Of a stretch of 45,281 nt of DNA, positions 1 through 45,281 are shown piece by piece. Position 1 is the stretch's first letter. Each line of letters starts with the position of its first letter. The notes beneath the pieces are model-generated. The model was not told the origin of the DNA. It searched no databases and saw only the letters and a list, made by a program, of their open reading frames with translations. The DNA is from Gaiellaceae bacterium (lineage in GTDB: Bacteria > Actinomycetota > Thermoleophilia > Gaiellales > Gaiellaceae), in the NCBI GenBank assembly GCA_030446625.1, contig JAUJMY010000021.1, positions 1-45,281 of the forward strand, given 5' to 3'. The position numbers and the translations under genes were made by a program.

Positions 1-667
1 CCGCCGCGACGCCCATCCCGTCCCCCCGTCCCCGTTCGCGGATCAGGAACTGGAACCGCGACCACGCGCCCCCGCGCGCGTCGAACACCCGGTACACCTG
101 CCACTCGGTGAGCAGCGAGGCGTCGCGGCGCCGCGCCTCTGTCCAGTCCGCGAACTTCGGCAGGCGCCCGAGCTCGCCTGCGAGCGCCACCCCCTGCTCG
201 ACCGCGCGTTCGAGCCGCTCCTCCCCCACCGGCACGTCGAACCCTGCCTCCCGCAGCGCCTGCGTCAGCGAGCCGAACGTGTGCCAGTAGAGCGACTTCG
301 ACGGCAGCGAGCCGCGCCGTGCCTCGACATCCTTGGCCGTGGGCACACGCCCGAGCTCGTCGCCGAGCTCACGGAGCTGCTGGAGGAGCTCCTCACGCGT
401 CGCGAAGCGGCGCGGGAGCAGCCCCGCTTGGCGCTTGGCCGCGTTCCAGCTCCCGAAGTGCTCGATGACCGTCTGCGGATGCACGCGCGCGGCGGGATCG
501 GCCGCGAACTCCCTCATCGTCGGCGAGCGTCCGAGCCGCTGTGCGCAGTCGCGGAGCTCGTCGAGGATCTCCTCGTCGGTGTAGCGCTTCCTGATCCCGG
601 CTTGGAACGCCGCGAGCTGCGCGGGGTCGATCGCCTCCAGGGCGCGGAACGGCTTCTTCCGGGCCAC
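1..667 (-). CDS. Homing-endonuclease-associated repeat protein (3' end cut by window edge)
   Basis: The reading frame is open from a GTG at 667 to base 1, so the protein has at least 222 residues and its C-terminus is missing. It contains degenerate tandem units of the form LGR-P-(x)n-HFGSWNAAKRQAGL and LGRVPTAKDV...HTFGSLTQALREAGF, then a looser third unit starting LGRLPKF and ending GGAWSRFQFLI. This is the helical repeat found next to HNH or homing endonuclease domains, a putative DNA-binding module. No HNH nuclease motif is visible in the part seen; it may lie beyond the edge or be absent. The N-terminus is basic (MARKKPF). The gene runs in the same direction as the diguanylate cyclase gene, 57 bases downstream of it. 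The repeat assignment is firm by eye; cellular function is unknown. Confidence 0.75.
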   Translation of the reverse strand, partial: MARKKPFRALEAIDPAQLAAFQAGIRKRYTDEEILDELRDCAQRLGRSPTMREFAADPAARVHPQTVIEHFGSWNAAKRQAGLLPRRFATREELLQQLRELGDELGRVPTAKDVEARRGSLPSKSLYWHTFGSLTQALREAGFDVPVGEERLERAVEQGVALAGELGRLPKFADWTEARRRDASLLTEWQVYRVFDARGGAWSRFQFLIRERGRGDGMGVAA

Positions 668-724
668 AACAACAAGGATAGAGCAGATTGACGCGTCTGC
701 AAGTCCGCCCGAGCGGACGCGGCT

Positions 725-2005
725 CTACGAGGCGGCGAGCAGCTCGGCGCTGGCGCCGACGACGCGGTTCCGGCCCTGGAGCTTCGCGCGGTACACCGCG
801 AGGTCCGCCTGGTGGACGAGGTCGTTCGCGCCCGTTGCATCCTTCGGGAAGGCCGCGACGCCGATCGAGACGGTGGCGCGGATCGCCTCACGCGACGTCT
901 CGACGTCGTACGTACGCGCTGCCACCGCGCCGCGGATCCGCTCGGCGATCTCGAGGGCCTGCTCGGGCGGCGTCTCCGGGAGGAGGATGCTGAACTCCTC
1001 CCCGCCGAATCGCGCGGGCACGTCGTAGTGGCGGAGCTGCTGACGGAAGAGCTCCGCGATCCCCTTCAAGACGGCGTCGCCCGCGAGGTGGCCGTGGGTG
1101 TTGTTGATGTCCCGCAGGAGATCCAGGTCGGCCATGATCACCGACAGCGGGCGCCCGAACCGCGACGCCCGCCCGAGCTCGTCGGACAGCGCGCTCGCGA
1201 AGTAGCGCGCGTTGTAGAGGCCTGTCTTCGGATCGATGCGGGCCTCCGCCTGGAGCTGCGGCACGCTCAGCGAGCGATGCACGACGAGGAGCGGCGCGAT
1301 CGCGATCGGGATCAGCCACGGGTTCGCCGTCCAGAAGGTGGCGAGCGCGACGCCGAGCGTCGTCAAGACGAGGTCGACCGAGATGCTGTCACCGCTGAAG
1401 AGACCGGTCTCGCGGAACGAGCGGCCGCGGCTGAAGTGCAGCATCAGCGCGAGCAGCGTGTGGTTGAGGCCGACGAACGTCACGCATGCCGCCACGCCTG
1501 CCGCCGCGGTGACGACGTCCTCGCTGCCGAACAGTGACTCCACGGTGCGGACGGCGTGGAACGCGGCCGCGGCGGCGAGCGTGTTCAGCGTGTAGTTGCA
1601 GATGTTGAAGCCCTGGATGTACCAGCGGTAGCGCTCCTTCAGCCACTCCGGGATGTTGACCAGGATCCCGATCAGCACGAGCAGCTCCGGCGGAAGCAGG
1701 AGCGCCGCCGCGATCAGGAAGACGACGGACGTGTGGTACGACTGGTTCGGCGGCGCGTGGACGACGAAGAGGTGCGCGATCGCGGCCGCGAGGCCGAGGA
1801 CGCCGAAGGTGAACCACGCGTCGCCGTCCAGGCCCGCGCCGCGGGAGAGGCTCTCGAGGAACGGCGCCGTCACCGCCAGCGCGGTTCCGAAGACGATCAG
1901 CAGGAGGATGCGTGCGGCGCGCGGCTCGGAGCGAAACCCCGCGCGGCGGCCGGCGCCGCGCTCGACCGGCGCCTCGACGTGGTTGTCGCTCGGAATCGAC
2001 GTCAT
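725..2005 (-). CDS. Membrane-bound GGDEF diguanylate cyclase
   Basis: 426 residues from the ATG at 2005. The frame stays open further upstream, but that stretch is Arg/Gly-rich non-coding-like sequence and would run into the divergent murT gene. Residues 30-245 are a run of hydrophobic segments (about six to eight membrane helices) of no family I can name. Residues 255-425 form a GGDEF domain. The active-site loop reads GGEEF at 334-338. RHYD at 325-328 fits the RxxD inhibitory site, with the same spacing as in PleD. It should therefore make cyclic di-GMP from two GTP and be product-inhibited. No EAL or HD-GYP domain is present. The membrane part is probably the sensor; its signal is unknown. 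Confidence 0.9.
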   Translation of the reverse strand: MTSIPSDNHVEAPVERGAGRRAGFRSEPRAARILLLIVFGTALAVTAPFLESLSRGAGLDGDAWFTFGVLGLAAAIAHLFVVHAPPNQSYHTSVVFLIAAALLLPPELLVLIGILVNIPEWLKERYRWYIQGFNICNYTLNTLAAAAAFHAVRTVESLFGSEDVVTAAAGVAACVTFVGLNHTLLALMLHFSRGRSFRETGLFSGDSISVDLVLTTLGVALATFWTANPWLIPIAIAPLLVVHRSLSVPQLQAEARIDPKTGLYNARYFASALSDELGRASRFGRPLSVIMADLDLLRDINNTHGHLAGDAVLKGIAELFRQQLRHYDVPARFGGEEFSILLPETPPEQALEIAERIRGAVAARTYDVETSREAIRATVSIGVAAFPKDATGANDLVHQADLAVYRAKLQGRNRVVGASAELLAAS

Positions 2006-2148
2006 GCCGCAGTGACGGAGTCGCGGGCACCGCGTCTCCGCGCCTCCGGAGCGGATTGTCGAGGCGCGCGCCTGCCGAGGCATCCCCCGTTCGAGGTACG
2101 GCCCGCACAATCCCCCCAAAGGGGCACCCCGGCCACTACGCTCGCCGC

Positions 2149-3525
2149 GTGAGCCCGCGGATCCCGCTCGGCCTCGAGGTCGCAGCCGCGCGCGCCGCCG
2201 CGGGCCTCTCGCGCCTCGCGCGGCGCGGGGGCGGGACGACGATCCCCGGCAAGCTGCTCTGGAAGCTCGACCCGGGCGCAATCGACCACCTCGCAGCGCG
2301 CCTGCCGCGGGGCGCGGCGCTGATCTCCGCCACGAACGGCAAGACGACGACCGCGGCGATGGTGGCCGCGATCCTCGGCGGTCGGTACCGCCTGGCGCAC
2401 AACAGCTCGGGCGCGAACCTCGTGTCCGGCGTCGCCTCGACGCTCCTCGCCGCGCGCGGTGCCGAGCTTGGGCTGTTCGAGGTGGACGAGGGAGCGCTGC
2501 CGGAGGTCGTGCGCCGCGTCCGCCCGCGCGCGATCTGCCTCGGCAACCTCTTCCGCGACCAGCTCGACCGCTACGGCGAGCTCGAGCGGGTCGCGGATCG
2601 CTGGCGTGCCGCCGTCACGGCGGTCGGGCCTGAGACGACGCTCGTCGTCAACGCGGACGACCCGCAGGTCGGCGACGTGGGCCGCATCGCCGTGCAGGCC
2701 GTCGCGTTCGGCCTCGACGACATCCGGCATGCGCAGCCCGCGTTGCAGCACGCCGCCGACTCGAAGTGGTGCGTCGCGTGCGGCACGCCGTACCGCTACG
2801 CGGCGGCGTACGTGGGGCACCTCGGCGACTACCGCTGTCCCTCCTGCGGCCACGCGCGCCCGCCGCTCGACGTCGCCGCGCGCGAGATCGAGCTGGACGG
2901 CCTCGAGGGCACGCGCTTCGCGCTCGTCGCCGGCGGCGAGACGCGCCGGATCGAGCTCCGGCTTCCCGGGCTCTACAACGTCTACAACGCGCTCGCCGCG
3001 AGCGCGCTTGCGCTCACGCTCGGCGCGACGCTCGCCGACGTGCAGGAGGGGCTCGGGCGGTTCACGGCCGCGTTCGGCCGGTTCGAGCGGATCGCGATCG
3101 GCGACCGACGCCTGCTCGTCCTCCTGATCAAGAATCCCGCGGGAGCGAACGAGGCCGTGCGGACCCTCGTCGCGGGCGGCGCGCCGCGCGTCGCGGTGAT
3201 CGCGCTGAACGACGCCATCGCGGACGGCCAGGACGTCTCGTGGATCTGGGACGTCGACTTCGAGCCGCTGCTCGCCGGGCTCGAGCACGTCGTGGCGACC
3301 GGAAGCCGTGCCGCCGAGCTCGCGCTCAGGTTCAAGTACGGCGGGCTCGACGAGGGTGCGGTCGAGGTCGTGCCCGGACTCGAGCGAGCGCTCGACCGCG
3401 GTCTCGAGCTGACGCCTTCGCAGGGCGAGCTCGTCGTGCTGCCCACCTACACCGCGATGCTCGCGTTGCGCAAGATCGTCGCCGAGCGCGGATTCGTGCG
3501 GCAGTACTGGGAGCGCGCGGCGTGA
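2149..3525 (+). CDS. murT: Lipid II isoglutaminyl synthase, MurT subunit
   Basis: 458 residues from the GTG at 2149; the family N-terminus begins about here. It is a Mur-ligase fold protein. The ATP-binding motif ATNGKTTT is at residues 61-68, the central domain carries a four-cysteine zinc ribbon (C208, C211, C230, C233) and a DUF1727-type C-terminal domain follows. MurT activates the D-Glu carboxylate of lipid II, and GatD supplies ammonia from glutamine, giving D-isoglutamine in the peptidoglycan stem. The stop codon overlaps the GTG start of gatD (GTGA at 3522-3525), so the two subunits are probably translationally coupled. The enzyme acts at the cytoplasmic face of the membrane. Confidence 0.93.
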   Translation: MSPRIPLGLEVAAARAAAGLSRLARRGGGTTIPGKLLWKLDPGAIDHLAARLPRGAALISATNGKTTTAAMVAAILGGRYRLAHNSSGANLVSGVASTLLAARGAELGLFEVDEGALPEVVRRVRPRAICLGNLFRDQLDRYGELERVADRWRAAVTAVGPETTLVVNADDPQVGDVGRIAVQAVAFGLDDIRHAQPALQHAADSKWCVACGTPYRYAAAYVGHLGDYRCPSCGHARPPLDVAAREIELDGLEGTRFALVAGGETRRIELRLPGLYNVYNALAASALALTLGATLADVQEGLGRFTAAFGRFERIAIGDRRLLVLLIKNPAGANEAVRTLVAGGAPRVAVIALNDAIADGQDVSWIWDVDFEPLLAGLEHVVATGSRAAELALRFKYGGLDEGAVEVVPGLERALDRGLELTPSQGELVVLPTYTAMLALRKIVAERGFVRQYWERAA

Positions 3526-4268
3526 AGCTCGTCGTCGGGCACCTCTATCCGGACTACCTCAACATCTACGCCGACCGCGGGAACATCGCCGTCCTCGCGC
3601 GCCGCGCCGCGTGGCGGGGGCACGAGCTGGAAGTGCGGCCGCTCAGCGTCGGCGACGAGATCCCGCGCGAGGGTGTCGACATCTTCTACGTCGGAGGCGG
3701 GCAGGACCGCGAGCAGGCGCTCGTCGCGCCGGACTTCGCGGCGAAGGGCGGCGCGTTGCGAGTCGCGCTCGACCGCGGCGCTGCGCTACTCGCCGTCTGC
3801 GGCGGCTACCAGCTGCTCGGCCGCTTCTACCGCGACACGAACGGCGTCGAGCAGCCGGGCCTCGGCCTCTTCGCGCACGAGACGGTGGCGGGCGAGACGC
3901 GAATGATCGGCGACGTGCTGCTCGAGTGCGAGCTCGAGCCAGGCGAGCGCCGGACGCTCGCCGGCTTCGAGAATCACGCGGGGCGAACGCGGCTCGACCC
4001 GGGCGCGACGCCGCTCGGGCGCGTCGTCGCCGGGTTCGGCAACGACGGCGAGAGCGGCTACGAGGGGTGCCGTCTCGGGCTGGCGCTGGGGACGTACCTG
4101 CACGGGCCGCTGCTGCCGCGGAACCCGTGGCTCGCCGACTGGCTGCTGGCGAGGGCCCTCGAGCGGCGTGGCGAGTCGCCCGACCTCGCGCCGCTCCCGG
4201 ACGACCTCGAGCGCGAGGCACACGAGGTCGCCGCGCGGCGCGCGCACGAGCGCGGCGGCCGGGCGTAG
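3522..4268 (+). CDS. gatD: Lipid II isoglutaminyl synthase, glutamine amidotransferase subunit GatD
   Basis: 248 residues, class I glutamine amidotransferase of the CobB/CobQ type. The nucleophile is C93 in the motif LLAVCGGYQLLG, and the catalytic His is H194 in GTYLHGPLL. Both are close to the positions known for the Staphylococcus enzyme (Cys94, His189). It hydrolyses glutamine and passes ammonia to MurT. It starts with GTG inside the murT stop (GTGA overlap). The C-terminal tail after about residue 215 is charged and Arg-rich. A short G/C hairpin near 4289-4303 lies downstream but has no T-run, so I do not call a terminator. Confidence 0.93.
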   Translation: MKLVVGHLYPDYLNIYADRGNIAVLARRAAWRGHELEVRPLSVGDEIPREGVDIFYVGGGQDREQALVAPDFAAKGGALRVALDRGAALLAVCGGYQLLGRFYRDTNGVEQPGLGLFAHETVAGETRMIGDVLLECELEPGERRTLAGFENHAGRTRLDPGATPLGRVVAGFGNDGESGYEGCRLGLALGTYLHGPLLPRNPWLADWLLARALERRGESPDLAPLPDDLEREAHEVAARRAHERGGRA

Positions 4269-4386
4269 CCGCCGCGAAAGACGTCTCTTCCCCTCGGGGG
4301 AACGAGCTCCCCATCGGACACGCTAGCCAGGATTGGCGCGCGAGCTTGTGCCGCGGGGGTGTCGAAACTGTGAACGCGTGCGGCGG

Positions 4387-4851
4387 CTACGGCGCCCACA
4401 GGGCGCCGAGGTACACGACCGGGTCGCCCGGCTGCCAGCGGCGCAGGAAGCGCTGGATCGGCGGGTGGAGGACGACCGCATCGAGCTCGTGGGCGCCGAA
4501 GAGTCGGTGGCCGCGAACGGCGGCGTCCTGGGACGTCACCGCCTCGAGCGACACCTCCGGCAGGTCGCCGGCGAAGATGATGTGGACGACGTGCTTCGCG
4601 GCGAAGCTGCGCTCGGGCGCGATCGAGTCGACGATCGCGACGGGCCCCTCGACGGGCAGCTCCTCGCCGTCGCCGAAGACGCCGACCTCCTCGACAAGCT
4701 CGCGCTGAAGCGCGTCGACGAGGCTCTCGCCCGAGTTCACGCCGCCGCCCGGGAGCAGCCAGTGCTCGCGGCCGCCCTTCTCGTGCCGGCAGAGCAGGAT
4801 CCGGCCCCGCCAGCGCAAGATCGCCGACACGCGGATCCGCGGCTCGCCCAT
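4387..4851 (-). CDS. NUDIX hydrolase
   Basis: 154 residues from the ATG at 4851. A complete Nudix box lies at residues 36-58: G-x5-E42-x7-R50-E51-L-V-E54-E55-V-G57-V. This marks a Mg-dependent hydrolase of nucleoside diphosphates linked to another moiety. The exact substrate cannot be read from the sequence. The start overlaps the dUTPase stop by one base (TGATG), so it is the last gene of an hflX-dut-nudix unit. The pairing suggests a role in cleaning the nucleotide pool, which is inference from context. Confidence 0.88.
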   Translation of the reverse strand: MGEPRIRVSAILRWRGRILLCRHEKGGREHWLLPGGGVNSGESLVDALQRELVEEVGVFGDGEELPVEGPVAIVDSIAPERSFAAKHVVHIIFAGDLPEVSLEAVTSQDAAVRGHRLFGAHELDAVVLHPPIQRFLRRWQPGDPVVYLGALWAP

Positions 4852-5285
4852 CAGGTTCGGGACGAGCCGAAGCCGCGAACGCCGCGCTCGCTCTCGGGTA
4901 GCTCGTCCACCTCCGCGAGCGTCAGCCCCGGGACGGGTAGGACGACGAGCTGGGCGATGCGCATACCCGGCTCCACGGCGAACGGCTCGCGGGCGTCGGT
5001 GTTGAGCAAGACGACGCGCAGCTCGCCTCGATACCCGGAGTCGACGAGCCCGGGCGCGTTGACGACCGTGATCCCGTGCCGCGCGGCAAGCCCCGACCGC
5101 GGCTGCACGAAGCCCGCGTAGCCGTCGGGGATCGCGACCGCGACGCCGGTGCCGACGAGCGCCCTCTCCCCCGGCCCGAGCGTGACCGCCTCGCAGGAAG
5201 CGAGGTCGAGGCCCCCATCTCCTTCGTACGCCCGCGTCGGCAGCACCGCCTCGGGGCGCAGCCGCCGGACGGGGAGCTCCATCAC
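4851..5285 (-). CDS. dut: dUTP diphosphatase (trimeric dUTPase)
   Basis: 144 residues from the GTG at 5285, which overlaps the hflX stop as GTGA; an ATG one codon later at 5282 is equally possible. The five dUTPase motifs can be followed: an early GDGGLDL segment, then PRSGLAARHGI, then VVNAPGLVDSGYRGEL with the catalytic Asp, then EPGMRIAQLVV, and the C-terminal RGVRGFGSS arm that closes the site. The enzyme converts dUTP to dUMP and pyrophosphate. This keeps uracil out of DNA and supplies dUMP for thymidylate synthesis. Length is normal for a trimeric enzyme. Confidence 0.93.
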   Translation of the reverse strand: MMELPVRRLRPEAVLPTRAYEGDGGLDLASCEAVTLGPGERALVGTGVAVAIPDGYAGFVQPRSGLAARHGITVVNAPGLVDSGYRGELRVVLLNTDAREPFAVEPGMRIAQLVVLPVPGLTLAEVDELPESERGVRGFGSSRT

Positions 5286-6589
5286 CGCGTCTGTGCCCGC
5301 TCCGTGCGCGCCTCGGCGACGAGGTACGCGGCAAAGCGCCGCAGCTCGGCGCGCGGCAGCCGCGCGCGCACGAGCACCCCGTCCTCCTGGTCGACGCGCT
5401 CGTCGATCGGAGCACCGAGGGCGTACAGCTCCGCGAGCTTCCCCCCCTCCTCGTACGGCAGCAGCAGGCGCACCGCCTCGAACCGGTCCGCGAAGCGCGC
5501 CGCGATCCGCTCGCGCAGCTCCTCCACGCCCTCGCCGGTCAGCGCAGACACCTGGAGCGCGCCCGGGTACCGGTTCTCGAGCCTGCGGCGCCGGAGCGGG
5601 TCGGCCGCGTCGATTTTGTTCAGGACGATCTCGAGCGGGAGCGAGTCGGCACCGATCGCGTGCAGCACCGTCTCCACCGCCGCCCGCATCGCGTCGAGCC
5701 GATCGTCGGGCGCCGACGCGTCCAGCACGTGCAGGACGAGGTCCGCGACGAGCGTCTCCTCGAGCGTCGCGGCGAAGCCGGCTACGAGCTGCGTCGGGAG
5801 CCGCCGGACGAAGCCGACGGTGTCGGTGACGAGGTAGCGCCGCCCGTCGTGCTCGAAGCCGCGCGTCGTCGGGTCGAGCGTCTCGAACAGGCGGTCGTGG
5901 ACGGACACGTCCGCATCCGTGAGCGCGTTCAGGAGCGTCGATTTGCCGACGTTCGTGTAACCCGCGAGGGCGACGGTCGGCGTTTGCGTGCGCCGCCGCT
6001 CCTTCCGTCGCGTCTCCCGCTGACGCGTCAGCTCGGCCAGGCGCCGCCTGAGCAGACCGATGCGCCGACGGGCGATGCGCCGGTCGGTCTCGAGCTGGGT
6101 CTCGCCGGGTCCGCGTGTCCCGACGCCGCCCCCGAGCCGCTCGAGGTGCTGCCAGAGGCCGCGCATGCGGGGCAGGTTGTACTCGAGCTGGGCGACCTCG
6201 ACCTGGAGCTTGCCCTCGGCGCTCAGGGCGTGTTGCGCGAACACGTCGAGGATCAGCTGCGTGCGGTCGACCACACGCGCGGAGAGCGCGTTCTCGAGCG
6301 CCCGCTGCTGCGTCGGCGAGAGCTCGTCGTCGACCAGCAGCACCTCTCCGCCGACCGCAGCGTACGCCGCCTTCAGCTCCTCCAGCTTCCCCTTCCCGAC
6401 GTATGTGCGCGGATCCGGCTGCGGTCGGTGCTGAACGAGCTCCGCGACCGGCTCGACCCTCGCCGTCCGCGCCAGCTCCTTCAGCTCCGCCAGCTCCTCG
6501 TCCGGCTCCGCACCCGACGCGAGCACCGCGAGGACGAATCCGCGCTCCGCCTCGGCTCCCGGAGCCGGATCAGGTTGGCGATGAGTCAC
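5282..6589 (-). CDS. hflX: Ribosome-associated GTPase HflX
   Basis: 435 residues. The N-terminal HflX domain (including RTYVGKGKLEEL and VDDELSPTQQRALE) is followed by a coiled-coil Arg-rich linker near residues 170-205 (ETQLETDRRIARRRI). The GTPase domain then shows G1 GYTNVGKST, G3 DTVGF and G4 NKID. A short C-terminal domain follows. HflX binds the ribosome and helps split or rescue stalled or stressed 70S particles. It is the first gene of a minus-strand unit with dut and the NUDIX gene. About 40 bases separate it from the divergent aminotransferase gene. Confidence 0.95.
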   Translation of the reverse strand: MTHRQPDPAPGAEAERGFVLAVLASGAEPDEELAELKELARTARVEPVAELVQHRPQPDPRTYVGKGKLEELKAAYAAVGGEVLLVDDELSPTQQRALENALSARVVDRTQLILDVFAQHALSAEGKLQVEVAQLEYNLPRMRGLWQHLERLGGGVGTRGPGETQLETDRRIARRRIGLLRRRLAELTRQRETRRKERRRTQTPTVALAGYTNVGKSTLLNALTDADVSVHDRLFETLDPTTRGFEHDGRRYLVTDTVGFVRRLPTQLVAGFAATLEETLVADLVLHVLDASAPDDRLDAMRAAVETVLHAIGADSLPLEIVLNKIDAADPLRRRRLENRYPGALQVSALTGEGVEELRERIAARFADRFEAVRLLLPYEEGGKLAELYALGAPIDERVDQEDGVLVRARLPRAELRRFAAYLVAEARTERAQTR

Positions 6590-6630
6590 GCGCCGATTAT
6601 GCCGCGCGCACGGCGATAAGCTGCGCGCCC

Positions 6631-7779
6631 GTGCGCCTCTCGCCCGTCGTCAGCGGCCTCGGCACGTACCCGTTCGTGCGCCTCGACGACGCGAAGCGGC
6701 GGGCGCTCGAGCGCGGGCTCGAGCTGATCGACTTCGGGCTCGGCGACCCGCGCGAGCCGACGCCCGAGTTCATCCAGCGCGCGCTCGCGGATGCGCTCCC
6801 AAGGACGTCGGGATATCCGCGCGCGCCCGGCCTGCCGGAGCTGAGGCAGGCGGTGGCGCGCTGGTGCCGGCGCCGGTTCGGTGCCTCGATCGACCCCGAG
6901 CGCGAAGTCATTCCGACGTACGGCAGCAAGGAGGCGATCTTCGGCCTGGCGCAGGTGGTCGGCGGCTCGGCGGGCGAGCGGGATGTCGTCGTCGTGACGC
7001 AGCCGGGATATCCGGTGCCCGAGCGCGGCGCGCTCGTCGCGGGCGCGCGCCCGCTCGCGCTCCCGCTGCGAGAGGACGACGCGTTTCTGCCCGACTTCGA
7101 CGCGATCGCCGACGACACGTGGCGCCGTGTCGCGATCGTCTGGCTGAACTACCCGAACAACCCGACGGGCGCGACGGCGCCGCTGGAGCTGTACGAGCGC
7201 GCGGCAGAGCTGGCGCGCACCCACGACTTCGTGCTCGCCTCGGACGAGGCCTACAGCGAGCTGTGGTTCGACGAGCCGCCGGCGTCCGCGCTCCAGCTCG
7301 CGGATATGACGAACGTGATCGTCTTCAACACGCTCAGCAAGCGCTCGTCGATGACGGGCTATCGCTCCGGGTTCGCAGCCGGCGACGCCGCGCTGATCGC
7401 CGCGCTGCGAGCGTTCCGTCCGAACGCCGGCACGGTCCCGCAGGAGTTCGTCCAGCACGCGTCCGTGGCCGCTTGGGACGACGAGGAGCACGTCGAACGG
7501 ACGCGCGAGAGCTACGCGCGCAAGCGCGAGCTCCTGCTGGACGTACTCATGCGCCGCGGCATCCGCGTCGCGGGCGGGAGCGCGACCATGTACCTCTGGG
7601 TCGAGACGCCGGGCGGCGAAAGCTCCGAGGCGTTCGCCGAGCGCCTGCTCGAGCACGGCATCGTCGTCTCGCCGGGGTCGTACTTCGGCGAGGCCGGCGA
7701 GGGGTACGTCCGCGTGGCGCTCGTGCCGACGCTGGACGAGTGCCGACGCGCCGTCGCGATCCTGGAGGACGTGCTCTGA
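6631..7779 (+). CDS. dapC: PLP-dependent aminotransferase, probable succinyldiaminopimelate aminotransferase
   Basis: 382 residues from the GTG at 6631. Fold-type I, class I/II aminotransferase. The PLP-binding lysine is K237 in NTLSKRSSMTGYRSG. WLNYPNNPTGA and SDEAYSEL are the usual substrate and PLP-anchoring segments. Its gene overlaps dapD, which makes the DAP/lysine transaminase (DapC) role likely. The family alone would also allow another amino acid. DapC turns N-succinyl-2-amino-6-oxopimelate into N-succinyl-LL-DAP. Translation of dapD seems coupled to this gene (CTGA overlap). Confidence 0.82.
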   Translation: MRLSPVVSGLGTYPFVRLDDAKRRALERGLELIDFGLGDPREPTPEFIQRALADALPRTSGYPRAPGLPELRQAVARWCRRRFGASIDPEREVIPTYGSKEAIFGLAQVVGGSAGERDVVVVTQPGYPVPERGALVAGARPLALPLREDDAFLPDFDAIADDTWRRVAIVWLNYPNNPTGATAPLELYERAAELARTHDFVLASDEAYSELWFDEPPASALQLADMTNVIVFNTLSKRSSMTGYRSGFAAGDAALIAALRAFRPNAGTVPQEFVQHASVAAWDDEEHVERTRESYARKRELLLDVLMRRGIRVAGGSATMYLWVETPGGESSEAFAERLLEHGIVVSPGSYFGEAGEGYVRVALVPTLDECRRAVAILEDVL

Positions 7780-8537
7780 GTAAGCTCGCACCAGAGCGGG
7801 TCGAGGAGGTGATCGGAGCGCTCGACCGTGGCGAGCTCCGCGTCGCCGAGCCGGTGGACGGAGAGTGGCGCGTCAACGAGGAGGCACAGCAGGCGATCCT
7901 CGCGTACTTCCGACTGCGCCGGATGGAGCCGGCGGAGGTGGGGCCGTTCGAGTACCACGACAAGATTCCGCTCAAGCGCGGCTACGAGCAACTCGGCGTG
8001 CGCGTGGTCCCGCCCGGTGTCGCGCGCTACGGCGCGTACCTCGCGCGGGGCGTCGTGCTGATGCCGAGCTACGTGAACATCGGCGCGTGGGTGGGCGCGA
8101 ACACGATGGTGGACACGTGGGCGACGGTCGGATCGGGCGCGCAGATCGGCGCGAACGTCCACCTCGCGGGGGGCGTCGGCATCGGCGGCGTGCTCGAGCC
8201 CGCAGGCGCGCGACCGGTGATCGTCGAGGACGGCGCCTTCCTCGGCTCGCGCTGCATCGTCACGGAGGGCGTCCACGTCGGCGCGGGTGCCGTCCTCGCG
8301 CCGAACGTCTCGCTCACGGCGTCCGTGCCGATCATCGACGTCCGCGGCCCGGAGCCCGTCGAGCACCGCGGACACGTGCCGCCGCGTTCGGTCGTCGTTC
8401 CGGGAACACGGCCGAAGGAATACCCGGCGGGGACGTTCCAGCTCGCGTGCGCGCTGATCGTCGGCGAGCGGCGCGAGTCGACGGATCTGCGCACGAGCCT
8501 GAACGACGCGCTGCGCGAGTTCGAGATCGGCGCCTAG
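7776..8537 (+). CDS. dapD: 2,3,4,5-tetrahydropyridine-2,6-dicarboxylate N-succinyltransferase
   Basis: 253 residues if read from CTG at 7776. The N-terminal helical part (VIGALDRGELRVAEPVDGEW) matches the E. coli DapD start region. A left-handed beta-helix of hexapeptide repeats follows, about residues 85-190, including NIGAWVGANTMVDTWATVG and HLAGGVGIGGVLEP. It transfers succinyl from succinyl-CoA to tetrahydrodipicolinate in DAP synthesis. Start choice: a GGAGG at 7764-7768 sits seven bases before the CTG, which overlaps the upstream TGA. The next in-frame start, GTG at 7809, has no space for a ribosome site and cuts the conserved N-terminus. CTG is therefore preferred but unproven. Confidence 0.88.
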   Translation: MSKLAPERVEEVIGALDRGELRVAEPVDGEWRVNEEAQQAILAYFRLRRMEPAEVGPFEYHDKIPLKRGYEQLGVRVVPPGVARYGAYLARGVVLMPSYVNIGAWVGANTMVDTWATVGSGAQIGANVHLAGGVGIGGVLEPAGARPVIVEDGAFLGSRCIVTEGVHVGAGAVLAPNVSLTASVPIIDVRGPEPVEHRGHVPPRSVVVPGTRPKEYPAGTFQLACALIVGERRESTDLRTSLNDALREFEIGA

Positions 8538-9226
8538 CCGAGCTGCTCGGCCGGCCCGACGAGCGTCGCGTGTCTGCCCGCGAGGCCGACGCGGAGCTCG
8601 CCGCCCGGGAAGCGCACGCGCACCTCTCCCGCGTCGTGCGTCGCAGCCGCCACCGCGACCGCGCTCGTGCCGGAGGCCGGCGTCTCCCCCACGCCGCGCT
8701 CCCAGACGCGCGCCGTCACCTCGCCCGGCGCGTCGACGCGGACGACCTGCACGTTCGTGCGCTCCGGGAAGCGGGGGTGTGTCTCGAGGAGCGGCCCGAT
8801 GCGGACGACGTCCGCCGGCTCGCCGCGGACGACGGCGTGCGGGTTGCCCACCGACACCGGGACCACCGCGAGGCCCGCGACCTCCTCCGGCTTGCCGACG
8901 CAGACCTCCCCCATCTCCTGCTCGACGAGGCCGTCGCGGCGAAGGCGCGCGCGCACTTCACGTGGCCCGACACGTACGCGGGCCTCCGTCGCACCCGTCC
9001 GCGCGAAGAGCCACGCAGCGGCGATGCGCGTGCCGTTTCCGGAGAGCTCGGCCGTCGACCCGTCCGGGTTCCAGATCACGACGTCCGCTTCGTCGTCACG
9101 CGCGACGAGCACCTGCACGATTCCATCCGTCCCGCGTGCGAGCTCACGCGCCCGGTCGGGCGTGAGCTCGGCCTGCTCGACGAGCAGGTACGTGTTGCCG
9201 AGCGCATGCCACCTCGACGATCTCAT
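8534..9226 (-). CDS. dapF: Diaminopimelate epimerase-like protein with both catalytic cysteines replaced by serine
   Basis: 230 residues, shorter than the usual 270 or so. It has the two-lobed DapF layout: N-terminal WHALGN, first active-site loop AELSGNGTR, central SVGNPHAVV, and second loop ERGVGETPASGTSA. In ordinary DapF the loops read CGNG and ACGT, and the two cysteines do acid-base racemisation. Here both are Ser (S62 and S185, codons TCC and TCC), read directly from the DNA. It may still be the DapF of this pathway, next to dapD, or a changed isomerase or eliminase. The start overlaps the miaA 3' end by 83 bases in another frame; the WHALGN segment requires this early start. Its stop meets the dapD stop tail to tail at CTAG. 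Confidence 0.8.
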   Translation of the reverse strand: MRSSRWHALGNTYLLVEQAELTPDRARELARGTDGIVQVLVARDDEADVVIWNPDGSTAELSGNGTRIAAAWLFARTGATEARVRVGPREVRARLRRDGLVEQEMGEVCVGKPEEVAGLAVVPVSVGNPHAVVRGEPADVVRIGPLLETHPRFPERTNVQVVRVDAPGEVTARVWERGVGETPASGTSAVAVAAATHDAGEVRVRFPGGELRVGLAGRHATLVGPAEQLG

Positions 9227-10085
9227 CCGCGACCTCGCCCGGCGGGCGATCGGCCTCGATGCTAATCAGGTCGGGGATCCGCCGCATCCACTTGCGCTGG
9301 TACGCGGCGTAGCGGCGTGTCCGGAGAACCAGCTCGGACAGCGCCTCCTCGCGCGGGAGCTCGGCGACTTCGCGGATCCCGATCACCTGCCGCGCGGTGC
9401 GCGAGAGCGGACGTGCGAGCGCGGCTGCGACCTCCTCCGCGACGCCACGTTCGAACATCGCGGCCGCCCGCTGCGCGATCCGACGCTCGAGCACCTCCTT
9501 CGGCACCTCGAGGCCGAAGACGAGCGTCGGGCGGCGCGCGTCGCTCGTCCAGAGGCGGCCGGGATGCCGAACGAGCGACGCGCCCGCCTCGGCGAGCTCG
9601 AGCGCGCGCACGACGCGGCGGCGGTCGTTCGGGTGCACGGCCGCCGCGGCCGCCGGATCGCGCTTCGACAGGAGCTCGTGCAGATGCGCTCCGCCGACGC
9701 GGTCGTATTCACGCTCCCACCGCTCCCGCGCCCCCGCCGCGGGAGCCGGCGGCACCGCGAGCTCCGCGAGCGCCGCGCGCAGGTAGAGCCCGGTTCCGCC
9801 GACCACGATCGGCGTCCGGTTCGCAGCGAGGATCTCGTCGATCGCGGCGTGCGCGAGCTGCGCGTAATCCGCGACCGACGTCTCGTGCTCGAGCGGCCAC
9901 ACCCCGACCATCCGCGTCGGCCGCGACGGCTGGTTCGTCAGGATCGGAAGGCCGCGGTAGACCTGCATCGAGTCGGCCGAGACGACCTCCCCGTGCACGC
10001 GATCCGCGAGCTCCTCCGCGACGGCGCTCTTGCCGCTCGCCGTCGGGCCGAAGATTCCTAGGACGACGGGCTCACGAGGAGACAA
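9144..10085 (-). CDS. miaA: tRNA dimethylallyltransferase MiaA
   Basis: 313 residues. The P-loop GPTASGKS is at residues 13-20, followed by DSMQVYRGLPILTNQP, VVGGTGLYLRA, and the tRNA-binding C-terminal region RRYAAYQRKWMRRI. It adds the isopentenyl group to the N6 of A37 in tRNAs reading U-starting codons. MiaB, encoded two genes upstream in the same unit, later thiomethylates the same base. The C-terminus carries an Arg/Ala-rich extension of about 30 residues that overlaps dapF. The start overlaps the 3' end of the epimerase gene by 14 bases. Confidence 0.95.
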   Translation of the reverse strand: MSPREPVVLGIFGPTASGKSAVAEELADRVHGEVVSADSMQVYRGLPILTNQPSRPTRMVGVWPLEHETSVADYAQLAHAAIDEILAANRTPIVVGGTGLYLRAALAELAVPPAPAAGARERWEREYDRVGGAHLHELLSKRDPAAAAAVHPNDRRRVVRALELAEAGASLVRHPGRLWTSDARRPTLVFGLEVPKEVLERRIAQRAAAMFERGVAEEVAAALARPLSRTARQVIGIREVAELPREEALSELVLRTRRYAAYQRKWMRRIPDLISIEADRPPGEVADEIVEVACARQHVPARRAGRAHARPGA

Positions 10086-11061
10086 GCTTGAAGTCGGTCT
10101 CCTGCGGAACCCAGTCGCCCGCGAAGGCCGCCGCGTGCTGCGGGTGCTCGCGGAACCACTCCACCGCGCGCGGAATCCCCTCGTCGAGGGGAACGCGTGG
10201 CTCCCACCCGAGCAGGTCGCGCGCCTTGCGGATGTCCGCGACGTACCGCCTGACCTCGCCGAGTAGCGACGGCGTGAACACGATCTCCGGCTCCACCCCG
10301 ACCTCGGCGCCGATCACCTCCGCGGCACGGACGAGCGTGTTCCCCTCGCCGAACGCGAGGTTGATCGTCTCGTTCAGCACGCGACCGTCGGCGAGCGCCT
10401 CGATCCCGCGCACGATGCCGTCGACGCAGTCGTCGACGTACGTGAAGTCGAGGACCTTGTCGGCGCCGCCGTAGATGGTGATCGGTTCGTCGCGGACGAG
10501 GCGATGGATGAAGAGCGGCACGACGCGCACCATGCGGGCGAGGTCGTTGTCGTAGCGTCCGTAGACGTTCGAGAATCGGAAGACGAGGTAGCGCAGCCCG
10601 TAGCAGCGCGCGTAGGAGTAGATCAGCGCCTCGCTCGCGATCTTCGACGCGGAATACGGGCTCTCCGTGAAGGCGAAGTCCGCGGTGTCCTCGCCGTAGC
10701 CCTCGAAGCGGTGGACATCGCCGTAGACCTCGCGCGTCGACGAGAAGACGACCGGGAGGCGAAGCCGGCGGCAGTACTCGAGGACGTTGAACGTCATGAT
10801 CGTGTTCTCGAGCGCGCGCCCGGGCTCGCGGACGAGCTCGTGCACCTTCGCGTGCGCCGCGAGGTGGACGACGACGTCGGCCGGCGGGTAGTCGTCGCCG
10901 AGGCCGCCCGGGAACGTCAGGTCCTGGAGGAGGTAGCGGAAGTCGTCCGTCCACGGGTTCACCCGCTTGTCGACGCCGAAGACTTCGTGCCCGTCGAGCG
11001 CGAGGCGCAGCGCGAGGTTCGTCCCGATCTGGCCGCTCGAGCCGGTGACGAGGACGCGCAC
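10072..11061 (-). CDS. NAD-dependent epimerase/dehydratase (extended SDR)
   Basis: 329 residues from the GTG at 11061, which overlaps the miaB stop (TAGTG). It has the nucleotide-binding GSSGQIG motif at residues 7-13, the catalytic SST...Y136-S-A-S-K140 set, and RFSNVYG, all typical of extended short-chain dehydrogenases acting on nucleotide sugars. UDP-glucose 4-epimerase or a dTDP-/GDP-sugar dehydratase or epimerase are possible; the substrate cannot be fixed from sequence. Its place between miaA and miaB is odd, because nothing ties sugar chemistry to tRNA modification. It is probably an insertion into an older miaB-miaA unit. Confidence 0.88.
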   Translation of the reverse strand: MRVLVTGSSGQIGTNLALRLALDGHEVFGVDKRVNPWTDDFRYLLQDLTFPGGLGDDYPPADVVVHLAAHAKVHELVREPGRALENTIMTFNVLEYCRRLRLPVVFSSTREVYGDVHRFEGYGEDTADFAFTESPYSASKIASEALIYSYARCYGLRYLVFRFSNVYGRYDNDLARMVRVVPLFIHRLVRDEPITIYGGADKVLDFTYVDDCVDGIVRGIEALADGRVLNETINLAFGEGNTLVRAAEVIGAEVGVEPEIVFTPSLLGEVRRYVADIRKARDLLGWEPRVPLDEGIPRAVEWFREHPQHAAAFAGDWVPQETDFKLVSS

Positions 11062-12380
11062 TACGCGGCGACGGCGGCGCGCTCGACGCCCCGGAGCGTC
11101 GTGGACGTCGAGCCGTCGATCAGCACGTGGACGAGGTCACCCGGTCGCGCGCTCCCGGCGAAGTTGACGGTCGTGTTGCGCCTCGTCCGCCCCCGCAGCA
11201 GCTTCGGGTCCGTCCGGCTCGGCCCCTCGACGAGCACCTCCTCGATGCGGTCGACCCGCTCTGCGTTCCTCTCCGCCGCGATGCGCTGCACGGCGTCGAT
11301 CAGGCGCTCGAGCCGCTCGTGCTTGACCGGCTCCGGCACCTGCTCGGTCATCGCGGCGGCCTCCGTTCCGCGGCGCGGCGAGTAGAGGAACGTGTAGGCG
11401 CCGTCGAAGCGCACCTCCTCCACGACCTCGAGCGTCTCCTCGAAGTCCGCGTCGGTCTCGCCGGGGAAGCCGACGATGACGTCAGTCGAGAGCGCAAGGT
11501 CGGGGATCGCGGCGCGCAAATCGTGGACGAGGCGGAGGAAGCGCTCGCGGCTGTAGGTCCGGCGCATCGCCTTCAGGATCCGCGTCGAGCCGGACTGCAG
11601 CGGCAGGTGCGTGTATTCGCAGACCGCGCGGCACTCCGCCATCGCCTGGACGACCGCGGGCCGGAAGTCCTTGGGGTGCGGGCTCGTGAAGCGGATCCGC
11701 TCGATTCCCTCGACGGCGTCGCAGGCGCGGAGGAGCTCGGCGAAGTCCGTGCGTGCGACGGCCGGAAGGTCGCGCCCGTACGAGTTGACGTTCTGGCCGA
11801 GGAGCGTGATCTCGCGCACGCCCTCGCGTGCAAGCTGCGTCACCTCCGCGACCACGTCGCCGAGCCTCCGGCTCTGCTCGCGCCCGCGCACGGCGGGGAC
11901 GATGCAGTACGAGCACTTCGAGTTGCAGCCCATCGAGATCTGGACCCACGCCTGGAAGACGCGCTCGCGCTTCTGCGGCAGCTCCCCGGCGAACGAGCGC
12001 CACTCGGCGAAGCGGCCGCGCGGAGCCGCTCCCCCCGCCCCGATCCATTCGCCGAGGTGCGGGATCGACCCGGGGCCGAACGCGACGTCGACGTACGGGT
12101 AGAGCTCGAAGATGCGCTCGCGTTGAGCCTCCGCGTAGCACCCGCCGACCGCGATCACCTTCTCGGGGTCGCGCCGCTTGAGGGCTGCGGCCTGCGCGAG
12201 GTGCGCGGCGAAGCGCTGGTCCGGCTTCTCGCGCACCGTGCACGTGTTGAACACGATGACGTCGGCAGCGTCCTGTGCAGGCGCCTCGCCTAGCCCGAGC
12301 GACTCGAGCATGCCCTTGATCCGCTCCGAGTCGTGGCCGTTCATCTGGCACCCGAAGGTGGTGACGAAGTAGCGCTTCAC
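11061..12380 (-). CDS. miaB: tRNA-2-methylthio-N6-dimethylallyladenosine synthase MiaB
   Basis: 439 residues from a GTG. The N-terminal UPF0004 domain holds the auxiliary 4Fe-4S cluster cysteines C11, C47 and C81. The radical SAM motif is C152-xxx-C156-xx-C159 (GCNSKCSYC). A C-terminal TRAM domain completes the usual three-domain methylthiotransferase. It thiomethylates i6A37 of tRNA. Choice of MiaB over RimO or MtaB rests on FGCQMNGHDSERI at the N-terminus and on the nearby miaA. A gap of 22 bases separates it from rny. Confidence 0.95.
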   Translation of the reverse strand: MKRYFVTTFGCQMNGHDSERIKGMLESLGLGEAPAQDAADVIVFNTCTVREKPDQRFAAHLAQAAALKRRDPEKVIAVGGCYAEAQRERIFELYPYVDVAFGPGSIPHLGEWIGAGGAAPRGRFAEWRSFAGELPQKRERVFQAWVQISMGCNSKCSYCIVPAVRGREQSRRLGDVVAEVTQLAREGVREITLLGQNVNSYGRDLPAVARTDFAELLRACDAVEGIERIRFTSPHPKDFRPAVVQAMAECRAVCEYTHLPLQSGSTRILKAMRRTYSRERFLRLVHDLRAAIPDLALSTDVIVGFPGETDADFEETLEVVEEVRFDGAYTFLYSPRRGTEAAAMTEQVPEPVKHERLERLIDAVQRIAAERNAERVDRIEEVLVEGPSRTDPKLLRGRTRRNTTVNFAGSARPGDLVHVLIDGSTSTTLRGVERAAVAA

Positions 12381-12402
12381 GGGCGGAGATCGTACCGCCG
12401 CG

Positions 12403-14001
12403 TCAGCGTGGCTCAGCCCGCTCGACGACGCGCTCGCCGTGGTCGTGCGCGCCGCCGTTCGTCACGTTGCGCGCGACGTCGACGGCGCGGCTCTCGCGGA
12501 TGACGGTCACCTTCACCTGCCCCGGGTACTCGAGCTGGTCCTCGATCTCGCGCGCGATCTCGTGCGAGAGGAGGACGGCGCCGTCGTCGTCCACCTCGCC
12601 GGGGCTGACGATCACGCGGATCTCGCGCCCGGCCTGGAGCGCGTACACCTTGTCGACGCCGCGTTTCTGCGAGGCGAGCTCCTCCAGCGCCTCGAGACGC
12701 TTGATGTAGTTCTCGAGGCTCTCGCCGCGCGCGCCCGGCCGTGAGGCGGAGATCGCGTCCGCCGAGATCAGGAGAACGGCCTCGACGGTCTGCGGCTGAA
12801 CCTCGTAGTGGTGCGCCTCGATTGCGTGCACGACCCCCTGCGACTCCCCGTAGCGCTTCGCGAGCTGCGCGGAGATGAGCGCGTGCGACCCCTCGACCTC
12901 GTGCGTCATCGCCTTTCCGATGTCATGCAGGAGCGCCGCGCGCTTCGTCGTCTTGACGCCCGCGTCGAGCTCGGTCGCCATGATGCCGGCGAGGTGGACG
13001 ACCTCGAGCGTGTGCTTGAGAACGTGCTGCCCGTAGCTCGTGCGGAACCGCAGCCGCCCCAGGATCTTGACAAGCTCCTCGTGGAACTCGCCGCAGTTCG
13101 CCTCGAACACGGCTTGATGGCCGGCCTGGAGGATCATGTCCTCGAGCTCGGCCTTCGACTGGTAGTAGGTCTCCTCGATGCGGCTCGGGTGGATGCGCCC
13201 GTCCTCGATCAGCTTCGCGAGCGTCAGCTTCGCGATCTCGCGCCGGATCGGGTCGAACGACGAGAGCACGACCGCCTGCGGCGTGTCGTCGATGATGAAG
13301 TCCACGCCGGTCATGTGCTCGAGCGACCGGATGTTGCGGCCTTCGCGGCCGATGATCCGGCCCTTCATGTCGTCGCTCGGAAGTTCGACGACGGAGACGG
13401 TCGTCTCGGCCGCATGACTCGCGGCGACGCGCTGGAGCGCGTCGGCGACCAGGTTGCGCGCGCGCCGCTTCGCCTCCGTCCTCGCTTCCTCCTCGAGCTG
13501 TCGCACGCGCCGCGCGAGCTCGTGCCGGATGAGGTCCTCCGAGCGCTCGACGAGGTGCTGCTTCGCCTCGTTCACCGTCATGCCCGCGATGCGCTCGAGC
13601 TCGCTGATCTGCGTCGCCTTCGCCAGCTTCAGCTCCTCCTGGAGCTGCTTGAGGTGCGTCTCGCGGTCGCCGAGGCCCTGCTCGCGCCGCGTCACCTCGG
13701 TCAGCTTCGCCTCGACCTCGGCCTCTCGCGCCAGCACCCGCTCCTCGACCTTGATGATCTGCGCGCGCCGGTCGCGCACCTCCTGCTCGAGCTGCGCGCG
13801 GAGCTCGATCGCCTTCTCGCTCGCGTCGAGGTGCGCCTCGCGGCGGACCGCATCGGCCTCGCGCTCGGCCTCCGCGAGGAGCTCGGCGCGCCGGCGGGCG
13901 GCCGCGGAGACCTGCGACGAGGCCCACATGCGCAACGCGACCGCGGCCACGGCCGCGCCCGCGACGAGGCCGATCGTGAAGATTGCGCTGTCGACGAGCA
14001 C
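12403..14001 (-). CDS. rny: Ribonuclease Y
   Basis: 532 residues from the GTG at 14001, which follows an AGGAG by five to six bases. The frame is open for 17 more codons upstream, but that stretch has no ribosome site and would precede the membrane anchor. One N-terminal membrane helix (about residues 5-25) is followed by a long charged coiled coil to about residue 190. Next come a KH domain with GRIIGREGRNIRSLE and an HD domain with LLHDIGKA. It is a membrane-anchored endoribonuclease that starts mRNA decay. RNase J and PNPase are also encoded in this window, so most of a Gram-positive-style decay machinery is present here. A hairpin lies in the leader. Confidence 0.95.
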   Translation of the reverse strand: MLVDSAIFTIGLVAGAAVAAVALRMWASSQVSAAARRRAELLAEAEREADAVRREAHLDASEKAIELRAQLEQEVRDRRAQIIKVEERVLAREAEVEAKLTEVTRREQGLGDRETHLKQLQEELKLAKATQISELERIAGMTVNEAKQHLVERSEDLIRHELARRVRQLEEEARTEAKRRARNLVADALQRVAASHAAETTVSVVELPSDDMKGRIIGREGRNIRSLEHMTGVDFIIDDTPQAVVLSSFDPIRREIAKLTLAKLIEDGRIHPSRIEETYYQSKAELEDMILQAGHQAVFEANCGEFHEELVKILGRLRFRTSYGQHVLKHTLEVVHLAGIMATELDAGVKTTKRAALLHDIGKAMTHEVEGSHALISAQLAKRYGESQGVVHAIEAHHYEVQPQTVEAVLLISADAISASRPGARGESLENYIKRLEALEELASQKRGVDKVYALQAGREIRVIVSPGEVDDDGAVLLSHEIAREIEDQLEYPGQVKVTVIRESRAVDVARNVTNGGAHDHGERVVERAEPR

Positions 14002-14053
14002 GGGCGCTCCTGCCTCCAGCCCGCACGAAAGGCATTTCCGGCGTTCGGTCAAG

Positions 14054-14073
14054 GCGGAGCCCGGGGGCTCCGC
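14054..14073 (-). terminator. Hairpin between recX and rny
   Basis: GCGGAGCCC and GGGCTCCGC form a 9-base perfect inverted repeat with a two-base centre (or 8 bp with a 4-base loop). It sits in the 225-base stretch between the recX stop and the rny start, and no T-run follows on the minus strand. It could be a weak terminator for recA-recX or a structure in the rny leader. I see no convincing promoter or other gene in 14074-14226. Confidence 0.35.
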
Positions 14074-14226
14074 GAGCGGCCCTAACGTCCTAGCTTCGGT
14101 GCGTGAGCGGTGCTCCTGGGACGGTTGTCACGTGGTCGCTTCGCTGCCTCGAGGGGTCGGACGGAATCGGAAAAGCGCTTTGTGCAGGGAGTTAGTTTTG
14201 ATGAAGAGCCGTCATCCTACCGCTGG

Positions 14227-14802
14227 TCAGACCCCGGCGCCAGCCGAGGCCTCGACCGTGTCCTCGTCGAAGCCGCGTCGCGCGAGGTAGCGCGCCGTCG
14301 CGGCGCCGGCGCCCCGTGCCGCGACGAGGCGCGCCGCGCGGTCGCGCTCCGGCTCGAGCGCCTCCAGCGCCCGCTCCACGAGCGCGGGTGTCACGCCTTC
14401 CCGCTCGAGCTCCCACCGGATCGCGGCGTCGCCTCGCTCGCGCTCGGCCAGCGACTGCGCCCGCGCGACGGCGTAGCGCGCGTCGTCCACGAGGCCGCCC
14501 CGCGTCGCGGCGGCGACCGTCTCGGCGCGGACCGCGGGGGCGACACCCGCTCGCCCGAGACGAGCGTCGAGCCCGCGCGTCGACAACTCGCGCCGCGCGA
14601 GCGCCCGCGCCGCAACCGTGGCCGCCCGCGCTCGGCGCACTTCCTGCGCGAGGACGCGGAGGCGCGGGCGGTCGAGCGCGATGCCCGGCTCGAGCCCCGC
14701 GCGCACGACCGGCTCGAGCGGGAACGTCCGCCACGGAGCGCCGTCCAGCTCGACGACGACGCGGCCGCGAGGCCCCGCTCGGAGCGCGGTCACGACCCGC
14801 AC
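14227..14802 (-). CDS. recX: Regulatory protein RecX
   Basis: 191 residues from a GTG four bases after the recA stop. Three-helix RecX repeats can be followed, including LARRELSTRGLDARL, ARYAVARAQSLAERERGDAAIRWELEREGV, and the last repeat with ARYLARRGFDEDTVEA. The first 55 residues form a less conserved extension. RecX binds RecA filaments and usually restrains them. The recA-recX order on one strand is standard and suggests co-transcription. Confidence 0.9.
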   Translation of the reverse strand: MRVVTALRAGPRGRVVVELDGAPWRTFPLEPVVRAGLEPGIALDRPRLRVLAQEVRRARAATVAARALARRELSTRGLDARLGRAGVAPAVRAETVAAATRGGLVDDARYAVARAQSLAERERGDAAIRWELEREGVTPALVERALEALEPERDRAARLVAARGAGAATARYLARRGFDEDTVEASAGAGV

Positions 14803-14805
14803 GCG

Positions 14806-15876
<1,071 letters not shown>

Positions 15877-15881
15877 CGTGA

Positions 15882-16430
15882 TCAACCTCCTAGCGCAACC
15901 GATTCGAGGACTTCGTACTGCGCCCCGGACGGTCGCAGCACCGAATGGTAGACAGCGGCTTCGGACGGACTGAAGCGCCCGAGATCCGGCACCCGCGGGC
16001 GAAGACGGGGCGGCTCGCGGAACCGCAGCGCCGTGACGTGTGGGAGCCAACGGCGCTTCTCGGGCTCGTAGACGCCGAGGATGGCGAGCATCTCGTGCAG
16101 CTGCTCGGCGATCAACCGCGCCCTCCCCCGCTCGTCGCAGAGCTCGAGCATGCCGACGCTGCGTGTCTCGCGGTACCGGCGGGCGCTCAGCACGGGCGGC
16201 TGAAACGCTCGGACCGAGCTTTCGAGAGCGGCCGCGACGTCCTCGACGACATTCCGCGGCCGGCTGCCGAGAAATGCGAGCGTGACGTGCAGGTTCGCGG
16301 GCTCCACCAAGCGACCGCGCAGCTCGCGCGCCTGCCACTCGACGATCCGCTCGGTCGTGTGCAAGGGCAGCTCGAAGGCGCAGAAGAGCCGTACGCGTTC
16401 ATCTCCGGCCACGGTAGGCCGCGAAGTCAC
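15882..16430 (-). CDS. thpR: RNA 2',3'-cyclic phosphodiesterase ThpR (2'-5' RNA ligase family)
   Basis: 182 residues from a GTG that overlaps the cinA stop (GTGA). Two HxT motifs, H48-V-T50 and H131-V-T133, mark the 2H phosphoesterase fold, and FCAFELP starts the domain. It hydrolyses RNA 2',3'-cyclic phosphate ends; the ligase reaction is its in vitro reverse. It lies between cinA and recA, within a row of overlapping genes, so the whole block is probably one transcript. Confidence 0.9.
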
Positions 16431-17704
16431 ACGTGTCTGCGCCGGTTCTGTGTCAGAACTCGCCGGACGAGGTGGAGAGCGGTCGCCGTCGCGCGGCGCC
16501 TGATCGTGTCGCGGTCGCCGTGCAGCATCACCTCGACTCCCTCGTCGGCGAACGGAGCGACGGCGTGCACGTGAACGAGCCCGACCGGCTTTCGCGGCGT
16601 TCCTCCTCCGGGACCCGCGATGCCCGTCACCGCGACCGCCACGTCGACGCCGAGGCGGTCCCGCGCGCCCCGCGCCATCGCGGCGGCGGTCTCGGTGGAG
16701 ACGGCGCCGTGCGCCGCGAGCACGGCGTACGGAACCCCGAGTTGGGCTCGCTTGTTGTTGTCTGTATAGGCAACTATACTCCCGAGGAAGACCTTGCTCG
16801 ACCCCGGAATGCCCGTGACCCGCTCAGCCACCATCCCGCCCGTGCACGACTCTGCCGTGCCGAGCGTGAGACGCCGCTCGCGGCAGAGCTCGAGCACGAG
16901 CTCCTCCACCGGCCGCTCGTCGCGCGCGAAGAGCCACGCCCCGAGCGCCCGCGTCAGCCGCGCGTCGAGCTCGGCAGCGCGCGCACCGCCGCCCGCGTCG
17001 GCGACGAGGTCGACGTGAATCTCGAAGTCGCGCGCGCAGATCGTCGTCTCGACGTCCGCGCCGTCGCCGCCGGCCTCCTCGAGCGCCCGCGCGACGGCCG
17101 ACTCGCTGGCGCCGAAGAAGCGAAGCACGCGTCGGCGCGGCGGACGCGCCCGCGCGAGCAGGCGTCGGAACGACGCGGTCTCGCGCGCGCGCGGCCAGAG
17201 GCGCCGAAGCTCCCCCGGCGGCCCCGGCAGCACGACGACGACGCACGCCTCGTGCTCGAGGACGAAGCCGGGAGCGGTCCCGGCGAGACCCAGCGACACC
17301 GCGCCGACCGGCAGCGACGCCTGCTTTCGCACCCCCGCCTCGAAGTCCGCGTACGGGCGGCGGAGGCGCGCCGCGGCCGCGCGCGAGATTGCGGCGATCT
17401 CGCGTTCGAGCTCGGGCTCCACGGAGAGGCCCTTCCCGGTGACGCGCGCCACGACCTCGACCGTCCGGTCGTCGTGCGTCGGGCCGAGCCCGCCTGTGAC
17501 GACGCAGAGCTCGGCGCGGAGGCCGCCCGCGAGCGCCGCCTGCAGCTCCTCCACCCGGTCGCCGACGATTTCGATCCTCGCCGGCTCCAGTCCGAGCCGG
17601 AGCGACTCGCGCGCGAGGTACGGCCCGTTCAGGTCCGTGCGGTCGCCGCGGACGAGCTCGCTACCCGTGACGACGAAGAACGCGCGTGGGCGCGCGGTGC
17701 TCAG
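16427..17704 (-). CDS. cinA: Competence/damage-inducible protein CinA (nicotinamide-nucleotide amidase type)
   Basis: 425 residues if read from CTG at 17704. The N-terminal molybdopterin-binding-like domain runs from FFVVTGSELVRGDRTDLNG to VVTGGLGPTHDD and VVVLPGPPGEL. The C-terminal amidase domain holds the catalytic Ser in GTAESCTGGM and the GIAGPGGGTPRKPVG loop. It deamidates NMN in pyridine nucleotide recycling. Start: the frame has no ATG, GTG or TTG near the conserved N-terminus. The CTG overlaps the rodZ-like TGA as CTGA, and the frame upstream of it is coding in another register. The ribosome site upstream is weak (GCGGGCGGCG). Confidence 0.9.
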   Translation of the reverse strand: MSTARPRAFFVVTGSELVRGDRTDLNGPYLARESLRLGLEPARIEIVGDRVEELQAALAGGLRAELCVVTGGLGPTHDDRTVEVVARVTGKGLSVEPELEREIAAISRAAAARLRRPYADFEAGVRKQASLPVGAVSLGLAGTAPGFVLEHEACVVVVLPGPPGELRRLWPRARETASFRRLLARARPPRRRVLRFFGASESAVARALEEAGGDGADVETTICARDFEIHVDLVADAGGGARAAELDARLTRALGAWLFARDERPVEELVLELCRERRLTLGTAESCTGGMVAERVTGIPGSSKVFLGSIVAYTDNNKRAQLGVPYAVLAAHGAVSTETAAAMARGARDRLGVDVAVAVTGIAGPGGGTPRKPVGLVHVHAVAPFADEGVEVMLHGDRDTIRRRATATALHLVRRVLTQNRRRHV

Positions 17705-18441
17705 GCGCCGCCCGCAGGGACGATGCCGCGCCGCGTCGCCACGAGAACGACCGGCTCCGCAACCGACCGCTTCAGCCGCACGGGCTTGCCGTTCAGGCGC
17801 AGGACGACGTTCTCGGGGTTGCTCACGTTGAGCCAGAGCCGGGGGCCGACGAAGGTGTCCGTCTTCCCGCGCTCGAGCGTCCCGCCGAAGAGCAGCCGGC
17901 CCGACGGCGAGCCACGGTAGACGGCGAGGGCGGAGTTCCCGCGCGGCGCGCTCACCTCGAGCCTGATCCAGGCGGTGCCGCCCGCCGCGCGCGCCGGCCG
18001 CGGCGAGGCGTTCGTGCGAACGGGCGGCGCGGCGCCGAGGTTCGGGATCGTCTCCTCCTTGGGCCCACCGAACTTCCACGCCACGACGACGAGGGCGGTC
18101 GCGGCGGCGATCCCGGCGAGCGCGAAGAGGACGACGCTCGACTCGAGCCGCCGGTGCGCCCGCGACGGCGCGCTGCGCGTCCCGCGGACGGGCGCCTCGT
18201 CGTCACCCGCGACGTAGCGAGAGTTGTACTCGTCGACGTACAGCTGCCCGTCGAGGCCGAGGTGGTCGGCGTAGGAGCGGAGGAAGCCCTTGACGTACGT
18301 CTGCGCCGGCAGGAGCTCGAAGCGCTCCTCCTCGAGCGCCCGCAGGTACTTCGCGCGGATCTTCGTCGCGAGCTCCGCCTCCGTCAGGTCGAGCCCGTGG
18401 CGGAGCCGCGCCTCCCGCAGGCTGTTCCCGATCTCGAACAC
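17701..18441 (-). CDS. RodZ-like helix-turn-helix membrane protein
   Basis: 246 residues. An N-terminal HTH_25 domain (residues 1-70, IGNSLREARLRHGLDLTEAE) is followed by a basic linker, one membrane helix at 101-123, a Pro/Ala-rich spacer and a C-terminal beta-rich DUF4115-type domain (residues 150-240). This is the RodZ layout. RodZ links MreB filaments to the cell wall machinery in rods; in other bacteria its partner is unclear. It lies just before cinA, as the Bacillus homologue does apart from an intervening pgsA there, which is missing here. Confidence 0.85.
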   Translation of the reverse strand: MFEIGNSLREARLRHGLDLTEAELATKIRAKYLRALEEERFELLPAQTYVKGFLRSYADHLGLDGQLYVDEYNSRYVAGDDEAPVRGTRSAPSRAHRRLESSVVLFALAGIAAATALVVVAWKFGGPKEETIPNLGAAPPVRTNASPRPARAAGGTAWIRLEVSAPRGNSALAVYRGSPSGRLLFGGTLERGKTDTFVGPRLWLNVSNPENVVLRLNGKPVRLKRSVAEPVVLVATRRGIVPAGGA

Positions 18442-18468
18442 GGCGGGCGGATTGTAGGCCGAAAGCGG

Positions 18469-18813
18469 CTAGACCGAGTACTGCGTGAGGAAGTAGTAGA
18501 ACGCGACCGCGATCGCGCCCGCGAGCGCGAGGCAGACGCCGACTCCGCCGAGGAAGCGTCCGGCCCGCGCCGACGACTCTCCTCCCACGCGCCCGAGCGT
18601 GCGCTCGAAGCGGACCAGCGCGCGCCGCCCGACGACGAGCGCCGCGACACCGGCGACCCCCGCGACGGGAATCGCGGCCGCCGCCTCGAGGAGCTCGATC
18701 AGGTCCGTCGTCTCCGCCACCGCGATCGCCACCGGCAGCGCAGCCGCCGCGAGAACGCCGAGCGCAAGCGAAACGCGCGCGCGGCCGTTACTGCTTCTTG
18801 TACGGGCGGCCAA
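18469..18813 (-). CDS. Small three-helix membrane protein, unknown
   Basis: 114 residues from a TTG at 18813, which overlaps the end of the second permease gene by 26 bases. Three hydrophobic segments are visible at about residues 15-33, 46-62 and 88-110, with an Arg-rich loop between the last two (GRRALVRFERTLGRVGG). I do not recognise a family. It stands between the nucleoside transporter genes and the rodZ-like gene, 27 bases before the latter, so it could belong to either unit. Confidence 0.6.
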   Translation of the reverse strand: MAARTRSSNGRARVSLALGVLAAAALPVAIAVAETTDLIELLEAAAAIPVAGVAGVAALVVGRRALVRFERTLGRVGGESSARAGRFLGGVGVCLALAGAIAVAFYYFLTQYSV

Positions 18814-20005
18814 CCGCGGCGGGCGGGATCGAGCGGCCGATCACGCCTGCGACCGCGATCAGCGTGAGCACGTACGGGAGGGTCTGGAAGAGCGTCGCGG
18901 CGGACTCGGAGTACTCCGGGAGTCGCTGCGCGAGCGCGCTCGAGAAGCCGAACAGGAGCGCGGCCGCGAAGGCGCCGAAGGGCCGCCACATGCCGAAGAT
19001 GAGCGCCGCGAGGGCGATGAAGCCGCGGCCCGCAGTCATGTTCTGGATGAAAGAGTGCACGAACCCGATCGACAGGTACGCACCGCCGAGCGCCGCGAGG
19101 ACTCCCGAGATGACGACGCCGAGGTAGCGGATCCCGTAGACCGAGATGCCGAGCGTGTCGGCCGCCTTCGGGTGCTCGCCGACAGAGCGGATCCGCAGCC
19201 CGAGCGGCGTCTTGAACATCACGACGTAGGACGCGAGCAGGCACGCGAACGAGAGCCAGATCATCAGGTTCAGCTGGCTGAACGCGGGTCCGATGAACGT
19301 GACGTCCTCGAGGAAGCCGAGACGGACGTCCGGGATCTGCGGGACGCCCTCCGGCGTCCCCTGCTCCCCGTAGATGTCGATGAAGAGGTAGCCCGTGATC
19401 CCGAGCGCGAGGAAGTTGATCGCGGTGCCGCTCACGATCTGGTCCGCGCGCAGGTGGATCGAGAAGAACGCGTGCACGAGCGCGAACAGCCCGCCCGCGA
19501 TCATCGCGATCACGAGCCCGAGCACCCACGAGTCCGTCCGGTCCGCCCCCCAGATCCCGAAGAACGCGCCGGCGAGCATGATCCCTTCGAGGCCGATGTT
19601 CACGACGCCGCTGCGCTCGGAGAACATGCCGCCGAGGGCGGCGAACGTGAGCGGCGTGGCGGCGCGGAGGGTCGCCGCGGCGAGCGCGCCCCAGACGACG
19701 ACGGTCTCGAGGTTCTCGACGCTCGACCGGGTCGCGAGGATCCCGCCGGCGATCCCGACGGCGGCGGCCACGACGGCGCCCCAGCCGACGCGGCGCTCGC
19801 CACGCGTGATCGCCCAGATGCCCGCCGCGGCTGCGGCGATCCCGACGGCGATCGGGACGACCACCGTCCGTGACGCGAGCGGCGGCAGCGCGAGCCAGAA
19901 CGCGAGCAGGCCGAGCGCGATTCCGAGCACCCCGACGCCGTTCGCTCCGCGCGGGAGGCGCAGCCACCCGGGCGCGCGCGTCGCTGCCGGCGCCTGTGCC
20001 GTCAC
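18788..20005 (-). CDS. Nucleoside ABC transporter permease (NupQ/BmpC-type)
   Basis: 405 residues from a GTG overlapping the first permease stop (GTGA). Many membrane helices. The conserved core includes LTFAALGGMFSERSGVVNIGLEGIML, characteristic of the simple-sugar/nucleoside permeases paired with BMP proteins. EHPKAADTLGISVYGIRYLGV is the cytoplasmic coupling-loop region. About 110 residues of extra hydrophobic sequence precede the core, longer than is usual for this subunit. It pairs with the permease encoded just upstream to form the membrane channel. Confidence 0.92.
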   Translation of the reverse strand: MTAQAPAATRAPGWLRLPRGANGVGVLGIALGLLAFWLALPPLASRTVVVPIAVGIAAAAAGIWAITRGERRVGWGAVVAAAVGIAGGILATRSSVENLETVVVWGALAAATLRAATPLTFAALGGMFSERSGVVNIGLEGIMLAGAFFGIWGADRTDSWVLGLVIAMIAGGLFALVHAFFSIHLRADQIVSGTAINFLALGITGYLFIDIYGEQGTPEGVPQIPDVRLGFLEDVTFIGPAFSQLNLMIWLSFACLLASYVVMFKTPLGLRIRSVGEHPKAADTLGISVYGIRYLGVVISGVLAALGGAYLSIGFVHSFIQNMTAGRGFIALAALIFGMWRPFGAFAAALLFGFSSALAQRLPEYSESAATLFQTLPYVLTLIAVAGVIGRSIPPAAVGRPYKKQ

Positions 20006-21267
20006 GTGGCGGCCTCGGCGCGCGGCGGCACCGCGGAGCGCCCGCGCAGCCGCCGCCGCAGCTGCCACAGGTACAGGACGAGCACGTCGGCGCCGACGAA
20101 GAGGACGACGAGCCCCTGGATGATCAGCGTCAGGTTGCTCGCCAGCTCGGGCGGGAAGACCTCGGGGTCCAGGTTCCGCGTCGACGTGCCGTTGAGGAGC
20201 GCCCCGAAGAGGAGCGCCGAGAGGCCGACGCCGATCGCCGTGTTGCGCCCGAGGAGCGCGACCGCGATCCCGATGAAACCGAGCGCGGAGACCTGGACGT
20301 CCGAGACGCTCAGCCGGAACTGCCAGCCCAGGATGTCGAGCGCGCCGGCGAGCCCCGCGAAGAGGCCGGAGATCGCCATCGCGAGGAAGTAGTTCCGGGG
20401 GACGTTGATGCCGCCGTAGCGCGCGGCCTCGGGGTTGAAGCCGACAGCGCGCACCTCGTAGCCGAGCGTCGTCCGGTTCAGGACGATCCAGAACGCGACG
20501 AGCGCGGCGAGGGCGACGAAGAGGCCGACGTGAAGGCCCTGGAGGAGCGGGTCGCCCCAGAAGACGGGCAGCTTCGCCGTCTCCGCGACGTCCTCCGAGA
20601 TCGGAACGGCGAGCGTCTCGTTCTGGAGCGGTCCGCCGAGGCCGAACGCGTACGTGCCGATCCAGACGACGATCCAGTTGAGCATGATCGTCGTGATCAC
20701 CTCGTGCGCGCCGACGGTCGCCTTCAGGAGCCCCGCGATCCCGGCGAGGACGGCGCCCGCGAGCGCCCCGATGACGATCGCGAGCACGACGTGCGCGACC
20801 CGCGGCAGCCCCGAGAGGGCGCCGCCGACCCAGACGGCCACGATCGCGCCGGCGAGATACTGGCCCTGGCCGCCGATGTTGAACAGGCCGCAGCGGAAGG
20901 CGAAGGCGACGGCGAGGCCGGTCAGGATGAGCGCGGTCGTCAGGAGCAGCGTCTGCTGGAGGTTCAGGCCCGCGAGAAACCGCTCCTCCCCCCGCACCCA
21001 CGGGAAGAGCCAGTTCAGGCCGCTGCCGTTGAAGATCGCCTCGTACGTCCGCAGCGGGTTCTTCCCCGTCGTGACGAGGACGACGAGGCCGCCGACGAAG
21101 AACGCGACGACCGCGGTCAGGAGCGGCGTCAGGATCCCGCCCGCGCGCTGGAAGAGCGCGAGCCTCGCCGCCACGCTCGGCGCGTAGTCCCCGCCTGTCG
21201 GGTGCTCCGCGCGCTCGGGCGTGTCCGGCTCCGCGAGCTCGCGGCGTTCCGGCTCCTGCTCGCTCAC
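20002..21267 (-). CDS. Nucleoside ABC transporter permease (NupP/BmpB-type)
   Basis: 421 residues from a GTG overlapping the ATPase stop (GTGA). A charged cytoplasmic N-terminus of about 40 residues precedes the first membrane helix. LTGLAVAFAFRCGLFNIGGQGQYLAG is the family signature of this permease type. GYEVRAVGFNPEAARYGGINVPRNYF is the coupling loop that meets the ATPase. It ends in a basic tail. With the second permease and the ATPase it forms a purine/ribonucleoside importer fed by the BMP proteins encoded upstream. Confidence 0.92.
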   Translation of the reverse strand: MSEQEPERRELAEPDTPERAEHPTGGDYAPSVAARLALFQRAGGILTPLLTAVVAFFVGGLVVLVTTGKNPLRTYEAIFNGSGLNWLFPWVRGEERFLAGLNLQQTLLLTTALILTGLAVAFAFRCGLFNIGGQGQYLAGAIVAVWVGGALSGLPRVAHVVLAIVIGALAGAVLAGIAGLLKATVGAHEVITTIMLNWIVVWIGTYAFGLGGPLQNETLAVPISEDVAETAKLPVFWGDPLLQGLHVGLFVALAALVAFWIVLNRTTLGYEVRAVGFNPEAARYGGINVPRNYFLAMAISGLFAGLAGALDILGWQFRLSVSDVQVSALGFIGIAVALLGRNTAIGVGLSALLFGALLNGTSTRNLDPEVFPPELASNLTLIIQGLVVLFVGADVLVLYLWQLRRRLRGRSAVPPRAEAAT

Positions 21268-22799
21268 ACCGCGACCTCCTCGCGGCGCCCGCCGCCGGTC
21301 ATGGCGACGCCGAGCTCCTCCTCGGAGGCGTCGGGCGGGTACTCGCCGACGATCCGGCCTTCGTAGATCACGAGGATCCGGTCGGCGAGCGACAGGATCT
21401 CGTCCAGCTCGAGCGAGATGAGCAGGATCGCGCGTCCTTTGTCGCGCTCCTCGACGAGGCGCCGGTGCACGTACTCGATTGCGCCGACGTCGAGGCCGCG
21501 CGTCGGCTGCGCCGCGAGCAGGACGCGCGGGTTCCGCGAAACCTCGCGCGCGATCACGACCTTCTGCTGGTTGCCGCCCGAGAGGGCGCCGGCGCGTGTC
21601 TCCGGCGCGCCGCCGCGGACGTCGAACTCGCGCAGGAGCCTGCGCGCGCGCTCGATCAGCCGGCGGGGGAAGAGCCAGCCGAAGCGGGACGATGCCGGCT
21701 CGGCGTAGTCGTGCAGCGCGATGTTCTCCGCGAGCGTGAAGTCGAGCACGAGCCCGCGGCGGTGGCGATCTTCGGGAATGTGCCCGATCCCCGCGTCGAG
21801 CATCTGGCGCGCGCTCGCGTGCTCGAACTCGCGGCCCGCGACGCGCACGCGACCGCTGTCGATCCGGCGCAGCCCCGTGATCGCGTCGATCAGCTCGCTC
21901 TGGCCGTTGCCGTCGACGCCCGCGATGCCCAGGATCTCGCCCGCGCGTACGGCCAACGAGACGCCGCGCACCGCCTCGAGCCCTCGATCGTCGAGCACGC
22001 GCACGTCCTCCACCTCGAGCAGCGGCTCGGCGGGACGCGCCGGGGTCTTGTCCACGCGCAGCAGCACCTCGCGGCCAACCATCGCGCGCGCGAGCGAGTC
22101 CTCCGTCGCTCCCTCGCGCGTGCACGTCTCGACCATCTTCCCGCGCCGCAGCACCGAGATCCGGTCGGCGATCTCGAGCACCTCGTTCAACTTGTGCGAA
22201 ATGAAGATGATCGACTTCCCCTGCGACTTCAGGCTCTCGATCACCTCGAACAGCTCCCCCGCCTCCTGCGGCGTCAGGACGGCCGTCGGCTCGTCGAGGA
22301 TCAGGATGTCCGCGCCGCGATAGAGCGCCTTCAGGATCTCGACGCGCTGCTGCTGGCCGACCGTGATGTTCTCGATGCGCGCGTTCGGGTCGACGGCGAG
22401 CCCGAACCGGTCCGAGATCTCGCGCACGCGCTCCACGGCGCCGGCGTAGTTCAGGAGGACGCCCGCGCGCGTCGGTTCCGTCGCGAGGACGATGTTCTCG
22501 GCGACGGTCATCACCGGTATGAGCATGAAGTGCTGGTGCACCATCCCGATCCCGAGCTCGATCGCCTCCCTCGGCGAGTGGATGCGCGCGCGCTTGCCGC
22601 TGACGAGGATCTCGCCCTCGTCGGGGTGGTAGAGCCCGTAGAGGACGTTCATCAGCGTCGACTTCCCGGCGCCGTTCTCGCCGAGCAGGGCGTGCACCTC
22701 GGCCACGCGCAGGTCGAAGTCGACCGCGTCGTTCGCGACGATGCCCGGGAAACGCTTCGTGATGCCGCGGAGCTCGAGGACGGGTGCCGCGTCAGCCAC
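21264..22799 (-). CDS. Nucleoside ABC transporter ATPase (NupO/BmpA-system, duplicated NBD)
   Basis: 511 residues from a GTG. Two ATP-binding domains in one chain. The first has Walker A GENGAGKST (40-48), signature ITVGQQQRVEI and Walker B ILILDEPTAVL. The second has a degenerate Walker A (GVDGNGQSEL) and signature LSGGNQQKVV, with AAQPTRGLDVGA in place of the usual DEPT motif. This is normal for the sugar/nucleoside class, where one site is weak. It powers uptake through the two permeases that follow. A gap of 23 bases separates it from the first binding-protein gene. Confidence 0.94.
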   Translation of the reverse strand: MADAAPVLELRGITKRFPGIVANDAVDFDLRVAEVHALLGENGAGKSTLMNVLYGLYHPDEGEILVSGKRARIHSPREAIELGIGMVHQHFMLIPVMTVAENIVLATEPTRAGVLLNYAGAVERVREISDRFGLAVDPNARIENITVGQQQRVEILKALYRGADILILDEPTAVLTPQEAGELFEVIESLKSQGKSIIFISHKLNEVLEIADRISVLRRGKMVETCTREGATEDSLARAMVGREVLLRVDKTPARPAEPLLEVEDVRVLDDRGLEAVRGVSLAVRAGEILGIAGVDGNGQSELIDAITGLRRIDSGRVRVAGREFEHASARQMLDAGIGHIPEDRHRRGLVLDFTLAENIALHDYAEPASSRFGWLFPRRLIERARRLLREFDVRGGAPETRAGALSGGNQQKVVIAREVSRNPRVLLAAQPTRGLDVGAIEYVHRRLVEERDKGRAILLISLELDEILSLADRILVIYEGRIVGEYPPDASEEELGVAMTGGGRREEVAV

Positions 22800-22822
22800 T
22801 GCCGCGCGATTCTAAGCGGGCG

Positions 22823-23845
22823 TTATTTGACGGCGTCGGGGATGTTCGCGATCTCGCCGTCCGCGATCTGCCGCTCGACGTCCTCGACCTCGTCGGCAAC
22901 GTCCTGCGGAACCGTCGCGCTGATCTTCCCGAGCCCGACCCCGCCGGACTTGACGTCGAAGACGCTGTCCGCGCCGCCCTGGAACGTGCCGCCCTGGACG
23001 CTCTCGATCGCCTCGAAGACGGCGACGTCGACCTTCTTCAGCGCGCTCGTGAGGATGTGCTCGCCGAGGTTCGACTGGTCCGCGTCGACGCCGATCCCCC
23101 AGACGTCGCGCTGCTTCGCGGCGTCGAGCGCGCCGAGGCCGCAGCCGCCCGCAACCTGGAACACGACCTTCGAGCCGCGCGAGATCTGCGTGAGCGCGAC
23201 CTCCTTGCACTTCGCCTGGTCGACGAAGTCCTGCGAGTAGCCGTTCAGCGTCTTCACGGACGGATTCGCGGCCTTCGCGCCCGCCTGGTAGCCGGCGATG
23301 TAGTGGTCGACAGGTGGGATCTTCTGGCCGCCGACGGAGCTCACGGTCGCTCCGTCCTCGACGCTCAGGCCCGCGAGGTAGCCGGCGAGGTATCCCGCCT
23401 CCTGCTCCTTGAAGAGCAGCCCGCGCACGTTCTTCGGCTTCCCCTTCAGGCCTGACTGCGGGAAGTCCACGATCGCGAAGTCCACGTCGGGGAAGCGCGG
23501 CGCGACCGTCGCCACCGACTCGGACATCAGGAAGCCGACGGCGATCACGAGGTCGTAGCCCTGCTGGGCGGCCGACGAGAGGTTCGGCACGTAGTCCTGC
23601 GGCGAGCGCGAGATGAGGACGCGGCCCTCGACGCCGAGCTCCTCCCTCGCGCGCTTCAGGCCCTGGTTCGCCAGGAAGTTGAACGACTTGTCGTCGAGCC
23701 CGCCGATGTCCGTGACGAGCGCGACGCGCACGGCCTCGCCGCCGCCGCCCTCGCGCGCTGTCTCGGCCGCTTCGTCCTCGCCGCCACAGGCCACGAGGAG
23801 CGCGCAGAGCGCGAGCAGCGTGGCAAGCATTCGAGCCCGCTTCAC
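22823..23845 (-). CDS. BMP-family nucleoside-binding lipoprotein
   Basis: 340 residues from a GTG. A signal peptide ends in the lipobox LVAC with C20 as the lipidated residue, so the protein is anchored outside the membrane. The BMP (PnrA-like) domain follows, with VALVTDIGGLDDKSFNFLANQGL and GIGVDADQ. BMP proteins of this type bind purine nucleosides. It is the binding protein directly linked to the ATPase and permease genes. It is closely related to the next protein upstream (same SPQDYVPNLS, NVRGLLFKEQEAGYL and VVFQVAGGCGLGAL segments), so the two arose by duplication. Confidence 0.92.
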   Translation of the reverse strand: MKRARMLATLLALCALLVACGGEDEAAETAREGGGGEAVRVALVTDIGGLDDKSFNFLANQGLKRAREELGVEGRVLISRSPQDYVPNLSSAAQQGYDLVIAVGFLMSESVATVAPRFPDVDFAIVDFPQSGLKGKPKNVRGLLFKEQEAGYLAGYLAGLSVEDGATVSSVGGQKIPPVDHYIAGYQAGAKAANPSVKTLNGYSQDFVDQAKCKEVALTQISRGSKVVFQVAGGCGLGALDAAKQRDVWGIGVDADQSNLGEHILTSALKKVDVAVFEAIESVQGGTFQGGADSVFDVKSGGVGLGKISATVPQDVADEVEDVERQIADGEIANIPDAVK

Positions 23846-23875
23846 CCTTCGATCGTACCGGCGCCCGCTGAACGA

Positions 23876-23903
23876 CGAGGGGCGGACTCGCGTCCGCCCC
23901 TCG
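23876..23903 (-). terminator. Hairpin with GNRA loop after the first BMP gene
   Basis: CGAGGGGCGGAC and GTCCGCCCCTCG form a perfect 12-bp stem. On the minus strand the loop is GCGA, a GNRA tetraloop, which points to a role in RNA transcribed from that strand. It lies 22 bases beyond the stop of the upstream BMP gene and before the next one. No T-run follows. It may end part of the transcripts or protect the 3' end of the first BMP mRNA, so that this binding protein is made in excess over the transporter. Confidence 0.6.
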
Positions 23904-23925
23904 CATCCCCCGTTTTCCGTACTCG

Positions 23926-24975
23926 TTACGGCACGCGCTGCGGGATGGCGACCTTGCCCGCGGCGATGAGCCGCTGCTGGGCCCGCGTCGCGGCCACGTC
24001 GGCCGGGTGCGCGCGCCGGCTCACCTTGCCGAGTCCGACGCCGCCCGTCTTCACGCCGAGGATGGCGTTGAAGCCACCGCGGAACCGCGCCCCCTGCGCC
24101 TTGGCAGCCTTAGTCGTCAGGAACACCGCGACGTCGACCTTCTTGAGGGCGCTCGTCAGAACGTGCTGGCCGAGGTAGCCCTGGTCGGCGTCGACGCCGA
24201 TCCCGAAGACGCGCCTGTCCTTCGCGGCCGAGAGCGCGCCGAGGCCGCAGCCGCCCGCGACCTGGAAGATGACGCTAGCGCCGTTGCTGATCTGGTTGAG
24301 CGCCGCCTCCTTGCACTTCGCGGTGTCCGTGAAGCTCTGGGAGTAGCTGATCAGCACCTGGACGCGGCGGTTCGCCTTCCGCGCGCCCGCGCGGTAGCCC
24401 GCGATGAACCGGTCGACCGGCGGGATCTTGATACCGCCGACGGCGCCGACCTTCTGGTTGCCGCCGACCGGCCGCCGCTTGACCTGGAGCCCCGCGAGAT
24501 AGCCGACGAGGTAGCCCGCCTCCTGCTCCTTGAAGAGCAGGCCGCGGACGTTCGTCGGCTTGTCCTTCAGGCCCTCGATCGCGCCGTCCACCATCGCGAA
24601 TTTCGTGTTCGGGAACGACCGCGCGACCGTGTTGACCGCGTCGACCATCAGGAACCCGACGGCGATCACGAGGTCGTGGCCGCCGCGCGCCGCAGCCGAG
24701 AGGTTCGGCACGTAGTCCTGCGGCGAGTTCGAGATGAAGACGCGCGTCTGGATCTTCAGCTCCCTCTGCGCCCGCAGACGGCCCTGGTTCGCCAGCTGGT
24801 TGAACCCGCGGTCGTTGAGGCCGCCGATGTCCGTGACGATCGCCATGGAGAACGCCCCCTGCTCCGCAGACGCGGGAGCGGCGGTCGCCTCCGTCTTGGC
24901 GGCGCCTCCGGACACGGCGACGAGCGCCGTCACCGCAAATGCCATGGTCAGCCATGGCAGCAAGAACTTCTTCAC
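23926..24975 (-). CDS. BMP-family substrate-binding protein, second copy without lipobox
   Basis: 349 residues from the GTG at 24975, which follows a strong AAGGAGGGG site; a GTG eight codons upstream would ignore that site. The N-terminus KKFLLPWLTMAFAVTALVAVSG is a signal peptide or membrane anchor, but it has no cysteine at a lipobox position, unlike its paralogue. The mature part is a BMP domain with AIVTDIGGLNDRGFNQLANQG and GIGVDADQGYLG. It is the first gene of the transporter unit and is followed by a strong hairpin. Probably secreted and either released or held by an uncleaved helix. Confidence 0.9.
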   Translation of the reverse strand: MKKFLLPWLTMAFAVTALVAVSGGAAKTEATAAPASAEQGAFSMAIVTDIGGLNDRGFNQLANQGRLRAQRELKIQTRVFISNSPQDYVPNLSAAARGGHDLVIAVGFLMVDAVNTVARSFPNTKFAMVDGAIEGLKDKPTNVRGLLFKEQEAGYLVGYLAGLQVKRRPVGGNQKVGAVGGIKIPPVDRFIAGYRAGARKANRRVQVLISYSQSFTDTAKCKEAALNQISNGASVIFQVAGGCGLGALSAAKDRRVFGIGVDADQGYLGQHVLTSALKKVDVAVFLTTKAAKAQGARFRGGFNAILGVKTGGVGLGKVSRRAHPADVAATRAQQRLIAAGKVAIPQRVP

Positions 24976-24986
24976 AAATCCCCTCC

Positions 24987-24999
24987 TTGGTGACACCAA
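24987..24999. promoter_or_regulatory. Palindrome at the ribosome site of the first BMP gene
   Basis: TTGGTG-A-CACCAA is a perfect 13-base palindrome. It touches the AAGGAGGGG ribosome site of the BMP gene that heads the transporter operon (site at 24980-24988 on the minus strand). As DNA it could be an operator; as RNA a six-bp hairpin at the edge of the ribosome site. Which is right cannot be told from one copy. No clear -35/-10 pair stands out in 25000-25066. Confidence 0.4.
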
Positions 25000-25066
25000 C
25001 CTGCCCCCCTCTTACGACGCCGACTCTATCCCGAAGTTGGGCGCGAAAAACCGGAGCAGCGGCCCG

Positions 25067-27265
25067 TCAGCCCGTCAGCACGCGCTCGAGGTCGGCCTCG
25101 TCCACGAGGACCCGCCGAGGCTTCGAGCCCTCGTACCCGGAGATGATCCCGCGCCGCTCGAGCATGTCGATCAGCCGTCCGGCGCGCGTGTACCCGACGC
25201 GCAGGCGCCGCTGGAGCAGGGACGTGGAGGCGCTCTGCACCTGCACGACGATCTCGATCGCGCGGTCGAGCAGCGGGTCCTCGTCGGGGTCGAAGTCGTC
25301 CTCGCCGCCGTCCGCGTCCTCCGCGAACGCCTCCGGGAGCTCGAGCAGCGACTCGTCCAGCTGCTGCTCGCGCTGGTGACGGCACTGCTCCACGACGAGC
25401 GCGACCTCCTCCTCGCTGACGTACGCGCCCTGGACGCGCTGGAGGCGCGACGTGCCGAGCGGCTTGAAGAGCATGTCGCCCTGCCCGAGGAGGCTCTCGG
25501 CGCCCGACTGGTCGAGGATGACGCGCGAGTCGGTCTGGCTCGAGACGGCGAAAGCGATCCGGGAGGGCACGTTCGCCTTGATCATGCCGGTGATCACGTC
25601 GACCGACGGGCGCTGCGTCGCGAGCACGAGGTGGATCCCGACGGCGCGCGACTTCTGCGCGAGCCGGATGATCGCGTCCTCGACCGCCTGCGGCGAGACC
25701 ATCATCAGGTCGGCGAGCTCGTCGATCACGACGAGCAGGTAGGGCAGCGTGTCCTCGCCGCGCTGGCGCAGCGACCTGTTCGCCTCGGGGAGACTGCGGG
25801 CGCGCACCGCGCTCAGACGCTCGTAGCGTCGCTCCATCTCCGCGACGACGTTCGCGAGCACGGCCGAGGCCTCCTTCGGGCTGGAGACGACGGGCGTCAG
25901 CAGGTGCGGGATCGACTCGTAGTAGTTGAGCTCGATCCGCTTCGGGTCGACGAGGATCATCCGCACGTCGTCGGGCGTCGAGCGGAGCAGGATCGAGGTC
26001 AGGATCGTGTTGATGCACCCCGACTTTCCGGACCCCGTCGTGCCCGCGATCAGGATGTGCGGCATCCGCGCGAGGTCGGCCCAGACGGCGGTGCCGGAGA
26101 TGTCCTTCCCGAGCCAGACCGCGAGCGGGCTCGCCGTCGCGGGCAGGTCGTCGTAGATGTCGCCGAGCGTGACGAGGTTCGGCGACTGGTTCGGGACCTC
26201 GACCCCGACCGCCTGCTTCCCCGGGATCGGCGCGAGGATCCGGATCTCGGTGGTCGCCAGTGCGTACGAGAGGTCGTCCTTCAGCGCCGCGACCTTCGAC
26301 ACCTTCGTCCCCGGCGCGAGCTGGAGCTCGTAGCGTGTCACGCGCGGGCCGAAGATCTGGCCGACGACGGACGCGTCGATGCCGAAGTGCGCGAGCGTCT
26401 GGACGAGCAGCTCCCCCATCCGCGCTCCGGCCTCGGCGCCCGCTCCGTTCACAGGCTTCGACGGCCGCAGGAGCGAGCGGTCGGGAAGCCGGTACTCCGT
26501 CTCGGCGCGCGGCGCGGCGTCGAAGAGGCTCGGCGGCTCCTCGTGCGCGAGCGGCGCCGGCTCCTCGACGAGGAGCGGCGGCGGCGCGGCGCTCGTGTGC
26601 TCGGAGACGACGTCGGGAAAGTCGTGCTCGGCGTCGACGGGCGGCGCGGGTGCGGCGCCCTCCTCTCGCGGAGGCACGGCGAGCGCGAGTGGCTCCGCGC
26701 GCTCGGCGATGCGCCGTGTCGAGCTCCCCGCCCGGCGCAGCGCGTGGCCCGACCGCCGCAGGAGCGCGCCCGCGGAGGCACCGGAGACCAGGAGCGTCCC
26801 GGCGAGGAGGAGCGTCGCGCCGACGATCGTCGCGCCGGTCTCGCCGAGGAGGAACGCGACGCCGCCGTCGAGGATCCGACCCACATAGCCGCCGCGCTCG
26901 CGTCCGAGCGTGAGCAGCGCACCGAGCGCGAGCACGACGAGTCCAGTCCGGAACGGCCGCACGCCCACGAGGGAGCTCCGCGCGAGCATCAGCACGCCGA
27001 CGGCGCCGAGCACGAGCGGCGCGCCGTAGGCCGCCCACCCGACCAGCGCGTCGAAGCCGCGCGCGACCGCGCTCCCGACGACCCCGCCTTCCCAACCGAG
27101 GTAGAGCAGCGAGGCGAGGAAGAGACCGAGCGCTGCGAGCGCGAGCCCTGCCAGCTCCGGATGGTGATGGCCGCGCGCGGCGCGCTTCGTCTTCTGCGTC
27201 CGCTTCTTCACGCGCGAAGGCGTGCGCGGGCGCAGCTTCGCCGGTCGTTTCTTCTTCCGCGCCAT
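25067..27265 (-). CDS. ftsK: DNA translocase FtsK/SpoIIIE
   Basis: 732 residues from the ATG at 27265 (GAAGG eight bases upstream). A basic N-terminus (MARKKKRPAK) is followed by four membrane helices within about residues 35-165, a Pro/Glu/Ala-rich linker, then the alpha and beta motor domains. Walker A GTTGSGKSG is near residues 406-414 and Walker B LLVVIDELADLMM follows. The C-terminal winged-helix gamma domain (LLQRRLRVGYTRAGRLIDMLERRGII) reads the polar DNA motifs. It moves chromosome ends across the division septum. The linker is short for the family. 23 bases separate it from the dioxygenase-like gene. Confidence 0.95.
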   Translation of the reverse strand: MARKKKRPAKLRPRTPSRVKKRTQKTKRAARGHHHPELAGLALAALGLFLASLLYLGWEGGVVGSAVARGFDALVGWAAYGAPLVLGAVGVLMLARSSLVGVRPFRTGLVVLALGALLTLGRERGGYVGRILDGGVAFLLGETGATIVGATLLLAGTLLVSGASAGALLRRSGHALRRAGSSTRRIAERAEPLALAVPPREEGAAPAPPVDAEHDFPDVVSEHTSAAPPPLLVEEPAPLAHEEPPSLFDAAPRAETEYRLPDRSLLRPSKPVNGAGAEAGARMGELLVQTLAHFGIDASVVGQIFGPRVTRYELQLAPGTKVSKVAALKDDLSYALATTEIRILAPIPGKQAVGVEVPNQSPNLVTLGDIYDDLPATASPLAVWLGKDISGTAVWADLARMPHILIAGTTGSGKSGCINTILTSILLRSTPDDVRMILVDPKRIELNYYESIPHLLTPVVSSPKEASAVLANVVAEMERRYERLSAVRARSLPEANRSLRQRGEDTLPYLLVVIDELADLMMVSPQAVEDAIIRLAQKSRAVGIHLVLATQRPSVDVITGMIKANVPSRIAFAVSSQTDSRVILDQSGAESLLGQGDMLFKPLGTSRLQRVQGAYVSEEEVALVVEQCRHQREQQLDESLLELPEAFAEDADGGEDDFDPDEDPLLDRAIEIVVQVQSASTSLLQRRLRVGYTRAGRLIDMLERRGIISGYEGSKPRRVLVDEADLERVLTG

Positions 27266-27288
27266 CGGCGCGACCTTCGTGCCCGGGC

Positions 27289-28116
27289 CTAACCTTCCTG
27301 CCGGGGCTCGTACGCGGCGCACAGCATCCCGAAGTACGTCGGCGCCTCGTACGAGAGCAGCTCGCCGCGCCAGCCGTCGCCGAGCGCGCCGTGGAGCATG
27401 ACCATCTGCCAGAGGCTGTCCGCCTTGGCCGCGGCCGCGAGCTGCTCGAGCTCCAGCAGCCGGTCGAGCCTCCCGTCCTCGACGAGGCGGACGACGCGGC
27501 TGTCGTACTCGTCCGCAGCCGGGTCGAAGCCGTACGGGCCGTCGGGGTCGTGGGCGTGGCCGTGGTCGGCGCTCGCGACGAGCGCGACGCGCCTGTCGGA
27601 GCGCTCCGCGGCACGAGCCATCGCCTGACCCGCGCGCACGTGTTCCGTGAGCGGCCGGTCACGCGCCGGGGTGACGAGGACGGCCGGGACGTGCGGCTCG
27701 GAGCGCCCGCCCATGAACCAGAGCGGGATCAGCGCGCCCCAGTCGAGAGGCATCACCGCCTCGCGCGGGTCGTTCCCCCCGAAGCTGACGCCGACCGCCG
27801 GAACCTCGGCGCGCAGCGCGTCGAGGAGCTCCGCGGCGAGCGCGCGGTCGGCCGCGCACTCGAGCTCCACCGCCGGGGCTCCCCACTCCGCGAGCGAGCC
27901 GCGCAGCTTCGCCGCGACGACGACGCAGAAGTGGCCGTCGACATGGGCGTTGTGCGGCGTGAGCACGATCGTCGCGTCCGGCCGCGCTGCGGCGAACCGC
28001 CGCCCGAGCTCCTCCAGTCCGGCCTGCGTCGCCTCGGCTCGGGGAATCGCCGCCGCGGGCGCCTCGGGTACGGCGAGCGTCCCGTGCGGCGCGATCGCGG
28101 CGAAGACGAGGCTCAC
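27289..28116 (-). CDS. Class III extradiol dioxygenase-like protein (LigB/DODA family)
   Basis: 275 residues from a GTG overlapping the nucleoside hydrolase stop (GTGA). Conserved His-rich motifs fit a non-haem metal site: IAPHG near the N-terminus, LTPHNAHVDGHF around residue 55, and SADHGHAHD in the C-terminal half. The family includes LigB ring-cleaving dioxygenases and Memo-like proteins, so substrate and even activity are open. It is surrounded by nucleoside salvage genes, with no aromatic-degradation genes nearby. That argues for some other use than lignin-type ring cleavage. Confidence 0.75.
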   Translation of the reverse strand: MSLVFAAIAPHGTLAVPEAPAAAIPRAEATQAGLEELGRRFAAARPDATIVLTPHNAHVDGHFCVVVAAKLRGSLAEWGAPAVELECAADRALAAELLDALRAEVPAVGVSFGGNDPREAVMPLDWGALIPLWFMGGRSEPHVPAVLVTPARDRPLTEHVRAGQAMARAAERSDRRVALVASADHGHAHDPDGPYGFDPAADEYDSRVVRLVEDGRLDRLLELEQLAAAAKADSLWQMVMLHGALGDGWRGELLSYEAPTYFGMLCAAYEPRQEG

Positions 28117-29048
28117 CCAGCGTCCAGCGACTCGAGCCGCGGCAGCAGGAGGTCGAAGAACCGCTCGGCGTCGATGCCGACGCCCACGTGTGCGTTCGGC
28201 TCGCGCTCCGTCCGCCGCCACAGATCGACGACCGTGCGCCCGCGGCAGAGCTCGGACTGCGTCTCGACCTCGACGTTCCGCCGCTCCGTCGCGACGAGCG
28301 TCGGGTCGAGGACGTGCGCGACGGCGACCGCGTCGTGGATCGGCGAGCTGTCGATCCCGTACTGGCGCAGGTGGAAGAGCGAGAAGAAGTCGAACAGCTC
28401 GGCGACGAACGTCCCCACCGCACCGGCCGCGCGCAGCCGCTCGGCGTGCTCGCGCGTCATCCGCGCGGCGTGCGTCACGTCGAGGCCGATCATCGTCACG
28501 TCGATCCCGCTCGCGAACACGCGCGCGGCGGCCTCCGGATCGGCCCAGATGTTGAACTCGGCCGCCGGCGTCACGTTGCCCTCGGCGATCGCGCCGCCCA
28601 TGAGCACGATCCGCTCGATGCCGTCGCCGATCTCCGGGTAGCGCGCGAGGAGGAGTGCCACGTTCGTGAGCGGCCCGACCGGGATCAGCGTGACGCGCTC
28701 GTCGGCCTCGGCAATCCGCGCGGCGAGGAAGTCGACAGCGTGCTCGGGGACGGCGGCACCCCGCGGCGGCGGCAGGGCCGGCCCGTCGAGCCCGGTCTTG
28801 CCGTGGACGTAGTCGGCCACGAAGCGCTCGCGAAGGAGCGGCCGGCCCGCGCCTGCCGCCACGGCCACGTCGGCGCGCCCCGCGAGCTCGAGCACGCGCA
28901 GCGTGTTCGCCGTCGTCTTCTCCAGCGTCTGGTTCCCGGACACGGTCGTGACGCCGAGCAGCTCGAGCTCCGGGCTCGCGAGCGCGAGCAGGATCGCGAT
29001 CGCGTCGTCGTGACCCGGGTCGCAGTCGATCAGGATCGGTGTGATCAC
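28113..29048 (-). CDS. Inosine/uridine-preferring nucleoside hydrolase
   Basis: 311 residues from a GTG overlapping the ribokinase stop (GTGA). The calcium-binding motif DCDPGHDD is at residues 8-15. GPLTNVALLL, MGGAIAEGNVTPAAEFNIWADPEAA and the late His in SSPIHDAVAVAH complete the nucleoside hydrolase active site. It cleaves ribonucleosides to base and ribose. With the BMP transporter encoded about 3 kb away and the adjacent ribokinase, it makes a route for using nucleosides as carbon source or for base salvage. Purine or pyrimidine preference cannot be read reliably. Confidence 0.93.
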   Translation of the reverse strand: MITPILIDCDPGHDDAIAILLALASPELELLGVTTVSGNQTLEKTTANTLRVLELAGRADVAVAAGAGRPLLRERFVADYVHGKTGLDGPALPPPRGAAVPEHAVDFLAARIAEADERVTLIPVGPLTNVALLLARYPEIGDGIERIVLMGGAIAEGNVTPAAEFNIWADPEAAARVFASGIDVTMIGLDVTHAARMTREHAERLRAAGAVGTFVAELFDFFSLFHLRQYGIDSSPIHDAVAVAHVLDPTLVATERRNVEVETQSELCRGRTVVDLWRRTEREPNAHVGVGIDAERFFDLLLPRLESLDAG

Positions 29049-29881
29049 GCCGCGAGTATCGCGTCGATCTCGACGGCGGTGGGCAGCGACGGCTGAGCGC
29101 CGAAGCGCGACGCTGCCAGCGCGCCTGCGGCGCAGGCGCGTCGCAGCGCCTCCTCCGGATCGCGCCCTTCCAGCAGCGAGACGACGAGACAGGCGCAGAA
29201 CGCGTCTCCGGCCCCCGTTCCGTCCACCGCGTCGACGGCAGGCGGCCGCGCCCGCGCGACCTCCTCTCCCGCCTCCAGCAGGACGGCACCGTCGGCTCCG
29301 AGGGTCAACGCCGTCAACCGTGGCTCTGCCGGGAGCGCGTCGAGCTCGTACCGGTTCACGACGACGAGCTCCGCGCACGCGACGACCTCGTCCGGGACGG
29401 CCCGCGCCGGCGCTGCGTTGAGGAAGAAGCGCGCCGCCCGTCGCGCGGCCGCGGAGACGGCTGCGGGAGGAATCTCGAGCTGGCACAGGACGGCGCCGTC
29501 GACGCTGACGGCGCCGGCTGCCAGATCCCCGTTCGCGCCCGGTGCGACGACGATCTGGTTCTCGCCGTCCGCGCCGACGAGAATCAGCGCGACGCCCGTC
29601 GGCCCGGAGACCGTGTGCAGGCCCGTGAGGTCGACACCGCTCGCGTCGAGCTCCTGCACGGCCTCGCGCGCGAACTCGTCGTCGCCGACGCAGCCGACGA
29701 AGCGCACGTCCGCCCCGAGACGCGCGGCGGCGAGCGCCTGGTTCGCGCCCTTCCCGCCCGGGACGCGCTCGAAGGACGCGTCGCTGACCGTCTCGCCGGG
29801 GCGCGGAAGCCGCTCGCAGCGCGCGACGAGGTCGAGGTTCGCCGAGCCGACGACGGTCAGGCGCGGAGCCGCGGAGGCCAC
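29045..29881 (-). CDS. rbsK: Ribokinase (PfkB family)
   Basis: 278 residues from a GTG, somewhat short for the family (about 300). The PfkB signatures are present: GSANLDLV and PGGKGANQALAAARLGA near the N-terminus, and DAVDGTGAGDAFCA with the catalytic Asp near the C-terminus. It phosphorylates ribose to ribose-5-phosphate, most likely the ribose released by the nucleoside hydrolase whose gene overlaps it. An 18-base gap separates it from the unknown gene upstream. Confidence 0.9.
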   Translation of the reverse strand: MASAAPRLTVVGSANLDLVARCERLPRPGETVSDASFERVPGGKGANQALAAARLGADVRFVGCVGDDEFAREAVQELDASGVDLTGLHTVSGPTGVALILVGADGENQIVVAPGANGDLAAGAVSVDGAVLCQLEIPPAAVSAAARRAARFFLNAAPARAVPDEVVACAELVVVNRYELDALPAEPRLTALTLGADGAVLLEAGEEVARARPPAVDAVDGTGAGDAFCACLVVSLLEGRDPEEALRRACAAGALAASRFGAQPSLPTAVEIDAILAA

Positions 29882-29899
29882 GGCCGGAACTCTAGGGCG

Positions 29900-30457
29900 C
29901 TACGCCGCCGCGAGTGCGCGCAGGTCGTCGAGGGCGCGCCCCAGCAGGTTCTCGCGCAGATCGAAGAGCCCGGCCCAGAGCGACGAGCGATCCGGCACCG
30001 ACTCCATCCGCGCGGCCGCGGCGAGGCCCTCGAGCGCCCGCACGAGAACGGCGAGCTCGAGGTACGCCTGCGCGACGCGCATGGGACACGAGCGCACGCC
30101 TGCGCGCGAGAGGACGGGCGCCCACTCCCGCAGCTCGCCCGCTCCCGGCTCGCCGTACCAGGATCGCCCCTCCGCCCGGTCCGCCTCGAGCTCGAGCAGG
30201 TACCGCCCGAGCGGCCGGTCGAGCCCCGCGACCGCAGTCTCCGCCCGATCCGCGGCGCGCCGCAGCGCGGCCTGGCGATGCCCAGGCGTCGACGGCTCCG
30301 CCTCGCCGCGCGCCCACCGCTCGAGCAGACGACAGAACGCGAGCGCGGCGACCTCACACGCCCCGAGCTGCGCGACGAGCCGACGGCACGTCGTCGCGTC
30401 CGCCGCGTGCTCCTCGAGCACTTCCGCCCATTCCGGCTGTTGCGCGCGGACGCTCAC
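29900..30457 (-). CDS. Unknown helical protein
   Basis: 185 residues from a GTG that overlaps the rnj stop (GTGA), so it is translated in step with RNase J. It is rich in Ala, Arg, Leu and Glu and looks fully helical, with no signal peptide or membrane segment. Visible features are a CRRLVAQLGACEVAALAFCRLLERW stretch early on and WAGLFDLRENLLGRALDDLRALAAA at the C-terminus. I recognise no family. The coupling to rnj makes it a candidate partner of RNA decay, which is inference only. Confidence 0.65.
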   Translation of the reverse strand: MSVRAQQPEWAEVLEEHAADATTCRRLVAQLGACEVAALAFCRLLERWARGEAEPSTPGHRQAALRRAADRAETAVAGLDRPLGRYLLELEADRAEGRSWYGEPGAGELREWAPVLSRAGVRSCPMRVAQAYLELAVLVRALEGLAAAARMESVPDRSSLWAGLFDLRENLLGRALDDLRALAAA

Positions 30458-32112
30458 ACTTCCACGACGACGGGCAGGATCATCGGCCGCCGCCGCGTGC
30501 GGTCGTACACGAGCTGCCCGACACCGTCGTGCAGGTGCTCCTGGAGGAGCTTGATCTCGCTGACGCCACCGGCGAGGCACTCCCGCAGGACGCGGTCGGC
30601 CTCGCCGCGCAGCTCGTCGAGCACCTCCGTCCCCTCGCCGAAGCCGCGCGCGATCACCTCAGGCGCGGCGGTCGCCGCCCCGTTCGACCCCGCGAGCGTC
30701 GCGACGATGATCAGGACGCCGTCCTCGGAGAGGTGGCGTCGGTCACGCAGGGCGACGTCCTGGACATCGCCGACGCCGAGGCCGTCGACGAAGGTGACGC
30801 CCGCCTCCACCTGGTCGACGATCCGCACACCGCGCGCGCTCAGCTCCACGACCGACCCGTTCTCCGCGAGGACGATCGAGTCCGCGGGCACGCCCGCCTC
30901 GCGCGCGAGCTGCGCGTGTGCCGCCAGCATCCGGAACTCCCCGTGAACGGGCATCACCGCGCGCGGTCGCAGCAGCGAGAGGATCGTGCGGAGCTCCTCC
31001 GCGTTCCCGTGCCCCGACACGTGCACTGCCGCGTTCTCCTGGTGCAGCACCTCCGCGCCCGACTTCGCGAGCCGGTTGATCGCGTCGTGGACGCGCAGCT
31101 CGTTCCCCGGGATCGGCTTCGCCGAGATGATGACGGTGTCGCCGCGCTCGACCGACACGGCAGGGTGGTCGTTGTACGCGATCCGCGTCAGCGCCGAGAG
31201 CGGCTCGCCCTGGCTGCCGGTGCTGAGGACGAGCACCTGGTCGGGCCGGTAGTCGTCCAACTCGACGGGCTTGATCAGCGTGCCCTCCGGCACGTCGATG
31301 TAGCCGAGGTTCCGCGCGATGTTCAGGTTCTTCCGCATCGAGCGCCCGACCACGCAGACCTTCCGCCGCACGAGCACCGCGACGTCGATCGCCTGCTGCA
31401 TCCGGTGGACGTTCGACGCGAACGACGAGATCAGGATCCGCCCGCGGCGCTGCGGGATGATCTGGCGGAACGCTTCGCCCACGACGCGCTCGGACGGGGT
31501 CACGCCAGGACGCTCCGCGTTCGTGGAGTCGCCGAGCAGGAGGTCGACGCCGCGGTTCCCGAGCTCCGCGAGGCGCCCGACGTCCGTCTTCTGGCCGTCG
31601 ATCGGCGTGTGGTCGACCTTGTAGTCGCCGGTGATCACGATCCGACCGCCGGGCGTCTCGATCGAGATCGCGACGCAGTCCGGGATCGAGTGCGCCATGC
31701 GCACGAACTCGAGGCGGAACGGACCGAGCTGCACGGGCTCGCCCTGCGGGTCCGCCTCGCGCAGCTCGGCGTTTCGCAGCAACCCGTGCTCGTCGAGCTT
31801 CGACTTCACGAGCCCGAGCGTGAGGCGCGTCGCCCACACCTCCGGCGCGCCCACCTCTCGCAAGAGGTACGGCAGCGCGCCGACGTGATCCTCGTGCCCG
31901 TGCGTGAGGACGACGGCCCGGATCTGCTCCCGCCGGTCGCGCAGGTACGAGAAGTCCGGGAGGACGAGGTCGACGCCGAGGTGCTCGTCGCGCGGGAACG
32001 CGAGGCCCGCGTCGACGACGAGGATCGAGCCGTCCGCCTCGAGCGCGGTCATGTTCTTCCCGACCTCGCCGAGTCCGCCGAGCGGGATGATCCGGCAAAT
32101 GCCGTCAGCCAT
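30454..32112 (-). CDS. rnj: Ribonuclease J
   Basis: 552 residues from the ATG at 32112. Metallo-beta-lactamase fold with the zinc motif HGHEDH at residues 71-76, GDYKVD and the beta-CASP segment LISSFASNVHRMQQAID. VHVSGHGNAEEL and MPVHGEFRML precede the C-terminal domain. It has endonuclease and 5'-3' exonuclease activity in mRNA turnover and rRNA maturation. It follows dapA by 23 bases, the same neighbour order as dapA-rnjB in Bacillus. Length is normal. Confidence 0.95.
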   Translation of the reverse strand: MADGICRIIPLGGLGEVGKNMTALEADGSILVVDAGLAFPRDEHLGVDLVLPDFSYLRDRREQIRAVVLTHGHEDHVGALPYLLREVGAPEVWATRLTLGLVKSKLDEHGLLRNAELREADPQGEPVQLGPFRLEFVRMAHSIPDCVAISIETPGGRIVITGDYKVDHTPIDGQKTDVGRLAELGNRGVDLLLGDSTNAERPGVTPSERVVGEAFRQIIPQRRGRILISSFASNVHRMQQAIDVAVLVRRKVCVVGRSMRKNLNIARNLGYIDVPEGTLIKPVELDDYRPDQVLVLSTGSQGEPLSALTRIAYNDHPAVSVERGDTVIISAKPIPGNELRVHDAINRLAKSGAEVLHQENAAVHVSGHGNAEELRTILSLLRPRAVMPVHGEFRMLAAHAQLAREAGVPADSIVLAENGSVVELSARGVRIVDQVEAGVTFVDGLGVGDVQDVALRDRRHLSEDGVLIIVATLAGSNGAATAAPEVIARGFGEGTEVLDELRGEADRVLRECLAGGVSEIKLLQEHLHDGVGQLVYDRTRRRPMILPVVVEV

Positions 32113-32135
32113 CTGCCGGAGTCTAGGCGCGGGCG

Positions 32136-33017
32136 CTACGCGGCGACCGGCTCGAGCAGCCGGAGCCGCTCGAGGCTCTCGCGCACCCGCGCCGTCTCCT
32201 CGTCGTTCGCCTCGACGAGGGGGAGCCGGCAGCCGCCGACGTCGTGCCCGAGCAGGTTCAGCGCCGCCTTGATCGCGATCGGGTTGGGCGCCACCTTGAG
32301 GATGTCGAGCGACGGGCGAAGCTCCTCGTCGAGCTCGCGCGCACCCTCGACGTCGCCCGCCTCGTAGCGGCGGATCAGCTCCTTCACCCGCGGCCCGACG
32401 ACGTGTGTGTGGACGCACACGCCGCCGACGCCCCCGAGCTCGAGGAACGGCAGGATCAGGTCGTCGTCGCCGGCGTACAGCTCGAGGCCGAGCTCGACGA
32501 TGCGGCGGGCCTGCTCGGGGTCCGCGTTCGCCTGCTTCACAGCCGTCACGTTCGGGATCCGCGCGAGCTCCGCGATCGTCTCCGGCTCGACGTTGATCAC
32601 GACGCGGCCCGGGATGTTGTAGACGACGATCGGCTTCTCCGTCGCCGCCGCGATCGCGTGGAAGTGCGCGACGATCCCGCGCGGCGGCGGCTTGTTGTAG
32701 TACGGCGTGACGACGAGGAAGCCGTCGACGCCGAGCTCGTCCGCGCGCGCGGTGAGGTGGACCGAGTGCGCGGTCGAGTAGGTGCCGGTGCCGGCGACGA
32801 CGCTCGCGCGATCGCCGACCTCGTCGACGGCCGCCGCCCAGAGCTCGTAGCGCTCCTCGTCGGTCAGCGTGGGCGACTCGCCGGTCGTCCCCGTGACGAC
32901 CAGGCCGTCCGAGCCATTCTCGACGAGGTGGCGCGCGAGCGTGCGGAACCGCTCGAGGTCGACGCTGCCGTCGCGCCGGAACGGCGTCACGATCGCCGTG
33001 AGAACCTGCCCGAGCAC
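32136..33017 (-). CDS. dapA: 4-hydroxy-tetrahydrodipicolinate synthase
   Basis: 293 residues from a GTG. TIM-barrel class I aldolase family. The catalytic set falls at Y133, R138 and K161, the same numbers as in the E. coli enzyme. The GTTGESPTL loop at 43-51 is present too. It condenses pyruvate with aspartate semialdehyde, the first committed step to DAP and lysine. It lies nine bases after the merB-like gene and is followed by rnj. dapB lies on the other side of the merB-like gene, so that gene interrupts the dapB-dapA pair. Confidence 0.95.
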   Translation of the reverse strand: MLGQVLTAIVTPFRRDGSVDLERFRTLARHLVENGSDGLVVTGTTGESPTLTDEERYELWAAAVDEVGDRASVVAGTGTYSTAHSVHLTARADELGVDGFLVVTPYYNKPPPRGIVAHFHAIAAATEKPIVVYNIPGRVVINVEPETIAELARIPNVTAVKQANADPEQARRIVELGLELYAGDDDLILPFLELGGVGGVCVHTHVVGPRVKELIRRYEAGDVEGARELDEELRPSLDILKVAPNPIAIKAALNLLGHDVGGCRLPLVEANDEETARVRESLERLRLLEPVAA

Positions 33018-33026
33018 GCGCGCAGT

Positions 33027-33710
33027 CTACGCGGCGGGCCGGAGTCGCCAGAAATCGCCGACGAGCCCGAGCTCCGCGAACAGCCGCTCCACCTCGTCCG
33101 GGGTGTAGCGGCGCCAGTCCGGCGCCAGCCGGTGCGCGTACCACGCGTCCGCCAGGCGCCACAGCTGCTCGAGCGAGCACGACCCGCCGCGCGGGAGGCG
33201 CCGTTGCTCGAGCCACCGATCCACGTGCGCTTCCGACCGGAAGGCGAGCATCGTGCTTCAGGTGAAAGCGATGTTGTCCCACCACTGCGTCGGCGGGACG
33301 ACGACGTGGAAGACGCCGCCGGCGTCCGCGCCGCGCAGCTCGCGCGCCTCGACGCGGAGCGTCATCGACTCGTTGCAGTCGGCGCAGTGCGTGTGGACGG
33401 CGCCGTCGCCCCCGAGCATCGAGACGATGCCGAGCGCGTCCCAGGCGCAGACGCCCCAGAAGTCGCCCCGCGGGGTCTCGACGCGGAACGGAGACGGGTA
33501 CGCGCACAGCGGGTTCGCCATCCAGACGCTCAGCGTCCCCGGCGCGAGCACGATCACGCGGGCGTGCTCGAGGCGCCGATAGGCGTGCGCGACCTCGTCC
33601 TCGCGCTGCGCCAGCGCGCTCGCGGTCTCCGCGACGGTCGGAGGCTCCCCTTGGGCGACGAACTCGCGGTAGATGTGGAGGCGGACGTCGTTGTCGAGAT
33701 CGGTAGTCAC
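33027..33710 (-). CDS. MerB-like organomercurial lyase homologue, candidate selenoprotein (in-frame TGA at 33258-33260)
   Basis: Read through the TGA, the frame gives 227 residues. A winged-helix N-terminus (about 1-60) precedes the MerB core. C88 and D91 (in WGVCAWDALG), C109 (in THCADC) and codon 151 (the TGA) lie exactly eight places before MerB C96, D99, C117 and C159. So the TGA stands where MerB has its catalytic Cys159. Sequence continues in the same frame after it with the family C-terminus (FRSEAHVDRWL, PDWRRYTPDEVE, LVGDFWRL). A SECIS-like hairpin follows. I infer selenocysteine at 151; a nonsense mutation giving a broken gene is the alternative. The GTG start overlaps the dapB stop (GTGA). 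Whether it cleaves carbon-mercury bonds or does another reaction is unknown. Confidence 0.8.
33222..33255 (-). promoter_or_regulatory. Candidate bacterial SECIS element
   Basis: On the minus-strand RNA, two bases after the UGA, CACG pairs with CGUG (33255-33252 with 33225-33222). After a bulged A, UGC pairs with GCA. A small asymmetric internal loop follows, then CUUCC pairs with GGAAG, closing a GGUC tetraloop at 33238-33235. The loop begins 19 bases after the UGA. In E. coli fdhF, as I recall it, the GGUC of the apical loop begins 18 bases after the UGA. Bacterial SECIS elements need a G early in the apical loop at roughly this distance. All pairings were read directly from the sequence. 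Confidence 0.65.
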
Positions 33711-34328
33711 TCGAGGAGCGCCTCGAGCCCGACCGTAAGCCCCGGCGGGAGCTCGTGCAACCGCTCGAGCGCCAGCAGAACGCCCGGGACGAACGCCTCG
33801 CGGGAGAACGTGTCGTGCCGGATCGTCAGCAGCTCGCCGTGCCCCGCGAGCAGGACTTCCTGGTGCGCGACGAGACCGGGCAGGCGGACGGAGTGGATCG
33901 GGGTCTCGCCAGGCAGCCGCTCGGCCGTCGCGCGCGCGGTGCCCGAAGGCGCGTCCCGCTTCGCCTCGTCGTGCAGCTCGACGATCTCGGCGCGCGGAAG
34001 GTGGCGCGACGCGTCGGCCGCGAATCTCATCATCAGCACGGCGCCGAGCGCGAAGTTCGGCGCGTAGAAGCACCGGACGCCGTGCTCACGCGCGTGTGCG
34101 TCGACCGCGGACGTGTCGAACCCGCTCGTTCCGATCACGCACGCGACTCCCGCGCGCCGACGCAGCGGCGCACGTTCGCCGCGACGGCATCCGGCCGCGT
34201 GAAGTCCACCGCAGCGTCGAACTCCGCGCGCGGCTCCCGAACCCCTCCACCTCGTGCCCCGCCGCCGCGAGCGCCGGCGCGATGACGCGCCCGACCTTCC
34301 CCTCGTGGCCGAAGAAGGCGATCCTCAC
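33707..34328 (-). pseudogene. dapB: 4-hydroxy-tetrahydrodipicolinate reductase, broken by two one-base frameshifts
   Basis: Starts at GTG 34328 in a GTGA overlap with the M16 gene. The first frame gives RIAFFGHEGKVGRVIAP (nucleotide-binding turn). One base is missing at the G-run 34242-34245, after which a second frame gives REPRAEFDAAVDFTRPDA. One base is missing again near 34149-34151, after which a third frame gives ACVIGTSGFD and LHDEAKRDAPSGTA, the catalytic loop. Restored, the protein would be about 207 residues, short for DapB. DapB reduces the dapA product with NAD(P)H. Because the step is normally essential and the flanks are intact, sequencing error in G-runs is more likely than true loss. 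Confidence 0.8.
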
Positions 34329-35613
34329 GCGGCGGCGCGCGCCTCGAGCCCCGGGTTCACGCGCGCGACGGCCTCACGGAACCGCGCCTCGTCCGGGCCG
34401 ATGCCCGCGGCCGCGACACGCTCGGGGCGAGCAGCAGCGCGGCGAGCTCCGCGACCGCGTCGGCCTGGACGGCGTCCAGCTCCGCGATGATCCGCTCGAA
34501 GGTCAGGAGCTCCGTGTCGGTGATCAGCGACTTGCCGAGCCGGCTCATCCGGTTCGACGTCGACTCCATCGAGAGCATGATCCTGCCCTTGACGTTCTCC
34601 TTCGCGCGCTCGAGCTCGTCCGCCCGCACGTTCCCCGCTGCGAGGTCCCCGATCTGCTCCGCGCAGATCGCGAGGCACGCGTCCAGATTCTCCTCTCTCG
34701 TCCCGACGTAGACGCCGACGAGCCCGGTATCCGTGTACTGCGAGGAGAAGCTGTACACGGCGTAGGCCATGCCGCGCTTCTCGCGGATCTCCTGGAAGAG
34801 CCGCGACGAGGCCGAGCCGCCGAGGATCGCGTCCAGGATCGACGCCGCGAAGCGGCGCCGGTCCGAGCGAGAGATGCCGGGTGCCCCGACGCACACGTGG
34901 TACTGCTCCGTGTCCTTGCGCGCGAAGCGGACGTCCGGCGGCGGCGGCGCGACGAGCAGCGGGCGCGCGGGCCGCGCCCCGCCGACGCCGTGACGCCGCT
35001 CGACCTGGCCGATCAGCTCGAGGAGCCGCTCGTGCTCGAGGTTCCCGGCGGCCGCGACGACGACGTTCCCGCCGACGTACATCGAGCGGTGGTACGCCGC
35101 GATGCCCTCGTCCGCGAGCGACGAGATCACGTCCGCGCTCCCGATCACCGGCCGGCCGAGCGGCTCGTCGGCGAACACGGCCTCCGAGAAGAGGTCGTGT
35201 ACCAGGTCCTGCGGAGTGTCCTCGTACATCGCGATCTCCTCGAGCACGACCTCCCGCTCCTGGTCGACCTCGACGAAGGCCGGCGCGAACACCATGTCGG
35301 CCATCACGTCGAGGGCGGTCTCGAGGCGCTCGTCGGGGACGCGCGCGTAGACCATCGTGTGCTCGCGCGACGTCGCCGCGTTCAGCTCGCCGCCGAGCCC
35401 GTCGAAGATCTCCGCGATCTGCTGCGCGCTGTACGCGCGCGTGCCCTTGAACAGCAGGTGCTCGATGAAGTGCGAGATCCCCGCGTTCCCGTCCGTCTCG
35501 TCGCGCGAGCCGGCGCCGATCCAGAAGCCGAGCGAGACCGACCGGACGCTCTCGACGCGCTCGGTGATCACGCGCTCACCGGAGCCGAGTTCGGACACGA
35601 CGTAGTTCTGCAC
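34325..35613 (-). CDS. M16 family zinc peptidase, C-terminus frameshifted
   Basis: From a GTG at 35613. The inverted zinc motif is H48-F-I-E51-H52, followed by the ATSREHTMVYARV and EREVVLEEIAMYEDTP segments with the third ligand. The C-terminal half carries the inactive M16 repeat with GGSASSRLFQEIREKRGMAYAVYSF. The frame is lost at a G-run at 34424-34427. As written, translation ends at 34357, but after a one-base shift the natural tail (RVAAAGIGPDEARFREAV...) continues to a stop at 34325 that overlaps the dapB start as GTGA. It resembles the mlpA/ymxG peptidase next to pnp in Bacillus. Substrate unknown. Confidence 0.85.
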
Positions 35614-35675
35614 CGCGCGATCGTACCTCCCGCCCCTGGCGAAAAAGCTCCGCGCAAGGCAAGATTCCCCTGCTC

Positions 35676-36644
35676 ATGCGTCGCGTCGCCCGCATCCTCC
35701 TCCGCTCCCTCGCGGTCCTGACGGTCGCGGCGGTCGCGTGCGCGACGGCGCCGGCGGGCGGGCGGTCCCCGGTGCCGGTCGCGGCGGGTGTCTCCGTCGC
35801 GGGCGTGCCGGTCGGCGGCCTCACGTGGCAGCCCGCGCGGGAGCGGCTGCAGCAGGCGTTCGAGAAGCCGCTCCGGTTCGAGTTCGGCCGGGAGAGCTGG
35901 CGCGTCGCTCCCGAGCGGCTCGGCGCCTCGGCCGCCGTCGACGCCACGCTCGACGACGCCATCCGCGCGCGAGCCGGCGCCGCCGTCGCGCTTCGTCTGA
36001 GCTTCTCGGCGACCGACGTCCGCCGGTACGTCGAGGGCGTCGCACGCCGCCTGCACGAGCCGGCACGCGACGCGCGGCTCGCGGGCGTCGTCGACCTCCG
36101 CCCCGCGTTCACGGTGCCGGCGGCGGGACGAGAGGTGCGTCGGGCCGTCCTCGCGAAGGCGATCGAGCGCGCGCTCCGCACGGGGAACCGCGCGCCGATC
36201 CGCGTCCGCGTCCGCTCGATCGCGCCGCGCGTGACCGCGGACAACTTCGGCGCCGTCGTCGTGATCAGGCGCGGCTCGAACGAGCTCTACCTCTACGACG
36301 GTCCCACGCTCGTGCGCAGCTTCCGCGTGGCCACGGGCACGGCTCGGTACCCGACTCCGCTCGGGACGTTCAGCATCGTCGACATGCAGCGCGACCCGTG
36401 GTGGCGGCCGCCGGACTCCGACTGGGCGAAGGGCCTGAAGCCGGTTCCTCCGGGGCCCGGGAACCCGCTCGGGACGCGCTGGATGGGAATCACGGCGCCG
36501 GGAGTCGGGATCCACGGCACACCGGACGCGGCGTCGATCGGCTACTCCGCCTCGCACGGGTGCATCCGGATGCAGATCCCCGAGGCCGAGTGGCTCTTCG
36601 GCCACGTCGCGATCGGCACGCCGGTCGTGATCGTCCCCTACTAG
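35676..36644 (+). CDS. Exported L,D-transpeptidase (YkuD family)
   Basis: 322 residues from the ATG at 35676. The N-terminal signal segment RILLRSLAVLTVAAVACATA has a possible lipobox (AVAC, though the positions around it are only a fair fit). Residues 40-185 form a substrate-binding-like region. The YkuD catalytic domain has IHGTPDAASIGYSASHGCIRM with nucleophile C296. It forms 3-3 cross-links in peptidoglycan or attaches proteins to it. Divergent from the M16 gene with 62 bases between. Its stop TAG lies inside CTAG at the edge of the inverted-repeat insertion, so the insertion left the protein intact. Confidence 0.92.
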   Translation: MRRVARILLRSLAVLTVAAVACATAPAGGRSPVPVAAGVSVAGVPVGGLTWQPARERLQQAFEKPLRFEFGRESWRVAPERLGASAAVDATLDDAIRARAGAAVALRLSFSATDVRRYVEGVARRLHEPARDARLAGVVDLRPAFTVPAAGREVRRAVLAKAIERALRTGNRAPIRVRVRSIAPRVTADNFGAVVVIRRGSNELYLYDGPTLVRSFRVATGTARYPTPLGTFSIVDMQRDPWWRPPDSDWAKGLKPVPPGPGNPLGTRWMGITAPGVGIHGTPDAASIGYSASHGCIRMQIPEAEWLFGHVAIGTPVVIVPY

Positions 36645-36660
36645 GAGGGATTGGCGAAAT
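36641..36660 (+). repeat. Left inverted repeat of the insertion with CTAG target copy
   Basis: CTAG followed by GAGGGATTGGCGAAAT. The same 20 bases occur in reverse complement at 39285-39304 and nowhere else that I noticed. CTAG is its own complement, so it may be a duplicated target rather than part of the repeat. That leaves a 16-base terminal inverted repeat. The CTAG holds the stop codon of the L,D-transpeptidase gene. Confidence 0.8.
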
Positions 36661-36695
36661 CGCTTGAGCGGCACCCTCGCGGGTACATCGGGAGA

Positions 36696-36956
36696 GTGAA
36701 GGCTCTAGCCCTGTTTCTCTCGTCGTGCGTCGCCGTGGCACTAGCGGTCTTCGGTGGCTTCTTCGTCTGGGTAGGAAGGAGCGGTCTTGAAGCCGACTAC
36801 ATCAACGTCGGGACGGTTCTCGGGCTGCGCACGCCGGAACCTCGCATCGCGACGGTGCACGTTGGCCTTGCTGCGCTTGTTCTGGCAGCCGTCTTGCTAT
36901 TCCCGGCCGTCTTCGGAGCTACGCGGCGAGCGGTACGGCTTCGCGCGCGCGACTAA
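36696..36956 (+). CDS. Small two-helix membrane protein, perhaps truncated
   Basis: 86 residues from a GTG at 36696; the frame also opens at a TTG within the left repeat (36651). Two hydrophobic segments are visible at about residues 2-26 and 50-72, joined by a loop containing GLRTPEPR. The last dozen codons (ATRRAVRLRARD) overlap the end of the transposase gene on the other strand, so the C-terminus may be changed by the transposase insertion. No family recognised. Confidence 0.45.
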   Translation: MKALALFLSSCVAVALAVFGGFFVWVGRSGLEADYINVGTVLGLRTPEPRIATVHVGLAALVLAAVLLFPAVFGATRRAVRLRARD

Positions 36957-37897
36957 GCGCCTGCGCGAGCCGACCGAGCATCACAAGGTCGGCGTGAAGC
37001 CGGACGCGGCCGACTCCACGCACGCGCAAGGCCGATAGGCCGAAAGTGATGCTTGAGGTTCCCGAACTCGCGCTCGACGGCGGAGCGGCGGCGGTAGAGG
37101 CTGCGCCACTCGTCGCTGCGCGGGAGGCTGAGGCGGCGTTCCTTCTACCCCTTGCGAAGCGGGATGATCGCCGCGCAGCGGCGTTCCGCGCACTCGTCAT
37201 AGACGCGCTGGTGGTCGTATCCCGCGTCCATCGCGACCGTCTGCGGGTTGAACCCGCGAGCGCATAGCGCGTCGAGCAGCGGCGCGACGTAGAGGGACTC
37301 GTTCCGCCGCGCGGTCTCGATCTGCCACGCGAGCGGAAGCCCGGTCGATGCGCAGACGGCCGCGTGAATCTTGTACCCGTAGAACCCGCCGCCCTTGCGC
37401 GTGCTGACTGCGGAGCGGTGCCCCCACGAAGCATCCGGGTCGCTGTACCGCTTCCGCTCCGGGCCATGGTTGTAGAGGAACCGCTGACCGTTCGCCCACG
37501 CGGGCATGTCGCTCGCGTCGATAGCAACTTCCGCGCCCATGTCGGGGTACTGCGCGCGCAGGCTCGCGGCGAGCGCGTCCAGGCACCCGGCGATCCGCTC
37601 GCGCTCCTTGCGGAGCTTCGCGGCGAAGCGGTAGCACGCCCAATGCGACGGGGTGCCGCCGAGCGCGTCCGACAGGCCCGGATGCTCCGCGATCAAGTCG
37701 GTGACGCGCGTCCACGTCGGCAGCGCGTACAGCGCCTTCACGATGCACGCTCCGAGTAGCGCCCGCGCCCCGTAGCCCCTGCGCCCGACGAACCGGAGCG
37801 CGTCAAGCTCCGCGATCAGCGCAGCCACTTCGGGCGAGTCGAGAATCGTGGCGATTTCGGCGGCAACCGAACGCCGTGCTACCTTCGTTCTTGCCAA
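36919..37897 (-). pseudogene. DDE transposase (IS4/IS5-like), broken by an amber codon and a frameshift
   Basis: Starts at TTG 37897. The N-terminal DUF772-type region (ALLGACIVKALYALPTWTRVTDLI) precedes the RNase H-like core with D127 (AIDASD) and D224 (AMDAGYD). After IIPLRKG there is a TAG at 37145-37147 where homologues would continue. The same frame then gives KERRLSLPRSDEWRSLYRRRSAVEREFGNLKHHF, holding the third acidic residue. A +1 shift near 37042 is needed to reach the normal tail GLSALRVRGVGRVRLHADL. Two lesions make it inactive unless rescued in trans. I found no separate short terminal repeats close around this gene, which supports the outer 16-base repeats as its ends. Confidence 0.82.
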
Positions 37898-37922
37898 GCG
37901 AGCTTACCCCTCGTTTGGTCAC

Positions 37923-37953
37923 GGCTCCGGGAGGCGGCAACCTCGCCGGAGCC
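37923..37953 (+). terminator. Strong hairpin inside the element, terminator-like on the plus strand
   Basis: GGCTCCGG-GAGG and CCTC-G-CCGGAGCC pair as a 12-bp stem with one bulged base and a CGGCAA loop. TTCATTT follows on the plus strand. It lies just upstream of the transposase start and before the two-gene cargo unit. It would stop plus-strand transcription entering from the left side, or fold in the transposase leader. The rest of 37898-38041 shows nothing else I can name. Confidence 0.5.
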
Positions 37954-38041
37954 TTCATTTAAGCGCGATTTCCAGGACTAATCTTAGAAGGCCGGTCGGA
38001 CGGCATAGCCCGCGCTGGCCGCATAGGATCGGGAGGTCGCC

Positions 38042-38797
38042 GTGCCACACGACAGCATCACGCTTGCGCTCAGCGGCGAAGTGACGCTACAAGAGTTCGC
38101 GTCGGCGTCAGCGGACCTGTCCGCGCTCGTGAACGCCCTCGCAGCCGATATCGCGGGGAAAGAGCAGACGGAGTGGTTCGTCGAGTACCTGGACGCGGGC
38201 AGCGCGACGATGACGTTCGTCGGACAGGCGGAGAACGAGGCTGTCGTGGAACAGGTTGTCCGCGGGTATGCCGTTGTCGGGCGAAGCCTCGAAAGCGGCG
38301 AGACCCCGCCGTACTCGCCGCGGGTCGAGAAGGCGGCCAAGCGGATCACGAGCCTCCTGAACGGGCGCGTCACGGCGGTGCGGTTCGAGACCCCACAGGA
38401 ATCCGCGACTGTCGTCAGTCCGTCCGTCCCACACGAAGCGCAACGACAATTCCACGCCTACGGGTCGGTTGAGGGCCGAGTGCAGACGGTCACGAGTCGG
38501 GGCGGACTCCGCTTCGTTCTCTACGACTCCCTGTTCGGCCGCGCCGTTTACTGCTACCTAAAGCCCGGCGGCGAGGACTTGATGCGCGGCGCGTGGGACC
38601 GCCGTGCTGTCGTCGAGGGATGGGTGAGCCGGGAGCCTGTCACCGGCCGTCCCGTTTCCGTGCGGCAAGTCGCTGCTGTGCGACTCCTCGACGAGATCGA
38701 GCGCGGCCAGTACCGCAGAGCACGAGGCGCTGTGACGCGAGAAAAGGGTCAGCCGCTGCCAGAGGAGGCGGTGAGAACGCTACGCGATGCCTCCTGA
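38042..38797 (+). CDS. Unknown protein paired with a PIN-domain protein
   Basis: 251 residues from GTG 38042 (a GGGAGG lies just upstream at about 38031-38036). The first half is acidic and helical (LSALVNALAADIAGKEQTEWFVEYLDAGSATMTFVG). The second half has a beta-rich stretch (YGSVEGRVQTVTSRGGLRFVLYDSLFGRAVYCYL) that could be an OB-like or barrel fold, then a basic tail. Its 3' end overlaps the PIN gene by 11 bases. This resembles toxin-antitoxin coupling, but at 251 residues it is far larger than normal VapB antitoxins and shows no AbrB, RHH or HTH motif. Function unknown. Confidence 0.75.
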   Translation: MPHDSITLALSGEVTLQEFASASADLSALVNALAADIAGKEQTEWFVEYLDAGSATMTFVGQAENEAVVEQVVRGYAVVGRSLESGETPPYSPRVEKAAKRITSLLNGRVTAVRFETPQESATVVSPSVPHEAQRQFHAYGSVEGRVQTVTSRGGLRFVLYDSLFGRAVYCYLKPGGEDLMRGAWDRRAVVEGWVSREPVTGRPVSVRQVAAVRLLDEIERGQYRRARGAVTREKGQPLPEEAVRTLRDAS

Positions 38798-39269
38798 GCC
38801 ACAGCGGAACTACTGGGACGCTTGCGTGTTCATCTCGTACATCAACGACGACGCTGAGCGCGCGCCGACGATAGACGCGCTGCTCGCCGAAAGTTCCGAA
38901 CCAGAGCATCCGCGCGAGGTCGTCACGTCCACCTACACCATCGTCGAAGTGGCCTTCGCGCTACAAGAAAAGCGCGAGCAGGCGCTCGATTCAAACGCCG
39001 AGGGGAAGATCGACGCGCTCTGGACCGATCGCTACGCCGTCAAGCTCATCGACTTCCATGAGGGGATCGCAAGAGACGCCCGAACCCTTATCCGGGGCGC
39101 TCTCGCAGCCGGATACAGCCTCAAGCCCGGAGACGCGGTGCATCTCGCGAGCGCCCGCGGCATTGGTGCCGCTGAGTTCCACACCTACTCAAAAGACCTC
39201 GTTAAGTACGCGAGCATCGCGGGTTTCCCCATCATGGAGCCTTATGGAGCGCAGGAGGCGATGTTCTAG
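38787..39269 (+). CDS. PIN-domain (VapC-like) putative ribonuclease
   Basis: 160 residues from the ATG at 38787. The PIN acidic set is visible: D11 in YWDACVFISYI, E54 in TIVEVAFAL, D116 in LKPGDAVHLASA and D137 in TYSKDL. Such proteins are Mg-dependent ribonucleases, often toxins that cut tRNA or rRNA. It overlaps the preceding 251-residue gene, its likely regulator or partner. Both are inside the inverted-repeat element, near its right end, so the pair may stabilise the element after insertion. It could also be an RNA-processing protein rather than a toxin. Confidence 0.8.
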   Translation: MPPEPQRNYWDACVFISYINDDAERAPTIDALLAESSEPEHPREVVTSTYTIVEVAFALQEKREQALDSNAEGKIDALWTDRYAVKLIDFHEGIARDARTLIRGALAAGYSLKPGDAVHLASARGIGAAEFHTYSKDLVKYASIAGFPIMEPYGAQEAMF

Positions 39270-39284
39270 GCGCGGTGCCTAGTC

Positions 39285-39304
39285 ATTTCGCCAATCCCTC
39301 CTAG
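39285..39304 (-). repeat. Right inverted repeat of the insertion with CTAG target copy
   Basis: Exact reverse complement of 36641-36660. The match stops sharply on the inner side, as expected for a terminal inverted repeat. The outer flank (GGGGAAGACG) differs from the left outer flank, so any direct duplication is no longer than CTAG. Confidence 0.8.
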
Positions 39305-39318
39305 GGGAAGACGCACGA

Positions 39319-39338
39319 GGGGCGGCTCGCGCCGCCCC
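39319..39338 (-). terminator. pnp terminator hairpin with GNRA loop
   Basis: GGGGCGGC and GCCGCCCC form an 8-bp stem closed on the minus strand by GCGA, a GNRA tetraloop. It lies 15 bases after the pnp stop. It has nearly the same design as the hairpin after the first BMP gene (GAGGGGCGG...TCGC...CCGCCCC). A pyrimidine-rich stretch follows, but no T-run. Confidence 0.6.
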
Positions 39339-39353
39339 CTCCGAACGTACCCC

Positions 39354-41843
39354 CTACTCGCGTCGGGAGCGCTCGCGGTCGCGACCGCCGCGCCCACCGC
39401 GGCGTTCGGCGTCGCGGCGCGGGCGCTCCTCCTCCGGCGGCCGCGGCGGAGCGTCCTTCGCGCGCTCGACCAGCTCCTCCGGGCTGACCGTGCCGCCGTT
39501 CTCGTGCTTCGCGACGAGCTTGAGGCCGATGCGGCCGCGCGCCTTGTCCACCTCCTGCACGATCACGTCGACGACGTCGCCGCGCGTCATCACGTCCTCG
39601 ATGTGAGCGACTCGGCCGGGCCCGACGTTCGAGACGTGCAGCAGCCCGTCGGTGCCCTTCTTGAGCTCGACGAACGCGCCGAACTGCGTCGTCTTGACGA
39701 CCCTGCCGGTGTACTCGTCTCCGACTTCCGGCTCCTTCGTCAGCGCGTTGATCGCCGAGATCGCCGCCTCGGCCTGCATGCCGGAGGTCGCGTAGATGAG
39801 GATGGTCCCGTCCTCCTCGATGTCGATCTGGACGTCGTGGTCGGCCTCGAGCGCGCGGATCGTCTCGCCGCCCTTGCCGATCACCATGCCGATCTTCTCC
39901 TGGTCGATCTTCACCGTGGAGATGCGCGGCGCCGTCTCGGCCAGCTCCGTCCGCGGCTCCGGGATCGCCTCGAGCATCCGGTCGAGGATGAACTCGCGCG
40001 CCCGCTTCGCCTGCTCGAGCGCGTTCCGCATGATCTCCTGCGTGACGCCGGTGATCTTGATGTCCATCTGGAGCGCCGTGATCCCGTCGCGCGTCCCCGC
40101 GACCTTGAAGTCCATGTCGCCGAGGTGGTCCTCCGCGCCCTGGATGTCGGTCAGGATGACGTAGTCCTCGCCCTCCTTGACGAGGCCCATCGCGATGCCG
40201 CTCACGGGCGCCTTGATCGGCACGCCCGCGTCCATCAGGGACAGGGTCGACCCGCAGACGGAGCCCATCGACGAGGAGCCGTTCGACTCGAGCGTCTCCG
40301 AGACGAGGCGGATCGTGTACGGGAACTCCTCTGGCGAGGGGATCATCGCCTCGAGCGAGCGCTGTGCGAGCGCGCCGTGGCCGATGTCGCGCCGCTTCGG
40401 CCCGCGCATGAAGCCGGTCTCGCCGACGGAGTACGGCGGGAAGTTGTAGTGGTGCATGTAGCGGCGGTCGGTCTCCAGCGAGAGGTCGTCGATTCGCTGC
40501 CCCTCCTTCGCCGTCCCGAGCGTGAGCAGCGTCATGATCTGCGTCTGCCCCCGCGTGAAGAGCGCCGAGCCGTGGGTGCGCGGCGAGACGCCGACCTCGC
40601 ACTCGATCGCCCGGATCTCCTCCGCGCCGCGACCGTCGGGGCGCCGCTTCTCGACGGCGATCTTCTTGCGGACGAGGTCCTTGTAGACCGCCTCCGCGGC
40701 GCGCTTGACCCACTGCTTCGTCGCCGAGTCCTTGAGCGCAAAACCGTCGCCGTCACCGGCCGAACCCCCGACCGGGAACGGCAGCTCGACGGCCTCGACG
40801 ATGCGGTCGAACAGGAGATGCCGCTTCGCCGACTTGAGCTCCTTCGAGTCCTGCTCCGCCTCCGTCAGCGCGCGCAGGTCGCTCTCGAACTGCTCTCGCA
40901 CCGGCGCCTCGACGGCGGCGTGTCGCTGCCGCTCGAGGATCTGCTCGAGGCTCGCGCGGACCTGCACCTGGCGCGTGATGTCCGCCTCCGTCGACTCCAT
41001 CGAGAGCTCACCCGCGATCTCCGACACGAGCTCGTCGACGATCGGGCCAGCTTCGCGCAGTCCGGCCTGGGCGATCCGCTCGCTCATCGCGTGTGCGTGC
41101 GCAGCCTCGAGCTCCGCCGTCAGCTGCGGGTCGATCCACTTCGTCTTGCCGACGCGCTGCGCGAGCTCCTCCTGCGCCTCGCAGAGCTTCACGATCTCCG
41201 CGTGAGCGAGCTCGAACGCCTCGAGGAGCCGCTCGTCCGGGATCTCCGACGCACCCGCCTCGACCATCGTCAGACCGTCCTTCGTTCCCACGACGATCAA
41301 GTCGAGGCTCGAGTCCTCCTCGCTCTCGCGGAGCGTCGGATTCACCGTCAGCTCGTCGTCGAGCAAACCGATCCGAACGGCGCCGACCGGGCCGAGGAAC
41401 GGGAGCGGCGAGATCATCAGCGCCGCCGAGATGCCGTTGATGCAGAGGATGTCGTGCGGCGTGATCAGGTCGGCGGAGAGCACCGTGGCGATGCACTGGA
41501 CCTCGTTCCGGAATCCCTTCGGCCACAGCGGCCGGATCGGCCGGTCGATCATGCGCGCCGTGAGGATCGCGCGCTCCGTCGGCCGTCCCTCGCGCTTGAA
41601 GAAGCCGCCCGGGATCTTGCCCGCCGCGTACATCCGCTCCTCAACGTCGACCGTGAGCGGGAAGAAGTCCGCGCCCTCGCGCGCCTCCATCCGGCCCTGC
41701 GCCGTCGCGAGTACCATCGTGTCGCCGGAGCGGACGAGGACGGCGCCGTCGGCCTGCTTGGCCAGCTTCCCCGTCTCGAAGGTGATCTCCTGACCGCCGA
41801 CGTGGGCGGTGACCGAGGCCTGATGCTCGGTGAGAAGGCTCAT
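39354..41843 (-). CDS. pnp: Polyribonucleotide nucleotidyltransferase (PNPase)
   Basis: 829 residues from the ATG at 41843 with GGAGG seven bases upstream. Two RNase PH domains are joined by a long helical region (about residues 245-400), roughly 100 residues longer than in E. coli PNPase. A KH domain (IGMVIGKGGETIRALE) and an S1 domain (VGDEYTGRVVKTTQFGAFVEL) follow. The last 45 residues are Arg/Gly/Glu-rich and likely disordered. It degrades RNA 3' to 5' using phosphate and makes heteropolymeric tails. It follows rpsO as in many bacteria. The leader holds two competing hairpins that bear on its translation. Confidence 0.96.
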   Translation of the reverse strand: MSLLTEHQASVTAHVGGQEITFETGKLAKQADGAVLVRSGDTMVLATAQGRMEAREGADFFPLTVDVEERMYAAGKIPGGFFKREGRPTERAILTARMIDRPIRPLWPKGFRNEVQCIATVLSADLITPHDILCINGISAALMISPLPFLGPVGAVRIGLLDDELTVNPTLRESEEDSSLDLIVVGTKDGLTMVEAGASEIPDERLLEAFELAHAEIVKLCEAQEELAQRVGKTKWIDPQLTAELEAAHAHAMSERIAQAGLREAGPIVDELVSEIAGELSMESTEADITRQVQVRASLEQILERQRHAAVEAPVREQFESDLRALTEAEQDSKELKSAKRHLLFDRIVEAVELPFPVGGSAGDGDGFALKDSATKQWVKRAAEAVYKDLVRKKIAVEKRRPDGRGAEEIRAIECEVGVSPRTHGSALFTRGQTQIMTLLTLGTAKEGQRIDDLSLETDRRYMHHYNFPPYSVGETGFMRGPKRRDIGHGALAQRSLEAMIPSPEEFPYTIRLVSETLESNGSSSMGSVCGSTLSLMDAGVPIKAPVSGIAMGLVKEGEDYVILTDIQGAEDHLGDMDFKVAGTRDGITALQMDIKITGVTQEIMRNALEQAKRAREFILDRMLEAIPEPRTELAETAPRISTVKIDQEKIGMVIGKGGETIRALEADHDVQIDIEEDGTILIYATSGMQAEAAISAINALTKEPEVGDEYTGRVVKTTQFGAFVELKKGTDGLLHVSNVGPGRVAHIEDVMTRGDVVDVIVQEVDKARGRIGLKLVAKHENGGTVSPEELVERAKDAPPRPPEEERPRRDAERRGGRGGRDRERSRRE

Positions 41844-41850
41844 GTCTGTT

Positions 41851-41881
41851 CCTCCACTCTGCTTTTCGTGGAGAGTGGAGG
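41851..41881 (-). promoter_or_regulatory. pnp leader hairpin B, hides the ribosome site
   Basis: On the mRNA, CCUCCACUCU (41881-41872) pairs perfectly over 10 bp with AGAGUGGAGG (41860-41851), closed by an 11-base loop. The GGAGG of the second arm is the pnp ribosome site, so this fold would block translation. Its first arm is shared with hairpin A. Confidence 0.6.
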
Positions 41882-41927
41882 TTTGAGTCAGCCGCGCCGC
41901 CGCGGCTCGCTCAAACTTCCACCCTCC
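41870..41927 (-). promoter_or_regulatory. rpsO-pnp intergenic long hairpin A
   Basis: On the mRNA, the 18-base arm 41927-41910 (starting GGAGGGUGG, ending UUUGAG) pairs with 41887-41870 (starting CUCAAACC, ending CUCUCC). There are 16 Watson-Crick pairs, one G-U pair and one A-C mismatch. A 2x2 loop follows, then AGCCGCG with CGCGGCU and a GCGG loop. When formed it takes up bases 41870-41881 and so leaves the pnp ribosome site free. The position matches the long hairpin between rpsO and pnp of E. coli, which RNase III cuts in PNPase autocontrol. Confidence 0.6.
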
Positions 41928-41943
41928 GGGGCGATGACGGGAG

Positions 41944-42213
41944 CTAACGCCTGAGGCCGAGCTCCTTGATGAGGGCGCGGTAGCCCTCGAGGTCGTGCTT
42001 CTGGAGATACGTGAGGAACCGCCTCCGGCGCCCGACGAGCTTCAGGAGCCCGCGGCGCGAGTAGTGGTCCTTCGGGTGCGTGCGCAGGTGCTCGGTCAGC
42101 TCGTTGATGCGCCGCGTGAGCATCGCGATCTGGACCTGCGGCGAGCCGGTGTCGGACTCGTGCCGGCCGTGCCTGCCGAAGATCTCCTGCTTCGCTTCCT
42201 TGGTGAGGGTCAA
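41944..42213 (-). CDS. rpsO: 30S ribosomal protein S15 (uS15)
   Basis: 89 residues, the standard length, from the TTG at 42213 with GGAGG seven bases upstream. The typical sequence runs [29 protein letters not shown], then [33 protein letters not shown]15 binds 16S rRNA early in 30S assembly. It is followed by pnp with a 100-base structured gap. The 96 bases to the divergent gamma-glutamyltransferase gene must hold both promoters, but I see no clear consensus pair. Confidence 0.96.
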
Positions 42214-42309
42214 GCTTCCACCTCCAGATGTGTCGACGCCGCAGTCCAAGCACGCCGCGAAGGAAGGCGCGAACGGCCGAGACTGCGGTCGGAAACTAGG
42301 GTAGCAGCG

Positions 42310-43695
42310 ATGCTTCGCGCGGGAGTCGCAGCAGGGCATCCCGCGACGGTCGACGCGGGGTTCGAGTTGCTCGAAGCCGGCGGGAGCGCGGCCGACGCCG
42401 CGGCCGGAGCGTGCCTGGCGTCGTGCGTCGCGGAGACGGTGATGACGGGCCTCCTCGGGGGCGGGCACGCGATCTACCGCGACGCGCGCGAGGAGAGCGT
42501 GCGGACGCTCGACTTCTTCGTCGCCGTGCCCGGCCTCGGCGCGCCGCCGCGCGACGCCGAGCTCGTGCGCCTCGCGGTGCCCTTCGGCACGGAGCTCGTC
42601 CACTACGCGATCGGTCCGGCGTCGTGCGGCGTTCCGGGCGTTCCCGCGGGCGTCGAGGCGCTCTGGCGCGAGTACGGGCGTCTGCCGTGGCCGCGCATCG
42701 TCGAGCCGGCGTTACGCCTCGCCCGCACCGGCGTGCCGCTCCCGCCCGCGCATGCGGCGTGCCTCGCGATGCTCGAGCCGGTCATGACGATGAACGAGGG
42801 CGCGCGCATCTACGCGCCAGGCGGCCGCCTCCTCGAGGCCGGTGAAGCGCTCGAGCAGCCCGGCCTCGCGCGCGCGCTCGAGACGCTGGCGCGCGAGGGC
42901 GCGGGGACGTTCTACGGCGGGACGCTCGCCGACGCGCTGCTCGCGCTCGTCGACGATCGCGGCGGCGTCGTCACGCCCGCCGACCTGGCCGCCTACGCGG
43001 CCCGGTGGCGCGACGCCGTCGCTGTCGAGTACGGGGGCGCGCAGGTCCTCTCGCGCGAGTCCCTCTCAGGCTTCCCGCACACGCTCGGCGAGTTGCCCCC
43101 GCTCGCCGGCGCTTCGAGCGCCGAGCGCGCGCTCGCGCTCGAGGCGGTGCTCGACGACGCCGACCGCACGGGCGACACGACGAACATCACCGTCGTCGAC
43201 GCGGCTGGGTCGGCATGCGTGCTGACGACGAGCCTCGGACTCGGGTCCGGTGACTTCCTCCCGGGCTACGACCTCCACCTGAACAGCATGCTCGGCGAGG
43301 CGGACCTGCTCGTCGCGCCGCTCCAGCCCGGCGCGCGCATGCCGAGCATGCTCGCCCCGTCGATCGCGGTGGACGGGAACGGCGCCGCGCTCGCGGCGGG
43401 TGCCGCAGGAGGGACGCGGCTGCGCAGCGCGCTCGTGCAGGTGCTCGCCGGCGTGCTCGACGAGGACCTCGCTCCGCAGGAGGCGGTCGACCGGCCGCGC
43501 GTGCATCCCGCGGCGGGTGTCGTCCATGCGGAGCCTGGGGTCGACGAGGACGCCCTCCGCGCACTCGACTCCGCCGGCTACGAGGTCAGGCGCTGGCCAC
43601 AGCGCCATCACTACTTCGGCGGTGTCAGCCTGATCGCGCGGACCGGCGCAGCTGGCGACCCGAGGCGGAGTGGATCCGCTCGGATGCTCGGCTGA
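42310..43695 (+). CDS. Compact gamma-glutamyltransferase-like Ntn hydrolase
   Basis: 461 residues from the ATG at 42310, shorter than typical GGT (about 530-580). The large-subunit part starts [25 protein letters not shown]. The autocleavage site region reads [13 protein letters not shown], where classic GGT has TTH followed by SVVD, so the nucleophile Thr is kept but the His after it is Asn. The late [18 protein letters not shown] matches the GSPGG-region helix. No signal peptide is visible, so it would act in the cytoplasm. It could be a transpeptidase, a hydrolase or an acylase of this fold. Confidence 0.82.
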
Positions 43696-43864
43696 ACGGG
43701 ATCGACGCGGACAACCACCCGACGTACCCGCAGTCCGGGCAGCCGGGATTCGCGCGAGCCGTCCCACCGCCCGCCGGCTTCGAGTAGACGGCGCCGCAGT
43801 CGAGGCAGCGGACGCTCTCGAGCGCCGTCAGACCTCTGCACGTATTGGATTCGCTGTTGCCCAT
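43625..43864 (-). CDS. Small zinc-ribbon protein
   Basis: 79 residues from the ATG at 43864. Two cysteine pairs, CLDCGAVYSKP and NPGCPDCGYVGW, spaced as in a rubredoxin-like or zinc-ribbon knuckle with a Gly/Ala-rich loop between. The 3' end overlaps the gamma-glutamyltransferase-like gene by 71 bases tail to tail, so the last 25 residues (Ser/Arg-rich) are constrained by that gene. Role unknown; such small ribbons often bind nucleic acid or another protein. The 71 bases upstream to ribF show no clear promoter. Confidence 0.6.
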   Translation of the reverse strand: MGNSESNTCRGLTALESVRCLDCGAVYSKPAGGGTARANPGCPDCGYVGWLSASIPFSRASERIHSASGRQLRRSARSG

Positions 43865-43935
43865 GTCACAGAAGATTCCAGCGTCTGCGAAAACTTGCGC
43901 GCTCGGCTACGGCCTCACAGCTTTCTGAACAGTCG

Positions 43936-44802
43936 TCACACGGGGCGCGCCGCGACGCGCGCGGCGGCGATGTCCTGGTCGATCTGCGCGACGAGCTCGT
44001 CCTCGGTCGCGAACGCCCGCTCGTCGCGCAGCCGCCGCCACAGCTCCACGGTCAGCCGCCGGCCGTAGAGGTCGCCGTCGAACTCGAGCAGGAACGCCTC
44101 GACGCGGCGCTCGCGCCCACCGTAGTGCGGGTTGAGCCCGATCGAGACGGCTGCCCGACGGTCGAGCGCCGCGCCCGCGTAGATCCCGTCCGCGGGCACG
44201 AGCAGCTCGGGCGGCACGGCAAGGTTGGCGGTGGGAAAGCCGAGCCTGCCGCCCCGCGCGTCGCCGGCCACGACGACGCCCTCGAGCTCCGCGGGCCGCC
44301 CGAGCAGGCGTGCGGCCCCGGCGACGTCGCCACGGCGCAAGAGCTCGCGGATCGCGGACGACGAAGCCCCTTCCACGAGCTGGACGGGGCGGACTTCGAA
44401 CCCGAGCGCGCTCAGCGTCGCGACGTCGCCGCCGCGGCCGCGCCCGAAGCGAAAGCCCGCACCGACGACGACGACTTCGGCGCCGATCGGGCGCAGGATC
44501 GTCTCCACGAACGAAGCGGGCTCGAGCCGCGCGACCTCGAGGTCGAACGGCACCACGAGCACGTCGGGAACGCCGAGCTCGGCCAGCAACTCGAGTCGCC
44601 GCTCGAGCGTCGAGAGCAGCTCCACGCGGTGGCCGAGCGCGGTGCGCGGGTGCGGGTCGAACGTGACCACGGTCGCGCGAAGCTCGCTCGCCAGCGCGGC
44701 CGCGAGGACCCGCCGGTGCCCCACGTGGACGCCGTCGAACGTCCCGAGCGCGACCGCCCGTGGCGTCGGCTCGAGCTCCCCCGGCGCGCGTGCCACGTTC
44801 AC
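43936..44802 (-). CDS. ribF: Bifunctional riboflavin kinase/FAD synthetase
   Basis: 288 residues from a GTG overlapping the truB stop (GTGA). The N-terminal FAD synthetase domain has GTFDGVHVGHRRV with the HxGH motif, VTFDPHP and SSSAIRELLRRGDV. The C-terminal kinase domain has RLGFPTANL and the metal-binding PTAN. It converts riboflavin to FMN and FAD. The truB-ribF order followed by rpsO and pnp is common in Gram-positive bacteria. Here the gamma-glutamyltransferase-like and zinc-ribbon genes lie in between. Confidence 0.95.
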   Translation of the reverse strand: MNVARAPGELEPTPRAVALGTFDGVHVGHRRVLAAALASELRATVVTFDPHPRTALGHRVELLSTLERRLELLAELGVPDVLVVPFDLEVARLEPASFVETILRPIGAEVVVVGAGFRFGRGRGGDVATLSALGFEVRPVQLVEGASSSAIRELLRRGDVAGAARLLGRPAELEGVVVAGDARGGRLGFPTANLAVPPELLVPADGIYAGAALDRRAAVSIGLNPHYGGRERRVEAFLLEFDGDLYGRRLTVELWRRLRDERAFATEDELVAQIDQDIAAARVAARPV

Positions 44803-45281
44803 AGCCGCGCCAGCGCCGCCCCGGCGGGGATCACGCGCTCCTCGTCCGTCTCGTCGACGCTGAACGGGCCGACCTCCGTCCGGCGCAGCGTGACGCAGTG
44901 CCCGCCGAGGACGTCCGCGATCGCGCGGACGTACGTGCCGGAGCTGACGCGGAGGTCGAGCCGCACCGTGCCTTCCCCGTACGAGACGACGTCGAGCGCG
45001 TCGACCCGCGAGCGCCGCACGGGCATCTCGACGGCGACCCCGCGCCGTGCGAGGCGATAGGCGCGCTCGCCGCCGATCTTCACCGCCGACGCAACCGGGA
45101 TCGGCAGCTCGACCTCGCCGCGAAGACCGGCGAGCCGCCGCTCGAGCTCCTCGGCGTCCGGCGGCTCGAGCCGCTCGACGACCTCCCCCACCGGCTCACC
45201 GGGCGTCCGCCCCGCCGACACGGCCACCTCGGCGCGGGAGCCGAGGGAGGCGCCGTTGCCCGTGGCCGTGCCGTTGCCCCG
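44799..45281 (-). CDS. truB: tRNA pseudouridine(55) synthase TruB (5' end beyond window)
   Basis: At least 160 residues; the frame is open to the window edge, and the part with the catalytic Asp motif is outside. Visible are ASAVKIGGERAYRLARRG, SSGTYVRAIADVLG and LRRTEVGPFSVDE, all typical of TruB. The region upstream reads ASLGSRAEVAVSAGRTPGEPVGEVVE, where most TruB proteins have KxY before this strand and TxTGDxxG after it, so this copy is divergent there. It makes pseudouridine 55 in the T-loop of tRNAs. Confidence 0.85.
   Translation of the reverse strand, partial: RGNGTATGNGASLGSRAEVAVSAGRTPGEPVGEVVERLEPPDAEELERRLAGLRGEVELPIPVASAVKIGGERAYRLARRGVAVEMPVRRSRVDALDVVSYGEGTVRLDLRVSSGTYVRAIADVLGGHCVTLRRTEVGPFSVDETDEERVIPAGAALARL

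What the first reader, a model, noticed from the sequence alone, without database searches (positions are those of the whole stretch)
33027..33710. Candidate selenocysteine-containing MerB homologue between dapB and dapA
An in-frame TGA at 33258-33260 falls at codon 151 of a MerB-like gene. C88, D91, C109 and codon 151 are each eight places before MerB C96, D99, C117 and C159, so the TGA replaces the catalytic Cys159. Coding continues in the same frame for 76 codons with the family C-terminus. A hairpin with a GGUC apical loop begins two bases after the UGA, and the loop lies at 19 bases, close to the 18 I recall for E. coli fdhF. Selenium has high affinity for mercury, so a Sec in this enzyme is chemically striking. 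I do not recall a described Sec-containing MerB, but I cannot search.
Basis: partly seen in the sequence, partly recalled or inferred. Interest (0 to 1): 0.95.

Follow-up and report, generated by a model that had tools for sequence, protein, structure and literature searches.

The report
Selenocysteine version of mercury enzyme MerB
A bacterial gene of the mercury-detoxifying MerB family carries a UGA codon exactly where the enzyme's catalytic cysteine belongs; relatives labelled as twelve phyla share it, and it is predicted to be read as selenocysteine, which would likely give the enzyme a tighter hold on mercury.

Summary
Window 33027-33710 (-) is a MerB-family gene (PF03243) with an in-frame TGA at codon 151, which aligns to MerB Cys159; C88, D91 and C109 align to C96, D99 and C117. 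The TGA is not an accident: 79 of 80 relatives kept from named genomes (12 phyla by label) carry it, and 117 of 120 listed database proteins end exactly before it. The 120 full-length homologues listed all have Cys there. A hairpin looped at a GGUC follows the TGA in 88 of 96 distinct genes, against 12-29 of 96 in synonymous controls. The window's genome holds selA, selB, selD and tRNA-Sec. I therefore read it as a selenoprotein; lyase activity on organomercurials is inferred. A Sec-containing MerB-like protein (SaoL) is already in print, but this gene falls far below SaoL's cut-off, so it is a new, widespread variant. Surveys that demand Cys159 would miss it, as it is called as a 150-residue stump. 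In passing: in three genomes both the Cys96 and Cys159 columns are TGA, in a MerB domain that runs on into an ATPase; 104 of 120 listed relatives end just before the first of these columns. No protein, mass spectrum or assay was available.

The parts
33027..33710 (-). MerB-family gene with in-frame TGA; 227 residues if TGA is read; GTG start overlaps the dapB stop by 4 nt, TAG stop at 33027-33029
33258..33260 (-). TGA, codon 151, column of MerB Cys159; predicted Sec codon
33222..33255 (-). predicted SECIS hairpin (lower stem plus apical hairpin)
   Evidence: against:
33235..33238 (-). GGUC apical loop, starts 19 nt after the UGA
33447..33449 (-). Cys88 codon (MerB Cys96 column)
33438..33440 (-). 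Asp91 codon (MerB Asp99 column)
33030..33257 (-). 76 codons after the TGA, with the family C-terminus (FW motif)
33707..34138 (-). C-terminal part of dapB (DapB_C); whole gene is spread over three frames
32136..33017 (-). dapA (DHDPS), directly downstream

Best explanation
This is a MerB-family gene in which the UGA at codon 151 is predicted to be read as selenocysteine in place of MerB's catalytic Cys159, and the protein likely cleaves carbon-mercury bonds. Shown: the UGA sits in the Cys159 column, is conserved in position across relatives labelled as 12 phyla, is followed by a conserved GGUC-loop hairpin and by conserved coding sequence, and the genome holds selA, selB, selD and tRNA-Sec. 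Inferred: SelB binds the hairpin and delivers Sec-tRNA at the UGA. Inferred from the published MerB mechanism (PMC4525700, passages): Cys88 and Sec151 bind the mercury of R-Hg+, Asp91 passes a proton to the leaving carbon, and R-H is released. A selenolate is deprotonated at neutral pH and binds mercury more tightly than a thiolate (established chemistry, recalled), so Sec would favour capture at low substrate. The cost would be slower release of Hg2+, to be carried off by cell thiols or by MerA, which this genome also encodes, on another contig.
Against: No peptide, Se or activity data. The window's hairpin alone is not significant, and several longer stretches fold otherwise. Three of the four upper-stem pairs scored together with the loop are largely forced by the amino acids (controls also pair in 97.6-99%). 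8 of 96 genes do not give the hairpin as best fold. The full-length homologues come from annotated proteins and a profile with Cys at that column, so that set could not show other stops. By my count from the listing, selA passes the cut-off in only 20 of the 29 class genomes with the TGA gene (170 of the other 370; Fisher p 0.02), and selB in 21 of 29; seven have none of selA or selB over cut-off or a convincing tRNA-Sec. These are incomplete genomes (56-91%), but absence is not excluded. The neighbours are dapB and dapA, not mer genes; neighbours in the relatives were clustered, not scanned for mer families. MerA passed its cut-off in 2 of 10 genomes tested, picked from the 29, so a mercury substrate is not shown. 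NCBI's MerB cut-offs are not met.
Confidence: 0.82

Rival explanations
1. A selenoprotein of MerB fold whose job is not organomercury lysis: it acts on another organometal or soft metal, or scavenges or senses mercury.
For: The gene sits between dapB and dapA, and no neighbour family is shared by more than 14 of the 81 loci compared; MerA over cut-off in only 2 of 10 genomes tested; the nearest printed Sec relative, SaoL, is called an organometallic lyase without a stated substrate in the passage seen; distant relatives run on into an AAA ATPase or a nucleotide cyclase.
Against: All three catalytic places are kept: Cys96, Asp99, and Cys159 as Sec. The own genome has MerA. The predicted fold is MerB/MerB2.
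Confidence: 0.3
2. The TGA is a real stop and the gene makes a 150-residue truncated MerB.
For: Gene finders call it so; the window's assembly has other damage, as dapB is spread over three frames.
Against: The frame after the TGA is conserved in protein, length and C-terminus; codon choice keeps a hairpin; Cys sits at this codon in the 120 full-length homologues listed.
Confidence: 0.03
3. Stop and restart: two chains, the second starting at the ATG three codons after the TGA, assemble into a split MerB.
For: Met is at that place in 78 of 96 genes.
Against: 18 of 96 lack it (Ile 13, Tyr 5); such a split enzyme would lack the Cys159 residue; it does not explain the hairpin or the presence of selA.
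Confidence: 0.02
4. Sequencing or assembly error, or a recent nonsense mutation.
For: dapB next door lies in three frames.
Against: The same TGA in dozens of other assemblies and in single-contig genomes G459 and G534.
Confidence: 0.005

Closest known systems
MerB, organomercurial lyase (plasmid R831b type; PDB 1s6l, 3f2f)
   Different: Sec codon in the Cys159 column; Ser (40), Ala (26) or Lys (13) of 96 genes, not Cys, in the Cys160 place; NCBI cut-off 193 not met (41.7); the neighbours are dapB and dapA
MerB2 (PDB 5c17)
   Different: MerB2 has Ser at the Asp99 column and Cys at the Cys159 column
SaoL, MerB-like organometallic lyase, Sec-containing (NF040728; Haft & Gwadz 2023, not held; seen as a table row in PMC13188914)
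   Same: Sec in a MerB-like protein; the model ends near the column of codon 151
   Different: 36.7 bits against a cut-off of 140; motif given as CU in print, Thr-Sec here. Where SaoL's Sec falls on MerB I could not check
Cys-type clade of MerB-like proteins (for example alkylmercury lyase family protein, Sinosporangium)
   Same: Homologous over the full length; Cys at column 151 in 120 of the 120 listed
   Different: 112 of 120 carry a second Cys at column 158, where the Sec genes have Arg or Trp, whose CGG or TGG codon forms part of the loop
Bacterial selenoprotein mRNAs with a bSECIS
   Same: UGA, loop at 19 nt, G in the first loop positions; fits the published model (PMC13188914, passages)
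   Different: Sec is in a predicted mercury-binding site, not in a redox enzyme

Membership tests
Bacterial selenoprotein | in-frame UGA aligned with Cys in homologues | tested here: met
Bacterial selenoprotein | bSECIS model: loop 3-9 nt, stem 4-16 bp, G in the first two loop positions, 16-37 nt spacing, MFE -7.5 or lower (PMC13188914) | tested here: met
   window: 4-nt loop GGUC, spacing 19, -9.0 kcal/mol on 27-30 nt; several longer stretches fold otherwise
Bacterial selenoprotein | SelA, SelB, SelD and tRNA-Sec in the genome | tested here: met
   own genome
Bacterial selenoprotein | Sec found in the protein | not testable with these tools
   needs mass spectrometry or 75Se
MerB family (Pfam PF03243) | profile score over cut-off | tested here: met
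   89.8 against 27 bits
MerB family (Pfam PF03243) | MerB fold | tested here: met
   predicted model only
MerB, NCBI models (NF009710, NF033555) | curated cut-off 193 / 200 bits | tested here: not met
   41.7 / 32.9 bits
MerB, NCBI models (NF009710, NF033555) | Cys96, Asp99, Cys159 | tested here: not met
   the first two kept, the third is a predicted Sec codon
MerB, NCBI models (NF009710, NF033555) | organomercurial lyase activity | not testable with these tools
   needs an enzyme assay
SaoL (NF040728) | curated cut-off 140 bits | tested here: not met
   36.7 bits for the window; 22 of 23 members of A1 match at E 1e-3, best 8.3e-15
SaoL (NF040728) | CU motif (print) | tested here: not met
   residue 150 is Thr; motif as listed
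SaoL (NF040728) | sao gene neighbourhood | not tested
   the neighbours I identified are dapB, dapA and an M16 peptidase; no search for sao genes

The most novel reading that the evidence does not exclude
Mercury enzymes have gone over to selenium on a large scale: one clade of Sec-MerBs spans at least 12 phyla, and a related family has replaced both mercury-binding cysteines of MerB (Cys96 and Cys159) by selenocysteine, giving a Se-Se mercury clamp fused to an AAA ATPase (and, in a one-Sec relative, to a nucleotide cyclase). That family would be a selenium-based sensor or handler of organomercury rather than a plain lyase.
Probability: 0.5. Interest if true: 0.93.

Novelty: new variant of a known kind. 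Interest (0 to 1): 0.8.

Why it matters
Methylmercury breakdown is scored in genomes and metagenomes by MerB with Cys159. A survey of 84,032 genomes examined its homologues for C96, D99, C117 and C159 (PMC8261052, passages); Sec genes, called as 150-residue stumps ending before that place, would not show the residue (inference). Its table lists MerB in one Gemmatimonadetes genome and in no Acidobacteria or Planctomycetes genome. I find the Sec form in 13, 11 and 4 loci labelled as these phyla. If active, a class of potential demethylators has been overlooked. It would also be a natural test of what selenium buys in Hg-C chemistry, since Cys forms and apparent Sec-to-Cys reversions exist beside it.

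Tried and rejected
Error, pseudogene, true stop, and stop-restart: see rivals. Filing it as SaoL: score far below cut-off. Gene neighbourhood as a clue to function: among the 81 loci compared, many of them short contigs, dapB-merB-dapA was found only in the window, L048 and L049; the largest neighbour cluster reached 14 loci, ABC-transporter-like by my reading, at scattered distances; clusters were not scanned with family models. Rfam has no match at 33000-33750 up to E 1. tRNA-Sec counts in relatives: dropped as evidence, because serine tRNAs also pass the cut-off (L003 is tRNA-Ser at 51.7 bits). SECIS behind the first TGA of the two-TGA genes: a 7-bp hairpin in L142 and L144, not in L143; synonymous controls fold as well in 161, 170 and 71 of 300, so open. 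Viral contigs: one fragment, L171, with the TGA. Phages: no match. Plasmids: a Cys form in Paraburkholderia sp. PGU19, and in Rubrobacter radiotolerans RSPS-4 an 89-residue 'merB' ending at this TGA, whose MerB-like remainder runs in another frame, so it looks decayed; no plasmid match for the two-TGA protein. Selenoproteins of the own genome other than MerB and formate dehydrogenase were not sought. Papers: Haft & Gwadz 2023 and Haft & Tolstoy 2025 are not held, so their text was not seen; three papers looked into for MerB gave no hit for it. Correction: an earlier count said the 39-nt fold differs from the GGUC hairpin; one search shows it contains the loop.

Full report
What is there. On the minus strand at 33027-33710 a GTG-started frame runs to a TGA at 33258-33260 (codon 151) and on for 76 codons to TAG. 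Read through, it scores 89.8 bits to Pfam MerB (cut-off 27). Profile alignments to solved MerB chains place C88, D91, C109 and codon 151 on C96, D99, C117 and C159. The gene starts inside the dapB stop and ends 9 nt before dapA.

The TGA is conserved. Of 192 proteins found, the 120 listed were checked: 117 (the window's own among them) end exactly before codon 151, 2 within one residue, and 1 (P0014, 239 aa) is full length with Cys. A scan of one genome per species gave 206 relatives, of which the best 80 were kept: 79 have TGA at this codon and 1 has TGG (L091). By NCBI labels of these assemblies, the 79 are Actinomycetota 26, Chloroflexota 15, Gemmatimonadota 13, Acidobacteriota 11, Planctomycetota 4, Calditrichota 2, Fidelibacterota 2, one each of five further phyla, and 1 unassigned. 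Most are metagenome bins, so single labels may be wrong. In a sample of the window's own class 36 of 399 genomes have a match. The own genome and 28 others have the TGA at the column; one (L041) has Cys; six match only weakly, and of these G079 has a TGA at the second site of another architecture. Single-contig genomes G459 and G534 carry the TGA too. L019 and L048 appear to be the same contig (32,582 bases, same match), and L048 is titled Thermoleophilia; G045, which holds L019, is in the window's family, so the window is likely from Thermoleophilia (inference).

What stands there otherwise. A profile search found 941 proteins among 7997 scored; the 120 listed were checked: Cys at column 151 in 120, at column 88 in 120, Asp (119) or Glu (1) at column 91. 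These are annotated open frames found with a profile that has Cys at column 151, so the set shows which residue stands there, not how common stops are. Of the 120, 112 have a second Cys at column 158; the Sec genes have Arg, or Trp in six, there. In a quick tree of 213 rows, with columns 151 and 158 left out, one branch (SH-aLRT 99) holds all 91 Sec rows, 2 Cys rows (P0014, P0222) and the Trp row. This fits one gain of Sec and a few losses; the program warns of long branches, L091 among them.

The hairpin. From 109 records, 97 distinct genes remained, 96 with TGA. The codons that hold the loop are nearly frozen: CGG in 89 of 90 Arg (27.6% elsewhere in the same genes), TCG in 88 of 93 Ser (35.5% elsewhere). 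The loop-closing pair is C-G in 88, U-A in 5, U-G in 1, broken in 2. The five U-A genes have TGG TCA in place of CGG TCG; they are Acidobacteriota-labelled relatives and may reflect one event. Against 1000 sets of synonymous random codons, the closing pair forms in 97.9% (mean 33.5%, maximum 47.9%) and the GGUC loop occurs in 95.8% (mean 25.8%, maximum 40.6%). The next three pairs are nearly forced by the protein and say little. The best fold of nt 12-37 shows the hairpin in 88 of 96, against 12-29 of 96 in 20 control sets. In the window itself the evidence is mixed: present in nt 1-48, 4-42, 10-39, 13-39, 13-60 and 13-72, lost in nt 10-48, 10-60, 13-48 and 1-61, and weak against shuffles. In nt 13-48 the pair next to the loop-closing one reaches probability 0.5 in 73 of 94 genes; the window's gene is among the low ones, at 0.05.

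The machinery. The own genome (93% complete) has selA, selB and tRNA-Sec (anticodon TCA) within 12 kb on contig C29, and selD on C1, all over cut-off. In 32 genomes behind 33 of the 80 named loci, chosen by me for spread, selA is over cut-off in 30; these include the TGG genome. Among the 29 class genomes with the TGA gene I count selA over cut-off in 20 and selB in 21, against selA in 170 of the other 370 (Fisher p 0.02). The misses are incomplete genomes, but I cannot show that their sel genes were merely lost in assembly. Of 10 of these genomes tested for formate dehydrogenase, 8 have a match with a TGA inside the matched stretch (its exact place not checked); the own genome does not (best 81.5 bits, no TGA), so no Sec formate dehydrogenase was found there.

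How it likely works. In published MerB computations, Cys96 or Cys159, once deprotonated, binds the substrate's mercury; the other Cys gives its proton to Asp99, which protonates the leaving carbon; Hg2+ is then removed by thiols or MerA (PMC4525700, passages). With Sec in the 159 place the first steps should be favoured and the last slowed (inference from selenolate chemistry, recalled). The own genome has a MerA (582.4 bits) on another contig. In 10 genomes tested, picked from the 29, MerA is over cut-off in 2, so many Sec-MerB hosts may have to clear Hg2+ otherwise.

Known or new. Sec in a MerB-like protein is in print: a table row in PMC9312934 (2022), 'organic mercuric lyase MerB2' among predicted selenoproteins in PMC7435645 (2020), and 'MerB-like organometallic lyase SaoL, CU' in PMC13188914 (2026) (passages seen). 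The papers behind the SaoL name are not held. By NCBI's own cut-off (140 bits; window 36.7) this gene is not SaoL, and its motif is Thr-Sec, not Cys-Sec. None of the passages and listings I saw in the searches named under Tried and rejected describes this clade, its spread, or a two-Sec MerB.

A stranger relative. A phylum-wide search (33 of 396 genomes at E 1e-10) turned up genes with two TGAs. In G731 (a single-contig 2.2 Mb genome), G623 and G632 the first TGA lies in the Cys96 column (W-F/Y-GL-U-GME, with Glu in the Asp99 column) and the second in the Cys159 column, followed by the same GGUC hairpin. In L142, past the MerB domain (51 bits), the frame runs into an AAA ATPase (23.1 bits, cut-off 21.2); L143 and L144 run on alike, by eye. 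A database search with the first 156 residues gave 153 proteins; of the 120 listed, 104 end just before the Cys96 column, 9 have Cys there, 4 Trp, 1 Ser, 1 Val and 1 is unclear. I saw DNA for only three two-TGA genes, so for the rest the stop's identity is inferred. G079 has a relative with Cys in the first place, TGA in the second, and a nucleotide cyclase domain (40.1 bits, cut-off 21.9). No significant SECIS was found behind the first TGA.

Noticed in passing
L142:738-2201 (G731), L143, L144: MerB-like domain with TGA in both the Cys96 and the Cys159 columns, running on into an AAA ATPase (Pfam in L142, by eye in the others): candidate two-selenocysteine protein; 104 of 120 listed relatives end just before the first column.
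   Followed up: partly
L154:572-1900 (G079): Relative with Cys in the Cys96 place and TGA in the Cys159 place, fused to a nucleotide cyclase domain.
   Followed up: partly
L145, L146, L147, L150: Further Sec-type MerB-like genes with TGA and a hairpin-like GGTC stretch, two of them in single-contig genomes; by eye L145-L147 have Trp, not Cys, at the Cys117 place.
   Followed up: no
window 33713-34322: dapB lies in three frames against the dapB of L048, so the assembly has indels here or the gene is broken.
   Followed up: partly
L091: The one relative with TGG (Trp) instead of TGA has also lost the GGTC stretch, yet its genome has selA.
   Followed up: partly
L173 (Rubrobacter radiotolerans plasmid): Annotated 89-residue merB ends at the Sec-type TGA; the MerB-like remainder runs in another frame, so it looks decayed.
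   Followed up: partly
G000:C23:321931-323313: Mercuric reductase MerA in the own genome, next to a second MerA-like oxidoreductase and a DsbD-type membrane protein.
   Followed up: partly
G000:C29 (L135): selA, selB and tRNA-Sec lie within 12 kb of each other; between selB and tRNA-Sec lies an ECF sigma factor-like frame, among others.
   Followed up: partly
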